From Crocinitomicaceae bacterium (GTDB taxonomy: Bacteria > Bacteroidota > Bacteroidia > Flavobacteriales_D > Crocinitomicaceae), in NCBI GenBank assembly GCA_029252405.1, contig JAQXBM010000087.1, positions 52,736 to 116,735 of the forward strand: DNA of 64,000 bases, in the 5' to 3' direction. Under the pieces are notes generated by a model, which searched no databases, was not told where the DNA came from, and saw nothing but the letters and a program-made list of their open reading frames with translations. Positions 1-64,000 of this stretch are shown in pieces; the stretch's first letter is position 1; each line of letters starts with the position of its first letter. The position numbers and the translations under genes were made by a program.

Positions 1-3000
1 GGCGATCAGGCTGGAGCCATTGACGTAATCACAATTGGTGGAACGGGTACATTAACCTACTCTTGGAGTTCAGGACAGTCTTCAGAAGATCTTTCAGGTC
101 TCGCTGCTGGAACTTACACTATTACAATTACAGATCAGAATGGATGTACGGCGACAGAAACGTACACAGTAAATAACCAAGCGAGCGGTTTGGCATTCAC
201 TTCAGCAATTACCAATGAGATTTGTTCAAACGGACAAGGTCAAATTACCTTAACTGTATCAGGAGGAAATGCTCCTTACACATACGCATGGTCGAATGGA
301 GGAACAACAGCAACGATCACAGGGCTTTCATCAGGACTTTATTCTTGTACGATAACGGATAACTCTGGTTGTTCAATTGTCACTGGAGATCTTTCAGTTG
401 GAAATACAGCAAACGGCTTGAGTGCATCTACGACTGTAGTCGATGCGAATTGTTCAAACAATGGTTCGATTGACCTTACCGTGAACGGTGGAGCACTTCC
501 ATTAACGTTCTCTTGGTCGAATGGTGCTACTACCGAAGATATTTCTGGTCTTGCAGGAGGAACATACGATTATACAGTTACGGATAACAACAGTTGTGTA
601 GTGACAGGTTCAGTAACAGTTCTTCAAACGAACGGAAACATTACTTACACGTTCACAACAACGAGTGAAATCTGTGGAAACGGCGTTGGTGCAATTGACT
701 TAACGCCTTCAGGTGGAGTTGGACCTTATACCTTCGTATGGTCAAACGGACCAACCACTGAGGACTTATCAGGTCTTTCTGCCGGAACGTACACATGTGA
801 TATCACAGACAACACAGGTTGTACAATTACTACAGCTGCGATTTCAGTAACTGATCTTCCGGGAACATTGAGCATTACGAACCTCATTGCAACAGATGAG
901 ACATGTTCAAACGGATTGGGTAGTATCGATATCTCCGTATCGGGAGGAGCTGCTCCAATTACCTACTCTTGGTCAAATGGACCAACAACACAAGATGTTA
1001 CAAACTTGACTTCTGGAACGTATGATGTAACTGTTACGGACAACAACGGTTGTCAAGTGACGGCGCAAGCAGCGATTAATTCAGCATCAGGATCATTTGC
1101 AATTACTCAACCAATCGTAACGGACGAAAACTGTTCGAACGGTCAAGGAGCAATTGATATCTCAGTTACAGGGCAATCAAATCCTGTGACTTTCGTGTGG
1201 TCGAACGGTGCAACAACAGAAGACATTTCTGGATTGTCGGCTGGGGTGTACTCGGTAACGGCAACAGATAATAACGGATGTGTTGAAACGACTTCTTACA
1301 CTGTTTCAAATAGCGGTGCTTCACTTTCAATTGGAAACGCCAATGTCACGGATGAATATTGTGGATCTGGTTCAGGTTCAGTTACGATAACTGTTTCTGG
1401 CGGAACCGCACCATTTAATTATGTGTGGTCAAACGGAGGAACAACAAATGGAGTAGACAATTTATCCGCTGGAACATATACCGTAACAGTAACGGATGGT
1501 AGTGGTTGTCAAGTGCAAGGAACTTACACGGTGACAAACAACCCTGGAAACTTAGCATTGACTGCCGTTGTTACAGATGAAAACTGTGGCGATGGTCAAG
1601 GTGCAATCGACATTACAACGACGGGAGGAAACTTACCACTCTTGTACGCTTGGAGTTCAGGACAAACAACTGAAGATATCGGTCCAGTTTCCGAAGGAAC
1701 GTACGATTTAGTGATCACCGATCAATTTGGATGTACAGCCAACTACAACGGAGTCGTTGCGAACATTACTGGTGGACTTGGAGTTACAGTAACCTCTGTA
1801 ACAGATGAAAACTGTGGTCAATCAGATGGAGCCATCGATATCACGACTACAGGTACGGGAATCATCTCGACAGTATGGAGTTCAGGACAAACAACAGAAG
1901 ACATTACAGCTATTTCTGCTGGAACATATACAGTGACGGTTTCAACCGCTACATGTTCTGTGACAGAAACAGTGACGGTTGTCAATCAAACTGGAACATT
2001 GGCCACAACGTTCACTTACATTCAAGATGAAAACTGTGGAGACGCTCAAGGATTCATTGATATTGACGTTACAGGAGCAGGACCATTCACTTACTTATGG
2101 AGTAATGGTCAGACGACTCAAGACGCAATCGGATTATCAGGAGGAACATATTCAGTAACGATTACAGACAACAATGGCTGTGATTTAACTGAAACATTCA
2201 CGGTAAACAGTACGAATATTACTAACATGACTGCCTCTGGCACAACAACTGATATTTTGTGTGCTACCGATGATGGAGCAATCGATCTATCAGTTTCTGG
2301 AGGAATCGGGCCATTTACTTACTTATGGAGTAATGGTTCAACGACACAAGACATTTCGAACTTACCAGTTGGAAGTTACACAGTGGTCGTAACAGATGCT
2401 GCAAGTTGCACTGCGACAGAAATACTGACAATTGGAGGTACGCAACAATCGAATCTTGGGTTTACAAACATCAACATCAACGATGAAGACTGTGGAAATC
2501 AAGATGGAAGCATGGTTTACTTCACTGGAGGTACTGCTGATGATTACTATTTAGATGGAGTCAACCTTGGAGGATTCAATGCAACGAACTTATCCGCAGG
2601 AACTTATTTAGCAGCTATTACCGATAACCTAGGTTGTTACGCGGATACAATTGTAACAGTTGGGTCAACAGGAAACTTCAACCTTACTTCGACATCTGTA
2701 GATGAAACATGTGGTCAATCAAACGGTTCCATCGATGTAACAGTTACTGGAGGAACAGGTATGACATATCTTTGGGATTCAGGTCAAACGACTCAAGATC
2801 TTACAGGAGTGCCTGCTGGAACATATACGTTAACGGCAACGGACAATACTAACTGTTCGGTTCAAATTACGGTGGACGTAGTAAACCAAACGGGAGCCTT
2901 TGGAGCAAGTCTTACAAGCCTCGGAAACGAAGATTGTCAAAATGGGCAAGGATTCATTGATATTGATGTTGTTGGAACAGGGCCGTTCACATACGCATGG

Positions 3001-6000
3001 GATTCGGGTCAAACGACGCAAGACATCACAGGATTGTCGGCAGGAACATACTCAGTTACCATCACAGATGGAGCGGGTTGTCAATTGACAGAATCATATC
3101 AAGTTGATAACAATGCGACGTACTCGGTGAGTGCAGTCATCGTTGAAGAATTCTGTACATCTGTTGATGGATCAATTAACTTAACATTAACTGGTGGTGC
3201 AGCTCCTTATACCTTCACATGGTCGAATGGAGCAACAACGGAAGATCTATTCAACGTTGCAGCTGGAACATACACGGTGACAATTGCAGATGCGTTCAAC
3301 TGTCAATCAGTTGAGACATTTGTAGTACCTCAAGGAAGTAACGGTATTCAACTTACCAACTTTGTAATTGTAAACGATTTCTGTGGACAGGGCATTGGGG
3401 ATGTGAACTTCAACTCTGGAGGAACGGTTGATGATTATTATATCGACGGAGTTCTGCTTCCATCATCACACGCTTACAACTTAACAGCTGGAACATACGT
3501 GATTTCTGGAACAGATAACCAAGGATGTTATGTTGAGGAGATCGTTACCGTAGGTAATGATGTGAACTTCACGTTATCTCAAACGACTACTGACGAAACA
3601 TGTGGTCAATTTGATGGAGCGATTGATGTTACAGCTTCAACAACGGGGCTCCTTTACTCTTGGGACTCAGGTCAAACTACTGAAGATTTGTTGAACGTGG
3701 CAGCAGGAACATACACCGTGACTGCAACAGATAATGTTGGTTGTTCAGTTTCATTGACTTCAACAATTGCGAATCAAACAGGAACGCTTGGAATTACATC
3801 TGGAATCGTAACTGACGAAAACTGTCAGGACGGTCAAGGTGCAATCGATATCGACGTAGCAGGAACTGGACCTTTCATTTACACGTGGAGCTCAGGTCAA
3901 ACAACTCAGGATATCACTGGATTGACTGCTGGGACTTATACAGTAATCGTTGCAGACGGAAGTGGATGTCAATTGACAGAATCTTACACTGTGAATGATA
4001 ACGCTTCTTACACAGTTACGGCTGCAATCACTGAAGAGTTCTGTACATCTACGGACGGTGAAATTGACTTAACTGTAATAGGTGCTGGTGCTCCAATCTC
4101 ATTCGCTTGGGACAATGGTGCAACAACAGAAGACCTCACTGGTCTCGTTGCTGGCGATTACACAGTTGTGATCACAGACGGATCAGGATGTCAATTCACA
4201 GAAACATATACGGTAACTCAAGGTAGTACAGGACTTCAACTTGTCAACTTCCAAATCACAGATGAAAACTGTGGTAACGGAGATGGAGAGGTTGATTTTG
4301 GTTCTGGTGGTACTGCAGATGATTATTACATCGATGGTGTTCTTTTGCCTTCGTCAGATGCTGATAACTTGAGTGCTGGAACTTATGTTATTTCGGCTAC
4401 GGATAACCAAGGGTGTTATGTTGATAGTACGATTACAATCGGATCAACAGGAACATTTACATTATCTCATGTGACTACGCACGAAAGTTGTGAACTTGGA
4501 AATGGAGCAATTGACTTAACAGTAACTGGAGGGTCAACAATGTCATACGCTTGGTCGAATGGAGCAACGACACAAGATCTTACCGGTCTTTCTGCTGGAA
4601 CTTATTCGCTCACTGCTACCTCAACAGGTGGAGGAACATGTACAGTCGATTATACGGTGATTGTCAATAACGATAACTCTTTTGAAATCACATCGTCACA
4701 AACCGATGATTACTGTGGAGCATTAAATGGTGTGATTGATCAACAAATCATCTTTGGAGCAGGATTAACATACTCGTGGAATACAGGACAGACAACGCAG
4801 GACCTTACAGGTATCACTGCTGGAACGTACACATGTACAATCACTGATCCTGCAACGAACGGTTGTACATTCAGCTACGATTACACAATTGGCAACGGAA
4901 CAAACGGTATGACTCCTACGGAGAGCATTACTAACGAGTTCTGTTCTTACGGTGACGGTGCAATTGACTTAACAATGTCAGGAGGTACTGGATCGTTTAG
5001 CTTCGCTTGGGATAACGGTGCAACCACAGAAGACATTTCAAGCTTAGCGGCTGGAACGTACGTTGTGACAATCACCGATCTTGGTGATAACTGTCAAATG
5101 ACTGTTTCGTATGATTTGACCAACTCGGCAACGATGGTGGCAACGGAAATCATCACGAACGATCAATGTACAAGTGGAGTTGGAGCAATCGACTTAACAA
5201 TGTCGGCAGGTTCAGGAAACTACACCTTCGCTTGGGATAATGGTGAAACAACGGAAGACATTTCGAACTTGTCACCAGGAACCTACTCTGTTCTGATTAT
5301 AGATGTGGCAGATAACTGTCAAATTACAGAGGTCTACGTTGTAGGTGATACAATTTCAACCCTAGCTGCAACGGCAAGCATAACAGACGAGTTGTGTAAT
5401 GACGGAGCAGGTGAGATTGATTTGACTGTTACAGGTGATGCTGGTCCATACTCATACTCTTGGGATAATGGAGAGATCACTGAAGACATCACCAACTTGT
5501 CAGCTGGAAATTACGAAGTGACAGTAACAGATCAGGCTTCTGGATGTACAATCACTGAAACATACACAGTGGGTAATTCTACGGTGATCTTTGGAGGGTC
5601 GGCCGTGATAGTTGATGCAACCTGCATGACGTGTGCTGATGGTTCGATCGACGTAACTCTGAACCCTGGTGCTTACACGTACTCTTGGGCGAGTGGGGAG
5701 ACAACAGAAGATCTCTCGAACTTGAATCCAGGAACGTATACCTTAACGGTGAGTCTTGGCGGTTGTGATACAACTATGGTATTCGAGGTACTGGAAATGG
5801 TGTCCTTGGATGAAGAATCATTGTTGAGCATCTCGATGACAGTTCACCCGAACCCTGCGTACGATCACTTCAATGTGAATTACGTACTTCCTGCAGGAGA
5901 AGAAGGGAAGATAATCGTAACGGATGCCTTCGGTCGATTGATTGAAGTACACAACGTGAGCGGCGCAGATCAGTTTACGATCAGCACGGTTGAAAAAGCA

Positions 6001-6075
6001 ATGGGCGTGTATTTCGTGACTCTCGAGTCCAAATACGCAACGAAAGTCGAGCGCGTCGTTGTCGGGAAAAAGTAA
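1..6075 (+). CDS. Giant SprB-repeat cell-surface adhesin with T9SS type A C-terminal sorting domain (5'-partial; frame is open to base 1)
   Basis: Frame open upstream of the listed TTG start at 190 (GDQAGAIDVITIGGTGTLTYSWSSGQSSEDLSG...). About 25 modules of the form 'DENCGxGxGAIDITVTGG..YxWSNGxTTEDIxxLxAGTYxVTVTDxxGC'. C-terminus 'HPNPAYDHFNVNY...GVYFVTLESKYATKVERVVVGKK' is a typical type A sorting domain. Confidence 0.93.
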   Translation, partial: GDQAGAIDVITIGGTGTLTYSWSSGQSSEDLSGLAAGTYTITITDQNGCTATETYTVNNQASGLAFTSAITNEICSNGQGQITLTVSGGNAPYTYAWSNGGTTATITGLSSGLYSCTITDNSGCSIVTGDLSVGNTANGLSASTTVVDANCSNNGSIDLTVNGGALPLTFSWSNGATTEDISGLAGGTYDYTVTDNNSCVVTGSVTVLQTNGNITYTFTTTSEICGNGVGAIDLTPSGGVGPYTFVWSNGPTTEDLSGLSAGTYTCDITDNTGCTITTAAISVTDLPGTLSITNLIATDETCSNGLGSIDISVSGGAAPITYSWSNGPTTQDVTNLTSGTYDVTVTDNNGCQVTAQAAINSASGSFAITQPIVTDENCSNGQGAIDISVTGQSNPVTFVWSNGATTEDISGLSAGVYSVTATDNNGCVETTSYTVSNSGASLSIGNANVTDEYCGSGSGSVTITVSGGTAPFNYVWSNGGTTNGVDNLSAGTYTVTVTDGSGCQVQGTYTVTNNPGNLALTAVVTDENCGDGQGAIDITTTGGNLPLLYAWSSGQTTEDIGPVSEGTYDLVITDQFGCTANYNGVVANITGGLGVTVTSVTDENCGQSDGAIDITTTGTGIISTVWSSGQTTEDITAISAGTYTVTVSTATCSVTETVTVVNQTGTLATTFTYIQDENCGDAQGFIDIDVTGAGPFTYLWSNGQTTQDAIGLSGGTYSVTITDNNGCDLTETFTVNSTNITNMTASGTTTDILCATDDGAIDLSVSGGIGPFTYLWSNGSTTQDISNLPVGSYTVVVTDAASCTATEILTIGGTQQSNLGFTNININDEDCGNQDGSMVYFTGGTADDYYLDGVNLGGFNATNLSAGTYLAAITDNLGCYADTIVTVGSTGNFNLTSTSVDETCGQSNGSIDVTVTGGTGMTYLWDSGQTTQDLTGVPAGTYTLTATDNTNCSVQITVDVVNQTGAFGASLTSLGNEDCQNGQGFIDIDVVGTGPFTYAWDSGQTTQDITGLSAGTYSVTITDGAGCQLTESYQVDNNATYSVSAVIVEEFCTSVDGSINLTLTGGAAPYTFTWSNGATTEDLFNVAAGTYTVTIADAFNCQSVETFVVPQGSNGIQLTNFVIVNDFCGQGIGDVNFNSGGTVDDYYIDGVLLPSSHAYNLTAGTYVISGTDNQGCYVEEIVTVGNDVNFTLSQTTTDETCGQFDGAIDVTASTTGLLYSWDSGQTTEDLLNVAAGTYTVTATDNVGCSVSLTSTIANQTGTLGITSGIVTDENCQDGQGAIDIDVAGTGPFIYTWSSGQTTQDITGLTAGTYTVIVADGSGCQLTESYTVNDNASYTVTAAITEEFCTSTDGEIDLTVIGAGAPISFAWDNGATTEDLTGLVAGDYTVVITDGSGCQFTETYTVTQGSTGLQLVNFQITDENCGNGDGEVDFGSGGTADDYYIDGVLLPSSDADNLSAGTYVISATDNQGCYVDSTITIGSTGTFTLSHVTTHESCELGNGAIDLTVTGGSTMSYAWSNGATTQDLTGLSAGTYSLTATSTGGGTCTVDYTVIVNNDNSFEITSSQTDDYCGALNGVIDQQIIFGAGLTYSWNTGQTTQDLTGITAGTYTCTITDPATNGCTFSYDYTIGNGTNGMTPTESITNEFCSYGDGAIDLTMSGGTGSFSFAWDNGATTEDISSLAAGTYVVTITDLGDNCQMTVSYDLTNSATMVATEIITNDQCTSGVGAIDLTMSAGSGNYTFAWDNGETTEDISNLSPGTYSVLIIDVADNCQITEVYVVGDTISTLAATASITDELCNDGAGEIDLTVTGDAGPYSYSWDNGEITEDITNLSAGNYEVTVTDQASGCTITETYTVGNSTVIFGGSAVIVDATCMTCADGSIDVTLNPGAYTYSWASGETTEDLSNLNPGTYTLTVSLGGCDTTMVFEVLEMVSLDEESLLSISMTVHPNPAYDHFNVNYVLPAGEEGKIIVTDAFGRLIEVHNVSGADQFTISTVEKAMGVYFVTLESKYATKVERVVVGKK
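1780..4680 (+). repeat. Higher-order repeat within the adhesin: 4-module (~300 aa) units in tandem
   Basis: Unit marker V/A-N-Q-T-G occurs in frame at 1981, 2881 and 3769 (spacing 900 and 888 bp). The variant 'GGTxDDYYxDGV' module recurs at about 2530, 3430 and 4315. Confidence 0.85.
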
Positions 6076-6092
6076 AGATTGAATAATTTTTT

Positions 6093-6130
6093 AAATCGTC
6101 CGTGGAGGTTTCTACGGGCGATTTTTTTTT
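6093..6130 (+). terminator. Rho-independent terminator after the adhesin
   Basis: AAATCGTCCGT-loop-ACGGGCGATTT followed by a T-run. Confidence 0.8.
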
Positions 6131-6149
6131 GGCTTGAATTGTAATTTGA

Positions 6150-6740
6150 CTAATTGTTTTTGTAGTATTCTGTGTTCCTTCTCAATATATTCTGTTGTTG
6201 AATATTTAGTTTTTCCCAGTTCGAGTTATAGAAATCAAGTATTTGTGCCCTTAATTCAGATTCCTCACCATAGTTTTCAATCATTACAATTCCGTGGTGA
6301 ATAAGACTTAACTTTTTCGAACTCGGTCTCCTATCTATTTTCATTCTTGACTCAACGAATTTTTCAATCTTAGGTAGAGCGCTTTTATCATCAATAGCGA
6401 ATAATGCCCATAGGACAAAGACAATTTGAATCCTTTTCTCATTAAGCAATGACAAAATAAACTCAGTTGAATCATTCTTCCCTATTTGAGCTATTGTTAG
6501 AATGCAAATTGCTTGTAAATCCTTCTTCCCAAGATGGATACAGTTTTCAAGAGCTTTTAGACTCTTTTTTGTTCCAATTTCCCTTAACGCAATTCCAGCA
6601 TCTTGTTTTAAATGATACGAGGAATTTTCATCTTCTAGAATGGAAATCATAGACTGCTCATCAAACGAAATATTCCTTTTCTTAAAATCGTCAAGCATCC
6701 ATTTCCTTGAAATATCATTAATTGGAAAGTTTTCTCGCAT
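6150..6740 (-). CDS. HEAT-repeat-like protein
   Basis: 196 aa; helical repeats such as 'LKQDAGIALREIGTKKSLKALENCI..KKDLQAICILTIAQIGKNDSTEFILSLL'. Confidence 0.7.
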   Translation of the reverse strand: MRENFPINDISRKWMLDDFKKRNISFDEQSMISILEDENSSYHLKQDAGIALREIGTKKSLKALENCIHLGKKDLQAICILTIAQIGKNDSTEFILSLLNEKRIQIVFVLWALFAIDDKSALPKIEKFVESRMKIDRRPSSKKLSLIHHGIVMIENYGEESELRAQILDFYNSNWEKLNIQQQNILRRNTEYYKNN

Positions 6741-6946
6741 TTCGTTTAAATAAGCACAACTATTTACAGGATGTCACAAAATAGCAATTTATCCCGCAAA
6801 GCTTCCGCAAAGAGCCAACCAAGTTTCACACGAACAATCACTTCAAACTGTTAACCAAAGTTAACGTTAACAGCTCTTAACACTCACACCTTCAAGCCAA
6901 AACACAATTTCCCTACTTTGGTTTCATAATTCGGAAATCGAACCCT

Positions 6947-9520
6947 ATGAAACCCAACATCCTGCTATTGGTTGCGTCTTTATTCATCGCTTCATTTTCG
7001 CTGTTCGGGCAAAATGTCCAAAACGAGGTCATTTCAACACAACCGAATACGATCAATTCTAATTCTTCAGAACGACTCATTATTGGACGTGTCAACATCG
7101 AGGGTGCTGAAAACTACGACCGAAGTGCCATCAAAGTCATTGCGGGATTAAACGAAGGAATGGTCATTCATATTCCAGGAGATGAGGTGTCAAATGCCAT
7201 TCAAAATCTTTGGAACGAGAAAATCTTTGCTGATGTCGATATTTCCATCGAGAGCCGAAAAGATGAAATGGTGCACCTGCTTATCCGCCTAACATCCTTA
7301 CCCACACTTTCGCGTTTTCGTTTTGAAGGAATCAACAGGCGGGAAGCCGATAAACTGCGTGAAGAAATCAAGCTGTTTTCAGGAAAGACGATTACAAAAG
7401 GGCTCATTTTCACTACGAAGTCAAGTATCCGTGACTTTTTCAAACAAAAAGGCTTTCACGCAGTTGAAGTAGAAATCATTGAATCGGATGATCCTGTTAT
7501 GGACGATTCGAAAGTATTCACCATCGTCATCGATAAAAAGAAACGGGTGAAGATTGGTGCCATCGATCTGCAAGGTGCGGAATCCATCAAACCGTGGCGT
7601 CTGAAAATGGCGATGCGAAACACCAAGCAAAAGGCCTTTTGGCGATTCTACAAACGATCGAAGTTTGATGAAAACGGTTACCGAGAAGATAAACTAACCG
7701 TCCTGAATGAATACAACAAAATCGGCTTGCGTGACGCGGTCTTCTCGAAAGATTCCGTGTACTACGCGAATCCAGAAGAATTGAACATCGACCTAAATAT
7801 TGACGAAGGAAAGGTGTATTACTTCGGAGAGATCGAATGGGTGGGGAACACGAAATTCAGATCGAGCTTTTTGGATACCGTTCTTGGAGTTAATCCTGGC
7901 GATGTATTCAATAAGCAATTGTTCGAGCAACGACTTTTTATGAGCATGGACGGACGCGATGTCTCTTCGCTGTATATGGATCGCGGTTACCTCTTTTTTA
8001 AATTGATTCCAATCGAAACGTCCATTGTCGATAACAAAGTCAATTATCAAATTCGCATCATCGAGGGAGAACAAGCACGGGTGCGAAAGGTTATCATCAA
8101 AGGTAACACCCGAACCAATGATCACGTTATCCGAAGAGAAATTAGAACAAAGCCTGGTGATTTATTCAACCGAAACGACATCATTCGAACACGACGTGAA
8201 CTCGCACAACTCGGATTTTTCAATCCTCAAGGTTTCCAAGTGAACCCCATTCCAAATCCACAAGATGGAACGGTGGACATCGAATACACCGTTCAGGAGC
8301 AATCGGCGGATAAGTTCGAATTGTCAGGAAGCATTGGAGGAAATGGCACGGAGGACAATGCAACGCGCTTAATCGGATCGGCGGGTTTTTCTTTCAATAA
8401 TTTCAGCATGAAAAACATGTTCAAAGGAAAAGATCAGTGGAGACCTGTTCCAATGGGCGATGGTCAGAAATTACAGTTGCGTGCAAGTACTACGACGAAT
8501 TTCCTCAGTGGAATGATTTCATTCACCGAACCATGGTTGGGAGGAAAACGTCCGAATGCACTTTCAGTGTGGGCGAGAGCGGATCGAAATGGAAACACGT
8601 GGCGCGAAGATGATCCCGATTATAGGGGAATCAAAGTGTATGATTTTGGCGTGAGTCTTGGTCGTCGAAGAAAATGGCCAGATGATTATTTTTCAGAGAA
8701 ATTTGAAGTTAACTTTCGTCGTTATGATGTCATCAATGCCTCAGATTTCGTGGCATTCGATACAGGGTTTGCCAATGATTTGAGTTTTGGCTATTCCCTG
8801 CAACGCAACAACCTCAGCAGTCCAATTTACCCGCAGTCGGGTTCAAAAATCGCCTTCACAGGGAAAGCAACCTTGCCGTATTCCTTGTTTGATGGTGTCG
8901 ATGATTACAGCAATTTCACCGATCAAGAGCGATACAAGAATCTCGAGTACTTCAAGCTCAAACTCACAGGAGAATGGCATTTGCCGCTGACACCGGATAG
9001 AAAATTAGTCCTCATGCCGCGCATCGGATTTGGTTACGTTGGAATGTACAACGCTTCCAAAGGTTTGACTCCTTTCGAACGCTTTTCAATGGGAGGTAAC
9101 GGAATGTTTGGTTCAGCGAATTCACTCAATGGGCAGGAATCAATTGCGCTTCGTGGTTATCAAAACGCGGATTTGAGTTCTGTAAATGGTGATCCACTTA
9201 TCGCGAAGTATTCCCTCGAATTGCGCTATCCAATTTCATTGAATCCGCAATTCACCTGTTATGCCTTGGCATTTGCGGAAGCGGGAAACACCTTCCCAAC
9301 CTTGGGTGATTTCAATCCGCTCAACGTGAAAAAGTCGGCAGGGATCGGACTCCGATTCTATGTCCCAATGTTTGGACTCATCGGAATTGATTACGGTCTC
9401 GGCTTCGATCGACTGGATAACTGGTCGCAGGGGGCACTGGATCACAATAAGGTCATCAACAATCAAGGTTATTCTCAAAAGTTCAATTTCACACTTGGGT
9501 TTAATATTGGAGAACTGTAG
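6947..9520 (+). CDS. bamA: BamA/Omp85 outer-membrane assembly factor, paralog 1
   Basis: 857 aa with signal peptide, POTRA-like N-terminus and surface-antigen barrel; colinear with ORF 10493-13066. Confidence 0.93.
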   Translation: MKPNILLLVASLFIASFSLFGQNVQNEVISTQPNTINSNSSERLIIGRVNIEGAENYDRSAIKVIAGLNEGMVIHIPGDEVSNAIQNLWNEKIFADVDISIESRKDEMVHLLIRLTSLPTLSRFRFEGINRREADKLREEIKLFSGKTITKGLIFTTKSSIRDFFKQKGFHAVEVEIIESDDPVMDDSKVFTIVIDKKKRVKIGAIDLQGAESIKPWRLKMAMRNTKQKAFWRFYKRSKFDENGYREDKLTVLNEYNKIGLRDAVFSKDSVYYANPEELNIDLNIDEGKVYYFGEIEWVGNTKFRSSFLDTVLGVNPGDVFNKQLFEQRLFMSMDGRDVSSLYMDRGYLFFKLIPIETSIVDNKVNYQIRIIEGEQARVRKVIIKGNTRTNDHVIRREIRTKPGDLFNRNDIIRTRRELAQLGFFNPQGFQVNPIPNPQDGTVDIEYTVQEQSADKFELSGSIGGNGTEDNATRLIGSAGFSFNNFSMKNMFKGKDQWRPVPMGDGQKLQLRASTTTNFLSGMISFTEPWLGGKRPNALSVWARADRNGNTWREDDPDYRGIKVYDFGVSLGRRRKWPDDYFSEKFEVNFRRYDVINASDFVAFDTGFANDLSFGYSLQRNNLSSPIYPQSGSKIAFTGKATLPYSLFDGVDDYSNFTDQERYKNLEYFKLKLTGEWHLPLTPDRKLVLMPRIGFGYVGMYNASKGLTPFERFSMGGNGMFGSANSLNGQESIALRGYQNADLSSVNGDPLIAKYSLELRYPISLNPQFTCYALAFAEAGNTFPTLGDFNPLNVKKSAGIGLRFYVPMFGLIGIDYGLGFDRLDNWSQGALDHNKVINNQGYSQKFNFTLGFNIGEL

Positions 9521-9528
9521 GAAAGTAT

Positions 9529-9607
9529 GGGCTTCAGCTCTACTCAGCCCTCCGTTTATTAGTGCTTAATTCGGGGAGGACCATGATGGCTGAGCGGAGC
9601 CGAAGTC
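9529..9607. repeat. Intergenic inverted-repeat element, copy A
   Basis: gggcttcagctctactcagccc (9529-9550) and ggctgagcggagccgaagtc (9588-9607). Confidence 0.8.
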
Positions 9608-9645
9608 GGAATGTTTTTCCGTCTGAATACTCCAAAAAAATCCCC

Positions 9646-9653
9646 TATCTTTG
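9646..9653 (+). promoter_or_regulatory. Bacteroidota-type -7 element (TAnnTTTG) upstream of uppS
   Basis: TATCTTTG, upstream of the uppS-bamA genes. Confidence 0.5.
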
Positions 9654-9743
9654 CACTTTCTTTTGTTAAAGTACGTTAAGTGTCGTAGCTTGTATTATAG
9701 GCGAATACGATACTTTGCTTATTTTCGTTAATTATTGAAATGA

Positions 9744-10493
9744 ATGAGTTTGCTACACAAAATTAACCGTGATACCGCACCGAGGCACATAGCTATCATT
9801 ATGGATGGAAATGGCCGTTGGGCTCAACAACAAGGCGAAGATCGCTTGTTTGGGCATAACTTTGGGGTAGAAGCAGTTCGTGAAACACTCAAAGCCGCAC
9901 AAGAAATTGGGGTTGAGTACTTGACACTGTATGCATTTTCAACTGAAAATTGGAACCGCCCGAAGGAAGAAGTGGACGGATTGATGGACTTATTAGTTCG
10001 TACAATTAGTGGAGAAGTGGAGGAATTGCACGAAAGCAACGTGATCATTTCGAGTATTGGAGATACAGAAGGACTTCCAACCTCTTGTAAGGAAGAATTG
10101 GAAGCAGCGTTCGAAAGAACGAAAAATAACACTGGGATCAACCTAATTTTGGCGCTCAACTACAGCGCAAAATGGGAGTTGATTCGAGCAACAAAGCAAA
10201 TCGCGCGATTGGTCAAGTCGGGTGAAATTGAATTAGATCAGGTGGACGACGATATGATGGCAAGTATGCTTTCAACACGTGGAATTCCTGATCCAGAATT
10301 ATTGATTAGAACAAGTGGAGAGAATAGAGTGAGTAACTTCCTTTTGTGGCAGATTGCTTATGCTGAATTCCATTTTACTGAAGTCCTTTGGCCAGACTTT
10401 AAACGAGAACATTTATACAAAGCAGTACTGGACTACCAATCGCGCGAACGTCGTTTCGGATTGGTTTCAGCTCAACTGGAAAAAAACACATAA
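9744..10493 (+). CDS. uppS: Isoprenyl transferase / undecaprenyl diphosphate synthase
   Basis: 'HIAIIMDGNGRWAQQQG', 'YLTLYAFSTENWNRPKEEV', 'RTSGENRVSNFLLWQIAYAEF' motifs. Confidence 0.97.
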   Translation: MSLLHKINRDTAPRHIAIIMDGNGRWAQQQGEDRLFGHNFGVEAVRETLKAAQEIGVEYLTLYAFSTENWNRPKEEVDGLMDLLVRTISGEVEELHESNVIISSIGDTEGLPTSCKEELEAAFERTKNNTGINLILALNYSAKWELIRATKQIARLVKSGEIELDQVDDDMMASMLSTRGIPDPELLIRTSGENRVSNFLLWQIAYAEFHFTEVLWPDFKREHLYKAVLDYQSRERRFGLVSAQLEKNT

Positions 10494-13066
10494 TGCTGAA
10501 ACAACTTTCTTTCCTACTTCTACTTGCTAGCTTCATGCTAGTACCTGCAACGTTCAGTCAAATAAATGGCGGACAGGCAGTTGGTGGAGATATCGGTTTT
10601 GATATCCTTCGTCCAGAACAATACCAAGTAGGACCCATTAGAGTTGTTGGAGCTGACAACTACGATCACAATGCGATTAAGCTAATCGCTGGATTGCGAC
10701 AAGGAAGCACTATCACAATTCCAGGAGAGGATATTTCAAAAGCAATCAAGAACCTTTGGAATGAGGGAATTTTCTCAGATGTTGAAATTGGTGCCGATAA
10801 AGAAGTTGCTGGTGTGATCTACTTGGTGATCAAAGTAACGCCAAGACCAAAATTGTCACGTTTCCGATTCAGAGGAATTAACAAACGTGATGCAGATAAG
10901 ATCCGTGAGGAAATCAACTTGTTCTCAGGAAAAACGATAACTGAAAACCTCGTTTTTGCGACAAAAAGCAGAATCAAAGGGTACTTCAGAGAAAAAGGAT
11001 ATTACTCAGTAGATGTAAACATATCACGCGCCGCGGATTCACTCATGCTGAATTCGGAGATTTTCACCATTGATATCGATAAAAACGATCGAGTTAAGAT
11101 CGGTCAAATCAACTTCAATAATTCAGAATCAGTGAAGGATTGGAAGTTGAGAATGGCGATGAAGGACACAAAGCAGAAAGCATTTTGGCGTTTCTTCAAG
11201 CGATCTAAATTCTCGAATTCTGCCTACAAAAGAGATAAAAAAGCAGTAGTTGAAAAGTTCAATGCAATTGGACTTCGTGATGCTACAATTGAGAGCGATA
11301 CAGTTTTCCTTGCTGATAGCAAAAGCCTTCAAATTGATTTGGATATCAACGAAGGGAGCTTGTACTATTTTGGGGACATCGAATGGATTGGAAACACAAA
11401 GTTCCGTTCATCGTTCTTGGATACCGTGCTTGGGATCAATAAAGGAGACATTTACAACAAATCATTGTTCGATCAGCGTATTTTCATGAGTCCTGACGGA
11501 AGAGATATCTCTTCGTTGTACATGGATCGTGGTTACCTTTTCTTCCAGCCAATTGTGGTGGAGACAGGAGTCACGGATAATCACATCAACTACCAAATTC
11601 GAATCATTGAAGGGAAGCAAGCCCGCGTTCGTCGTGTTATCATTAAAGGAAACACAAAAACGAACGAACACGTAATTCGAAGAGAAATCCGTACAAAACC
11701 GGGAGATCTTTTCAATCGAAACGACATTATTCGTACTAACCGTGAATTGACTCAGTTGGGATACTTCAACGAGCAAGCTTTTCAGGTAAACCCAATACCG
11801 AACCCGCAAGATGGAACAGTAGACATTGAATATGTAGTGGAGGAGAAATCTTCCGATCAAATTGAGTTGTCCGGTGGATACGGTGGAGCAGGAGTGAACG
11901 GTCAAGGTGGTCGTTTAATTGGAACCCTCGGATTGGTGTTCAATAACTTCAGCGTGAAGAACATGTTCAAAAAAGGTGCTTGGACGCCGCTTCCAGGTGG
12001 AGATGGACAGAAACTTCAAATCCGAGCGCAAACAAACGGACGATTCTACCAAGGGTACAACTTCTCATTTACTGAACCATGGTTGGGTGGTAAAAAACCA
12101 AATTCATTATCAGTTTGGATGAACCACACGGCGCTTGGAAATGGATTCCTTCGTGGAAACGAAAATTACTCAGGATTGGGAATTACTGGAGTCGGTGTTG
12201 GTCTTGGGCGTCGTAAGAAATGGCCGGATGATTACTTCCAAGCTTACTACGAATTGAGCTACCAATACTACGATGTAGTAGACGATGCACGTTTCGGAAT
12301 TTTCGATAACGGTTACGCCAACGATATCGCACTGACGTATAGATTACAGCGTAGCTCGGTGAGTTCACCAATTTACCCGCAAGGAGGTTCAAGTTTGAAG
12401 TTCTCAGCGAAATCAACTTTACCGTATTCTTATTTTGACGGGAGAGATGACTACTCCGGATTGGATAATCAAGAGCGATACAAATTCTTGGAGTACTATA
12501 AAATCAAATTTACTGGAGAATGGTACTTACCGTTAACTGCAGATAAGAAATTGATCTTGATGCCACGTATTGGATTCGGATTCATCGGAACATATACTGC
12601 TGATAAAGGATTGACACCATTCGATCGATTTACACTTGGAGGTAGTGGTTTGACAGGAGTGAATCAAATTGGTGGTCGTGAGATCATCGCACTTCGAGGT
12701 TACGAGGATAACTCATTGAACTCGGTTAACGCTGACCCATTAATTGCTAAATATACTTTAGAGCTTCGTTACCCAATTTCATTGAATCCACAAGCGACAT
12801 TCTACGCCTTGGTTTTCGCCGAAGCAGGTAACACATTCCCTTCATTTGAGCGCTTCAATCCATTCAACGTGAAGCGAGCTGCAGGAGTTGGAATTCGCGT
12901 ATTCTTACCAATGTTCGGAATGCTCGGATTGGACTACGGTCTAGGTTTTGATAAGCTCGATCCATGGTCAAGTGGATACGGCGGAGTGTCAGACGGAGCA
13001 ATCGATCGCCAAGGGTTCTACCCTAAATTGAACTTCACTATTGGTATGAATTTAGGAGAGCTCTAA
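10493..13066 (+). CDS. bamA: BamA/Omp85 outer-membrane assembly factor, paralog 2
   Basis: 857 aa; start overlaps the uppS stop (TAATG). Contains 'TKFRSSFLDTVLG..', 'DGRDISSLYMDRGYLFF', and a barrel C-terminus. Confidence 0.95.
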   Translation: MLKQLSFLLLLASFMLVPATFSQINGGQAVGGDIGFDILRPEQYQVGPIRVVGADNYDHNAIKLIAGLRQGSTITIPGEDISKAIKNLWNEGIFSDVEIGADKEVAGVIYLVIKVTPRPKLSRFRFRGINKRDADKIREEINLFSGKTITENLVFATKSRIKGYFREKGYYSVDVNISRAADSLMLNSEIFTIDIDKNDRVKIGQINFNNSESVKDWKLRMAMKDTKQKAFWRFFKRSKFSNSAYKRDKKAVVEKFNAIGLRDATIESDTVFLADSKSLQIDLDINEGSLYYFGDIEWIGNTKFRSSFLDTVLGINKGDIYNKSLFDQRIFMSPDGRDISSLYMDRGYLFFQPIVVETGVTDNHINYQIRIIEGKQARVRRVIIKGNTKTNEHVIRREIRTKPGDLFNRNDIIRTNRELTQLGYFNEQAFQVNPIPNPQDGTVDIEYVVEEKSSDQIELSGGYGGAGVNGQGGRLIGTLGLVFNNFSVKNMFKKGAWTPLPGGDGQKLQIRAQTNGRFYQGYNFSFTEPWLGGKKPNSLSVWMNHTALGNGFLRGNENYSGLGITGVGVGLGRRKKWPDDYFQAYYELSYQYYDVVDDARFGIFDNGYANDIALTYRLQRSSVSSPIYPQGGSSLKFSAKSTLPYSYFDGRDDYSGLDNQERYKFLEYYKIKFTGEWYLPLTADKKLILMPRIGFGFIGTYTADKGLTPFDRFTLGGSGLTGVNQIGGREIIALRGYEDNSLNSVNADPLIAKYTLELRYPISLNPQATFYALVFAEAGNTFPSFERFNPFNVKRAAGVGIRVFLPMFGMLGLDYGLGFDKLDPWSSGYGGVSDGAIDRQGFYPKLNFTIGMNLGEL

Positions 13067-13131
13067 AACAAGATTCAACGGAAAATTCACAATAAATGTA
13101 TTAACTTCGCGTTCCGCAGGAAACAAATTCT

Positions 13132-13638
13132 ATGAAAGCACTTATTCTAGCACTCACATTGATTTTTGGCACAGGGTTTGCCTATTCTCAGAAGTATGCA
13201 TACATCGACTCTGATTATATCTTGTCTAACATGACGGAATACACAGATGCAAAAGCCAAATTGGACAAATTAGCAGATCGATGGACAAAGGATATCGAAA
13301 AACGTTACGAGGCCTTAAAACAAAAGAAGGACAACTTCGCACGAGAAGAGGTCTTGCTTCCAGCTGAAGAAAGAAAAAAGCGACAGGAAGAAATTGACAA
13401 ATTGGAAACAGAAGCAATGGAGATGCAGAAAACGCGCTTCGGAGTGAAAGGAGATTATTTCGCGAAACGTCAAGAATTAATCAAACCTATTCAAGACCGA
13501 GTGTACGATGCAATGCAGAAAGTTGCCTCTAAGAGAAACTATTCGTTTGTATTCGATAAAGCCAATCAAAGCAATTTGATTTATGCTGATGACAAATACG
13601 ACATTAGTGAACAAGTGTTAAGAGAACTGAAAAAGTAA
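13132..13638 (+). CDS. OmpH/Skp family periplasmic chaperone
   Basis: Signal peptide, 'YAYIDSDYILSNM', charged coiled coil, 'YSFVFDKANQSNLIYADDKYDISEQVL'. Confidence 0.92.
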   Translation: MKALILALTLIFGTGFAYSQKYAYIDSDYILSNMTEYTDAKAKLDKLADRWTKDIEKRYEALKQKKDNFAREEVLLPAEERKKRQEEIDKLETEAMEMQKTRFGVKGDYFAKRQELIKPIQDRVYDAMQKVASKRNYSFVFDKANQSNLIYADDKYDISEQVLRELKK

Positions 13639-13708
13639 TTGATCGCATAGATCAGTGAGTGTAAACTAGAAAATGAACGGCGAAAGCCGACTAATTAAAC
13701 AATTGAGA

Positions 13709-14233
13709 ATGAAAAAGGTATTACTAATAGCATTAGTTGTAATCGGAGCAGGATTCGCTTCAGCACAATCGAAAATGGCCCACTTGAATTCAACAGAGAT
13801 CATGGAGGCTATGCCATCATATAAAGATGCAGTGAACAAACTTCAAACGTTCGAAAAAGAAGGTTACGAAGAATTGCAAGCAATGAAAACTGATTTTGAC
13901 AAAGCAGTTCAAGCGTACCAAGCAGATGTTCAGTCTGGAAACTTGACGCCTGTTTTGCAACAATCAAGAGAGCAACGTTTGGCTAAGAAAGAGCAAGATT
14001 TGATGGAAAGACAACAATCTTTGCAAACTGAAATGCAAGCATACTCTCAAGAGTTGAACAAGCCAATCTTGGAAACAGTTGAGAAAGCAGTTGAAATCGT
14101 TTCAGAACGTGAAGGATACGAATACGTATTCGATAGAACGACTTTGATGATCGCTAACGGTCCAGATATCACCGAAGCAGTGATTACAGAAATCATGAGA
14201 ATTGAATCAGAATCAGCGACTACACCAGAATAG
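13709..14233 (+). CDS. OmpH/Skp family periplasmic chaperone
   Basis: Start refined to the ATG at 13709 (MKKVLLIALVVIGAGFASAQ). 'MAHLNSTEIMEAMPSY...YEYVFDRTTLMIANGPDITEAVI'. Confidence 0.92.
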   Translation: MKKVLLIALVVIGAGFASAQSKMAHLNSTEIMEAMPSYKDAVNKLQTFEKEGYEELQAMKTDFDKAVQAYQADVQSGNLTPVLQQSREQRLAKKEQDLMERQQSLQTEMQAYSQELNKPILETVEKAVEIVSEREGYEYVFDRTTLMIANGPDITEAVITEIMRIESESATTPE

Positions 14234-14255
14234 TAGTAAGCTCATAAAAAATACT

Positions 14256-14287
14256 AAAAGGAGGCTCAAACGGGCTTCCTTTTTTTG
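14256..14287 (+). terminator. Rho-independent terminator
   Basis: AAAGGAGGC-loop-GCTTCCTTTTTTT. Confidence 0.75.
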
Positions 14288-14334
14288 TGTCGTGGAATTC
14301 GATCCTTAAATTCATTGAACATTAAAAAAAATAT

Positions 14335-14405
14335 GGGCTTCGGCTCCGCTCAGCCCGCGCGCATTTCAAGGAGTTCGTGTCGAGGGCTGAGCGGAGCCGA
14401 AGCCC
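14335..14405. repeat. Intergenic inverted-repeat element, copy B (perfect 22-bp arms)
   Basis: gggcttcggctccgctcagccc (14335-14356) and its exact reverse complement gggctgagcggagccgaagccc (14384-14405). Confidence 0.92.
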
Positions 14406-14435
14406 AGCATCAACACTAATCAATAATCAACACCT

Positions 14436-14978
14436 ATGAACAAGCTCTTTGTAATACCCCTTTTTTTATTTTGCTCATTTCTGATAAACGCTCAATCGAA
14501 CATTGCGCACCTGAATTCGCAAGAAGTTATGGCGTCCCTGCCTTCCTATGGTGAAGCCATCAAAAAGTTGGAAGATTTTCAAAGAGAGGTTTTGACTGAA
14601 TTTCAAGAAATGAAGCAAGATTTTGAAGACGAACTTGGGAAATTGGAAGAAATGATTGCGAATGGAGAATCACCAACGTTGATTCAAATTCAAGAACAGA
14701 AATTGACCAAAAAGGATGCTGCTATTCAGCAAAGACAACAAGAGATTCAAGGCGAGATTGATGCCTATTCACGCGAGTTGAATTATCCAATTATTACGAA
14801 AGTGGAGAAAGCCGTAAACATTGTTGCTGATCGTCACAATTACCTGTATGTTTTTGACGTTAGTTCGCTCATGATTCACAGGGGACCAGATATCACGAAA
14901 GAAGTAATTACAGAAGTTAATCTTTTGGAAAATGCACCACCACCTCAAGAGGAAATTAGAGAGGAGGTCCGTCCTTAG
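14436..14978 (+). CDS. OmpH/Skp family periplasmic chaperone, third tandem copy
   Basis: 'NIAHLNSQEVMASLPSYGEAIKKLEDFQ...YLYVFDVSSLMIHRGPDITKEVI' closely parallels the ORF at 13709. Confidence 0.9.
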   Translation: MNKLFVIPLFLFCSFLINAQSNIAHLNSQEVMASLPSYGEAIKKLEDFQREVLTEFQEMKQDFEDELGKLEEMIANGESPTLIQIQEQKLTKKDAAIQQRQQEIQGEIDAYSRELNYPIITKVEKAVNIVADRHNYLYVFDVSSLMIHRGPDITKEVITEVNLLENAPPPQEEIREEVRP

Positions 14979-14986
14979 AGAAATTA

Positions 14987-15061
14987 GGACTTCGACTCCG
15001 CTCAGCCCTAGAACTTTCATTTCAGGGAGCACGCGCCGAGGGCTGAGCGGAGTCGAAGCCC
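14987..15061. repeat. Intergenic inverted-repeat element, copy C
   Basis: ggacttcgactccgctcagccc (14987-15008) and gggctgagcggagtcgaagccc (15040-15061). Confidence 0.92.
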
Positions 15062-15073
15062 ACAATCAATTCA

Positions 15074-15112
15074 AATCGAATCATCAGAAAATCGAATCAT
15101 CGGAAAATCGAC
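15074..15112. repeat. Short tandem repeat adjoining element C
   Basis: ATCGAATCATCAGAAA / ATCGAATCATCGGAAA / ATCGAC. Confidence 0.8.
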
Positions 15113-15125
15113 TTATCTTTACCCT

Positions 15126-15944
15126 ATGGGACCAATCGGTGTTTTTGATTCTGGCTACGGAGGCTTAACAATTCTCGCAGAACTGCGCGAAAAGTTGCCT
15201 GAATACGATTACCTCTACCTCGGTGATAATGCCAGAGCGCCTTACGGTACGCGATCATTCGATGTCGTGTACGAATTTACCTTACAAGCTGTTCAAGAAT
15301 TGTTTGATCGCGGTTGTCACCTCGTGATTCTCGCTTGTAACACGGCATCAGCGAAAGCATTGCGTACGATTCAACAAAAAGACTTACCAACCTTGGCGCC
15401 GAACAAACGTGTCCTCGGAGTTATTCGTCCAAGCACAGAAATTCTTGGTTCGATTTCTCAAAGCAAGCGCATTGGCGTTTTGGCAACGCAAGGAACGGTC
15501 GCTTCGGATTCCTACGTGATTGAAATCGGTAAATTTTCTCCTGAGGCGACAGTAGTGCAGCAGGCGTGTCCAATGTGGGTGCCGCTCATCGAGAACAACG
15601 AACACGATAAAGATGCTGGACGGGAATTCATCAGAAAGGACATTGAAACACTGTTGGAAAAGGACGACCAGATCGATACACTTGTGTTAGGTTGCACGCA
15701 CTATCCTGTTTTGAAGTCATTCATAGAATCAATTGTTCCTCGGAACGTGAAAGTGATTGCCCAAGGAAAGATCGTTGCCGAAAGTTTAGCGGATTACTTA
15801 AATCGACACCCAGAAATTGAAGCGAACTGCCTGAAAAATGGTGTTGTTTCCTACCTCACATCTGAGAATACACAGGAATTTGATCAAAACGCATCAATTT
15901 TTGCGAAAGATGATGTGAGATCAAGTCACGTTTCATTACACTAG
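15126..15944 (+). CDS. murI: Glutamate racemase
   Basis: 'IGVFDSGYGGLTILAELREKLPEYDYLYLGDNARAPYG', 'LVILACNTASAKAL', 'TLVLGCTHYPVL'. Confidence 0.97.
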   Translation: MGPIGVFDSGYGGLTILAELREKLPEYDYLYLGDNARAPYGTRSFDVVYEFTLQAVQELFDRGCHLVILACNTASAKALRTIQQKDLPTLAPNKRVLGVIRPSTEILGSISQSKRIGVLATQGTVASDSYVIEIGKFSPEATVVQQACPMWVPLIENNEHDKDAGREFIRKDIETLLEKDDQIDTLVLGCTHYPVLKSFIESIVPRNVKVIAQGKIVAESLADYLNRHPEIEANCLKNGVVSYLTSENTQEFDQNASIFAKDDVRSSHVSLH

Positions 15945-16070
15945 CCCCCTAATTCGTTCATTTTTCAACAAATTTCACCTTGATGCAACTTCATGAAGGT
16001 CAAAGGCGTCTATCATTCAAAGCGAGAAGTTATTTATTGTATTTTTGCTAAACTGACACTACAAATCGAA

Positions 16071-16562
16071 ATGAAACGTATGAAAAAATTATTGCTATCA
16101 GGTTTTCTTTTTTGCTCCCTTCTAGGTATGGCCAATCAAGAATTTCCAACTCCTGTTGCTGTGTTGACTGAAGGTATTGAAATGCCAGATGAGTGGACAG
16201 AGTATACTACTATTGACGGAGTGAAAATCGAGTACAAGATGAAACAATGTGGGGGCGACGACAGTAAGATGCGTGCTCAAAATTTGTTGCTCTTCAAATT
16301 CACGAACACGACAGATCAGGAATTAACGATTTCTTGGGTTACTCAAGAATTCAGAAATGGTGAATGCTGGAACTGTGAACAAATGTATGATGGTGATTTC
16401 AATCATACCTTAACATTGGCAGCAGGTGAAGTGATGGAAGGCGATGGTACAACCAAAGAAAACAAAGAAGTGTACATCTTTGGAAATTTCATCAAGCTTA
16501 TTCCAGGAATGTTGGAACAAACTCTCACGAATTTTGAACTTGTAGATTTAACAGTTCGCTAA
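16071..16562 (+). CDS. Secreted hypothetical protein
   Basis: Start refined to MKRMKKLLLSGFLFCSLLGMANQ (signal peptide); no family recognised. Confidence 0.7.
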   Translation: MKRMKKLLLSGFLFCSLLGMANQEFPTPVAVLTEGIEMPDEWTEYTTIDGVKIEYKMKQCGGDDSKMRAQNLLLFKFTNTTDQELTISWVTQEFRNGECWNCEQMYDGDFNHTLTLAAGEVMEGDGTTKENKEVYIFGNFIKLIPGMLEQTLTNFELVDLTVR

Positions 16563-16581
16563 TCACACTACACTATTAATT

Positions 16582-19407
16582 ATGAAGATCTTAAAAACAA
16601 TACTAGGAGCTCTCTTGATTACAGCTTTAACTCCTTCTGTGATTGCACAATGTAATCTTTCGACAACTCCAGCGACTGCTACAGTTGACTGTGGTTCGCC
16701 GTTGAACATTAGTGCATTGGGATTATCTCCCACACCTGCATTGGCCACAACTTTTGATGGTGGTGTAATCGGACCTGGTTGGTCTACAACTGCAATTATG
16801 TTGTACAACAACCCATGTGGTCCTACGTTGGATGGTACACCAGGCGCTTGGTTTGGTAACGTGCCACTTCCAAGAACATTGACAACAAACGGTTTCGACC
16901 TCTCTTGTGGAGCTCAAATCTGTTTCGATATTGATTTTGCAGGTGATGATGCCTGTGGAGGATGTAGCGATTGTGAGGATCCAGATTTATTGGATGAGGG
17001 AGTCTTCTTCCGTTATTCAATTGACAACGGAGTAACTTGGGTAGATATTTTCTACTTCCAATCAAACGCAGCAAACAACACACCTTACTACCAATGGACA
17101 AACAACTGTTTCATTCTTCCACCAGAAGCATGGACGGCTAACACAATGTTCCAATGGGATCAACCAAACATTTCGAGTAGTGTGAATGATCACTGGGGAA
17201 TAGATAACGTAACAGTTGTTCCTGTTGATTGTAACTTCTGGTACGATTGGTCGCAGGTTCCTGGATTCCCAGATGATCCAAACCAAGTAGTAACACCAAA
17301 CGCTGATACTACTTACTACATTACATATACTGACGGTTTTACAGTTTGTTTGGATTCAGTAGTAGTAACAGTAAACCCATTAGTAATCGACATCGTTGGT
17401 AACCCTAACCCTGTTGATTGCGGTTCTTGTACTGATCTTTCTGTTGAATTCTTGAACGGAAACAACGGATCTATTGTAGATGAATTCGAAGGAGGTTTTG
17501 ATCCATTAACTTGGGGAGACGTTCAAAGTGGCGCTTCATCAACCATATGTGGTGGTGGTGCAACCGGTGACGCCCTCTATTTCGATGGTGCAGGCGCCGA
17601 TAGGTATGCCGAAACCGTCCCTGTAGATGCAACAACGTGTGGAAACATAGATTTCTGTCTTTACATGGGTAATACTGCCTCGGGTGGTAACCCTTGTGAG
17701 AACAACGAGAATGGTGATGACATTATTCTTGAGTACTCAACTGACCTTGGTGCAACTTGGGTTCCAATTGCAACATACCTTCAATCTTTGTGGGATGGAG
17801 CGAACTACCAGCAATGCTTCTCTGAAGTAATGCCAGTTGGAGCGCAAACAACATCGACAATGTTCAGATGGAGACAAACTGCATTCTTCCCAGCAAACGG
17901 TTCAGATAACTGGAGTTTGGATGATGTAAACATCGCGTGTAACCCACCAACAATTACTTACAACTGGACAACAGGTACAGTAGATGACGCGACAGCTCAA
18001 GCACCGCTTGGATGTCCTGGTCAAACAGAATTGTACACAGTATCAATGGACAACACAATTACTGGTTGTAGTGCAACGGATACTTCAACGATCTTCGTGA
18101 ACGTTTGTTCATGTTTCTTCTACCAATTTGACGGAAGCGTTGTGTGTCAGCCAGGTGGAGTGTTTGATGTAACAGGTACTTTCGCTCACGCATACAGTCC
18201 AACAACTGGAACGATTGAAGTGGAAGCTACGAATGGAACGGGAACGTATTCAACATCGTTCAACGGACCATTTACTGACAGCTCAGTAGTGAACTATACA
18301 ATTACAGGTATTCCAAATGATGGAACAACAACAACATTGTACATCTACTTCTCAGATTCATTGAGTTGTAACATGACCTTTGATGTGACTCCACCAGTTT
18401 TACCTACGGTAACTGGAATCGCAGGAGGTTCGACTTACTGTGCAGGTGAAGCAGTTACAGCTATTACGGCTGACGTAACTGGAACTGGACCATGGACAGT
18501 TGAATACACAGTAGACGGTGTACCAACAACAGCGACTGGAGCGACAAGCCCAATTGACCTTGGAACGGCTCCTGGAGTATACGTTATTACTGGAGTAGTA
18601 GATCAAATTTGTTTGAACGCTGCAGCAGGATCAGAAACGATTGCAGTGAATCCATTACCAACGGTAAATGCAGGAGCTGATCAAGCGCTATGTGACGGTG
18701 AGCAATCACAATTATCAGGAACGGGTGCAGTGAACTACACTTGGGACAATGGAGTTACAGATGGTGTTGCATTTACATCACCAGTTGGAACAACGACGTA
18801 CACAGTTACAGGTATTGATGCAAACGGTTGTGAAAACACGAGCTCAATGAATATTGTAGTGACGGCTTACCCGCCAGCTCCTGCAGTAACTCCTCAAGAT
18901 GGTGAGCACTGTTCAAGCAGCTCTGAAATTCCTCCATTCTTGGCAACAGGAACAGGTCAAACATTCACGTGGTATGCAGACCCAACTCTTTCGGCTGTGC
19001 TCGGAACAGGTACAACGTTGACGCCATCAATTATTGAAGGAACAACAAATTACTACGTAACACAATCAGTAAACGGTTGTGAAGGACCTGAATCAATGGT
19101 TGGAATCTTCCTTGAGAATTGTGAAGCAACGATCGTAATGCCAAACGTGTTTACACCAAACGCTTCGGATGATATTAACGGTTTGTTCCACCCAGTATTT
19201 ATGGATGGAGTAACAACTGCTGAAACAACTATCTTAAACCGTTGGGGTAACGTAATCTTCCAAACTGATGATCAAGACATCAACTGGAATGGATTAGATG
19301 CCGGAGGAAAAGAAGTTCAAGAAGGAACTTATTTCTGGAAAATGGTTTATACTGATCTTAACAATGATGAGTACGTCATTCACGGAAATATCCAGTTGAT
19401 TAGATAA
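16582..19407 (+). CDS. Large secreted protein with gliding-motility-associated (CHU_C) / T9SS type B C-terminal domain
   Basis: C-terminus 'MPNVFTPNASDDINGLFHPVF...ILNRWGNVIFQTDDQDINWNGLDAGGKEVQEGTYFWKMVYTD...GNIQLIR'. Confidence 0.93.
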   Translation: MKILKTILGALLITALTPSVIAQCNLSTTPATATVDCGSPLNISALGLSPTPALATTFDGGVIGPGWSTTAIMLYNNPCGPTLDGTPGAWFGNVPLPRTLTTNGFDLSCGAQICFDIDFAGDDACGGCSDCEDPDLLDEGVFFRYSIDNGVTWVDIFYFQSNAANNTPYYQWTNNCFILPPEAWTANTMFQWDQPNISSSVNDHWGIDNVTVVPVDCNFWYDWSQVPGFPDDPNQVVTPNADTTYYITYTDGFTVCLDSVVVTVNPLVIDIVGNPNPVDCGSCTDLSVEFLNGNNGSIVDEFEGGFDPLTWGDVQSGASSTICGGGATGDALYFDGAGADRYAETVPVDATTCGNIDFCLYMGNTASGGNPCENNENGDDIILEYSTDLGATWVPIATYLQSLWDGANYQQCFSEVMPVGAQTTSTMFRWRQTAFFPANGSDNWSLDDVNIACNPPTITYNWTTGTVDDATAQAPLGCPGQTELYTVSMDNTITGCSATDTSTIFVNVCSCFFYQFDGSVVCQPGGVFDVTGTFAHAYSPTTGTIEVEATNGTGTYSTSFNGPFTDSSVVNYTITGIPNDGTTTTLYIYFSDSLSCNMTFDVTPPVLPTVTGIAGGSTYCAGEAVTAITADVTGTGPWTVEYTVDGVPTTATGATSPIDLGTAPGVYVITGVVDQICLNAAAGSETIAVNPLPTVNAGADQALCDGEQSQLSGTGAVNYTWDNGVTDGVAFTSPVGTTTYTVTGIDANGCENTSSMNIVVTAYPPAPAVTPQDGEHCSSSSEIPPFLATGTGQTFTWYADPTLSAVLGTGTTLTPSIIEGTTNYYVTQSVNGCEGPESMVGIFLENCEATIVMPNVFTPNASDDINGLFHPVFMDGVTTAETTILNRWGNVIFQTDDQDINWNGLDAGGKEVQEGTYFWKMVYTDLNNDEYVIHGNIQLIR

Positions 19408-19426
19408 TTACAACAAATCATATACA

Positions 19427-19458
19427 AAGCGCCTCTTGGAAACAAGGGGCGTTTTTTG
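19427..19458 (+). terminator. Rho-independent terminator
   Basis: GCGCCTCTTG-GAAA-CAAGGGGCG followed by T6. Confidence 0.85.
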
Positions 19459-19486
19459 TGTGGGAAACTTTAGGTTTCAAATTTCG

Positions 19487-19660
19487 GTACTTCGACAGGC
19501 TCAGTGACCTCCTAGGATTGTATTAAATGACGGACATCCATTCGGTATTCGGCTCCGCTCACCCCTCGCGCAATTTCCTTGAATAATCGTAACCACAAAC
19601 CGAGGACAGAGTCGGACATCGAGCGGAGTCGAGATGGGAGCTGAAGTCCAGCATCAAATA
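19487..19660. repeat. Degenerate or compound intergenic inverted-repeat element, copy D
   Basis: ggtacttcgacaggctcagtg; attcggctccgctcacccctcgcgcaatttcc; gagcggagtcgagatgggagctgaagtccagcatcaa. Shares arms and loop words with copies B and C. Confidence 0.7.
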
Positions 19661-19680
19661 CCAATTACTGATATTGTCTT

Positions 19681-19728
19681 GGACAATCGGACAATCGGAC
19701 AATCGGATAATCGGGAAATCAGAAAATC
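19681..19728. repeat. 8-bp tandem array, six progressively diverged units
   Basis: (GGACAATC)x3, GGATAATC, GGGAAATC, AGAAAATC; ends at the globin stop codon. Confidence 0.92.
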
Positions 19729-20072
19729 TACCCATGCTTACTCTTAGTCGTCCAACCAACCAAGAAAGCGCGCTGCTTTGCCAGTTCCGCTTTTTCTCCT
19801 GTGAAGTGAGCATCAACTGTAGCATTGAACAATGCCAACCAGCGATCGAAGTGTTCCTGTTTTAAGCGCATGTGTGCGTGCTTTTCAGTAACGTCTGTTG
19901 TGTATCCCGCTTCATCGAGCAAAACAAAAGCCCAAAAATTCACCATCTTCGGAAGGTGCATGTCGAAATCAAGGTTGATGAAAAACGGAGCGAGAACATC
20001 ATCTTGAACCACTCTTTCGTAAAAAGATTCCACCAAGAACTGCACATCATCGCGAGATTCTATCTGTTTCAT
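19728..20072 (-). CDS. Group III truncated hemoglobin
   Basis: 'VQFLVESFYERVVQDDVLAPFFINLDFDMHLPKMVNFWAFVLL...HAHMRLKQEHFDRWLALFNATVDAHFTGEKAELAKQRA'. Confidence 0.9.
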   Translation of the reverse strand: MKQIESRDDVQFLVESFYERVVQDDVLAPFFINLDFDMHLPKMVNFWAFVLLDEAGYTTDVTEKHAHMRLKQEHFDRWLALFNATVDAHFTGEKAELAKQRAFLVGWTTKSKHG

Positions 20073-21694
20073 GTCCTTCTATTTTTCCAAATGGAGCGAA
20101 GCAGGAGTAGCCCCATTCCGCTCGCGATTACTAGATATGTTACATTGTCGAGGAAGTGATACGCAAAGAAAGAAGCAACACCAATAAAGGTGAAAATAAA
20201 TTGTTGTCCCAAAGCGTAGCTTCGATCCGTGCTTTTCTGAACTTGCACTTCGAGCTCGCCTTGATTCGCCTTGGATAGAAACATTGAAAGTTCCCCAGGC
20301 AGTTGAAGCAAAGCCGTGAATTGCTGTTTAACGGCATCTAAAATCATTTTTCGAACTCCGCCATCCTGTGTGACCAACTTCTTCATGTAAGGACGAATAA
20401 CGTCCATAGGATTCATTTCCGGAGCTAGCGAAGAACTCGTACCAATTAATAATTGGAAAGTTCTGTCGAGCAAAATCCATTCTTTTGGAATTCGAATGAT
20501 TTTCGTTAGTTCTTTGATTCCAATTTCCTTCCTGAAATCATCGATGCTACTGCCCTTGATATCGTCCAGTTTGATGTCTTTGATATTCAGTGAATCCAAC
20601 TTCACTTCGTTTTGCAAAAATTGACTCAAGGCGTTAATTAACTTTTTGGCCACTTTCGATGATTCCGCATCAGAACCGATGAATCCAAGTTTCTTGAGTG
20701 AGATCAATATTTTCGCTTCATCTTTTCGCAAAATCGCTTGAAGCAGCACCGGAATTTCATTTCGCATTCCATCGCTCAATCGTGAAACAGCTCCAAAATC
20801 CAAAATGATCAATTCTCCTTGTTCGTTGACCAACAAATTTCCAGGATGGGGATCAGCATGAAACAAACCATCCTCAAGAATCATTCTGAAATAAGCGAGA
20901 ATGAATTTTTCTGCCAGTGCTTTCCGATCAATCTTCCATTCGTCCAATTGATTGACGTTCGTGATTTTCGTTCCTTCCTCAAACTGAGTTGTTAGAATCC
21001 GTTGAGAGGAGTGCGAAGCGAACACCTTTGGAATCCGAACACCCTCGACTCCCGAAATATTTTCCGAAATCTGGTTCATGGAATTCGCTTCCTTTTCATA
21101 ATCGAGTTCTTCTTCAATCATGATTTTCACCTGACCATAAACGTGCTCGATTCCTTGAATTTTCACGAAGTACGAAATCCGTTTGATGAGCTTTTCGATA
21201 ATGACCAAATCCGCCGCGGCTAGTTCTTCAATGTTTGAATGTTGAATTTTAACCGCTACTTTTTCTCCCGATTTCAGTGTTGCGCGATACACTTGTCCGA
21301 TAGATGCCGAAGCAATTGGCGCCCAGCCGAACTCATTAAATAATTCCTCAATGGTGCCGTTCAGCTCCTTTTCAATCAAAAGTTTCGTGTCCTCGAAGGG
21401 CGAAGCTGGAGCATCATCTTGCAAGGATTCTAATGCCTGCATGTATTGATCGGGAAGAATGTGCGAAAGTGTAGAAAGCAATTGACCCGCTTTCGTGAAC
21501 AAGCCCTTCAATTCGGAAATTGTTTCTTTAACGCGCTTGGCATTTTTTGCATGAACCCGATCTATGCGTTTTTCATAGAAGCGAGCGCCGAAAATTCGCT
21601 TTCCGAGGTAAAGAGTCAAATAGCTGAACAATAGCTGATTGGAGAGTCGATAAGCCTTGCCGCTTCGTTTACGAATCGATATACCTGATTTCAT
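20069..21694 (-). CDS. ABC1/UbiB (AarF)-family atypical kinase
   Basis: 'KAGQLLSTLSHILPDQYMQALESLQDDAPASPF', 'PIASASIGQVYRATLKSGEKVAVKIQ', 'LFHADPHPGNLLVNEQGELIILDFGAVSRL'. Confidence 0.95.
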   Translation of the reverse strand: MKSGISIRKRSGKAYRLSNQLLFSYLTLYLGKRIFGARFYEKRIDRVHAKNAKRVKETISELKGLFTKAGQLLSTLSHILPDQYMQALESLQDDAPASPFEDTKLLIEKELNGTIEELFNEFGWAPIASASIGQVYRATLKSGEKVAVKIQHSNIEELAAADLVIIEKLIKRISYFVKIQGIEHVYGQVKIMIEEELDYEKEANSMNQISENISGVEGVRIPKVFASHSSQRILTTQFEEGTKITNVNQLDEWKIDRKALAEKFILAYFRMILEDGLFHADPHPGNLLVNEQGELIILDFGAVSRLSDGMRNEIPVLLQAILRKDEAKILISLKKLGFIGSDAESSKVAKKLINALSQFLQNEVKLDSLNIKDIKLDDIKGSSIDDFRKEIGIKELTKIIRIPKEWILLDRTFQLLIGTSSSLAPEMNPMDVIRPYMKKLVTQDGGVRKMILDAVKQQFTALLQLPGELSMFLSKANQGELEVQVQKSTDRSYALGQQFIFTFIGVASFFAYHFLDNVTYLVIASGMGLLLLRSIWKNRRT

Positions 21695-21823
21695 ACAGAT
21701 GGATTTTAATCCTGTGCTTTAAAAGTACACTCGCGCCGCGAACAATCCTAAATTCCATTGGCAAGAAATGTTAAGAATTTCATCTGGTAAATAATCTCTA
21801 GGATCTTTTCCCGTTATTGGAGT

Positions 21824-22429
21824 ATGAAAGCACTATATCTCTTCTGTTTTTTGTTGATTTCAGGTTCACTGAGTACTGTTTATGCTCAAAACGAAGAGGT
21901 CGTTCTCAATCTCTCCGCTACAGAATTTAATGGAAAAGTACTGTTAACGTGGGCGGTCACTCAAGGAAACACATGTAATGGAATCAATGTTTTGCATTCA
22001 ACCGACACAACGAATTTCAGCCAAGTTGGATCGATAGAGGGCATTTGCGGGAGCACAGCAGAGACTATTGATTATCAATTTACAGATGATATTCCGAGCG
22101 TGAATCAAACGAATTATTACAGATTGAGCCTTGGAGGAATTGGTTTTTCCTATATCGTGAATGTCGATGTTATTGATGCTGGAACTCAAAATTACATTGT
22201 CACTCCGAATCCCGTTGAAGATAAATCCCAGTTGATTTTTGACAATGAGAATCAGGAAAAAGTGACGATTACATTTTTCAATGAGAGGGGAGAAATCATG
22301 CTTGAGGAAACGAGTAGTGAGCAGTCCATTGCAATCGATCGTGAGAAATTCAAGCAAGGTGTTTACTTCTTTGTGCTGAAATCTGATGGTGCACTAGAAT
22401 CCTTTTCAGGGAAGTTTTCGGTGATCTAG
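21824..22429 (+). CDS. Small secreted protein with T9SS type A sorting domain
   Basis: Signal peptide; C-terminus 'VTPNPVEDKSQLIFDNENQEKVTITFFNERGEIMLEE...KQGVYFFVLKSDGA'. Confidence 0.8.
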   Translation: MKALYLFCFLLISGSLSTVYAQNEEVVLNLSATEFNGKVLLTWAVTQGNTCNGINVLHSTDTTNFSQVGSIEGICGSTAETIDYQFTDDIPSVNQTNYYRLSLGGIGFSYIVNVDVIDAGTQNYIVTPNPVEDKSQLIFDNENQEKVTITFFNERGEIMLEETSSEQSIAIDREKFKQGVYFFVLKSDGALESFSGKFSVI

Positions 22430-23173
22430 CTATTTTGTAGAATCGATTTCGATGGTTTCGGATTCGGTTGTTTCCTCTTCCTCAACTGTTACTTCTTTCA
22501 TTTTAGAGAACAACCAGTCGTACATGTCATTTTTTCGAAATTCGCGTTCCATTGCACCATGACTGGCCCCAGCAATTTCTTTGTAAATGAGATTTTTTCC
22601 TCCATCGCACGCTTTGATCGCTTTCACGATGTTTCGAGATTCGGAAACAGGAACAGGTTTGTCTGCTGTACCGTGTTGAATCCACAAAGGAACTTGCGAT
22701 AAGTTACAGGCATCACTGGACTTTCCGCCTCCGCATAGCGCGACACCTGCAGTTAGTTTGTCTGGATGTTTGCCAATGAAATGCAAAGTTCCATATCCGC
22801 CCAAGCTCATTCCGCACACATAAACGCGGTTGGTGTCCGTTTCATATTGAGATTGAATATCCTGAAGCAAGGTCAACAATTTATCCGGATTCCAAGCATT
22901 TCCTGACTTCACTTGAGGCGCAATGACAATTGCAGGAATTTGTCTTCCCTTTTCGATTTCAGAGATTACGCCATAGCGTTTTACCTTGTTCAAATCCGTT
23001 CCAGAAAGACTTCTTCCGTGAAGGAAAATGAGGATTGGCGGGTTCGAATTCAAAATACTATCCGCTGGAAGGTTGATCCAATAGTTGTAACTCGATTTCC
23101 CTTTCACCGCGCTCAATTGAGCATTCGATGAGTATCCGATCATGATGAAACTGATTAAAACGATAAAGCGCAT
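22430..23173 (-). CDS. Secreted alpha/beta hydrolase (esterase/dienelactone hydrolase-like)
   Basis: Start refined to MRFIVLISFIMIGYSSNAQ. 'PPILIFLHGRSLSGTDLN', 'VYVCGMSLGGYGTLHF', 'WIQHGTADKPVPV'. Confidence 0.85.
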   Translation of the reverse strand: MRFIVLISFIMIGYSSNAQLSAVKGKSSYNYWINLPADSILNSNPPILIFLHGRSLSGTDLNKVKRYGVISEIEKGRQIPAIVIAPQVKSGNAWNPDKLLTLLQDIQSQYETDTNRVYVCGMSLGGYGTLHFIGKHPDKLTAGVALCGGGKSSDACNLSQVPLWIQHGTADKPVPVSESRNIVKAIKACDGGKNLIYKEIAGASHGAMEREFRKNDMYDWLFSKMKEVTVEEEETTESETIEIDSTK

Positions 23174-23286
23174 ATTGATTCTTTTATTGATGTTGCCATT
23201 CGAGTTTGGTTGCTGAGAGCAGCCGAAGCACAAAACTACCCAATCTCTATAACGCAACGATCCAAAATAAGTTAAAGCTTTATTTA

Positions 23287-25488
23287 TCAGGAAGAAACAA
23301 GAATGCCATATTCGCGAAGTTGAAGCATGGCATTTGAATACCAAAAAGGCTCAAAATCATCGAAATACGTTTCGAAATCTTTTTTCAACGCAGCGATTGT
23401 TTTGCGAGAAGGTGATTCAACCGTAAGGTCCTCCAATTGATCGATGAACCAAATTCCTTCTTCCAAAGGTAGAGACACTTCAATTAGATCTGTTCTTGTG
23501 TGAATCGTCACCCCGAGCATTTCCCACGTTTCGCCTCGCTTCGATTTCTCGAACCTCGAAACTTCAGGATCACCACCCAGCCAAATGGGTTTCGCCGTGG
23601 ATTTCATGAATTCCATGGGTTCATTTTCGAGGCATTCTTCAATATAGTTCGATGGAATTGTTGTTCGAGGTACTTTGAATCCCATTTCGTTCTGATCAAA
23701 CCAATCAGAAAGTGGAAGGTCAAATCCAAGTCCGTGCATGAAATTGAACAATGATTTTTTCAGTCCAAAACTGAATTTGTTGTGATCGATTCCAGTTGCA
23801 TCGGTGAACTGAACATCGTTGTTAGCAAAAGTGATGTCGTTTAAATGTGGCGTGATTCCATACTCCTCGGGACTTTGTCCAATTGGACTGTGCGTTGTCA
23901 GTGCAAATTGATGCCAGAAGCCTGATTGAATGATGCCCAGCTCAAAGAGTTGTCGCACCATCTCCAAACTATCAATGGTTTCCTGAACCGTCTGCGTAGG
24001 ATATCCATACATCAAATACGAGTGCACCATGATTCCAGCTTCGGTGAAATTGCGCGTCACTCGTGCGACTTGCTCAACCGAAACGCCTTTGTCAATCAAT
24101 TTCAATAAACGATCCGATGCCACTTCAAGTCCCCCCGAAACGCCAATGCACCCAGATTCCTTCAAAAGAACGACCAAATCATGTGTGAAGCTCTTCTCAA
24201 ATCGAATGTTGGTCCACCACGTAACGACCAGTTTTCTTCGAATAATTTCAATTGCCAAAGCACGCATTAAGGCCGGAGGAGCCGCCTCGTCCACAAAGTG
24301 AAATCCACTTTCTCCGGTTTGCGCAGTCAACTCTTCCATTCGATCAACGAGCAACTTTGCCGCAACAGGTTCGTAGAGTTTGATGTAGTCGAGTGAGATG
24401 TCACAAAACGTACATTTCCCCCAATAGCAACCATGCGCCATTGTGAGTTTGTTCCAACGACCATCGCTCCATAAACTGTGCATGGGATTCGCTACTTCAA
24501 TGACGGAAATGTAAGAGTCGAGCAGTAGGTCGGAGTAATCTGGGGTCCCAACTTGCGCTTGTTTGTAGTCTGCTTGCGCGCAGGAATTGTCGTATTGAAC
24601 GGTTCCATTTTCACAATAGAATGTGCGCTTGAATGCGACATCCTTTTCGGAAAGCGATCGAACCAATAATTCAACAGGTAATTCTCCATCGTCGAGGGTG
24701 ATGTAATCGAAAAAGTCAAAAACGCGCGAATCTGAAACTGAGCGCAATTCAGTATTGGGGAATCCTCCGCCCATGGCGACTGTTATCTCTGGATTCGATT
24801 CTTGGATCATTTCCGCGCAGCGAAAAGCACTGTATAAATTCCCGGGAAATGGCACTGAGAAGCAGATCAACTTTGGTTCCAGTTGTTCAATCTTCTCAGA
24901 CAATAATTCCAAAACAATTTTATCGACGTACGAAGGTTCGTTTTGCAGTTGATCATAGAGTTCGTCAAAACTATTTGCGCTAAATCCTAATCGCTCTGCA
25001 TATCGACTGAACCCAAATTCTGGATCAATACATTCAACGATAAAATCAGAGATGTCTTCCAAGAAAAGTGTCGCCAAATGCTTTGCTTTGTCCTGCATTC
25101 CCATCGATCCAAACGCCCATTCCAAATCGTCAATTTGATCAAATCTACTGGCTTCAGGAAAGAAGTTTCGGGTGCAAATTTGACGCGCTAATGACGGTTG
25201 TTTTCCATGCAAGAAATCGATCGCAGCACCAATGGTTTTTAAATAATCCGCCCGCAGGTAAAACATCCGCTCTGCATTTTCAGAACTGATTGATCCCTCT
25301 CGATCTGCTAAAAAGAAGATTTCTCGAAGTCCATGATGGGAGAATATCTTTAGGATTACTTCGATCCCCAAATCGCATTGAAAGGACGAGATATCCTTGG
25401 TATTCAAGAACCCCTTCAAATAGGCCGTTGCGGGGTACGGTGTATTCAATTGGGTAAATGGAGGAGTGATGAGAAGAACGTCTTTCAC
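23287..25488 (-). CDS. B12-binding-domain radical SAM protein
   Basis: 733 aa; 'HGCYWGKCTFCDISLDY' cluster motif, 'GCIGVSGGLEVASDRLLKLIDKGVSVEQV', N-terminal 'VLLITPPFTQLNTPYPATAYLKGFL'. Confidence 0.88.
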   Translation of the reverse strand: MKDVLLITPPFTQLNTPYPATAYLKGFLNTKDISSFQCDLGIEVILKIFSHHGLREIFFLADREGSISSENAERMFYLRADYLKTIGAAIDFLHGKQPSLARQICTRNFFPEASRFDQIDDLEWAFGSMGMQDKAKHLATLFLEDISDFIVECIDPEFGFSRYAERLGFSANSFDELYDQLQNEPSYVDKIVLELLSEKIEQLEPKLICFSVPFPGNLYSAFRCAEMIQESNPEITVAMGGGFPNTELRSVSDSRVFDFFDYITLDDGELPVELLVRSLSEKDVAFKRTFYCENGTVQYDNSCAQADYKQAQVGTPDYSDLLLDSYISVIEVANPMHSLWSDGRWNKLTMAHGCYWGKCTFCDISLDYIKLYEPVAAKLLVDRMEELTAQTGESGFHFVDEAAPPALMRALAIEIIRRKLVVTWWTNIRFEKSFTHDLVVLLKESGCIGVSGGLEVASDRLLKLIDKGVSVEQVARVTRNFTEAGIMVHSYLMYGYPTQTVQETIDSLEMVRQLFELGIIQSGFWHQFALTTHSPIGQSPEEYGITPHLNDITFANNDVQFTDATGIDHNKFSFGLKKSLFNFMHGLGFDLPLSDWFDQNEMGFKVPRTTIPSNYIEECLENEPMEFMKSTAKPIWLGGDPEVSRFEKSKRGETWEMLGVTIHTRTDLIEVSLPLEEGIWFIDQLEDLTVESPSRKTIAALKKDFETYFDDFEPFWYSNAMLQLREYGILVSS

Positions 25489-25671
25489 ACGAATGTTTTA
25501 TGCAGATAAAGGTACAGGATTCTAGGAACAAACATGGATCAAGTATTCGAAATGTCAAAATGGGTATTTGTACGTATATTGAAACGACAATCGTATTCTA
25601 ACTTGCGGTTGACTTCTTCGATCTGATATCAATTAAGAAATTAATATATCACTACATCAAAATAAAAAAGC

Positions 25672-27093
25672 ATGGCAAAGCAATACAAAACTCCCGGAGT
25701 ATACATCACAGAAGTGAATTCTTTCGGTTCCAGCATTGTTGCAAATGAAACGGCAATACCTGTATTTTTAGGTTTAACGGAATATGCTAATAATCCTAAG
25801 GGTGACTCGCTAAACAAAGTTAAAGGGTCAAGCATTGTAACTGAACCAGTTCTGGTTGGTAGCATACTGGAATATGAAAATACGTTTGGAGGACCTGATG
25901 AAACTGGAAGAATCTATGTGACAGCATCAACTGATAAAGACGGAAAGGTCTACTCAGCTCAAAATAAGAATCAAGATGGAACAGAAGATTACGAACCTGG
26001 ATTGATGCACCCATCAGTTTTTAACTTCTTTTCCAATGGAGGAGGAAGTTGCTACATTGTTTCATTAGGAAAGTATGAGGATTTCAAGAATGAAATGGCC
26101 TCAACGATAACAACTGAAATGAACTTTATTGAGGAAGCGATCAAAATGGCAGAAACCGCAACATTGATTCTACCTACAGATTTAATTCGTTTTGGTGGCT
26201 CAAATTACTACAATTGGGGAACTCAACTCACGAATTTCTCAGAGCAAGAAAAGAAGTACTTCACGGTACTTGATGTTATTCAGGAAGAGCCAAATAATCC
26301 AGTGTTCAAAACAAATGATATTGATGCCTACAGGGATTCGGTTACTCCAGATTTTCCAAGTTATGCCGGAGCTTACTTCCCTTATTTGAAATCACGAACT
26401 CCTTATGCGTTTAAAGGCGATTTATCAAATGTTTATTTAGATGAAAAGCTATTGGCAGATAGCGATAGTGCTACGATCGAATCGGTAAAAACGTTTTTAG
26501 CAACGAATTACATCAATATGCCTCCTTCGCCATTTATGGCTGGAATTTACAGCCGTTTGGATAACGCATCGGGTGTTTGGACGCCTCCAGCAAATGTTAG
26601 TCCAATAGACGTTTCTGGACCTTTAGTGCCATTGACAAACAAAGAACAAGAAGGTCTCAATGTAGATGCAACATCAGGTAAATCGATCAATGCAATTCGC
26701 AGTTTCACAGGACAAGGAACGCTGGTTTGGGGTGCTCGAACGAACGATGGAAACAGCATGGATTGGAGATACGTCAATGTTCGACGCCTTTTTATTGCTA
26801 TGGAAACGGATATCAGCATGGCGCTCGAAGCATTTGTCTTCAAACCAAATGTCCACAATACATGGGTAGAAGTGAAAACCATGATAGAGAGCTACCTGTT
26901 AGGTTTGTTTAACGACGGAGCGTTCGCTGGAACGACTCCTGAAACGAGCTATCAAGTTATGGTTGGGAAAGGTGAAACGATGACCGACGAGGATATCTTG
27001 AATGGTTACATGCGCGTTTCCATTCAGGTTGCACCAGTGAGACCAGCAGAATTCATTGTTTTGACATTTACTCAGATGGTTGGGGACCATTAA
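25672..27093 (+). CDS. Contractile injection system / phage-tail sheath protein
   Basis: N-terminus 'YKTPGVYITEVNSFGSSIVANETAIPVFLGLTEYA'; C-terminus 'GARTNDGNSMDWRYVNVRRLFIAMETDISMALEAFVFKPN...GYMRVSIQVAPVRPAEFIVLTFTQMV'. Confidence 0.93.
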   Translation: MAKQYKTPGVYITEVNSFGSSIVANETAIPVFLGLTEYANNPKGDSLNKVKGSSIVTEPVLVGSILEYENTFGGPDETGRIYVTASTDKDGKVYSAQNKNQDGTEDYEPGLMHPSVFNFFSNGGGSCYIVSLGKYEDFKNEMASTITTEMNFIEEAIKMAETATLILPTDLIRFGGSNYYNWGTQLTNFSEQEKKYFTVLDVIQEEPNNPVFKTNDIDAYRDSVTPDFPSYAGAYFPYLKSRTPYAFKGDLSNVYLDEKLLADSDSATIESVKTFLATNYINMPPSPFMAGIYSRLDNASGVWTPPANVSPIDVSGPLVPLTNKEQEGLNVDATSGKSINAIRSFTGQGTLVWGARTNDGNSMDWRYVNVRRLFIAMETDISMALEAFVFKPNVHNTWVEVKTMIESYLLGLFNDGAFAGTTPETSYQVMVGKGETMTDEDILNGYMRVSIQVAPVRPAEFIVLTFTQMVGDH

Positions 27094-28319
27094 TTTTTGA
27101 CGATTCTCTCAGTCACGATTGTTCCATTTTCGCTAAAAATCTTACACAGATAAACACCGTTTGTGAGTGAACTCATGTCGACAGTATTTGTCGTTTCCAT
27201 CATTTCGTTGGATAGCACTACCTCGCCCGTAAGACTGAACAGTTCATAGCGCACTTGTCCATTCATTTCATCCGAAAACTCAATCGTAAAGAAGTTGTTC
27301 GTTGGATTTGGGTATATCAACACTTCATCCGCAGCCAAATCTTCAACACCGACATCGCAAACACTTGAACAATTCGTAACGGTTCCAGCTACGCTTCCAA
27401 TATTTACATCGAATCCACCACCTGGACTTTGATCGCAAATATCGAGCGTACCAGTCACGGTACCAGAGTTCGTTGAGTTGTTGATGATACAGTATCGGCC
27501 TGATCCAGAAAGAGCATCAGTATTTAAAAAATCGTTATCAATACCAACAGCACCATCATTTACGATTGATGCACTGCCGCCCAAAGTGTCGCCTGAAAGC
27601 ATGTCATTTCCAACCAAAATTACAGCGGTTGAGGTAAAGGTGATGTCACCAGCGTTATAGAAATTGTTCGCAATGAAAAACTCCGCAGAATGACTATACA
27701 GCCCATCGTTTCCAAATTCGTTGCAGTAAATCACGCTTGTACTTGTAAACGAACCTGTATTCAGGACAGAATCAGCGTATAAACTTCCCGCGTGGGTAGT
27801 TGTACCGTTGTTCCATAAATCACCCAATTGAAGTATTCCATTTGGCCCGTTATCGAAAGTACCGTTCACTAAGACGCTATCAGTTCCAGCAATAACTCCT
27901 GTATTTGTGAATGAGCTTGTTGTTCCAACGAAGAGTGCGGTGTCCAAGAGAAAACCTGCCGTATTTATTCCTGTCGCTCCATTCGTAAACGTCATGTTTG
28001 TCAATTCGGTAAATCCGTTGTTAGAAAACGCAGAACCAGCGCCATCAACGAGAATAGTTCTGTTCATAGCGTCTTCAATAAATGAACCGCTAGCGTTAAT
28101 TGTAATTGAACCACCACCATTTACTATCCAGTCGACGTTCATGGTAACATCGTGATTGATAATTACATCATCGTTGGGAGTTGGGAAACAAAAACAGTCC
28201 CAGATAAATGGGTTACTTGCGTTTCCGTCTCCAGTAGAAGTAATTGTAGTTTGAGCCGATGCTAAAGTTCCAGTTAGCAATGCGGCAAAGAGTAAAATTC
28301 GTTTCATAGTTGTAGTCAA
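27090..28319 (-). CDS. Secreted protein with T9SS type A sorting domain
   Basis: Signal peptide; 'VLIYPNPTNNFFTIEFSDEMNGQVRYELFSLTGEVVLS...TNGVYLCKIFSENGTIVTERIVKN'. Confidence 0.88.
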   Translation of the reverse strand: MTTTMKRILLFAALLTGTLASAQTTITSTGDGNASNPFIWDCFCFPTPNDDVIINHDVTMNVDWIVNGGGSITINASGSFIEDAMNRTILVDGAGSAFSNNGFTELTNMTFTNGATGINTAGFLLDTALFVGTTSSFTNTGVIAGTDSVLVNGTFDNGPNGILQLGDLWNNGTTTHAGSLYADSVLNTGSFTSTSVIYCNEFGNDGLYSHSAEFFIANNFYNAGDITFTSTAVILVGNDMLSGDTLGGSASIVNDGAVGIDNDFLNTDALSGSGRYCIINNSTNSGTVTGTLDICDQSPGGGFDVNIGSVAGTVTNCSSVCDVGVEDLAADEVLIYPNPTNNFFTIEFSDEMNGQVRYELFSLTGEVVLSNEMMETTNTVDMSSLTNGVYLCKIFSENGTIVTERIVKN

Positions 28320-28410
28320 TTGGTTTTTGATGTGTAAAATTTATGAAATTCTGAACAAACTCTACGCCAAAAGGTTGATTTCCATAAAATTCTGTTTTTG
28401 AATAGATGAA

Positions 28411-28803
28411 TTACAAATCTCGAATGTCATTCCGTGATAAGTATACTTCCACGATTATTCGCGATACAAGTTCTAAGTTAATATCACCCGGATGGACCTT
28501 CAATCGATACAGCGCTTTTGTTTTTGATTCTGGAATTCTCTCAATAATCCCTAGTTCTAACATCACTTTTCGCACGAGAATTTTACCTCCATACCCGAAA
28601 CGAAAGGATTTATTGTTGATTTCATCCTTCACTGCGATGCGGTTGAGCATGTTGTACGTCCGATTGAAATACTGCTTCATTTGCTTGATGCGCACCTTGG
28701 AAACATCGTCCCCATGAAGAACTGTTGCGGTGTACTTCGCAATTTCGTTGAATTCTGCTAAAAACGCTTTTCGCTCTTCGGGTGTTTGAGTCATCTGGTG
28801 CAA
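28411..28803 (-). CDS. Hypothetical protein
   Basis: 130 aa intact ORF in a gene-sized gap; no family recognised. Confidence 0.55.
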   Translation of the reverse strand: MHQMTQTPEERKAFLAEFNEIAKYTATVLHGDDVSKVRIKQMKQYFNRTYNMLNRIAVKDEINNKSFRFGYGGKILVRKVMLELGIIERIPESKTKALYRLKVHPGDINLELVSRIIVEVYLSRNDIRDL

Positions 28804-28877
28804 ATTAAAGGAAATCTATTCAGGTCAATATTATGAATTCGATAAAAACTGTAATTTGGTTAGCTTATTCGTATATC

Positions 28878-30284
28878 ATGCAACGTATCATTTTTTGTAT
28901 AACTCTTCTAGTCCTTTCTTTCTCTGGATTGACTCAAACCGAACAAGACACCTTCAAGTTGAACCAATTTGGGGAAGATTTTCTCTGGGGAACTGCCTGC
29001 GCTGCTTATCAAATTGAGGGAGCTTGGAATGAAGGAGGGAAAGGACCTTCTATCTGGGACGATTTCACGCACAAAAAGGGAAATGTTCACAAGAATGAGA
29101 ATGGCGATCAAGGTGTAGATTTTTACAATCGATACAAGGAAGACATTGCGCTCAACAAGGAAATGGGATTTGAGGTCTTTCGCTTTTCTATCTCTTGGCC
29201 ACGTATTTTTCCGGATGGAACGGGCGAAGTAAATCCCGAAGGCGTTGCGTTTTACCACGCCGTTATTGATGAGTGTTTGAAGCAGGATATTCAACCATGG
29301 ATTACCTTGTATCATTGGGATTTGCCTTCAGCGTTGGAAGAAGAAGGTGGATGGACGAACAGAGAAATCGTGAAATGGTTCACGGATTACGTTGCATTTT
29401 GTGCTGAAGAATACGGAGACAAAGTCAAGAATTGGATGGTGATGAATGAACCCGCGGGGTTTGTGGGATTAGGATACATGCTTGGATATCACGCTCCAGG
29501 AAAAAAGGGAATTGATAAGTTCTTGAAGGCAACACATCACGTGTGTTTGTCAATGGCAAGTGCTGGGAAAATGCTCAAGTCAAAAGTGGAGAACGCGAAT
29601 GTTGGTTGCACCTTCAGTTGTTCGCAAGTTAAGCCATACAAAAGACTGGAAAAGCACAACAAAGCTGTTAAACGGATTGATGCCTTGCTCAACCGATTGT
29701 TTATTGAGCCATCATTCGGAATGGGCTATCCCTACGATGGATTTCCACGACTCAAACGCATCGAAAAGTTCTTTGAAGACGGAGACGAGGAACTCCTCAA
29801 ATTCGATTTTGATTTTATTGGGTTGCAGAATTACTTTCCAGTCGTGGCGAAGAATAGTTGGATTCCGATTATTCGAGCAAAGCAGGTTCCACCTAAGAAA
29901 CGCGATGTTCCCGTCAACGAAATGGGATTTGAGATCAACCCAGAAGGGATTTACCATATATTGAAGCAATTCTCAGAATACGAGGAAATCAAGAATATCA
30001 TCGTCACAGAAAACGGTGTTTGCGTGAAAGATTCATTGACAGAAAGCGGAGTGCATGATCGAGATCGCATCGAATTCTTTCAATCGTACCTCAAAAATAT
30101 TTACAAAGCGAAAAAAGAGGGAGCTCCAATTACAGGATATTTCGTCTGGAGTCTAACTGACAACTTCGAATGGAGTGAAGGTTACGAACCACGATTCGGA
30201 TTAGTTTACGTGAATTACCAAAACATGGAAAGAACCATGAAAGATTCCGGGAAATGGTTTAAGCAGGAGCTAAAGGACGATTAA
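28878..30284 (+). CDS. Secreted glycoside hydrolase family 1 beta-glucosidase-like enzyme
   Basis: Start refined to MQRIIFCITLLVLSFSGLTQ. 'FGEDFLWGTACAAYQIEGAWNEGGKGPSIWDDF', acid/base 'MNEP', nucleophile 'VTENG', 'DNFEWSEGYEPRFGLVYV'. Confidence 0.96.
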   Translation: MQRIIFCITLLVLSFSGLTQTEQDTFKLNQFGEDFLWGTACAAYQIEGAWNEGGKGPSIWDDFTHKKGNVHKNENGDQGVDFYNRYKEDIALNKEMGFEVFRFSISWPRIFPDGTGEVNPEGVAFYHAVIDECLKQDIQPWITLYHWDLPSALEEEGGWTNREIVKWFTDYVAFCAEEYGDKVKNWMVMNEPAGFVGLGYMLGYHAPGKKGIDKFLKATHHVCLSMASAGKMLKSKVENANVGCTFSCSQVKPYKRLEKHNKAVKRIDALLNRLFIEPSFGMGYPYDGFPRLKRIEKFFEDGDEELLKFDFDFIGLQNYFPVVAKNSWIPIIRAKQVPPKKRDVPVNEMGFEINPEGIYHILKQFSEYEEIKNIIVTENGVCVKDSLTESGVHDRDRIEFFQSYLKNIYKAKKEGAPITGYFVWSLTDNFEWSEGYEPRFGLVYVNYQNMERTMKDSGKWFKQELKDD

Positions 30285-30561
30285 GTCCGAACTTTCGGTT
30301 TTCATATTGTTGATTCATAGTGATTAAGCAGGTTTGTTGCGCATAAGTCCTGAATCGACACAAAACACAGTTTAATTTTAGGATTGATTTCAGGCGCGAA
30401 AACCCGCATCTTTTGCCTTGGTTGCAACAGGTATTTTTACGGAGTACCCCATACTATTTTACGACAAAAGATTTACAAATTTCAGCAGGAGCAAAGGGCA
30501 AAAATATAGATAGAAAGTATTGATTTAGTAATTAGGTTTGAATGAATTAAAACAAATTATT

Positions 30562-33500
30562 ATGAAAAAAAATCTATCACTTTTAATTACTGTCCTGATA
30601 ATCTGCTTTCAGGCTAGCGCGCAGATACCTGCGCCCCCGACCTATTCCGGAACAACCACGATTTGTACCGGTCAAAACACCACAATAACCGCAATTGGTG
30701 AAGGTGGTGCAACCTTCGCTTGGTGGGATGCCCCAACTGGAGGGAACCTTCTTTCCTCAGTATCGTCTTATACTACTCTTGTATTTGGTGCTTCTGGGAC
30801 GTACAATTATTATGTTGATCAAACGAATAATGGCTTCGTGAGTTCAAGAACTCACGTAATTGTAACTGTAAACTTAACTCCAGTAATATCTGTTTCTGGT
30901 TTTCCTTTATCAATGTGTATTGGGCAATCATCAGATTTAACGGCTTCTGGTGCTGATACATATCAATGGACACCAGTCGGTTTAACAGGTACTACAATTA
31001 CAGTTTCGCCAGTAGCAACGTCAACTTATTCAGTAATTGGAAACACTCTAGGGTGTGTATCAAATACCGCAAACATTACGGTTACGGTATTTGATATCAA
31101 CGCAATTACGGATAAAACGATTTGTGATGGCACAAGTACAACACTTGCGACATCAGGTGCGGATACTTATGTATGGAACCCTGGAGGATTAACAGGAAGC
31201 TCAATTGTAGTTTCACCTTCAACAACAACGACGTATACTGTGACTGGAACACAATCAGCTACTGGATGCACTTCAACGGAGACTGTGACGGTAAATGTCA
31301 ATCCTTCTCCCGTTTTACCTACTGTAACTCCTGATTTTTCGATCACTTCAGGTGAAACAGCAACTTTGACAGCTTCAGAACCAATTTCAACTACATACAG
31401 TTGGTCAACAAATTTTGGTAACTATGGATCGTTAACTGGTCCAACGGTAATTGTTAAACCAACAACTACTACCACTTATTCTGTTGTGAGCAAAACGGCT
31501 TTAAATTGTTCTTCTCCTCCTTCTCCGATTGTGGTGACAGTAAATCAAATCCCTGAAGGATTAGGAACTACGGCAATTTGTGGAGGAAGTTCAACCACGC
31601 TTACGGCAATTGGTGGAGGACCTTTCACATGGTACAATGCTCAAACAGGCGGAACCTTACTTTTTACAGGTGCTGCATATACGACTCCTCCATTGTCGAC
31701 CAGTGCTTCATATTGGGTTTCTGATAACGGAAGTCCAAGGAAAGAGTACAAAGTATTCGTTTTTGAAGGAGCTACGAATGTGACATCATCGCCAAGCTCA
31801 GTATGTCCAGGATCTAGTTCTAACTTAAGTGCTGATGTGGTGGGTGGTCAAATTAATTGGTTCACTGCGCCAACAGGAGGAACTTCTATTGGCACAACTT
31901 TTAGTGGTTCAAATCTTACGGTAACACCAGGAACGACAACAACCTATTACGCTGAAGGACAAAGTGGTCAAGGTACTACTACGTTCAACTATACTGGAGG
32001 TCTTCAAACATGGACAGTTCCAGATGGAGTTACTTCTGTTGAAATTGACGCTTATGGGGCAGACGGCGGTAACGATTATGGATCTGGAGGAACTGGAACA
32101 GGAGGTAATGGCGGTCGAGTTCAAGCAACGCTAAATGTTACGCCTGGAGAAGTATTGAATATTTATGTCGGTAAAAGAGGTGTAAGCCAATACAATGGAC
32201 CAGCTACATTTAATGGTGGTGGAAGTGGTTCTTCGTCAGGTGGTGGAGCTAGTGACATCAGAATTGGTGGCACGGCTTTAACCGATAGAGTAATTGTTGC
32301 TGGCGGTGGTGGCGGCGCTGAGATTTGTTGTAATGATTTCGGTGTTGGTGGCGTCGGCGGCGGTTTAGTCGGCGGAAATGCTACTGGTACTGGCACCCTT
32401 TCTCAAAAAGGAAAAGGTGGTTCTCAAACCAGTGGTGGCGGAGCCGGATATCAACCTAGTTCCCACGGTGGGTGGGGATATGGAGGTGGCGGTACCATCT
32501 ATGCTTCTGGTGGAGGCGGTGGCTGGTATGGCGGCGGCGGCGCAAGCGATATTCGCGGCGGTGGCGGCGGAAGCAGCTACACAGATCCTTCTAGAACGCA
32601 CAATGTCATTCACGATCAAGGAGTTCGTGATGGTTTCGGTCTAGTATATGTGCGTTACGGTAGTTCATGCACAGCTGCGCGTGTACCTGTTACAGTTACA
32701 GTGATTAATGATGTTGCTGCACCAGTTGCTGATGTAGCTTCGTTATCAAATGTAACGGATCAATGTTCAGTTGCGACTTTAACAGCTCCAACTGCGACAG
32801 ATAACTGTGCTGGACCAATAACAGCAACAAATAATGCGACATTCCCAATTACAGCTCAAGGAACGACAATGGTTACTTGGACTTACGACGATGGAAACGG
32901 TAACACCTCAACTCAATCGCAAAATGTTGTGATTGCCGATGTCACTGCACCTGTTGCGGATGCCGCTTCTTTGTCTAATGTTACTGCTGAATGTTCAGTT
33001 GCAACGTTGTCAGCGCCAACAGCGACAGACAACTGTGTGGGATCAATTACAGCAACGCACAATGCTACATTACCGATTACCACTCAAGGAACTACAATGG
33101 TTACTTGGACGTATGATGATGGACACGGAAATACTTCAACACAAACACAGAACGTTGTAATTAATGATATTACTGCGCCAATAGCAGATCTAGCTTCGCT
33201 ATCAACTATTACGGATGAATGTTCAGTTTCAGCTTTAACAGCTCCAACTGCCACAGACAATTGTGTGGGATCAATTACAGCAACGCACAATGCAAGCTTA
33301 CCGATTACAACTCAAGGAACAACTGTGGTTACTTGGACGTATGATGACGGACACGGTAATGTTTCAACTCAAACACAAGATGTTGTGATTAATGATGTTA
33401 CTACGCCAGTTGCGGACCTACTTTCGTTATCAACTATTACAGATGATTGTTCAGTTGCAACGTTAACGGCACCTACAGCCACTGACAACTGTTCTGGATC

Positions 33501-34767
33501 GTTAACAGGATCGCACAATGTGAGCTTGCCAATAACAGCCCAAGGGACAACAGTGGTTACTTGGACATACAATGATGGAAATGGTAACACATCCACTCAA
33601 CTACAGAATGTAGTGATTACGGATGTGATCTCACCAGTTGCGGACTTAGCCTTACTGGCGGATGTTACTTCGGAATGTTCAGTTGCAACTTTAACAGCTC
33701 CAACAGCAACAGATAACTGTGTAGGGTCAATTGCAGGAACGCACAACGCGACATTGCCGATTACAACTCAAGGGACAACGGTGGTCACTTGGACGTACGA
33801 CGATGGAAACGGTAACTCCTCAACTCAAGCGCAAAATGTTGTCATTGCTGATGTTACTGCGCCTGTTGGAGATGTCGCTACTTTGGCAGATGTTACAGAA
33901 GAATGTTCAGTTGTGACTTTAACAGCTCCAACAGCGACAGATAACTGTGCTGGATCAATAGCAGGAACGCACAATGCGACCTTGCCAATTACTAGTCAGG
34001 GGACAACAGTTGTCACTTGGACGTATGACGATGGAAACGGTAATACCTCAACTCAACTGCAAAATGTTGTAGTGGCAGATGTTACTGCACCAGTTGCAGA
34101 TGTTGCGACTTTAGCAGATGTTACAGATTGTTTTGAAGCGACAGCAACAGCGCCAACAGCAACAGATAACTGTACAGGAGCCTCAGTTGGAACGCCAGAT
34201 GTTTCCTTCCCGATCACAACTCCTGGGACAACAGTTGTTACTTGGACATATGATGATGGAAATGGAAATACATCGACCCAAACACAAAATGTTATTGTGA
34301 ACTCAGTTGATAATAATATCACTCAATCTGGAAGCTTGTTAACGGCTGATGCGAGCGGAGCGTCTTACCAATGGTTAGATTGTGACAATGGTAATGCTAT
34401 CATTTCTGGTGAAACAAATCAATCATATTCGCCAATGGTGACAGGTAACTTTGCTGTGGAGGTGACTGAAAACGGATGCATAGATACTTCGGCTTGTTTC
34501 CTTGTTGATTTCACTGGGATTGATGACTTAACATCAGCCAAGTTGACACTTTATCCAAACCCTTCAAATGATGGATACGTTAACATTCAATTCGAAGGAA
34601 CAATATCAGCAGTCCTATTATACGATATGTTAGGTAGAGTTATTGAAGTTCCTTTTAATGTTGAACAAGGATTACTTGATGCTTCATCATTGGAGGCTGG
34701 AAAATACATGCTCAGCATTAACTCGAATGAAGGAACATTTATGGCACAATTGATAATTGTAAAATAG
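30562..34767 (+). CDS. Large adhesin: Ig-like region, Gly-rich domain, seven HYR-like repeats, T9SS type A domain
   Basis: Signal peptide MKKNLSLLITVLIICFQASAQ; Gly-rich 'GRVQATLNVTPGEVLNIYVGKRG...GGGGGSSY'; HYR-like repeats; 'LTLYPNPSNDGYVNIQFEG...LEAGKYMLSINSNEGTFMAQLIIVK'. Confidence 0.92.
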   Translation: MKKNLSLLITVLIICFQASAQIPAPPTYSGTTTICTGQNTTITAIGEGGATFAWWDAPTGGNLLSSVSSYTTLVFGASGTYNYYVDQTNNGFVSSRTHVIVTVNLTPVISVSGFPLSMCIGQSSDLTASGADTYQWTPVGLTGTTITVSPVATSTYSVIGNTLGCVSNTANITVTVFDINAITDKTICDGTSTTLATSGADTYVWNPGGLTGSSIVVSPSTTTTYTVTGTQSATGCTSTETVTVNVNPSPVLPTVTPDFSITSGETATLTASEPISTTYSWSTNFGNYGSLTGPTVIVKPTTTTTYSVVSKTALNCSSPPSPIVVTVNQIPEGLGTTAICGGSSTTLTAIGGGPFTWYNAQTGGTLLFTGAAYTTPPLSTSASYWVSDNGSPRKEYKVFVFEGATNVTSSPSSVCPGSSSNLSADVVGGQINWFTAPTGGTSIGTTFSGSNLTVTPGTTTTYYAEGQSGQGTTTFNYTGGLQTWTVPDGVTSVEIDAYGADGGNDYGSGGTGTGGNGGRVQATLNVTPGEVLNIYVGKRGVSQYNGPATFNGGGSGSSSGGGASDIRIGGTALTDRVIVAGGGGGAEICCNDFGVGGVGGGLVGGNATGTGTLSQKGKGGSQTSGGGAGYQPSSHGGWGYGGGGTIYASGGGGGWYGGGGASDIRGGGGGSSYTDPSRTHNVIHDQGVRDGFGLVYVRYGSSCTAARVPVTVTVINDVAAPVADVASLSNVTDQCSVATLTAPTATDNCAGPITATNNATFPITAQGTTMVTWTYDDGNGNTSTQSQNVVIADVTAPVADAASLSNVTAECSVATLSAPTATDNCVGSITATHNATLPITTQGTTMVTWTYDDGHGNTSTQTQNVVINDITAPIADLASLSTITDECSVSALTAPTATDNCVGSITATHNASLPITTQGTTVVTWTYDDGHGNVSTQTQDVVINDVTTPVADLLSLSTITDDCSVATLTAPTATDNCSGSLTGSHNVSLPITAQGTTVVTWTYNDGNGNTSTQLQNVVITDVISPVADLALLADVTSECSVATLTAPTATDNCVGSIAGTHNATLPITTQGTTVVTWTYDDGNGNSSTQAQNVVIADVTAPVGDVATLADVTEECSVVTLTAPTATDNCAGSIAGTHNATLPITSQGTTVVTWTYDDGNGNTSTQLQNVVVADVTAPVADVATLADVTDCFEATATAPTATDNCTGASVGTPDVSFPITTPGTTVVTWTYDDGNGNTSTQTQNVIVNSVDNNITQSGSLLTADASGASYQWLDCDNGNAIISGETNQSYSPMVTGNFAVEVTENGCIDTSACFLVDFTGIDDLTSAKLTLYPNPSNDGYVNIQFEGTISAVLLYDMLGRVIEVPFNVEQGLLDASSLEAGKYMLSINSNEGTFMAQLIIVK
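32710..34305 (+). repeat. Seven HYR-like repeats of 76 codons (228 bp)
   Basis: 'DVTAPVADxASLSxVTxECSVATLTAPTATDNCxGSIxxTHNATLPITTQGTTVVTWTYDDGNGNTSTQxQNVVI'. Starts at 32710, 32938 and 34078 fit an exact 228-bp register. Confidence 0.92.
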
Positions 34768-34824
34768 CGTAGAGATTGAGTCTTCCAGAAAAAGGTTGAT
34801 AGATTGATACGATACGTTTAATTG

Positions 34825-34856
34825 AAACCTGTGGAGTTCGCTTCACAGGTTTTTTG
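34825..34856 (+). terminator. Rho-independent terminator
   Basis: AAACCTGTG-gagttcgctt-CACAGGTTTTTT. Confidence 0.85.
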
Positions 34857-34922
34857 ATTGATCCAAATGGCGCATCGTGCAAAAAGGTGTACCAGAGACT
34901 CAAGGAATGGTGTATTTGATCA

Positions 34923-35438
34923 TCACCCTTTAAACCACCCGCTGTATTTCACATAATTATTCGCGATTCGCATCACTTCTCCTTCAAACAATTCAGGTGA
35001 AATATCTTTAACTTTCTTCGCTGGAACTCCGGCATAAATAGATCCAGCTTCAACACGAGTACCTTCCAACAATACGGCACCTGCGGCAATAATTGATCCC
35101 GATTCAATGTAACAGTTATCCATCACAATGGAACCCATGCCAATGAGCACATTATCTTCCACCGTGCAGCCATGAACGAGTGCATTGTGTCCGACCGAAA
35201 CGTTGTTACCCAAAGTCGTTTTGGTTTTTTCGAAGGTTGCATGAAGAACTGCCCCATCCTGAATATTGACCTTGTTCCCAAGTCGAATGGAATTTACATC
35301 TCCCCGAATAACGGCATTGAACCAAACGGAACATTGATCGCCCATTTCAACATCGCCAACAATGGTCGCATTTTCTGCAAACCAGCAATCCTCGCCGTGT
35401 TTAGGATTGAAACCTCTACATTCTTTGATTAATGCCAT
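34923..35438 (-). CDS. Gamma-carbonic anhydrase-like left-handed beta-helix protein
   Basis: 'FAENATIVGDVEMGDQCSVWFNAVIRGDVNSIRLGNKVNIQDGAVLH...VSVGHNALVHGCTVEDNVLIGMGSIVMD'. Confidence 0.93.
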   Translation of the reverse strand: MALIKECRGFNPKHGEDCWFAENATIVGDVEMGDQCSVWFNAVIRGDVNSIRLGNKVNIQDGAVLHATFEKTKTTLGNNVSVGHNALVHGCTVEDNVLIGMGSIVMDNCYIESGSIIAAGAVLLEGTRVEAGSIYAGVPAKKVKDISPELFEGEVMRIANNYVKYSGWFKG

Positions 35439-35673
35439 ATTTCTGTTTTTCGACTTTGAATTTAGCACGATTTACAGGAACAACAACAAAATACAATCTT
35501 GAATGATACATTTTGAAATACAGTATACGTAAAAACCAATTCCAGAGACGGTTTAGCTAGTGCTACCCATTCAACAAATGTGTTTTCTAATTAAAAAACG
35601 GTTAAAGGATTAACATTGAGTTAATGTTTACTTAATACTAAGGTAGAAATTCAGTACCTTGTAAGTCTGAACT

Positions 35674-37917
35674 ATGAGAAATTACTGTCTTTTACAAAGA
35701 GTGCAGCCACGCATGAAATCGCGTAAAGTGTCTTTCCTTGAGCGCATTATGTTGATGTCATTCTTGAGTTGTATCTACCTAACATCTTACTCTCAAGTTG
35801 ATCACTGGGAAACGGTGGTCTATGAAACGGACACATGGAGGTATTTAGTTCCATCAAGCGCTGTTCCGAGTTCTTGGAATACCATTGGGTTTAATGATGC
35901 TTCATGGTCTTCTGGTCAAGGTGGATTTGGTTACGGCGATGGCGATGACAACACTACTTTCGGAACAACTGTTTCCTGTTTTCAACGAATCGTATTTAAC
36001 ATAACAGACGTTTCAGCAATTGATCAGGCGGTTTTTAACATGGACTACGACGATGCTTTTGTTGCCTATTTGAATGGAGTCGAAATCACAAGAGATAATA
36101 TTACAAGTGCGGGACAGCCTGCATGGAATCAGCCTTCAGATGGCTTGCACGAAGCTCAAATGTATCAGGGAGGATACCCGCTTCAATTGATAATAAGCTC
36201 GAACTTTGTTGCTTCAAACTTGGTCAATGGGCAGAACGTATTATGTGTGCAATCCCACAACCAATCTTCGACTTCCAGCGATATGAGCTCCCGTGCTTTT
36301 CTCTCATTGGGAATCAACAATACCTCGAGCGATTATGGCCCAACACCGCTATGGTTTGTTCCTCCTTTCGTTCTTTCTTCTTCTGATTTGCCAATCGTTG
36401 TCATCAATACAGCAGGCGGTGCGACAATTCCGAACGAACCAAAGATTGACGCAACAATGGGGATCATCTACAACGGTGAAGGCGTGATTAATTCTGTTTC
36501 TGATCCATTCAATGAGTTTGATGGGAACATTGGAATTGAAATTCGTGGGTCTTCCTCTTCGGGCTTTCCGAAAAAGCAGTGGGGGCTGGAAACGCGCGAT
36601 CCGTCAGGGAACAAAATGGATGTCAGTATTTTCGACATGGCATATGACAACGATTGGATCCTTCAAGCGCCATATTCAGATAAATCATTGATGCGAAATG
36701 TACTGACCTATAAAATGGGATGGGATACCGATCGCTATGCGCCACGAACGAAATTTTGTGAGGTTGTGCTCAATGGAGAATACCAGGGAGTGTATGTGTT
36801 CATGGAGAAAATCAAGCGTAAAGACGGCAAAGTCGGAATCGATGATGTCACTCCTCTAGATACTCAGGGCAATGGATTGACAGGTGATTACATCTTCAAA
36901 GTAGATAAATTAACTGCTGGTGGACAGGTAGCTTGGACGTCACCTTATCTCACATTTTCATCATTTAGCACGATTGATATTCAACTGCACGATCCGAAGC
37001 TAGATAGTTTGGTTCCTGTGCAACTTTCCTATTTACAAAACACCGTTACAGCATTCGAAACAGCGCTGATTTCGCCCAATTTTGCTGATCCAGTTTCTGG
37101 TTACGATCCATACATTGACAGAGGATCTTTTATTGATTTTATCCTGGTGAATGAATTTGGGAAAAACGTAGACGGGTATCGAATCAGCACATTCCTGCAC
37201 AAATTGCGATTAAGCGAAGGAGGTCAAATTGTCGCTGGTCCACTATGGGATTTTAACCTCGCCTTTGGAAATGCGAACTACTGTCAAGGAGGAAATACAG
37301 ACGGGTGGGAAATCGATTTTAACAGCTACTGTGGTGGCGGTTTAAACAACCCTTTTTGGTTTGAGCGCTTAACGCAGGATCCAAACTTCGCCAACGAAAT
37401 GAATTGCCGTTGGAGGGATTTGAGAGCTGGAAAATGGCACACCGATACCTTAATGGCTTACATCGACCAACAGGCGGCGATTTTAGATCAAGGGCAAGCA
37501 CGAAATTTTCAAAAGTGGCAGGTTCTTGGAACGTATTTGTGGCCGAACAATTTTGTTGGGAATACCTATGCTGAGGAGATTGCTTACTTGAAAACCTGGG
37601 TTACTGATCGCGCCAATTGGATGGATGCGAATATGTTTGGGAGTTGTTCGAACTGGTCTGTTGAGGAAATCCAAAGCACACAAGTGCGTGTTTTTCCTAA
37701 TCCTGCGGATAGTTACGTTCTGTTTGAGTTCACGGAACTCATTGGTGATGGCACACTCGAACTCTTCGATCACAGTGGAAAACTCGTTCAAACAACTTCA
37801 ATTCAAAACGCGTATCAAACGGAAATCGATCTGACGCAATTTGCGAATGGAGTGTACACATATCGAATTCACAACACCAAATTTCAACCGATTATCGGGA
37901 AACTAATTGTTCAATAA
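35674..37917 (+). CDS. CotH kinase-family secreted protein with T9SS type A domain
   Basis: 'FPKKQWGLETRDPSGNKMDVSIFDMAYDNDWILQAPYSDKSLMRNVLTYKM', 'GVYVFMEKIKRKDGKVGI', 'GPLWDFNLAFGN'; C-terminal 'VRVFPNPADSYVLFEF'. Confidence 0.92.
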   Translation: MRNYCLLQRVQPRMKSRKVSFLERIMLMSFLSCIYLTSYSQVDHWETVVYETDTWRYLVPSSAVPSSWNTIGFNDASWSSGQGGFGYGDGDDNTTFGTTVSCFQRIVFNITDVSAIDQAVFNMDYDDAFVAYLNGVEITRDNITSAGQPAWNQPSDGLHEAQMYQGGYPLQLIISSNFVASNLVNGQNVLCVQSHNQSSTSSDMSSRAFLSLGINNTSSDYGPTPLWFVPPFVLSSSDLPIVVINTAGGATIPNEPKIDATMGIIYNGEGVINSVSDPFNEFDGNIGIEIRGSSSSGFPKKQWGLETRDPSGNKMDVSIFDMAYDNDWILQAPYSDKSLMRNVLTYKMGWDTDRYAPRTKFCEVVLNGEYQGVYVFMEKIKRKDGKVGIDDVTPLDTQGNGLTGDYIFKVDKLTAGGQVAWTSPYLTFSSFSTIDIQLHDPKLDSLVPVQLSYLQNTVTAFETALISPNFADPVSGYDPYIDRGSFIDFILVNEFGKNVDGYRISTFLHKLRLSEGGQIVAGPLWDFNLAFGNANYCQGGNTDGWEIDFNSYCGGGLNNPFWFERLTQDPNFANEMNCRWRDLRAGKWHTDTLMAYIDQQAAILDQGQARNFQKWQVLGTYLWPNNFVGNTYAEEIAYLKTWVTDRANWMDANMFGSCSNWSVEEIQSTQVRVFPNPADSYVLFEFTELIGDGTLELFDHSGKLVQTTSIQNAYQTEIDLTQFANGVYTYRIHNTKFQPIIGKLIVQ

Positions 37918-37920
37918 GAA

Positions 37921-38721
37921 ATGATAAAAATTAACTACAGTTTACTTTTAGCCTGCTTTCTGCTAGTAGGTTTTAGTTCATGCAAGAAAATCGAAGGACC
38001 TGGCGGAACGTCGTCAATTAAAGGGAATTTGATGGGCAAAATCGCGCAGGGATCAGGCACACCAAAGTTTGAGGTGACGCACGTAACGATCACTCATGCG
38101 AACGGTGTCGATGGTTCAATCTTGGATAACAGCGATTATTTCCTACTGAATACACCGAATGGCGGGACGTACTATTACGTTTGGTTCGAGAATTCGAATT
38201 TCCCGGGGCAGGACCCAAATCTTTCGGGCAGAACGGCGATCAAAGTGACATACAGCAACAGTGAATCGAATGTGACCATTGCTACGAATACGGAAGCCGC
38301 GATTCAAAGTGCCGCAAGTGCCGATTTTACAGTTTCTAGGGTGGGAGACATCCTCACAATTACCAATACAGCTGTTGGCGAAGTTCCCGATGCTGATGAG
38401 GTAAATACACCATTCCTCGTCGATATTGCCACCCAAGGAGGGGGCGCAACTGGAGGTGCGAGTCTTTCTGGAGATGTGGCGATTGCAGATGAACGGATTT
38501 ACATCATTTACGGAGAAGAAGATTTCTACAGTGAGTCGGTTCGAACGGATGAAGACGGCAATTTTCAGTTCACTGGATTAACTCGTGGAGATTACCGTGT
38601 GTATGCCTTATCCCTTGATACCACGTCAGCGACAGTAGGAATGACACGCTCCGAATTGAGCGCTTCAATCACTGAAAAGAAACAGGTTGTGGATGCTGGA
38701 CAATTGAATATTATCAAATAA
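37921..38721 (+). CDS. Lipoprotein, carboxypeptidase-regulatory-like C-terminal part
   Basis: Lipobox 'LLVGFSSCKK'; 'RTDEDGNFQFTGLTRGDYRVYALSLD'. Begins 3 bp after the CotH stop. Confidence 0.8.
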   Translation: MIKINYSLLLACFLLVGFSSCKKIEGPGGTSSIKGNLMGKIAQGSGTPKFEVTHVTITHANGVDGSILDNSDYFLLNTPNGGTYYYVWFENSNFPGQDPNLSGRTAIKVTYSNSESNVTIATNTEAAIQSAASADFTVSRVGDILTITNTAVGEVPDADEVNTPFLVDIATQGGGATGGASLSGDVAIADERIYIIYGEEDFYSESVRTDEDGNFQFTGLTRGDYRVYALSLDTTSATVGMTRSELSASITEKKQVVDAGQLNIIK

Positions 38722-38726
38722 GTTCC

Positions 38727-39431
38727 ATGCCTCGCAATCGTTTATTTCTGGGTCTTTTTAGTTTGATGCTGACGACAGGTTTGTGGGCGCAGTCTGATTT
38801 TTCCTCATGGCTCAGCGCTGAAGTGAAATACGACATCAACAAAGATTGGACAGTTGGCTTGGAAGCGCAATCGCGGAATGATTTGCGTTCTGGGGGATTC
38901 AACACGACCTTTCTGTCACCGAGCGTTTCTTGGCAGCCGATGAAGCATTTTGAAACAGCTCTTTCCTATAGAATATCAAGCGTGCCTTATTCCAATTCAA
39001 CCACTAATCGAGTGGGCAAGCATCGAATTACTGCTGATTTCACTTTCCGCAAGATTGAGAGCTTAATTCTATCGAAAAAATCCAGATTAGGAATGTCGCT
39101 TCGCCTGCGCGGAACAACCGAGCATCAAGCCGAAGAACGAGTGGAAAACACCTTGAGATTGAAGCTTAAATTTCAATACAATTTACCAAAGACAAAACTC
39201 GACTTATTCGCTTCAACAGAAGTTTTTTACCGCTTCCAACGTGATTTGATTTATACCTTCTCAGAAGTTCAATCTGTGAGTGCAATCAACAAGTACCGTA
39301 TTAAACTCGGAGGAAGTTATCCAATAGGAGATCAACATGAAATCAAATTGTTTGCAATGCCTCAGTGGCGCTATCCAGATAAAGTGAATGAACTGGTATT
39401 TGGCTTGGGATATTCCTACCAAATCAACTAA
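38727..39431 (+). CDS. DUF2490-like outer-membrane beta-barrel protein
   Basis: 'DFSSWLSAEVKYDINKDWTVGLEAQSRNDLRSGGFNTTFLSPSVSWQPMKHFETALSYRIS...'. Confidence 0.82.
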   Translation: MPRNRLFLGLFSLMLTTGLWAQSDFSSWLSAEVKYDINKDWTVGLEAQSRNDLRSGGFNTTFLSPSVSWQPMKHFETALSYRISSVPYSNSTTNRVGKHRITADFTFRKIESLILSKKSRLGMSLRLRGTTEHQAEERVENTLRLKLKFQYNLPKTKLDLFASTEVFYRFQRDLIYTFSEVQSVSAINKYRIKLGGSYPIGDQHEIKLFAMPQWRYPDKVNELVFGLGYSYQIN

Positions 39432-39855
39432 AAGCAGATCGTATTCTTTCTGATTTCCATTTCCTTAAATGATCTTACTCGAAGTCACCCCCCCCAGTGA
39501 AATTGACTTCTACCGGGCATCGCTTATAGTGGTTTTCGATGAGAATTAAACTGGGTAAAACAGAAAGATAGCTGAAAGATCATCTTTCTGTTCGCAGTTT
39601 AAGAACATTGAAAATTGCGAGGGTTAACAATGATGAAGCTAGATTAGAAGGAAAGGGCCCGAGCAAAACGAATAAGCAAGCCCAACATTTTCACTCAACT
39701 TTTTGGTAAAAAGTTGAAAAGAAGCCTTGAGAAAGTTGGAATCATTTAAGAAAGAATAAATTTGAAAAAGTAACCTTGGCGTTATTCTTGGTTATTAATA
39801 AAAGGAACGTTGTCAGCTTTCGAGTTGATGTACGTCGAAACCAAAAAGACAACAC

Positions 39856-40737
39856 ATGACATTAGCCAAAAAAATCATCTACGCATTCGCGATCATCACG
39901 ATCTCCATTCAAACTTCCCTTGCAGAAGGAATCATCTTCCAAGATTTAACACTTAAGCAAGGACTAGAGAAAGCCAAAAAGGAAAACAAAAAAGTATTTA
40001 TTGATGTCTATGCGACGTGGTGCGGGCCTTGTAAATACCTGTCCAAAAACATTTTTATCGATGACGATTTAGGTGCTTTCATGAACGAACATTTCATTAG
40101 TCTCAAGATAGATGGTGAAAAAGGTGATGGACCTGAATTGATGAGTGATTTTGATCTGTCGTCATACCCAACGATGTTGTTCCTCAACCAAGAAATGGAT
40201 CTTTTGAAGAAGATAGTCGGAGCAGTAGGGGCTGATGAAATAGAAACGGCTGGAAATGCAGTCATTTTTCCTGAAACGACTTCAATCTATAAGTTGACGC
40301 AGAAATATGACGCAGGCGATCGTGATCGCGAATTCTTATCCGAATATGTTGTTGAAGTATTGAACAACGATGGCGATGTCGATCCAGTTTTGGCGGAATT
40401 TCTCGAACTGTATCCTGATTTAAACTTGAAGGAATACAATGAATTCATCGTTTTTTGCATTGGTGTAACCGATATCAATCATGCTTCCATGGAAACGTTT
40501 TTGAACGATTTGTCTGGGCTCTCGGAGCTTCATGGGGAGTTTGTTCTAACGAAATTAAACATGACCTTTTTGGGAATTGTTAACCAAGCAGTAGAATCCA
40601 ACGACAGATCACTGATCCTTTCAGGTGTGGAAAAAGTGTACCCTTTTTATGCAGAGTTTGAAGACCCAGAGGCGCTCGTTGATAAGGATGAGTTAATTCG
40701 AATGATGCAGGAAATGTATGAAGAGGAAATGGAGTGA
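39856..40737 (+). CDS. Thioredoxin-fold secreted protein
   Basis: 'KKENKKVFIDVYATWCGPCKYLSKNIFIDDDLGAFMNEHF'. Confidence 0.92.
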   Translation: MTLAKKIIYAFAIITISIQTSLAEGIIFQDLTLKQGLEKAKKENKKVFIDVYATWCGPCKYLSKNIFIDDDLGAFMNEHFISLKIDGEKGDGPELMSDFDLSSYPTMLFLNQEMDLLKKIVGAVGADEIETAGNAVIFPETTSIYKLTQKYDAGDRDREFLSEYVVEVLNNDGDVDPVLAEFLELYPDLNLKEYNEFIVFCIGVTDINHASMETFLNDLSGLSELHGEFVLTKLNMTFLGIVNQAVESNDRSLILSGVEKVYPFYAEFEDPEALVDKDELIRMMQEMYEEEME

Positions 40738-41016
40738 TAATCCACTTTGAATAGTCCAAAGGATAGCCGCTGCCTAAATCTGACACTGGTATTTGAAGAA
40801 CGTAACGCACATCACGCAAGCTGATTGTCTTAAATCCGCAGAATCGTTTTAAGCGATTACCAATTTTGGTCATTCATGTGTTTCCGTTGCTTCGAGAATT
40901 TCCATGAGGTATTTTCGAGCCTTAATACTTTCAAATTTGAAACCAAGCGTAAACACCAAGTACCCAAAAGCAAATATCAGAAATGGAACGGACAAAAAGT
41001 TGTCATCAGATGCTTT

Positions 41017-41385
41017 TTAGTAAGACGCAATAGCGGCGATGCCGGTAGCAATAATCCCAGCTAACCAGACGGCTCCGATTACTAAGGTGATTGCATTCAA
41101 CCGTAGTTTTAAGCTCAAGGTGGTTCCAAATTTCAAGGATTCAATTTCCCCAATTATAGTGGGAAGAAAACTATTGCGATAGCTGATGATGCGGTTGATT
41201 TTGAATCCATTTTCGTGCAAAGAACCTTCGAAATACTTACTTGATGAGCTTCTTCCTGTAAACCAATTGCGACTAGCGCTTCTTGGTTCGATATTGTTGG
41301 CAAGACGTTTCAATAATTCATCTTTTGAAAGCGAGGTTTCCAGCTTCAAGTTTTCGTGTTGGATGATTTTGTAAATCGTTTTCAT
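41017..41385 (-). CDS. Small hypothetical membrane protein
   Basis: 122 aa; C-terminal hydrophobic segment 'AITLVIGAVWLAGIIATGIAAIASY'. Confidence 0.6.
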   Translation of the reverse strand: MKTIYKIIQHENLKLETSLSKDELLKRLANNIEPRSASRNWFTGRSSSSKYFEGSLHENGFKINRIISYRNSFLPTIIGEIESLKFGTTLSLKLRLNAITLVIGAVWLAGIIATGIAAIASY

Positions 41386-41387
41386 CG

Positions 41388-42074
41388 CTAAATGTATTTA
41401 CTTGCTTCACGCAAGGCCAAACCTTTCAATCCAGAAGTTTTCAAATATTCTCGAACGCTGTCAGGATCATATTTCGAGTGCTGCCGCAAACTCCAGCCAA
41501 TGGCTTTCTGAATGAAAAATTCTTGATTCAGTTTCATCTCGTCTATCAAACTTGTGAGCAACTCAACGTCCAGTTTTTCTTTGTATTTCAGCTGAAAAAT
41601 GAGGCAAGTGCGATTCAACCACATATTGTCACTTTTTCTCCAGCGACCAATTACCGGCTCAATTTGTTCTGGAAATTTGAGGAAGTACTTCCCTACATAG
41701 TTCGAGGCGATTAAATCTACGGAGTCCCACCAAGACTTGGTAGTGATGATTTCTTCCAACAATTTATCGTCCTCAATTTGAATGAGTTTCGCTGGTGTTT
41801 TTTTGAGTAAATCAATGGCAATGTATTGATATTCGCGCTGATCTTGAGACCATAAATTGTAGGTAATATCCCAATGATTAAGATTGGCTAGTTTTACTTT
41901 TTTGAACCATTCCTTCTGAATTTCATTGCGTACAGGCGTTTTAATTCCGTAACAATCAAATTGATTTTTGAGGTAATTCGCCATGTTGACGGCCTTTTCA
42001 GGGTTCGCATGTTTTTTCATCTCACCATGAAGCAAGTCCATTAATTGAGGGAGAGAAGCGTCAGTTATTTCCAT
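41388..42074 (-). CDS. DNA alkylation repair (AlkD-like) HEAT protein
   Basis: 'YGIKTPVRNEIQKEWFKK', 'WSQDQREYQYIAIDLL', 'WWDSVDLIASNYVGKYF', 'QKAIGWSLRQHSKYDPDSVREYL'. Confidence 0.92.
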   Translation of the reverse strand: MEITDASLPQLMDLLHGEMKKHANPEKAVNMANYLKNQFDCYGIKTPVRNEIQKEWFKKVKLANLNHWDITYNLWSQDQREYQYIAIDLLKKTPAKLIQIEDDKLLEEIITTKSWWDSVDLIASNYVGKYFLKFPEQIEPVIGRWRKSDNMWLNRTCLIFQLKYKEKLDVELLTSLIDEMKLNQEFFIQKAIGWSLRQHSKYDPDSVREYLKTSGLKGLALREASKYI

Positions 42075-42125
42075 TCTTTCGATAAACGCTATTTGTTGTT
42101 CACCAATAATTTTTTCGCTACACAG

Positions 42126-42632
42126 TTATTTTAGCAGCAGTTCGTAGCAAAAGTACGGGTGCTCTTTTTTGTATTTCAAGTAAACGGCTCCCAAGTCGGT
42201 ATAACCTCGATTTACATAGAAGCGTTGATTTCTAGGGTTTTGACTAAAGGTATCCAATCGAATTGAATCGTAGCCCTGTTCGCGCGCAAAATTTTCGACG
42301 AAATCCATGATCTTTCGTGCAATCCCTTTTCCTTGATGCAGCGGGTCAACCGCCAATCGATGAACGACAAGATTTCGATCGTTTTCAGTTGTAGACCAAT
42401 CAATTTCGCCGTATTCTTCGTCTTGCTTTTCATTCAAAACAACAATTCCAAGGATTGTCTCGCCTTCACGGAACGCAAAAAGTGTTTCCGTTTTCAGGTC
42501 ATTTTCTATGCTCGCGTAATCAGGGTAATTTTCATCCCATTGATCAATTCCATTCTCACGCATGTGCAAACCACAGCGCTTAGTGAGAGCGATAATCGCG
42601 TCAATTTCATGAGGAAGGCCGTGCGAAATCAT
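42126..42632 (-). CDS. GNAT N-acetyltransferase
   Basis: 'LVVHRLAVDPLHQGKGIARKIMDFVENFAREQGYDSIRLDTFSQNPRNQRFYVNRGYTDLG'. Confidence 0.92.
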   Translation of the reverse strand: MISHGLPHEIDAIIALTKRCGLHMRENGIDQWDENYPDYASIENDLKTETLFAFREGETILGIVVLNEKQDEEYGEIDWSTTENDRNLVVHRLAVDPLHQGKGIARKIMDFVENFAREQGYDSIRLDTFSQNPRNQRFYVNRGYTDLGAVYLKYKKEHPYFCYELLLK

Positions 42633-42633
42633 C

Positions 42634-43824
42634 TTACTTGATTACGTCAAGTTCTTTTCCAACTTTGATGAATGCTGCAATCGCTTTGTCCAAATCTGCT
42701 TTGGTGTGTGCTGCTGAGATCTGAGTACGAATTCGAGCCGCTCCTTTTCCAACTACTGGATAGAAGAAACCAATCGCGTAAACACCCTCGCGGAGCAATA
42801 AATCGGCAAATTTTTGAGATAACGCGGCATCGTACAACATGATCGGAACGATTGGCGAGTTACCAGGCTTGATGTCGAATCCAGCGGCGATAATTGCATC
42901 CTTGAAGTACTTCGTGTTTTCTTCTAAACGATCGCGCAATTCCGTCGACTGACTCAAAATATCGAATACTTTGTTCGCTGCTCCAACAATTGACGGCGCC
43001 AAAGAGTTTGAGAATAAGTATGGTCGCGATTTCTGACGCAACATATCGATGATTTCTTTTTTACCAGTTGTGTATCCACCCATGGCACCACCAAGTGCTT
43101 TCCCTAGTGTTCCTGTGATGATATCGACTTTGTCTGAAACGCCACAGAATTCAGGAACTCCACGCCCAGTTTTACCAATGAAGCCAGCTGAGTGACATTC
43201 GTCTGTCATCACAAGTGCATCGTATTTATCGGCAAGAGCACAAATTTCATCCATTTTGGCGATGTCACCATCCATAGAGAAAACACCATCTGTAACGATA
43301 ATGCGGAAGCGTTGATCTTGAGCAGCTTTCAACTGTTCTTCCAAATCAGCCATGTCTGAGTGCTTATAACGGTAACGTTGCGCTTTACACAAACGAACTC
43401 CATCAATGATCGAAGCGTGATTCAATTCATCTGAAATAATCGCATCTTCTTTACCGAGAAGTGGTTCAAAAAGGCCACCATTCGCATCAAAGGCAGCAGC
43501 GTACAAAATAGTGTCTTCCGTTCCGTAGAACTTCGCAATTTTCGCTTCCAATTCCTTGTGAATATCCTGTGTTCCACAAATGAAACGTACCGATGACATT
43601 CCAAAACCGTGTGTATCAAGCGTATCTTTTGCTGCTTGAATTACATCAGGATGAGAAGATAATCCCAAGTAGTTATTTGCACACATGATGACAACATCTT
43701 CACCCGTACTAACGTGCACATTTGCTCCTTGTGGAGAGGTGATAATACGCTCGCGCTTATATAATCCTGCTTCGTCAATTTCCTTCAGCTCTGACTGAAG
43801 ATGGTCTTTCATTTTTCCGTACAT
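42634..43824 (-). CDS. kbl: Glycine C-acetyltransferase (2-amino-3-ketobutyrate CoA ligase)
   Basis: '[50 protein letters not shown]', '[18 protein letters not shown]'. Start refined to [10 protein letters not shown]. Confidence 0.95.
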
Positions 43825-43865
43825 AACTACCCAATTTTGGTTAGCCCAAAAATAGAAAGAAATTC

Positions 43866-46121
43866 TTACTTCAACAGGAGTTTCGCCGTACGAACAATGT
43901 CGCCTTTCTGAACATGAATAATGTACAGTCCGCTTGGGAGATCCGCCACTCGAAGATGCTGTGTCATGTAGTTGACTGGCTCCCGATTGATGAGAGTTCC
44001 CCACGCGTTGTATATGCTCACAGTTCCTTCGATCAATTCTATATTATTCAATTGTAAATAACTTTGATCATCCGCAGGATTCGGGTAGACTGAAATCCCA
44101 GATGTACCTCCCATTGGGCAGCTCAAACTTTCAAAATCTTCGAAGGTGAAGTTGCTCTTCAAAAATGAACGGATATACGCGGGACGTTCCTCAAAGAAGT
44201 ATTCCAAATAAGCACACGATTCATTCCAGTTGTTCATGGAGTTAGGGTAATTCCAGCGCGACACGTGACGGGGCAATTCCGGGGCATACTTTTCTTTAAA
44301 ATATAAGATGAATGCTCTCATTAAATCCGGATGAAACGTAGTCAACAAATTCTGCTGATAGCGACAAATGAAATCATTTTTGAAAGATTGATTCAGTAAA
44401 AGGTTTTTAAAAAGAAAGGATTGATCATTGAAAATGGTATCCAATCGTTCGATGGGGTCATGATGGATAATACCAACTGTCGCATCGAGATCGTAGAGGA
44501 GAAAACGCCATTTTGCGCTGTCTGTTTGTGCGCGCCACAAACGCATATTATTTCCTGGCCAATCCATATTGCCGAAATAGGTTTCCAGAATGTAATAGTC
44601 AATGAAATTATCGACGTCGATTTCTTCTTCAACGTGCGCATAATTATCGGGAATGGATAAATCATTTTGTTCAACGAAATCAAGTAGGTCGATAAAATCC
44701 GATGCGCTGCCTGTATTCGCAGTTAAATAACCATCTATAATGTCGACGCTGTCCTTGTCAATTCCATAAAGTGAATGCAAATAGTGCTCATCTTGTCGTT
44801 CCTTGATTGTTTGAATCCCCCAATACTCGCCATTTATATAAACGATCGTCGGGTGCGCCATTTGAAGGTCGATGTCCAATTGTTTGAGATGCGCGAGTGC
44901 TTGAATTAATTCATCTTTAAATAAACTGCTACCAAACCAGATCAGTGAGGTAAAGGCAGAACGTGACACGAATCGTTTCACTTCTCGGTTTTCCCGATCG
45001 GGAAATAAGGGGTAATTGATACTGGATTTTCCGTATTCATCACGTAAATAAAAGCGCAAGGATTTTTGATTGAAGCTTCTTGATCCGTTACCAGAGATGC
45101 GCACGCCCATATTCTCTGTAAATGCTTCTTCGCCATCATTATTGAAAAGCGTCACTGAGCACGCGCGCTCCCAATCAATACCACGCTGGTAGTAGTTTCC
45201 TGACCAAAAGGGGTTGGCCGAATCATAATGAATTCCTGGAACATAGATGCCCGAGTCTTGATCAAATAGATTGAGACTGTCAATCACAATTGAAAGCACG
45301 TCGAAGGTATAATCGTGTTCTTGCGTGAAATAGCTGCGGTTGTGAACAGGACCTGTCGCGACACCGTTTCGAAATGGTTGAGCGCGAATAACTACTCCGT
45401 GTTTGACATTGCCTTCTGGCGGTGCGAAATTATTCGGAGTGGTTGGAATCAATGAAAGTTTGTTCGCGGTATTCTCAACAATATCGACAGAAGTTTCATA
45501 TAGTAAGGATTGTGTTGTGGGCAGCGAGCCATCCAGCGTGTAGTAAATACTGTCCGAACAGCTCATCTCCAAGTCAAAGGCATCCGAATAGAATCCTTGA
45601 GGGCGAGAGAACTCGATGAACTGAATGAATTCGCTGTTATTATTGGTTGATAGGGGAGTAGATTCAGTTAAGAACCCAGCATTGTCCGATCCATCAGGAA
45701 GTCTGCCGTAACTGTAATCTTTTTCAAGATCTACGGGTAAAAAATGATCAACGATGGAGCCTTGAGAATTCGAAAGAATCAAATATTCTCCTGTGGATTT
45801 TAGTCGGAAGTTGGTGTGAAGCTCACTACCAGAGTAGGATCTGTCTTTTCCAGAAAGAAATACAATCAAATAACCATTTGCCGCAATATTTACCGACGGG
45901 AACGACCATTTTTCGACATTAGAGAAGCCATCACTTAAATGGTAATTCTGAAGGTTGATGCTTGACGAAGTCGGATTGTACAATTCCACCCAGTCTGTGA
46001 AATCTCCATCTTCATCGAGAAAAGTGGTGTCGTTTGCGCTCATTAATTCGTTGATCACGAGATGCTGTGCATACAAATTGGATCCTACGATAGTGAAGAA
46101 AATGAATAGAAGTTGTTTCAT
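43866..46121 (-). CDS. Lamin-tail-domain + CotH kinase secreted protein with T9SS type A domain
   Basis: '[44 protein letters not shown]'; CotH '[31 protein letters not shown]' ([13 protein letters not shown]); C-terminal '[18 protein letters not shown]'. Confidence 0.92.
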
Positions 46122-46239
46122 ACGGCGATCTTTCCAAAGAGGGAAAGAGAATTTTGTAGTTAGTGGATTTGGGTAAATAAATCCGAGTTAACTACAGAAC
46201 GAAACAATTTAAGAAAGGGTTGAGAATAAGTGCGACTCT

Positions 46240-48750
46240 TTAGAAATTCCACTGCATATCCCGGTCATCCATAATGGCGAATGAGACTTTCCATCCGAAA
46301 CGAGATTTCATTTGATTGCCTTGTGCGAAGGTCCCGTAAATTCCCAATCGAAGTCGACGCTTAGAGAATTTGAAGGTTCTTTCCAATCCAGCCACGAATT
46401 CATAATGTTGCCAGTTGTGCTCAGGAACATACAAGTAACTCGCTCCACCGACCAATCCAATTCGTGTTTTCTTCATGAAAGGGATTTTGTTGATGATGGC
46501 TCCATTATCATGGTGGAAATAGTGCGCCTCAAGGTAGAAACGATCCGTTGGTAATAATGAATCCAACGATTGGAATGAGTTCAGTGGGTTGGTAAAGAAG
46601 AATGGATCACTTCGTCGTTGGAACTTTTGATCAATGTTTGGTACAATGTTGTTGTTGACAAACGAACCTCCTCTGACGTGGTAAGAAGATGTTCCAAGCG
46701 TGGCAATTTTGAAAGTCTGACGAACTCCTCCTGCGATGTAATCGAAATCTATATCGCTTCCAAACAGATCTTTGATTCCTTTCTCGTAATAGACGTAGAA
46801 TGTTGGCCATTTTGATCCAAGAATCACTTTGCGGTTGGGCTCGCGCATGTATTTTTGATTCGGAACGTACTCGATGGTCATGCTTGTTCTGAATGCCTGA
46901 TACGGTTGAAATTCCGTTGGATCATTGTTCGGTAGGAGTTCATCGATGGCTTCCATGAACTTATAATTGGAAATACTGCGTCTTTCGGCAAAGTTGAAAT
47001 AGTTGTTGACGTAGAATCCGTTGAACAGCTCGTAGTTGTGCTGGATCGCCAAATCCGTTACTTCGAAGAAATTATCACGTTTGTAGATTTGGGTGAATGC
47101 ATCATTTCTGATAACACCAATTCGATGTGAGAATCTCGCTCCAACGGAACCAAAATGGAAGGGCTGATATCGATAAAAGACGGACGCACCACCCCTCAGA
47201 TCGGCATTCAGTACTCCGACGGAAAGATCAAAATCAGTTGTTACGATTTGTTCGTTATCCCATTTTTTGAAGAAGAAAAAGCCTGGGTTTACTCGAGGAC
47301 CTCCAATGGAAATCGGTTCAATTAATCCTGCCAATGAGCTTAAGTACCACTGGTTCTTTTTTGCTCTGTTTCGATGCTCGATTCCCCACCAAAGCACTTT
47401 CAAAACGGTTATTTTGTTGAATACAGCATCGACTGAATCCAAGTACTCCTTTCGGTTGTGCGCATCGTGAATACTGTCCTTCGTGATAATGTATTGACGT
47501 TCTTCCAAGGTCAATTCTGTCGTTCGCTTTTGCGCCCAGTACGAGGTGTCCTTATCGTATGCTTCTTGCTCCGTAACGGCAACTTCGTTGGAGAAGAACT
47601 TTCGTCCGAAATTCGGTTGGAAATTGTAATCAGTAAAGGTCGCAACGGTAGAACAATTCGATTCTTCCTTCTTGTACTTTACCCCGTAAGTCAGTGTTTG
47701 TTTCGTCAAAAGACAAAGTGAATCTCCTGGGTGATCAAAGTCTTGTTCAATTTGGAAGTAATCGTAAATGAGAAGATTTCCTTTCTCCATCTTCACGTCA
47801 ATTTTCTGTACCAACCACAATGAATCAACAACGTAAATGTGTCCCTCAAGGGTAGAGGTTGATGAGTAACGTGGAATGATCTTGATTTTGTGAATCTTGC
47901 GTCCGTTCTCTTCGTATTGATCGACTAAGCGGTATTTATACGATAGAATTCCAGGTCCAGATATGGGGGACATGACCGGCGTCTGGTGTAAGTCATCCAA
48001 CTGCATCATGTTCTCAAAGAAGTTGAAATTCGATTTTACCGTTGTCGTATAGTAAAGATGATTCCGTCTTTTTTGACCGCGCTGCTCGTAAGCATTTCTG
48101 ATTTCTTTGACGTGATTGCGATCTCCATAATGCAAAGTAAAATCAGACTCAACCAAGTTCATTGAATTGGCCAATTTCTCTAATTCCTTTTCTTTTTGAG
48201 CTTGTTCTGCTGCGAATGGATCTTCAATCCCATCTGGAGCCGTGTTTTCAGGTTCCTCGTCTTTTACCTCGTTTTTGGATTTCTTCTTTACTTTTCGATC
48301 AATCTTTTCAGTGGCGCGAATGTATCCCTGCACCGTATACGGGCGGTTCCATTGGTTGATTTCATCTCTTTTGGCGACTACCTTGAGCATGATTTCCCTT
48401 CCAGGGTTCGATTTCTTGGCAGATACTTCAACTTCTTCAAAATCTAGGGAAGAGGGGAAGAGCTGGATGTTTTTCTCAATGGTCGCGCTTTTTACTGTGA
48501 TGTAGGCTTCTCTTGAGTCGAAACCTGTTGCTGCGTAGACAAGGAAGTATTCTCCAGGATCTAGTCGCATTTCGTAATAGCCATCAACGTCAGCGACCGT
48601 TCGCAGCCCAGGACTATTCTTGGCATAAATTTTTGCGAAAGGAATTGGAGCGTCGAACTCATCCGTAATGTTTCCACTAACCAATTGTTGCGACCAAGAA
48701 GTATTGGCGCAAAGCACGATTAGCAAAAGAAGAAGATAGTTAAACTTCAT
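46240..48750 (-). CDS. Outer-membrane protein with N-terminal carboxypeptidase-regulatory-like domain (DUF5686-like)
   Basis: 'QLVSGNITDEFDAPIPFAKIYAKNSPGLRTVADVDGYYEMRLDPGEY' followed by a long barrel region. Confidence 0.85.
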   Translation of the reverse strand: MKFNYLLLLLIVLCANTSWSQQLVSGNITDEFDAPIPFAKIYAKNSPGLRTVADVDGYYEMRLDPGEYFLVYAATGFDSREAYITVKSATIEKNIQLFPSSLDFEEVEVSAKKSNPGREIMLKVVAKRDEINQWNRPYTVQGYIRATEKIDRKVKKKSKNEVKDEEPENTAPDGIEDPFAAEQAQKEKELEKLANSMNLVESDFTLHYGDRNHVKEIRNAYEQRGQKRRNHLYYTTTVKSNFNFFENMMQLDDLHQTPVMSPISGPGILSYKYRLVDQYEENGRKIHKIKIIPRYSSTSTLEGHIYVVDSLWLVQKIDVKMEKGNLLIYDYFQIEQDFDHPGDSLCLLTKQTLTYGVKYKKEESNCSTVATFTDYNFQPNFGRKFFSNEVAVTEQEAYDKDTSYWAQKRTTELTLEERQYIITKDSIHDAHNRKEYLDSVDAVFNKITVLKVLWWGIEHRNRAKKNQWYLSSLAGLIEPISIGGPRVNPGFFFFKKWDNEQIVTTDFDLSVGVLNADLRGGASVFYRYQPFHFGSVGARFSHRIGVIRNDAFTQIYKRDNFFEVTDLAIQHNYELFNGFYVNNYFNFAERRSISNYKFMEAIDELLPNNDPTEFQPYQAFRTSMTIEYVPNQKYMREPNRKVILGSKWPTFYVYYEKGIKDLFGSDIDFDYIAGGVRQTFKIATLGTSSYHVRGGSFVNNNIVPNIDQKFQRRSDPFFFTNPLNSFQSLDSLLPTDRFYLEAHYFHHDNGAIINKIPFMKKTRIGLVGGASYLYVPEHNWQHYEFVAGLERTFKFSKRRLRLGIYGTFAQGNQMKSRFGWKVSFAIMDDRDMQWNF

Positions 48751-48909
48751 AACCATTAGACAGTCAGAGAATGCAAAAAGTTACACTCGTAACGGGCTTA
48801 TTCAATAAAATTACAGAAATAGGTACTAGCGTAACGGAATAATTCTTCCAGTTAGTGTATAAAGCTGATAAAACACCGTTTTGTAGGATAAACGGCAGGT
48901 GTTCAGTTC

Positions 48910-49146
48910 TTAGTCGTTATTGGCTTCCGCCGTTCCTTCTTTTTCTTTGAGGAATTCCATGTGTCTTTTCATTCTGCGCATCATGTATCGGCGCATGAAG
49001 AACATCAAAAATGCGAGTCCAGCAAAGATGTAGTAGTATGCCCACTTGTCAAAACCTTCTTGGATACCGAAATACGTTACAGAGATGAGCGCAAAAGTCC
49101 CAACTAATAACCAGAAGTAAAGCATGATTTGATTGTAACGTTCCAT
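48910..49146 (-). CDS. Small membrane protein
   Basis: 78 aa with two hydrophobic segments, upstream neighbour lptC. Confidence 0.7.
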   Translation of the reverse strand: MERYNQIMLYFWLLVGTFALISVTYFGIQEGFDKWAYYYIFAGLAFLMFFMRRYMMRRMKRHMEFLKEKEGTAEANND

Positions 49147-49170
49147 ATCGAAGTGTTTTTACAAAAGTAG

Positions 49171-49737
49171 TCAATCCTCCGAGAAATCCATCTTTCCTTC
49201 AGGTGCAAGAATTTCAAAATAATTGAAGAAGCGGGTGGTTTTTAATCCGTGTCCTCGTCCGATGACGCCTTTACCATCCTTTTTACAGATGACATACTTC
49301 TCCGTGGATATTGTATCGTTCACTTGATTGTAGAACAATTCCTCCGTTTCCATGTATTGTTTTTTCTTCAGATTTCGAAGAACAACAGAATCGCGAACGG
49401 TAATCAATCCTGATTTAAAATTCACCTCACCGTAAAGTGCTGTGAGTTTGGAAACGATATCTCCCTCTTCCGAGAAAAAATCTACCTCGACACCGTCTTT
49501 GAATTTTGTCACTTTTTCAGGTGAACTGTACGTTTCTGCAAGCTTCGCGAAGATTTTCACACGAGCGTATCCTGAATCAGTGTAAAGTACCTCAAGATTG
49601 GTTGAGGTTTCATTTGGTGCCTTCGGATCGTAGGTTACTTTTTGAATGGTGTCCAAATCATTTACACAAGAAAAAAGGATACCTGCCAAAATCATGACAG
49701 GTATCCAGTATTTGTATATCGTTGAACTATTTTTCAT
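49171..49737 (-). CDS. lptC: LPS export periplasmic protein LptC-like
   Basis: Lipobox 'ILFSCVND'; 'YTDSGYARVKIFAKLAETYSSPEKVTKFKDGVEVDFFSEEGDIVSKLTALYGEVNFKSGLITVRDSVVL'. Confidence 0.85.
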   Translation of the reverse strand: MKNSSTIYKYWIPVMILAGILFSCVNDLDTIQKVTYDPKAPNETSTNLEVLYTDSGYARVKIFAKLAETYSSPEKVTKFKDGVEVDFFSEEGDIVSKLTALYGEVNFKSGLITVRDSVVLRNLKKKQYMETEELFYNQVNDTISTEKYVICKKDGKGVIGRGHGLKTTRFFNYFEILAPEGKMDFSED

Positions 49738-49741
49738 TCAA

Positions 49742-51007
49742 TCAAGGGCAAGGATTTACCGTTACTCCCCAGCAAGTTAATGTTACTGATGATGGGCTGT
49801 TTTGGTCGAAACAATCCTTTGAAGTTGGTCCTTTTGCTTTGTAACCAGCAGCTGTTCCACCTTGTCCTGCTTTCTCAGCCAATTGTGCTGCGTAGAGGTA
49901 GTTACATTTTCTTTCGAAAGTACTGTCTCCACAACTGTTTGCTGTTGCTGCAACACTTTGCGCTGCGATCAGCATTCCTTTTGAGCTGTACTCACCTGTA
50001 CATGCTCTACCTGATGCATATGCTGCTTTGTATTGTCCTGCTTTGTATTGAGCGTATGCTTTTTTGTATTGAAGTTCCGCTTTCAATGCTGGATCATCTG
50101 TTTTAGACATGATTTCCTCAATAATAGGAATCGCTTTTGTTCCTGGCATGTGAGAAAGCTTCTTCGTCAATGCTTCCAATGAGTTCGGGTCACGTTCTAA
50201 CCAAGCATTTACCAATGATAAGTGCTCTTCAGAATCCGCACATGATTTCGTTTCAAGTAGCGTTAACATCTTCTGAATTGAAGTGATTGCTGCTTCTTTG
50301 TCCTCTGGAAGGTTTGTAATGTAACCAGGAATCTCAGGAAGAAGAGCTTCACATGATTCAACCACGTAATCCAAATAAGTTGTTAATGTCTCTTGAGTCT
50401 GTGGAGTCATTCCCGCTTTGGTAACCATTTCAGAATATCTGAAGTAATCATCAATCATTCTTTTCTTCAATCCTACTTGTTCCTCTCCTTCGGAGATTGT
50501 GTAAATTGAGTAAGTCGCGTAATATGCGTAAATGATGTACGATTCATGCGTTTTCAAACCAGCTGCAGTAATTCCACGTTGGAAGTACTCGTCCGCTTTT
50601 CTTACATCTGGAGCTGCTGATTGCATAATCATTGTTCCTCGATCAAGATCAGATTTTGCTGGATCGTAGAAACCTGCAGCCTCTTGACGTTCCCATGCAC
50701 CTAAAAGCGTATCGATGTATGCTTTCTTCGTGTCTTGGTCCTTTTGATCAGTGTAACCGTTGATTACAGTGCGCAGACTTCCGATCAATCGATTCCAGTT
50801 GTCTTTATCCAATGAACCACAAATCGTTTCCGCCTTAAGCAGATACATTGTTGCTTTTTGGTAGTTTTCTACATTCAAGCCTTCTTCGCCAGCAAGAAAT
50901 CTCATTCTTTTACACTCACGCTCCTTGTCATCGCCTTGTGCGTTAGCTCCAAAAGTTAAAAGAGCAGTAGCTCCGATTAAAAGTAATTTTCCAAATTTCA
51001 TTTTCAC
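49742..51007 (-). CDS. Secreted TPR-like hypothetical protein
   Basis: Signal peptide and helical repeats; operon position between an OMP gene and lptC. Confidence 0.75.
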   Translation of the reverse strand: MKMKFGKLLLIGATALLTFGANAQGDDKERECKRMRFLAGEEGLNVENYQKATMYLLKAETICGSLDKDNWNRLIGSLRTVINGYTDQKDQDTKKAYIDTLLGAWERQEAAGFYDPAKSDLDRGTMIMQSAAPDVRKADEYFQRGITAAGLKTHESYIIYAYYATYSIYTISEGEEQVGLKKRMIDDYFRYSEMVTKAGMTPQTQETLTTYLDYVVESCEALLPEIPGYITNLPEDKEAAITSIQKMLTLLETKSCADSEEHLSLVNAWLERDPNSLEALTKKLSHMPGTKAIPIIEEIMSKTDDPALKAELQYKKAYAQYKAGQYKAAYASGRACTGEYSSKGMLIAAQSVAATANSCGDSTFERKCNYLYAAQLAEKAGQGGTAAGYKAKGPTSKDCFDQNSPSSVTLTCWGVTVNPCP

Positions 51008-51015
51008 TATTTTAA

Positions 51016-52362
51016 TTAATTCAGCCTGCGTTTCTGGAACCAGTTGTCTCCTAGCGGTGCTATTGTGACTCCAAAGTTAATTCCGTAATACGTTTCACCA
51101 AGCGATTGTTGGTTTCCAACGCCTCTTTGTCCTATTGTAAATCCAAAGTTAATGGATGAAAGAGAGTTTTTAATAACAATCGGTAATCCTAATCCAAATG
51201 TTGTGCCAAAGTCAGTGACTTGTTCGCCGTCAGTTTGGTATGGAAGTTCAGCAAAATATCCACCTACACGATAGCGCATTCGTTGGTAAAACTTCGTAAT
51301 CGGCTTATTATTAACGAAATCCGTCTCAGGGATGAATTCCATTCCAAATGTATATCGTGTCGATTTTGAGAAGTTTGTAGCTGTAGTGTCGAAGGGAAGT
51401 GCAAACTTTGTGTAGTCAGCTGTACTGTATGATGCGTGAATGGCGAGTGAATTATTCAACTTTTTCTTCGCATCAGAGCTTGTACTTCTTGAAAAGGTGT
51501 ATCTCAGACCATATGTGAAGCGCGGAACGGATTGAATTTGTCCAGTAATGAGGCCAGAATACGTCAGCGTATCATAGATGGTTGTGTTTTCTACGTCAGG
51601 AGAATAAAAGCGGCCGTAAGAGTAGATGGTGTTCAATTTTTGACTCGGATCAATTACCGCAGAAAGCAAAATAGCATTTGATTGGTTGATTTGATGCGAG
51701 AAGTTTACTCCAAGGTCGTAGTGAAATGATTTCGCTCTGATCGTTTCTAGGTCAACACCGCCGACAACTCCTAATCCGTTGACAACAGTTGTGCTCGAAC
51801 GCTGGTTTTCTAAACTTCCGAACAAGTAGCCAAAATTGGCACCAACTGATAACTGAGTTGATTGAAACTTGAAGATGTTTGTACTCAATCCTAGGAATAA
51901 TTCGTTGATTCCACCAGCACCAGAATACTTATGTTCAATAGAATCTGAGCCCACGACAGCGTAATTTGAAAATTCATATCCTCTTCTGCTGTATGGCTTC
52001 AATCCGAATGCAGCGCCAAAGTAATCTCTGATTTTAAATCCAAAAGCAAAATTTTGAATTGCTGAAACGGTGCTTACATTAGATAGGTTTCCTTCCGTAA
52101 ATGAAGATATTTTTGAGGAGATACCTAAAGAGAAAAGAGGATTTCCTTTTGATAATGAGTTGTAGCTCGATGGATTGTAATAATTCAATGTAAATGAATC
52201 GATCGCAGTTCCAAAGGAGTTTCCAATCCCCGACATTCTAGCATGATCAAGTCCTCCTTCTTCGCCAATCCCAAAGGAACTGTAAGGAGAGTTGACAGTT
52301 ATTTGCGCGAAGGAACTACTTCCCAAAACGAAGAAACTGAATAAGAAAAGAAGTTTACGCAT
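51016..52362 (-). CDS. Outer-membrane beta-barrel protein (PorV/FadL-like)
   Basis: 'NSPYSSFGIGEEGGLDHARMSGIGNSFGTAIDSFTLNYYNPSSYNSLSKGNPLFSLG'; signal peptide from MRKLLFLFSFFVLG. Confidence 0.82.
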   Translation of the reverse strand: MRKLLFLFSFFVLGSSSFAQITVNSPYSSFGIGEEGGLDHARMSGIGNSFGTAIDSFTLNYYNPSSYNSLSKGNPLFSLGISSKISSFTEGNLSNVSTVSAIQNFAFGFKIRDYFGAAFGLKPYSRRGYEFSNYAVVGSDSIEHKYSGAGGINELFLGLSTNIFKFQSTQLSVGANFGYLFGSLENQRSSTTVVNGLGVVGGVDLETIRAKSFHYDLGVNFSHQINQSNAILLSAVIDPSQKLNTIYSYGRFYSPDVENTTIYDTLTYSGLITGQIQSVPRFTYGLRYTFSRSTSSDAKKKLNNSLAIHASYSTADYTKFALPFDTTATNFSKSTRYTFGMEFIPETDFVNNKPITKFYQRMRYRVGGYFAELPYQTDGEQVTDFGTTFGLGLPIVIKNSLSSINFGFTIGQRGVGNQQSLGETYYGINFGVTIAPLGDNWFQKRRLN

Positions 52363-53080
52363 TCTGCTGGTATATTTCGTATAATCCAATCAACGTTAGA
52401 TTTTCGTCTGCAAAGATGTCATTTTTTGCAAGGATATCAAAGTTCTGCGCATCGCCGCCTGTCACAAAAAAAGTTAAGCTGCTAAAGCGTTTCCGATATT
52501 GCTCCATTGTACTATTGATTTCAGCGTTAATCCCGTTCATTACACCCGATTGGATACTTAAATTAGTTGATGTACCAACGAGTTCCGAGCGTGTTTTATT
52601 GGAGAGTAGGGGTAATTTTCCGGTATAATCATTCAGTGCGTTGTAACGAAGTTGAATTCCAGGGGAGATGGAACCACCGATATATCCATCCGTTTTGTGA
52701 ACAATGTCAAATTTGATACACGTTCCAATATCTACTGCCACAGCATGGTCCGTTTTCGTTCTATTAAATGCATAAACAGCGTTGCAAAGTCGATCCATTC
52801 CCAAAGTATTCGTCGTGCCGTAGTTGATTTTTAAATTGATTTTCGCATCCGTTTCGAGCAAAAGAATTCCTGGGATGGCTGCAACAATTTCATCTGTGTC
52901 TTCTTCAGAAAGAACTGATGAAAGAGCATATTGACCTTCATTTTTTGTGATGAATCCTTTTATTTGGCTCAAGTCGTAAGAGGGAAAACGCTCAACCTGC
53001 ATGAGCCGATCTCGCTCAAATCGAGCGACTTTGATCGAAGAATTTCCTGCATCAATAATGAAGACGGTCTTGTTTTGCAT
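52355..53080 (-). CDS. coaX: Type III pantothenate kinase
   Basis: 'VFIIDAGNSSIKVARFE', 'YGTTNTLGMDRLCNAVYAF', 'AVDIGTCIKFDIV', 'YIGGSISPGIQLRYNAL'. Confidence 0.95.
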   Translation of the reverse strand: MQNKTVFIIDAGNSSIKVARFERDRLMQVERFPSYDLSQIKGFITKNEGQYALSSVLSEEDTDEIVAAIPGILLLETDAKINLKINYGTTNTLGMDRLCNAVYAFNRTKTDHAVAVDIGTCIKFDIVHKTDGYIGGSISPGIQLRYNALNDYTGKLPLLSNKTRSELVGTSTNLSIQSGVMNGINAEINSTMEQYRKRFSSLTFFVTGGDAQNFDILAKNDIFADENLTLIGLYEIYQQNA

Positions 53081-53410
53081 GGTAAACCTGAGTTCTAATT
53101 TAAATTTAAGTTCAGAATTTCATTTAAACTTGAAGTACAAGGCGGTTTTACAAAGGGATAGCTGGCTATCGCGCGTAAAATTAACGCAGTACTCCAATTC
53201 TTAAAAGAAATAACCTTTTACTACTTCACATGTAAAATTGCGATTTTTTTTCGTCAAACCTCTTCGAAATAATCCTTTATTCCCTTATCAGCTTTCCTTA
53301 AACTCCCAAATTTACAGGTGATCTGAATCAAATTTAAAATGGAACTCAGGTTCTGAAGATAACAAGTGAAAAAAAATGCACGACAAATGGCAGTATTTAA
53401 AAGAAATGCA

Positions 53411-53418
53411 TATCTTTG
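53411..53418 (+). promoter_or_regulatory. Bacteroidota -7 element of the tRNA-Phe gene
   Basis: TATCTTTG 18 bp before the tRNA 5' end. Confidence 0.65.
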
Positions 53419-53435
53419 CCCCCACAATTTAGGTT

Positions 53436-53508
53436 GGTGATATAGCTCAGTTGGTAGAGCAATGGACTGAAAATCCATGTGTCCTTGGTTCGATTCCGAG
53501 TATCACCA
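53436..53508 (+). tRNA. tRNA-Phe (anticodon GAA); CCA not encoded
   Basis: GGTGATA/TATCACC acceptor stem; ATGGA-CTGAAAA-TCCAT anticodon arm; CTTGG-TTCGATT-CCGAG T arm. Confidence 0.97.
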
Positions 53509-53515
53509 CAGAATT

Positions 53516-53547
53516 AAAAAGGTATCCAGTTTGGGTACCTTTTTTTG
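53516..53547 (+). terminator. Terminator after tRNA-Phe
   Basis: AAAAAGGTATCC..GGGTACCTTTTTTT. Confidence 0.85.
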
Positions 53548-53606
53548 TTTCGGGAAATTGAGTTACCAAAGCATCACTAACGTTTTGCTTTATCGAAGCA
53601 GTGCTT

Positions 53607-53647
53607 CTCTGGTTCTTCCGATAGCTATCGGAACCGAGTATCACCAC
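53607..53647 (+). pseudogene. tRNA-Phe 3'-end remnant with an 18-bp palindrome inserted in the T-arm region
   Basis: ccgagtatcaccac (53634-53647) exactly repeats 53496-53509 of tRNA-Phe. Upstream ctctggttc parallels ccttggttc; ttccgatagctatcggaa lies between. Confidence 0.75.
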
Positions 53648-53649
53648 TA

Positions 53650-53693
53650 AAATGGACAAGAGAGGATTATATCCTTTTTGTCCATTTTTTTGT
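53650..53693 (+). terminator. Terminator after the tRNA remnant
   Basis: aaaatggacaagagaggattatatcctttttgtccatttttttg. Confidence 0.75.
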
Positions 53694-53831
53694 TCTGAAT
53701 CGCCCAGAATAGTCATTTCTTGATTTGATGGGGTAGTTTGTTTGGAATTAATACTACGATGTCATCCCAACTACAATCACGTAAACTCTGGGATATATCG
53801 ATCTTCTAGATTTGCCCCAATGGTTTAAAAA

Positions 53832-54560
53832 TTAAAGACTCTCGCGATAGTTGATTATCGCTTTTCTGTCCGCCGATATTTGTCTTCTTTCCGTGCTGTT
53901 CAGGTTATTGAATTCCTCAATCATTTCGTCCAAGAGTTTAATAGCCTCCTCTTTTTTCTGAATCAACACTGAGAATTTTGCGAACTCCAAACGGTGCGGA
54001 TAATTCGAATAACGCGAATCGGTGGCCCTAAAATTCGCTTCGGCGTCTTCTATTCTTCCAACATGATAGAGTGACCACGCGTAACCGATTCTACTCCACG
54101 ACTTACTGAATGCTTTTTCAGAAGTAAATGTATCTCCAATATCGCAAGCCTTTTCGTAGTTACCAATGCTTGCGTAACATTCCAAGAGACTCATTCTTAC
54201 ACCTGTATCTTTGGAATTAAATCCTACTAAACACGATTGATAAACCTCTATAGCCTCGACTGTTCGTCCATCAGCAGCGTATTTATCCGCTAAGTTGATT
54301 TTGTTCTGTAGAGTGCTTGAAAATTGGACCTCCTTTTCCAGTTTCTCTACTTCATAGTTTTTGTTTACCGCACCTTTCACACCCTCGGCAACAATATTTA
54401 CGTTGTCTTTGCTATAAAAATGATGGTAGAGATAGAAAAGGCAACCCAGCAGTGGAAAGATAATAATGAACCAAAACCACTTTTGGTCCGCCCGATTTTT
54501 ATAGGCGTGATAAAGGCAAAATACCTCAAGAATGAGAATTATCGGAAATAAACGAAACAT
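53832..54560 (-). CDS. TPR-containing membrane protein
   Basis: N-terminal hydrophobic segments; 'KYAADGRTVEAIEVYQSCLVG...RMSLLECYASIGNYEKACDIGDTF'. Confidence 0.78.
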   Translation of the reverse strand: MFRLFPIILILEVFCLYHAYKNRADQKWFWFIIIFPLLGCLFYLYHHFYSKDNVNIVAEGVKGAVNKNYEVEKLEKEVQFSSTLQNKINLADKYAADGRTVEAIEVYQSCLVGFNSKDTGVRMSLLECYASIGNYEKACDIGDTFTSEKAFSKSWSRIGYAWSLYHVGRIEDAEANFRATDSRYSNYPHRLEFAKFSVLIQKKEEAIKLLDEMIEEFNNLNSTERRQISADRKAIINYRESL

Positions 54561-55017
54561 CAGTCTATGATTAAGTTGAATGGGTTAAAGATAGTGGAAA
54601 GTTCGGGAAGAGAAATACCAGTTTTAGATCGAACAGGCCTGATGATGTTAGATTGTTCAATTGGAAAATTAGGGGTTGGATATTGCAAAGCGGGAAAAAT
54701 AGACAAGAAGAAAAGCACTGCTTTTGTCACTTTAATTTGGTGGGGCACAAGGAACCGGAATACTTCAGCATTGATATTGGATTCCATTGGTTTCTAACGA
54801 GTTATTTTAAATTCAACAAGTCCCTGACTTACTGATAGATGAAATTGGTTGCTTGGAATGGTTCTAAAATAAGCTGCAAAATCCCAATTCGTCTAAATAA
54901 ACCAAGGAAATACCATGATTTCTACCTAAATTTACGCACTAGCTTAACCGCGAACTAGAAATTATTTTCGTCCGACCCCCAACGATTAGGTATGTTAATT
55001 GTAGAACAGGTTATTAC

Positions 55018-56514
55018 ATGAGAGGAAATTTCTCTTCAAAAGAAGGACATATTATCAAGAGTAATATTCGTGAATTCGATCCATTCGCGGCTAAAGTCCT
55101 TGCGGAATATTGCGAGCAGCTCATTCGTAAAAAACAAAATCGCTTAAACATTTCTGAATCCATTCTGCTGAAAAGCATTGAATTGGAATTTTCTGATGAG
55201 GAGCAGGTTATTGAACGTGAACTAGCCGGGGTAATTCGATCTGCAAAGCGCATTCTTGAGGACACGTCAGAATCTGAATGGTCGGAAGAACATAAGCAGT
55301 TATTTTTATTGCTCAAGAAGATTGTGTTTGTCGGATTAGAAGATGACGAAGACACGAGTGATTCAGATGTGATCAATCATATTGTTGATGGTCTCATGCG
55401 ATTGGACTATTCTCGGGATATTCCTGTTTTTCAAGTTGTGGATGAAGAGCGAAACATTTTCAACTACTTCGGGTTTATTCTCGATTCCTTGGCGCAGAAG
55501 TTCAAAGAATCGACAGTTTCTGTTAAAGCAGTTAATACCTTTTTGAACTTAACTGGGAGCCAGTCATTCGTTGTGACAAATGCAAATGGAGTAATTCGGT
55601 TTGTTAGTGAGCGCTTGGAGCGTTTTCTACAACAGTCCGCGAGCGAGTTGATCGATCAATCCATTTTCGATATTATTCCAAGTTGGAAGGGACACACGTT
55701 TACTGAAATTCTTGATCAGGACACTAATGCTGAAACGCCAATTCCATTGGGATTAGGTGATCATCATGGAGAAGCGTGCGTTCAATTGCACGAAGTTTCT
55801 CAGGATGACACTGATTTTGGTGATGAAGCTGATGAAATAAAAGAATTTGTAGTGAGTATCGATTTTGATACTTCGCATACAGATCGTGAAGAAGAAATCT
55901 ACAACAATTTGACTTCAATTGATAGTGTTATTGACGCTGTCAAATCACTGAGAAGCGGGAATGTTTCGCCAAGTGAGCACAATTATAGCCTTCAAACTTC
56001 TTTAGAAAGCTTGTACCGAATTAAGTATTCGCAACTCGATAAGTTAAATCAAGTCGATGATGTCGAAAATGAGAATATTGATCCAAAATCGATTGTAAAC
56101 AGTGTACTTTCAGAGCTGAGGTTCAATAAAGGATTTGGCGAAATTACTTTCGAGGTTGAGGATAATTTGAAAGAGCCTTTCTCTGCTGATTTCGAGACAA
56201 TATACTCGATCCTGAAGCATTTAGTTTGCAATGCTGTGAAGTACGTCAGACCCGACGTGGATTCAAACATCCGAATAGAGTTTTCTACGAACAAACGTGC
56301 GACTATTATTGAGGTAACGGATAATGGAATTGGAATTCACCAAGATGATATCGACCATATTTTCGATAGGGGATACCGCGTTTCAAAATCGACTGACGGA
56401 TATGGTTTAGGATTGTACTTTATTCAGCGTTGTTTAGCTCGATGCAAAGCTAGCATAGCTGTACAGAGTGAATTGAACGTTGGTTCGAAGTTCACAATTA
56501 CCCTTGAACAATAA
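55018..56514 (+). CDS. PAS-domain histidine-kinase-like protein (HATPase_c C-terminus)
   Basis: 'HLVCNAVKYVRP' N box, 'IEVTDNGIGIHQDDIDHIFDRGYR' G1/F, 'DGYGLGLYFIQRCL' G2; PAS-like 'SFVVTNANGVIRFVSERLERFLQQSASELIDQSIFDIIPSW'. Confidence 0.85.
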   Translation: MRGNFSSKEGHIIKSNIREFDPFAAKVLAEYCEQLIRKKQNRLNISESILLKSIELEFSDEEQVIERELAGVIRSAKRILEDTSESEWSEEHKQLFLLLKKIVFVGLEDDEDTSDSDVINHIVDGLMRLDYSRDIPVFQVVDEERNIFNYFGFILDSLAQKFKESTVSVKAVNTFLNLTGSQSFVVTNANGVIRFVSERLERFLQQSASELIDQSIFDIIPSWKGHTFTEILDQDTNAETPIPLGLGDHHGEACVQLHEVSQDDTDFGDEADEIKEFVVSIDFDTSHTDREEEIYNNLTSIDSVIDAVKSLRSGNVSPSEHNYSLQTSLESLYRIKYSQLDKLNQVDDVENENIDPKSIVNSVLSELRFNKGFGEITFEVEDNLKEPFSADFETIYSILKHLVCNAVKYVRPDVDSNIRIEFSTNKRATIIEVTDNGIGIHQDDIDHIFDRGYRVSKSTDGYGLGLYFIQRCLARCKASIAVQSELNVGSKFTITLEQ

Positions 56515-56520
56515 TCAGAA

Positions 56521-59031
56521 TTAAATAACTTTTGCGAGTTTCTTTACGCCAAAGTGCGTTTCGATTGTTTGCGCGGGTTTCTTTCTCAAGTGAGAAACGT
56601 GGATTTTACTGTTGTCGAAATTCACCATCGAACTGATAATCTTGAAATTGAAGTCGTCTTTCACCTGAACGAAAGAATAACTCTGATCTTCAATTGCTCC
56701 AAATTTTCGTTTATTCTGACCAGTGGTCAATCCAAAATTGAGCTGCGTACTTCCGCATTTGATTGCTCGAAGAACAAGCTGCCACAATAATTGGCTGTAG
56801 GTGTTATGCGATTCCACATACTGGTAATCGAGACCGGCAAACAAGAAATGATAATTAGTGGCCGTTCGGTAATTTAAGGCAAGCCCAATTGGCTGATTGG
56901 TTGAATCCGAGCGTAGCGACAAAGCCAACACCTCCCAATGCGATGAATATAGCGCCGTTCGAAATAGTTCTTTTGAACAGTCAAAAATGTTTAATTCGAA
57001 GTGCTTTTCTTTTGTGTTTAGGTAAAGTTGATATAACTCATCGACCATGTGGTCGTGGTCTGCATCTAACAGCTGAACCTTAAACTCTTCTTCGTGATTT
57101 AACGCGCGCTGTCGGACAAATCTGCGCTGGCTGCTTTTCAGAGAGGTTAAGAATTCATCTGAATTTTTAATTTCTCCCAGCGCCAGGCTATAATTGTCCA
57201 GAAGCTCCACTTTCATAAATCCTTGATCTTGCATCACTGAATGAAGCGTGTCATCTACTTGAGAAATATCCCGAAGATTGAGCACATTTGAATCATTCTC
57301 ATCGTAAATGTTCGTCAATTTCTCTAGAAAGTAGGTCAGTCCTTTTTCCCAATTTTCGACCGTTTTGTCAATATACAAGTGGTTTCCAATCGAAATTGGA
57401 CATCCCATCATGAATGTTTTGGAGCATAAATAGTAAGGGTTCTTCTTCCGTTCCTCCTCAATTTGTTCAGAGATTTGAGAGGATACCAGAGCGTCATCCT
57501 TGTTTAAGCAGGCCGTGAAATACGTCGCAAGAATGATTTTCCCTTGAGCATTGCGCAAGACGAAATAGTGGAAATCCCAGTTGTTGTGTTCTTCCTCGTT
57601 GTTCTGAAAAACGCCTTCCAGTAATTGAAGCCCATCCCAATCGTAACTTCCCTTGTCGTGCATGATTCTATTCCAGAATGGTTTAGGAATTTTTGAGATC
57701 TGCCGCTCGTGTTGCAATTGGAATTGCTGAGGGTTTTCGGGAAGAGGTATTTGTACAACCTTACTCTGAGGTTTGAAGATTGTCGATTTCCTGAAGGCTT
57801 TGTAGATGTCTTGTATCGATCGTTCTTCCTCAATTAGTGTTTCCTGAAACAACTGTCCCATAATGCTGACGAGCGTTTCAATCTGCGCCAAAGTGTGATT
57901 GCATGTAATGGTAAATCGAACTCCTGTGCACGTTGCTGAAACGGCAGGAAAAATCGCTAGGTTAATATATTGACCTGCTTCGATGAGTTTTTGAACCAAG
58001 TTGTACCCCAGTCTTGGAAGACCAACCCCAACGAAAAATATTGGTGTTCCTGCTTGTCGCTCAATGAAGGGTAAACGGTGCAATTTCAATTGTGATTCAC
58101 AGAAGGCGATTTTCTTGGCTAGATCATCTTGCAGCTCATAGATTTCTGGTGAAAGATGAATGTTCGCACAGGCGATTCCTGCCCCAAGTGCTGACATCTG
58201 TAATTGACCAGCAAAGATGAAAGGCCCTCCGCATGTACGCGCGCGTTCGGATAATTCCGGATCTGGAATTATGGCTACGGCCCCGCCCGCTGCAAATGCT
58301 TTGTTGAGGCTTGTGATGAGAACCATCCTATCGTGGAGTGGCGTTTTTTCAAGTACGTACCCAGTACCATTTGGACCGGTCCACGACATTCCGTGAGCGT
58401 CGTCAACATAGAGGTTGAGTTTCTTGTATTTGTTCAGGAGTGCATGTAGTTTTCCCATCGGAGCGGGGTCTCCGTACATGCTGTAAATCCCGTCGATCAT
58501 GTACCAAACGCGCTCATATTTCTCAGATAGCTCTAGAAATTTCGCTTCTAAGTTTTCCAAGTTGTTGTGTCGAACTACATGGAATGGAACTCCTTGGAGC
58601 TGAAGGTGTGAAACCATGAATTGAACACTGGAGTGGACCTGTTGATCCATCAAAACTACATCGCCTTCATTCACAACGATTGGCATCACAGCTACATGCG
58701 CGAGCGTTGTGGTGGTTGCCAAAATGACTGGCTTTTCGAACATTCGACCAAGTAAATGTTCCAATTCACGATAAGGAGTAGATGAAACATATGTCCTTGA
58801 AGATGGGTACTGAATCCCATATTTCTCAATGGCATTTATCGCTGCATCCTTTAATCTTTGGTCGTGCTCAAACCCCAAATAGCTGTACGATCCGAAGTTA
58901 ACATGGCGCTTTTTTCCAAATGTAATCGTGGTTTTATCGTAGAACTCATCTTCTGTATATAGCTGTCCAATGCCAATGTTTACACCTTTGGAAATGGATT
59001 CGTAAATTGTATTGATGACTTCTTTTCTCAT
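56521..59031 (-). CDS. Alpha-oxoamine synthase-fold PLP enzyme fused to a C-terminal GNAT/FemAB-like acyltransferase
   Basis: N-terminal ~400 aa: 'VNFGSYSYLGFEHDQRLKDAAINAIEKYGIQYPSSRTYVSSTPYRELEHLL', 'YVDDAHGMSWTGPNGTG', 'ITSLNKAFAAGGAVAII'. C-terminal: 'SSQRRFVRQRALN...HFLFAGLDYQYVESHNTYSQLLWQLVLRAIKCGSTQLNFGLTTGQNKRKFGA'. Confidence 0.9.
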   Translation of the reverse strand: MRKEVINTIYESISKGVNIGIGQLYTEDEFYDKTTITFGKKRHVNFGSYSYLGFEHDQRLKDAAINAIEKYGIQYPSSRTYVSSTPYRELEHLLGRMFEKPVILATTTTLAHVAVMPIVVNEGDVVLMDQQVHSSVQFMVSHLQLQGVPFHVVRHNNLENLEAKFLELSEKYERVWYMIDGIYSMYGDPAPMGKLHALLNKYKKLNLYVDDAHGMSWTGPNGTGYVLEKTPLHDRMVLITSLNKAFAAGGAVAIIPDPELSERARTCGGPFIFAGQLQMSALGAGIACANIHLSPEIYELQDDLAKKIAFCESQLKLHRLPFIERQAGTPIFFVGVGLPRLGYNLVQKLIEAGQYINLAIFPAVSATCTGVRFTITCNHTLAQIETLVSIMGQLFQETLIEEERSIQDIYKAFRKSTIFKPQSKVVQIPLPENPQQFQLQHERQISKIPKPFWNRIMHDKGSYDWDGLQLLEGVFQNNEEEHNNWDFHYFVLRNAQGKIILATYFTACLNKDDALVSSQISEQIEEERKKNPYYLCSKTFMMGCPISIGNHLYIDKTVENWEKGLTYFLEKLTNIYDENDSNVLNLRDISQVDDTLHSVMQDQGFMKVELLDNYSLALGEIKNSDEFLTSLKSSQRRFVRQRALNHEEEFKVQLLDADHDHMVDELYQLYLNTKEKHFELNIFDCSKELFRTALYSSHWEVLALSLRSDSTNQPIGLALNYRTATNYHFLFAGLDYQYVESHNTYSQLLWQLVLRAIKCGSTQLNFGLTTGQNKRKFGAIEDQSYSFVQVKDDFNFKIISSMVNFDNSKIHVSHLRKKPAQTIETHFGVKKLAKVI

Positions 59032-59231
59032 TGATAAATAGAACAATAAAATTAAACGAAGCATTCTCGATCAAACTACTCAATGCGCGCGTCATTGAAT
59101 TCCTTGAGGAATGTCTTAAGAATAGTTTGTAAAACGAGTCAATAATAAGAATATCCTTGCTAAATTTGAGAGTCTTGTGAATAACATGTACCTTCTGTTG
59201 TAAACTACTTTGGAAATCACATTATCCCGGC

Positions 59232-59654
59232 TTGATGAAACCCACTACAGGAAAACAAATATCTTATTACGAAAATGAATTCTGTGAATATTGGATCGAT
59301 GAATTTGGTATTGTTCATGAAATTTTCAAAAACTCATTCAAAGTACTGAATCTCGAAATCGCTAAAGTAATCACTTCGGATCGCCTTGAAGTTTCCAATG
59401 GCATAGCAAGTCCTCTCTATGTTGAGTTGGGAAAAGCAACGAAAATGGACCGTGCGGCGAATCGCTATCTTTCAACAGGACCTGCGATGGAGTGTTTAAC
59501 AGGAACGGGAATTTTAGTACGCGATCAAATTGAAAAGCTGGGAGCAAATCTTTACACAGGATTTTTCAAGCCATCTGTCCCAACAAAATTCTTTACCGAC
59601 AAGGAAAAGGCGATTCTTTGGCTGCGAAACTACACTCAGGACGTTTTGAACTAG
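59232..59654 (+). CDS. SpoIIAA/STAS-like hypothetical protein
   Basis: 'VSNGIASPLYVELGKATKMDRAANRYLSTGPAMECLTGTGILVRDQIEKLGANLYTGFFKPSVPTKFFTDKEKAILWLRNY'. Confidence 0.6.
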   Translation: MMKPTTGKQISYYENEFCEYWIDEFGIVHEIFKNSFKVLNLEIAKVITSDRLEVSNGIASPLYVELGKATKMDRAANRYLSTGPAMECLTGTGILVRDQIEKLGANLYTGFFKPSVPTKFFTDKEKAILWLRNYTQDVLN

Positions 59655-59745
59655 TCGACACCCCCTTGTTTATAATGGTTCTACTTGACTTTGCCAGAGT
59701 CAATTTTTATCTTGTGGGAGATTTTAACTCAAAAAACTAATACCT

Positions 59746-60018
59746 ATGAAGAAACGATTTTCTATCATGGCAACTCTCGTTGTTGGACTCGGATTTACGT
59801 CTTGTTCTGTTGATGTTGATACAAGTGGATTAGATGATTTAGAAGAGCAGTTGGAAAAAACAACTGACGAAATGGAAGAAGAAATGGATAAGGCCGAAGA
59901 AGAGACAGAATCTTCTTCTTTTGATTTGTATCAATGCCCAACTGATTGTGAGAATGGACCAGCGTATCCAAATCCTGGACCTTGTAAAACGTGCGGAGAA
60001 GAAATGGTTGTGATTTAG
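59746..60018 (+). CDS. Small lipoprotein with Cys-rich heavy-metal-binding-like tail
   Basis: Lipobox 'LGFTSCSVD'; acidic coiled coil; 'YQCPTDCENGPAYPNPGPCKTCGEEMVVI'. Confidence 0.8.
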   Translation: MKKRFSIMATLVVGLGFTSCSVDVDTSGLDDLEEQLEKTTDEMEEEMDKAEEETESSSFDLYQCPTDCENGPAYPNPGPCKTCGEEMVVI

Positions 60019-60039
60019 AAATTTAATCTTTGAATATTC

Positions 60040-60072
60040 AGTCCTGATCACCTGTGTGGTCGGGACTTTTTG
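60040..60072 (+). terminator. Rho-independent terminator
   Basis: AGTCCTGATCACCTGTGTGGTCGGGACTTTTTG. Confidence 0.8.
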
Positions 60073-60076
60073 TTTT

Positions 60077-60322
60077 CTATTTTTTTCGTGTGAGAGCAAT
60101 GCCTAGCAATACTCCTGCGACTCCTGCACCAATGACAACGCCCCAATCAGTTTCAGTTTCAACGCGGTCGATGTAAATGGTCTCCGGTTCGGGCTCAGGT
60201 TTGATTTTAAAGCCAAGCGCATAATCGTGCTCTAAGCGCAACTTTGGATCCAGTAGAACTTCCTTGCATCGATTAATGATGCGGAACATCGTGTTGGAGG
60301 GGAACATCCAAATCGATTTCAT
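60077..60322 (-). CDS. Small hypothetical membrane protein
   Basis: 81 aa; C-terminal TM 'WGVVIGAGVAGVLLGIALTRKK'. Confidence 0.6.
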   Translation of the reverse strand: MKSIWMFPSNTMFRIINRCKEVLLDPKLRLEHDYALGFKIKPEPEPETIYIDRVETETDWGVVIGAGVAGVLLGIALTRKK

Positions 60323-60425
60323 TTACGATGAAAGTGGAAACTTGATAGAACGAAGGGAAATTGCTGTTCGAACTCCTACAGAGCCGTTTTTCAGATATGA
60401 GTATTGGTAACTCAGCCCAAAAAAA

Positions 60426-60453
60426 GACCTCGCTCAACTAAATGAACGAGGTC
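60426..60453 (-). terminator. Terminator for the minus-strand hydrolase gene
   Basis: GACCTCGTTCA-TTTAG-TTGAGCGAGGTC then T-run on the minus strand. Confidence 0.8.
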
Positions 60454-60477
60454 GATAAATCTATTTGGAATCAACTA

Positions 60478-61704
60478 CTAGTTGACTACTAATTGCTTTC
60501 TTTCACGAATACCGCTTTCCTCATTTACTACTTCTACGAAGTAAACACCTGGCGTAAATCCTTCTAAGGAAATTACCGTGCTTCCAGTTTGAGCAGTTGT
60601 TGAGATCACTTTTCTTCCAGAGATATCAGACATTGAAAGCTCGAAACCATTCGCATTTGCCAATTTGATAGTCACTGAAGATTGTGCTGGATTTGGATAT
60701 AGTTCGAAATCCATGTTTGGTACAATTGTCTCTACACTAGCACCTGCTCCACAAATTAGCGGGAACAAAAACTCTAAAGAACGCTGTAAGATACTATCCG
60801 CAGCAGTTTGATCGCTGAAGTAGCTAACGTGTCCAGAACTATTGTCGTAAGTAATTAATTCAGAAGTGAGACCCGCGGCTTGTGCGTTTTGATTGACGAT
60901 AAATGAACCTTCCATGCTAATAATTGGAATACCCAATAATGATGCAGAACCACTTGCGTAAGGCACAGTACCGTCATTGTCATCATGCACAGAGAATACA
61001 GGAACATCAGAAGCGTCGATGTAATTTGCACGTCTCAATGCACCAGAGTAATTTAGAACGGCCAATATGTCCTCATCGTATTGCGTGTTGCTTGAACTGT
61101 TTCCTTGGAAACCACCGTTATCAACAATAATCGGATCAACGTATGCTTCAATTGGGTCTGTCTCGTCGAGCATTCCAGCGTGAAGTGCAACAATTCCACC
61201 TGCAGAAATTCCTCCTGCAATGATGAAGTTTGGATCAATTTTGTATGTATTAGTTGTTGCGGCATCCTCTTTGAAGAATCGGATAGCTGCTTTCATATCT
61301 CCTAGGGCTTTTACCACCGCATCCGTCATTTTCAAAGAATCAGGAATAGGGAAAAGAGGTCCGTTGTATAAGCGGTAATCAATTGCAGCACAAGCGTAAC
61401 CGCGTTGAGCGTAGTAATCACAGTATGCGTGCACATCGTCACGAGCTCCTCCAATAAAACTACCTCCGAAGGCAAATATTATCAACGGTCGCGAAGCTGC
61501 TACGTCTCCTGTAGGTTCGAAAAAGTCTAACAACAAATCTTGGTTTGAACCGTCGTAAGTATCGTTGTTTCCAAAAAGAATTCCGTCTGTTTGAGTTACG
61601 CTGTAAACAGGGTTTAAATAGCGTGTGCCGTCACAACTTGGGTGTTGTCCAAACGAAAAAGAAGAGATCGCAATAAATAATGCGAGAAGTATAGATGTTT
61701 TCAT
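60478..61704 (-). CDS. Secreted alpha/beta hydrolase (carboxylesterase) with T9SS type A domain
   Basis: 'RPLIIFAFGGSFIGGARDDVHAYCDYYAQRGYACAAIDYRL', 'IAGGISAGGIVALHAG'; C-terminal 'FELYPNPAQSSVTIKLAN...TPGVYFVEVVNEESG'. Confidence 0.93.
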   Translation of the reverse strand: MKTSILLALFIAISSFSFGQHPSCDGTRYLNPVYSVTQTDGILFGNNDTYDGSNQDLLLDFFEPTGDVAASRPLIIFAFGGSFIGGARDDVHAYCDYYAQRGYACAAIDYRLYNGPLFPIPDSLKMTDAVVKALGDMKAAIRFFKEDAATTNTYKIDPNFIIAGGISAGGIVALHAGMLDETDPIEAYVDPIIVDNGGFQGNSSSNTQYDEDILAVLNYSGALRRANYIDASDVPVFSVHDDNDGTVPYASGSASLLGIPIISMEGSFIVNQNAQAAGLTSELITYDNSSGHVSYFSDQTAADSILQRSLEFLFPLICGAGASVETIVPNMDFELYPNPAQSSVTIKLANANGFELSMSDISGRKVISTTAQTGSTVISLEGFTPGVYFVEVVNEESGIRERKQLVVN

Positions 61705-61998
61705 GAAGTAATTTTTAGTTCCTTGAATTTACTGCTTTTGATTGAAAGAGCAAATTTAAGAGTGGTGAAAGGTTGTTTTAGTGTTTGAATGGGGTCGGTT
61801 GAGATTATTCCATTGCTATTCACCTTGTCAACATATGATTAGTTCATCTTAATCAACTATCGTCGGGGATTAAGATTGGACACTTCAATGGTAGAAATGT
61901 AAAATCATTAGCCTAAAAACGTTAATCCATAAAAAAGCCTCACCTTTCGATGAAGCTTTCAATTTAAGTTGATTCAATCTCCAAAAATCAACAAGGTT

Positions 61999-62730
61999 TT
62001 ATTCTAGCACATTTGTAAGTGCATCGAAATAGCGGCTGGCAATGAAATTCGCTCCAGCTGCATTGTAGTGCACATCATCGGCAAGGAAACTATCTGAAAA
62101 TCCAGTTTGCATATCTACCACGATAACCTGAGAGATTGAAGTGCTCTGCTGCGAGGCTAGGGCAGGGATGTCCGTTTGCATTTGATCCAGGTATGACGTG
62201 AGAGTGGAAGTCATAGCGCTTGAATGAGCAGGGGCCATTTGTTCAATGATGATCGTCACATTCGGGTTCGCCGCTTGCAGTTTGTCGATGATGGCATTGA
62301 CATTTGAAATTGCTTGCGAATAGGGCTCACCATTCAAGGCATCATTTCCACCTGGAGAACTCAAAAGAACGATATCTGGTGCTCCAGACTTTGTCAACCA
62401 TCCTTCAATTTCCGCCAAAATTTGACTTGAAGTCCATCCACCTCTTCCTTCATGATCCACATCGAACGTTTGACCGTTGTAATCCGAATGGGACGCTTGA
62501 TCACTCATTGTTCCGATATAGTCGAAGGTATAGTTGCCATCCAGCAGTTTCTTCCAAAGTTCGTAGCGGTAACTTTCATATGATGGACTGTCTCCTTCAA
62601 CACGTGACGCGCCCAAGGGCATGATTTTGTTAATTGAAGTGGACTGAGGTTTCGGCTCTGTGTTTTCCTTTTTGCACGATACCAAGAGCAGTGCAGTAAT
62701 TACTCCAAGGGATAAGATGATTTTTTTCAT
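61999..62730 (-). CDS. SGNH/GDSL-hydrolase-fold lipoprotein
   Basis: Lipobox 'LLVSCKKE'; 'INKIMPLGASRVEGDSPSYESYRYELWKKLLDG', 'LLSSPGGNDALNG', 'FLADDVHYNAAGANFIASRYFDAL'. Confidence 0.88.
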   Translation of the reverse strand: MKKIILSLGVITALLLVSCKKENTEPKPQSTSINKIMPLGASRVEGDSPSYESYRYELWKKLLDGNYTFDYIGTMSDQASHSDYNGQTFDVDHEGRGGWTSSQILAEIEGWLTKSGAPDIVLLSSPGGNDALNGEPYSQAISNVNAIIDKLQAANPNVTIIIEQMAPAHSSAMTSTLTSYLDQMQTDIPALASQQSTSISQVIVVDMQTGFSDSFLADDVHYNAAGANFIASRYFDALTNVLE

Positions 62731-62865
62731 AGGGATGCGTTTTACTATTTAAAGGTAAAACAAGCAAGGTTGAATTTACCCTACCCCGTGAAGGAAAAAA
62801 GTGAAAATTTATTTTGTTCACTCTCTATATCATGAATAGTAGATGTGTATTGTTAAATACTATTA

Positions 62866-63474
62866 CTACCTATCCGCTTTCTCAAAGCACGGGAGCTTCT
62901 CGTAGATTGATTTATCATAGCCAACAACGTACATTCGGGTGTACTGCAATAGAGCAAGTTCTTTGAGATCCGCTTTTTTCAATTCTTTCGCTTTTCGTTT
63001 TCCTCGGATTTCTCCGTTTTTAACTAGTTCGAATTCCTTGAAATACTCTTCGAATTGTGTCTTCATTTGAGCAACGCTGCCTTTTATCTCACAGCCAGAA
63101 AAGTAAAGGCGACACATTTTCTCATCATTGTCAATCATAAAGTTCCGCATGTACCAACCATTTTCTGTTTTCACTAAAAAGGCCACACCAGAAGCTCTCG
63201 AGGCAATCATAGCGCTACTAACACGTTCAGATGAGGTTTGAATGTTAAACTTCTTTTTGATTTTGATGTAATCTCCAAGTTTTATTCCTATTTGGTGGTC
63301 ACGAAATATTTCTTCAATCCGAATGGTGTAATTGTGATCAGTGTGGTTCGTGATTTTGACATGGACAATGAGGTTGTTACCGAACAATATTTCGTGCATT
63401 TGCTGAGGCATAACTTCCGCATGAGCGCCAACAGAAGCAAAGGAAAATAACAATGAGAAAATTAGCGTCTTCAT
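62866..63474 (-). CDS. Secreted hypothetical protein
   Basis: 202 aa with signal peptide; no family recognised. Confidence 0.65.
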   Translation of the reverse strand: MKTLIFSLLFSFASVGAHAEVMPQQMHEILFGNNLIVHVKITNHTDHNYTIRIEEIFRDHQIGIKLGDYIKIKKKFNIQTSSERVSSAMIASRASGVAFLVKTENGWYMRNFMIDNDEKMCRLYFSGCEIKGSVAQMKTQFEEYFKEFELVKNGEIRGKRKAKELKKADLKELALLQYTRMYVVGYDKSIYEKLPCFEKADR

Positions 63475-63661
63475 ATTTTACGTTTAAATAGCCTTATGCC
63501 ACTTCATACTTGTGTTTTGTTGTCACATGAACTTCAAGCGCATCGGCATAGAATAGATGACATTCATGTTCAAAATCCACAAAAACCTCACCAAAATTAT
63601 CACTTTCACTTGGTTCGGTCCGAACATCTTCCTGAAAATAAAAATGTAATGCATGAAAAAA

Positions 63662-63681
63662 GGAGTTAGTTTCCTAACTCC
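63662..63681. terminator. Hairpin / possible terminator
   Basis: GGAGTTAG-TTTC-CTAACTCC, with A-run upstream and CTTCTT downstream. Confidence 0.5.
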
Positions 63682-63921
63682 TTCTTCGTTGTCCCACTAG
63701 GACGATGGAGAAGTGAGCAAACTAAAGGGGTGCGTGGGGTAGGGTAGCAGGTTTTGACGTTGTAATTTTAACAAATTGGTTGTCCTAGTAAGGCTCGAAA
63801 ACTGCACTCTACTTTTTGAAAGTTTCAATCCAATTTATAAAATTAATATCTGTTATTTTCAAAACTTAATCGCTGTATAAAACATAAATCATTACCTTCA
63901 CTACCCCTAATTATTATTCAG

Positions 63922-64000
63922 ATGAAACCAGTACTCCTATTCTTATAACGGCATTCACATTTTCATCGCTTGCGCAAAAACCGCTCAAAGATTTTTACCT
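63922..64000 (+). pseudogene. 5' end of a secreted-protein gene with an apparent frameshift in the signal peptide (truncated by window edge)
   Basis: ATGAAACCAGTACTCCTATTCTTA then TAA in frame; shifting frame at 63945 gives ITAFTFSSLAQKPLKDFY. Confidence 0.55.

What the first reader, a model, noticed from the sequence alone, without database searches (positions are those of the whole stretch)
25672..27093. Lone contractile-injection/phage tail sheath gene without any tail neighbours
A full-length sheath (473 aa) with intact conserved N-terminus (YKTPGVYITEV) and C-terminal sheath motif (WRYVNVRRLF...RPAEFIVLTF) sits between a radical SAM gene and a T9SS-substrate gene. No tube, baseplate, spike, LysM, AAA+ ATPase or tape-measure ORF is seen within about 25 kb to the left or 37 kb to the right. 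Known CIS (eCIS/PVC/Afp, MACs, T6SS) encode sheath beside tube and baseplate genes. The gene may be a dispersed part of a CIS encoded elsewhere, a decoy or regulatory sheath, or a domesticated sheath-only assembly.
Basis: partly seen in the sequence, partly recalled or inferred. Interest (0 to 1): 0.7.

Follow-up and report, generated by a model that had tools for sequence, protein, structure and literature searches.

The report
Conserved lone contractile sheath gene
A Flavobacteriales bacterium keeps an intact gene for the contractile sleeve of a phage-tail-like syringe far from any other syringe gene; the lone gene is conserved in relatives, all of which also carry syringe genes elsewhere, so it may supply an alternative sleeve subunit.

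Summary
Window 25672-27093 encodes an intact 473-aa sheath of a contractile injection system (CIS), of the AlgoCIS/Anabaena type. No other CIS gene lies in the window. The genome has an AlgoCIS-like cluster on another contig (C70), with its own 710-aa sheath and two tubes, and a T6SS-iii-like cluster on C62. The lone gene is not a decayed copy. Orthologues (77% and 69% identity) sit beside the same B12-radical-SAM gene in two congeners, two more occur in other Flavobacteriales, and dN/dS is about 0.08-0.13. It keeps 76 of 79 residues conserved in 61 CIS sheaths but lacks ~220 residues (most likely the outward domain) of its nearest CIS-embedded relatives. All five carriers have CIS tube genes elsewhere. 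Lone CIS sheaths recur independently in the order (G264, G037, G091), and one genome has only a sheath+tube pair. G037 has a lone sheath with no detectable tube or gp25. Best reading: a short sheath subunit acting in trans on a resident CIS (about 0.4). Rivals: slowly decaying relic, tube-independent sheath polymer, anti-CIS decoy. Function is untested. I found no description of such genes in the papers searched.

The parts
25672..27093 (+). lone CIS sheath gene, 473 aa, no outward domain
25672..25773 (+). N-terminal arm (residues 1-34, KTPGVYITE motif), conserved as in CIS sheaths; taken to be the strand donor of the handshake by analogy with AlgoCIS
   Evidence: conserved positions P8 G9 V10 E14 T27 A28 P30 F32 G34 kept; handshake described in PMC8894135
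26506..27075 (+). sheath-wall core and C-terminal arm (residues 279-468), containing PF17482 (residues 364-467)
   Evidence: 87% identical to the Polaribacter CIS sheath over this part
25489..25671 (.). intergenic region between the divergent radical SAM gene and the sheath; contains words conserved in G029 (28 bp) and G005 (CTAACTTGC)
23287..25488 (-). B12-binding/radical SAM gene, the syntenic neighbour in G000, G005 and G029; no evidence of a functional link
28411..28803 (-). conserved 130-aa ORF near the sheath in G000, G029 and G005; marks synteny, no evidence of a functional link

Best explanation
The gene is an intact CIS sheath of the AlgoCIS type, under purifying selection, that exists as a one-gene locus. 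Shown: it falls in one clade with the 698-aa sheaths of a single-sheath CIS lineage (Polaribacter, NORP294) but lacks ~220 central residues of these; it keeps both terminal arms and almost all residues conserved in CIS sheaths; it has stayed beside the same gene in three species; and all five known carriers encode CIS tube genes elsewhere. Inferred: it is expressed separately and supplies a short, undecorated sheath subunit in trans, which joins the handshake lattice around the tube of a resident CIS (whole particles, certain layers, or an alternative batch) and so changes surface, length or firing, as the extra in-cluster sheath genes of AFP/PVC and of relatives G005 and G028 may do. Expression, co-assembly and effect are not shown.
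For: Intact and homologous over its whole length to solved CIS sheaths; purifying selection and synteny over three species; 76 of 79 conserved sheath positions kept, two of the three departures (S380D, W413F) shared with the CIS-embedded sheaths of its clade; tube genes elsewhere in 5 of 5 carriers, in the genus 3 of 11 tube-positive against 0 of 23 tube-negative genomes, Fisher p 0.028 without correction for kinship; short and long sheath paralogues side by side in the clusters of G005 and G028; several sheath proteins in PVC/AFP (PMC8894135).
Against: The C70 sheath of this genome belongs to another lineage, so the tube interface may not fit. No promoter word is shared with the C70 cluster. 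G037 keeps a lone sheath (of another origin) without detectable tube or gp25. T6SS islands in trans carry tube and spike parts, not sheaths, in the paper found (PMC13098142).
Confidence: 0.4

Rival explanations
1. Relic: the last intact gene of a lost CIS cluster of the Polaribacter/NORP294 lineage, with no present function and decaying slowly.
For: Its nearest relatives are sheaths of that lineage; G249 shows a stage with only sheath and tube left; G037 (10 of 79 conserved positions changed) and G079 (a 153-aa fragment) look like decay of other lone sheaths.
Against: dN/dS of about 0.08-0.13 over saturated synonymous distance, intact in every complete copy, kept in the same place in three species.
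Confidence: 0.22
2. Stand-alone sheath: the protein polymerises by itself, without tube or baseplate, as a structural or storage assembly unrelated to injection.
For: Lone sheath in G037 without detectable tube or gp25; terminal arms conserved.
Against: Carriers of this orthologue family all have tube genes; residues shared with tube-bound sheaths are kept almost entirely, which a tube-free role would not clearly require.
Confidence: 0.2
3. Decoy or poison subunit: a sheath made apart from the cluster that enters sheaths and blocks or tunes contraction of a resident or incoming contractile tail.
For: Encoded away from the CIS with its own upstream region; adding residues to the sheath N-terminus gives non-contractile particles in AlgoCIS (PMC13314943), so one altered subunit type can in principle block firing.
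Against: The N-terminal arm here has a normal length. Listed phage sheaths match at only 26-30% identity over at most 63% of the protein. No defence genes were recognised next to it (the padloc library was not run).
Confidence: 0.1

Closest known systems
AlgoCIS sheath Alg2 (PDB 7adz, 7ae0, 7aek; PMC8894135)
   Same: Best solved relative by sequence and among the first fold matches; same N-terminal motif, core and C-terminal arm
   Different: Alg2 is 692 aa with domains III and IV extending outward and is encoded in the CIS cluster as its only sheath; the lone gene is 473 aa and outside any cluster
Anabaena All3325 sheath (PDB 7b5h, thylakoid-anchored CIS)
   Same: 484 aa, aligned over residues 2-468, the same short architecture
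   Different: It is a sheath of a working CIS; the lone gene has no CIS neighbours
CIS sheaths of L041 (Polaribacter) and L042 (NORP294)
   Same: Same clade; C-terminal part 87% and 77% identical
   Different: 698 aa with ~220 extra central residues, followed by tube, LysM, VgrG, PAAR, gp25 and gpJ genes
Afp2/3/4 and Pvc2/3/4 multi-sheath systems
   Same: Several sheath paralogues of different size in one organism
   Different: There all sheath genes lie in the cluster
T6SS orphan hcp/vgrG/PAAR islands (PMC13098142)
   Same: Tail parts encoded away from a main cluster
   Different: They carry tube and spike parts, not the sheath

Membership tests
CIS sheath protein (AlgoCIS/AFP/PVC type) | Phage_sheath_1C domain PF17482 over the curated cut-off | tested here: met
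   2.2e-10, 40.9 bits against 26.9
CIS sheath protein (AlgoCIS/AFP/PVC type) | Phage_sheath_1 domain PF04984 over the curated cut-off | tested here: not met
   No match listed for the window gene; but the undoubted C70 CIS sheath also stays below the cut-off, so this model is a poor test for the group
CIS sheath protein (AlgoCIS/AFP/PVC type) | Homology over the whole length to solved CIS sheaths, terminal arms kept | tested here: met
CIS sheath protein (AlgoCIS/AFP/PVC type) | Assembles around a tube and contracts | not testable with these tools
   needs particle purification and EM
CIS gene cluster (eCIS/AlgoCIS) | Sheath encoded beside tube, spike and baseplate genes | tested here: not met
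   genome-wide gp19 and gp25 elsewhere only
T6SS sheath TssC | TssC model PF17541 | tested here: not met
   No match; the T6SS sheath of this genome is a different gene on C62
Prophage tail sheath | Close phage homologues and phage genes around | tested here: not met
   No relative in viral contigs; no phage record covers 80% of the query, listed ones 26-30% identical; neighbours are not phage genes

The most novel reading that the evidence does not exclude
Flavobacteriales repeatedly detach CIS sheath genes, in one clade without the outward domain, and keep them as stand-alone functional loci: either trans-acting alternative sheaths that re-dress a resident particle, or sheath polymers that need no injection machine.
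Probability: 0.35. Interest if true: 0.72.

Novelty: new variant of a known kind. Interest (0 to 1): 0.47.

Why it matters
CIS are thought of as compact clusters, and surveys find them by requiring clustered genes, so lone sheath genes would be missed. A conserved lone sheath would mean either that a CIS particle can be re-dressed with a subunit made elsewhere, which bears on why some systems carry several sheaths, or that the sheath fold has a use outside injection. Both can be tested with one deletion and one particle proteome.

Tried and rejected
Dispersed CIS: an extra gp25 in G000, G005, G029 and G264 first looked like scattered CIS genes. Pfam names TssC and VipA/TssB beside it in G000 and G264, and the G005 and G029 neighbourhoods are homologous to the G000 one, so it is a T6SS-iii-like cluster. 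Phage origin: rejected. Shared promoter with the CIS cluster: longest common word no better than shuffles in G000 and G005. A common partner gene beside the different lone sheaths: none found; a radical SAM orthologue 3.3 kb from G091's lone sheath is the only recurrence, and there the sheath is of another lineage and on the other side of the gene. Single origin of all domain-less sheaths of the clade: rejected when the G249 pair is included (AU p 3e-57), not rejected for the five lone ones (p 0.08). Minus-strand ORF 26547-26882 inside the sheath: taken as a shadow of the sheath frame (inference). NCBIfam gives no name to the sheath. Searches for orphan, solitary or dispersed CIS sheaths in papers found nothing relevant; the library lacks most subscription journals.

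Full report
OBSERVATION. The ORF at 25672-27093 (+) is intact, 473 aa, and reads MAKQYKTPGVYITEV...RPAEFIVLTFTQMVGDH. Pfam finds only the sheath C-terminal domain PF17482. The best solved relatives are CIS sheaths: AlgoCIS (3e-88), a 519-aa sheath (9r9h, 2e-86), Anabaena All3325 (6e-81, aligned over 2-468), then Afp3 and others. An AlphaFold model (mean pLDDT 77; weak at the N-terminal arm and in parts of residues 292-372) has AlgoCIS and Anabaena CIS sheaths as its first five fold matches.

NO NEIGHBOURS. None of 17 proteins from the genome's own CIS cluster matches any other window ORF. The neighbours are a divergent B12-radical SAM gene, T9SS-sorted proteins and a family 1 glycosidase. The sheath's 3' end touches a convergent T9SS gene.

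THE GENOME HAS A CIS ELSEWHERE. Contig C70 carries a Pvc16-type cap protein, a 350-aa protein, a 710-aa sheath, two gp19 tubes, a CIS_tube/LysM protein, a VgrG-like spike, PAAR, gp25, a gpJ-like baseplate, a Peptidase_S74 protein, two large proteins, a tape measure, an AAA+ ATPase and an eCIS_core protein cut by the contig end. A cluster with TssC, TssB, a gp25/TssE and a ClpV-like AAA+ protein lies on C62; I call it T6SS-iii-like from its host group and gene make-up (knowledge, not a typing test). The lone sheath is only 29% (N-terminal) and 55% (C-terminal) identical to the C70 sheath.

CONSERVATION. Orthologues: G029 (77%), G005 (69%), DT_36 (69%) and NORP294 (68%; its contig starts inside the gene). 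In G000, G005 and G029 the gene lies divergent to the same radical SAM gene (80-82% identical between them) and near the same 130-aa ORF. In DT_36 and NORP294 no tail gene follows the sheath, but both contigs begin inside or just before it, so the upstream side is unknown. NG86 dN/dS is 0.078 to G029 and 0.127 to G005, with dS about 1.7, so these values are rough. Of 79 positions conserved in at least 95% of 61 CIS sheaths, 76 are kept.

ORIGIN. The nearest CIS-embedded sheaths are the 698-aa sheaths of single-sheath clusters in a Polaribacter (L041) and in NORP294 (L042). The lone sheaths lack ~220 residues in the middle of these. In AlgoCIS the additional domains III and IV extend outward from the wall (PMC8894135), so the missing part is most likely the outward domain (inference). 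Short and long forms interleave in the tree. The G249 sheath (489 aa) is followed only by a gp19 tube, with no other tail gene in about 40 kb of contig, and is sister to the NORP294 long sheath. One clade for all short forms is rejected (p 3e-57); one origin for the five lone ones is not (p 0.08).

RECURRENCE. In 399 genomes of the order (tube positions) further sheaths without a tube on their contig were found and read: G264 (468 aa; its only gp19 is itself solitary on another contig), G037 (506 aa; no gp19 and no gp25 in a 99% complete genome), G091 (527 aa, beside two other CIS loci in the genome) and a 153-aa fragment in G079. Their places in the tree show separate origins for the first three. 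Only three candidates per genome were scored, so these are lower bounds. Lone CIS sheaths are thus recurrent, not a single oddity. Other MAG contigs that end at the sheath were not counted.

MECHANISM. All five carriers of the window's family have tube genes elsewhere. In the genus this is 3 of 11 tube-positive and 0 of 23 tube-negative genomes (p 0.028, not corrected for kinship). Relatives G005 and G028 encode two short sheaths and a long one inside their clusters, and PVC/AFP have multiple sheath proteins whereas AlgoCIS has one (PMC8894135). I therefore favour a short sheath acting in trans on a resident CIS (0.4). Weak points: the lineage mismatch with the C70 sheath, no shared promoter word, and the existence of G037. 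Relic (0.22), stand-alone polymer (0.2) and decoy (0.1) remain. The relic reading is disfavoured here by constraint and synteny but fits G037, whose sheath departs at 10 of 79 conserved positions.

NOVELTY. The CIS papers found describe clusters; searches for orphan, solitary or dispersed sheaths returned nothing relevant. T6SS orphan islands carry hcp, vgrG and PAAR (PMC13098142). I file this as a new variant of a known kind: the protein is a CIS sheath, while its genetic setting fails the cluster criterion.

Noticed in passing
L040:9995-11984 (G249:C31): A sheath (489 aa) and gp19 tube pair with no other recognisable tail gene in about 40 kb of contig; that tube is the only gp19 found in the genome and no gp25 was found.
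   Followed up: partly
L079:9913-10344 (G264:C2) and L078:9659-11065 (G264:C37): A solitary gp19 tube gene and a solitary sheath gene on different contigs of one genome, which also has a T6SS-like cluster (L086).
   Followed up: partly
L080:9911-11431 (G037:C56): A full-length lone sheath in a 99% complete genome with no detectable gp19 or gp25.
   Followed up: partly
L081:4397-11490 (G091:C12): A lone sheath of another lineage lies 3.3 kb from the orthologue of the window's radical SAM gene, with two VWA-domain genes between them.
   Followed up: partly
L008 and L009 (G000:C70): AlgoCIS-like CIS cluster of this genome with an eCIS_core-domain protein running off the contig end.
   Followed up: partly
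L083 (G000:C62:237500-257400): T6SS-iii-like cluster with TssB, TssC, gp25/TssE and ClpV-like AAA+ in the same genome.
   Followed up: partly
window 28411-28803 (-): 130-aa protein, 87-94% identical in two congeners, without a Pfam or NCBIfam family; more conserved than the sheath beside it.
   Followed up: no
window 30538-34767 (+): 1409-aa T9SS-sorted protein with Ig_7 and HYR_4C repeats, a glycine-rich ALK/LTK-like domain and a match to Ntox16 (25.8 bits, over its cut-off of 25, but no stretch passing on its own).
   Followed up: no
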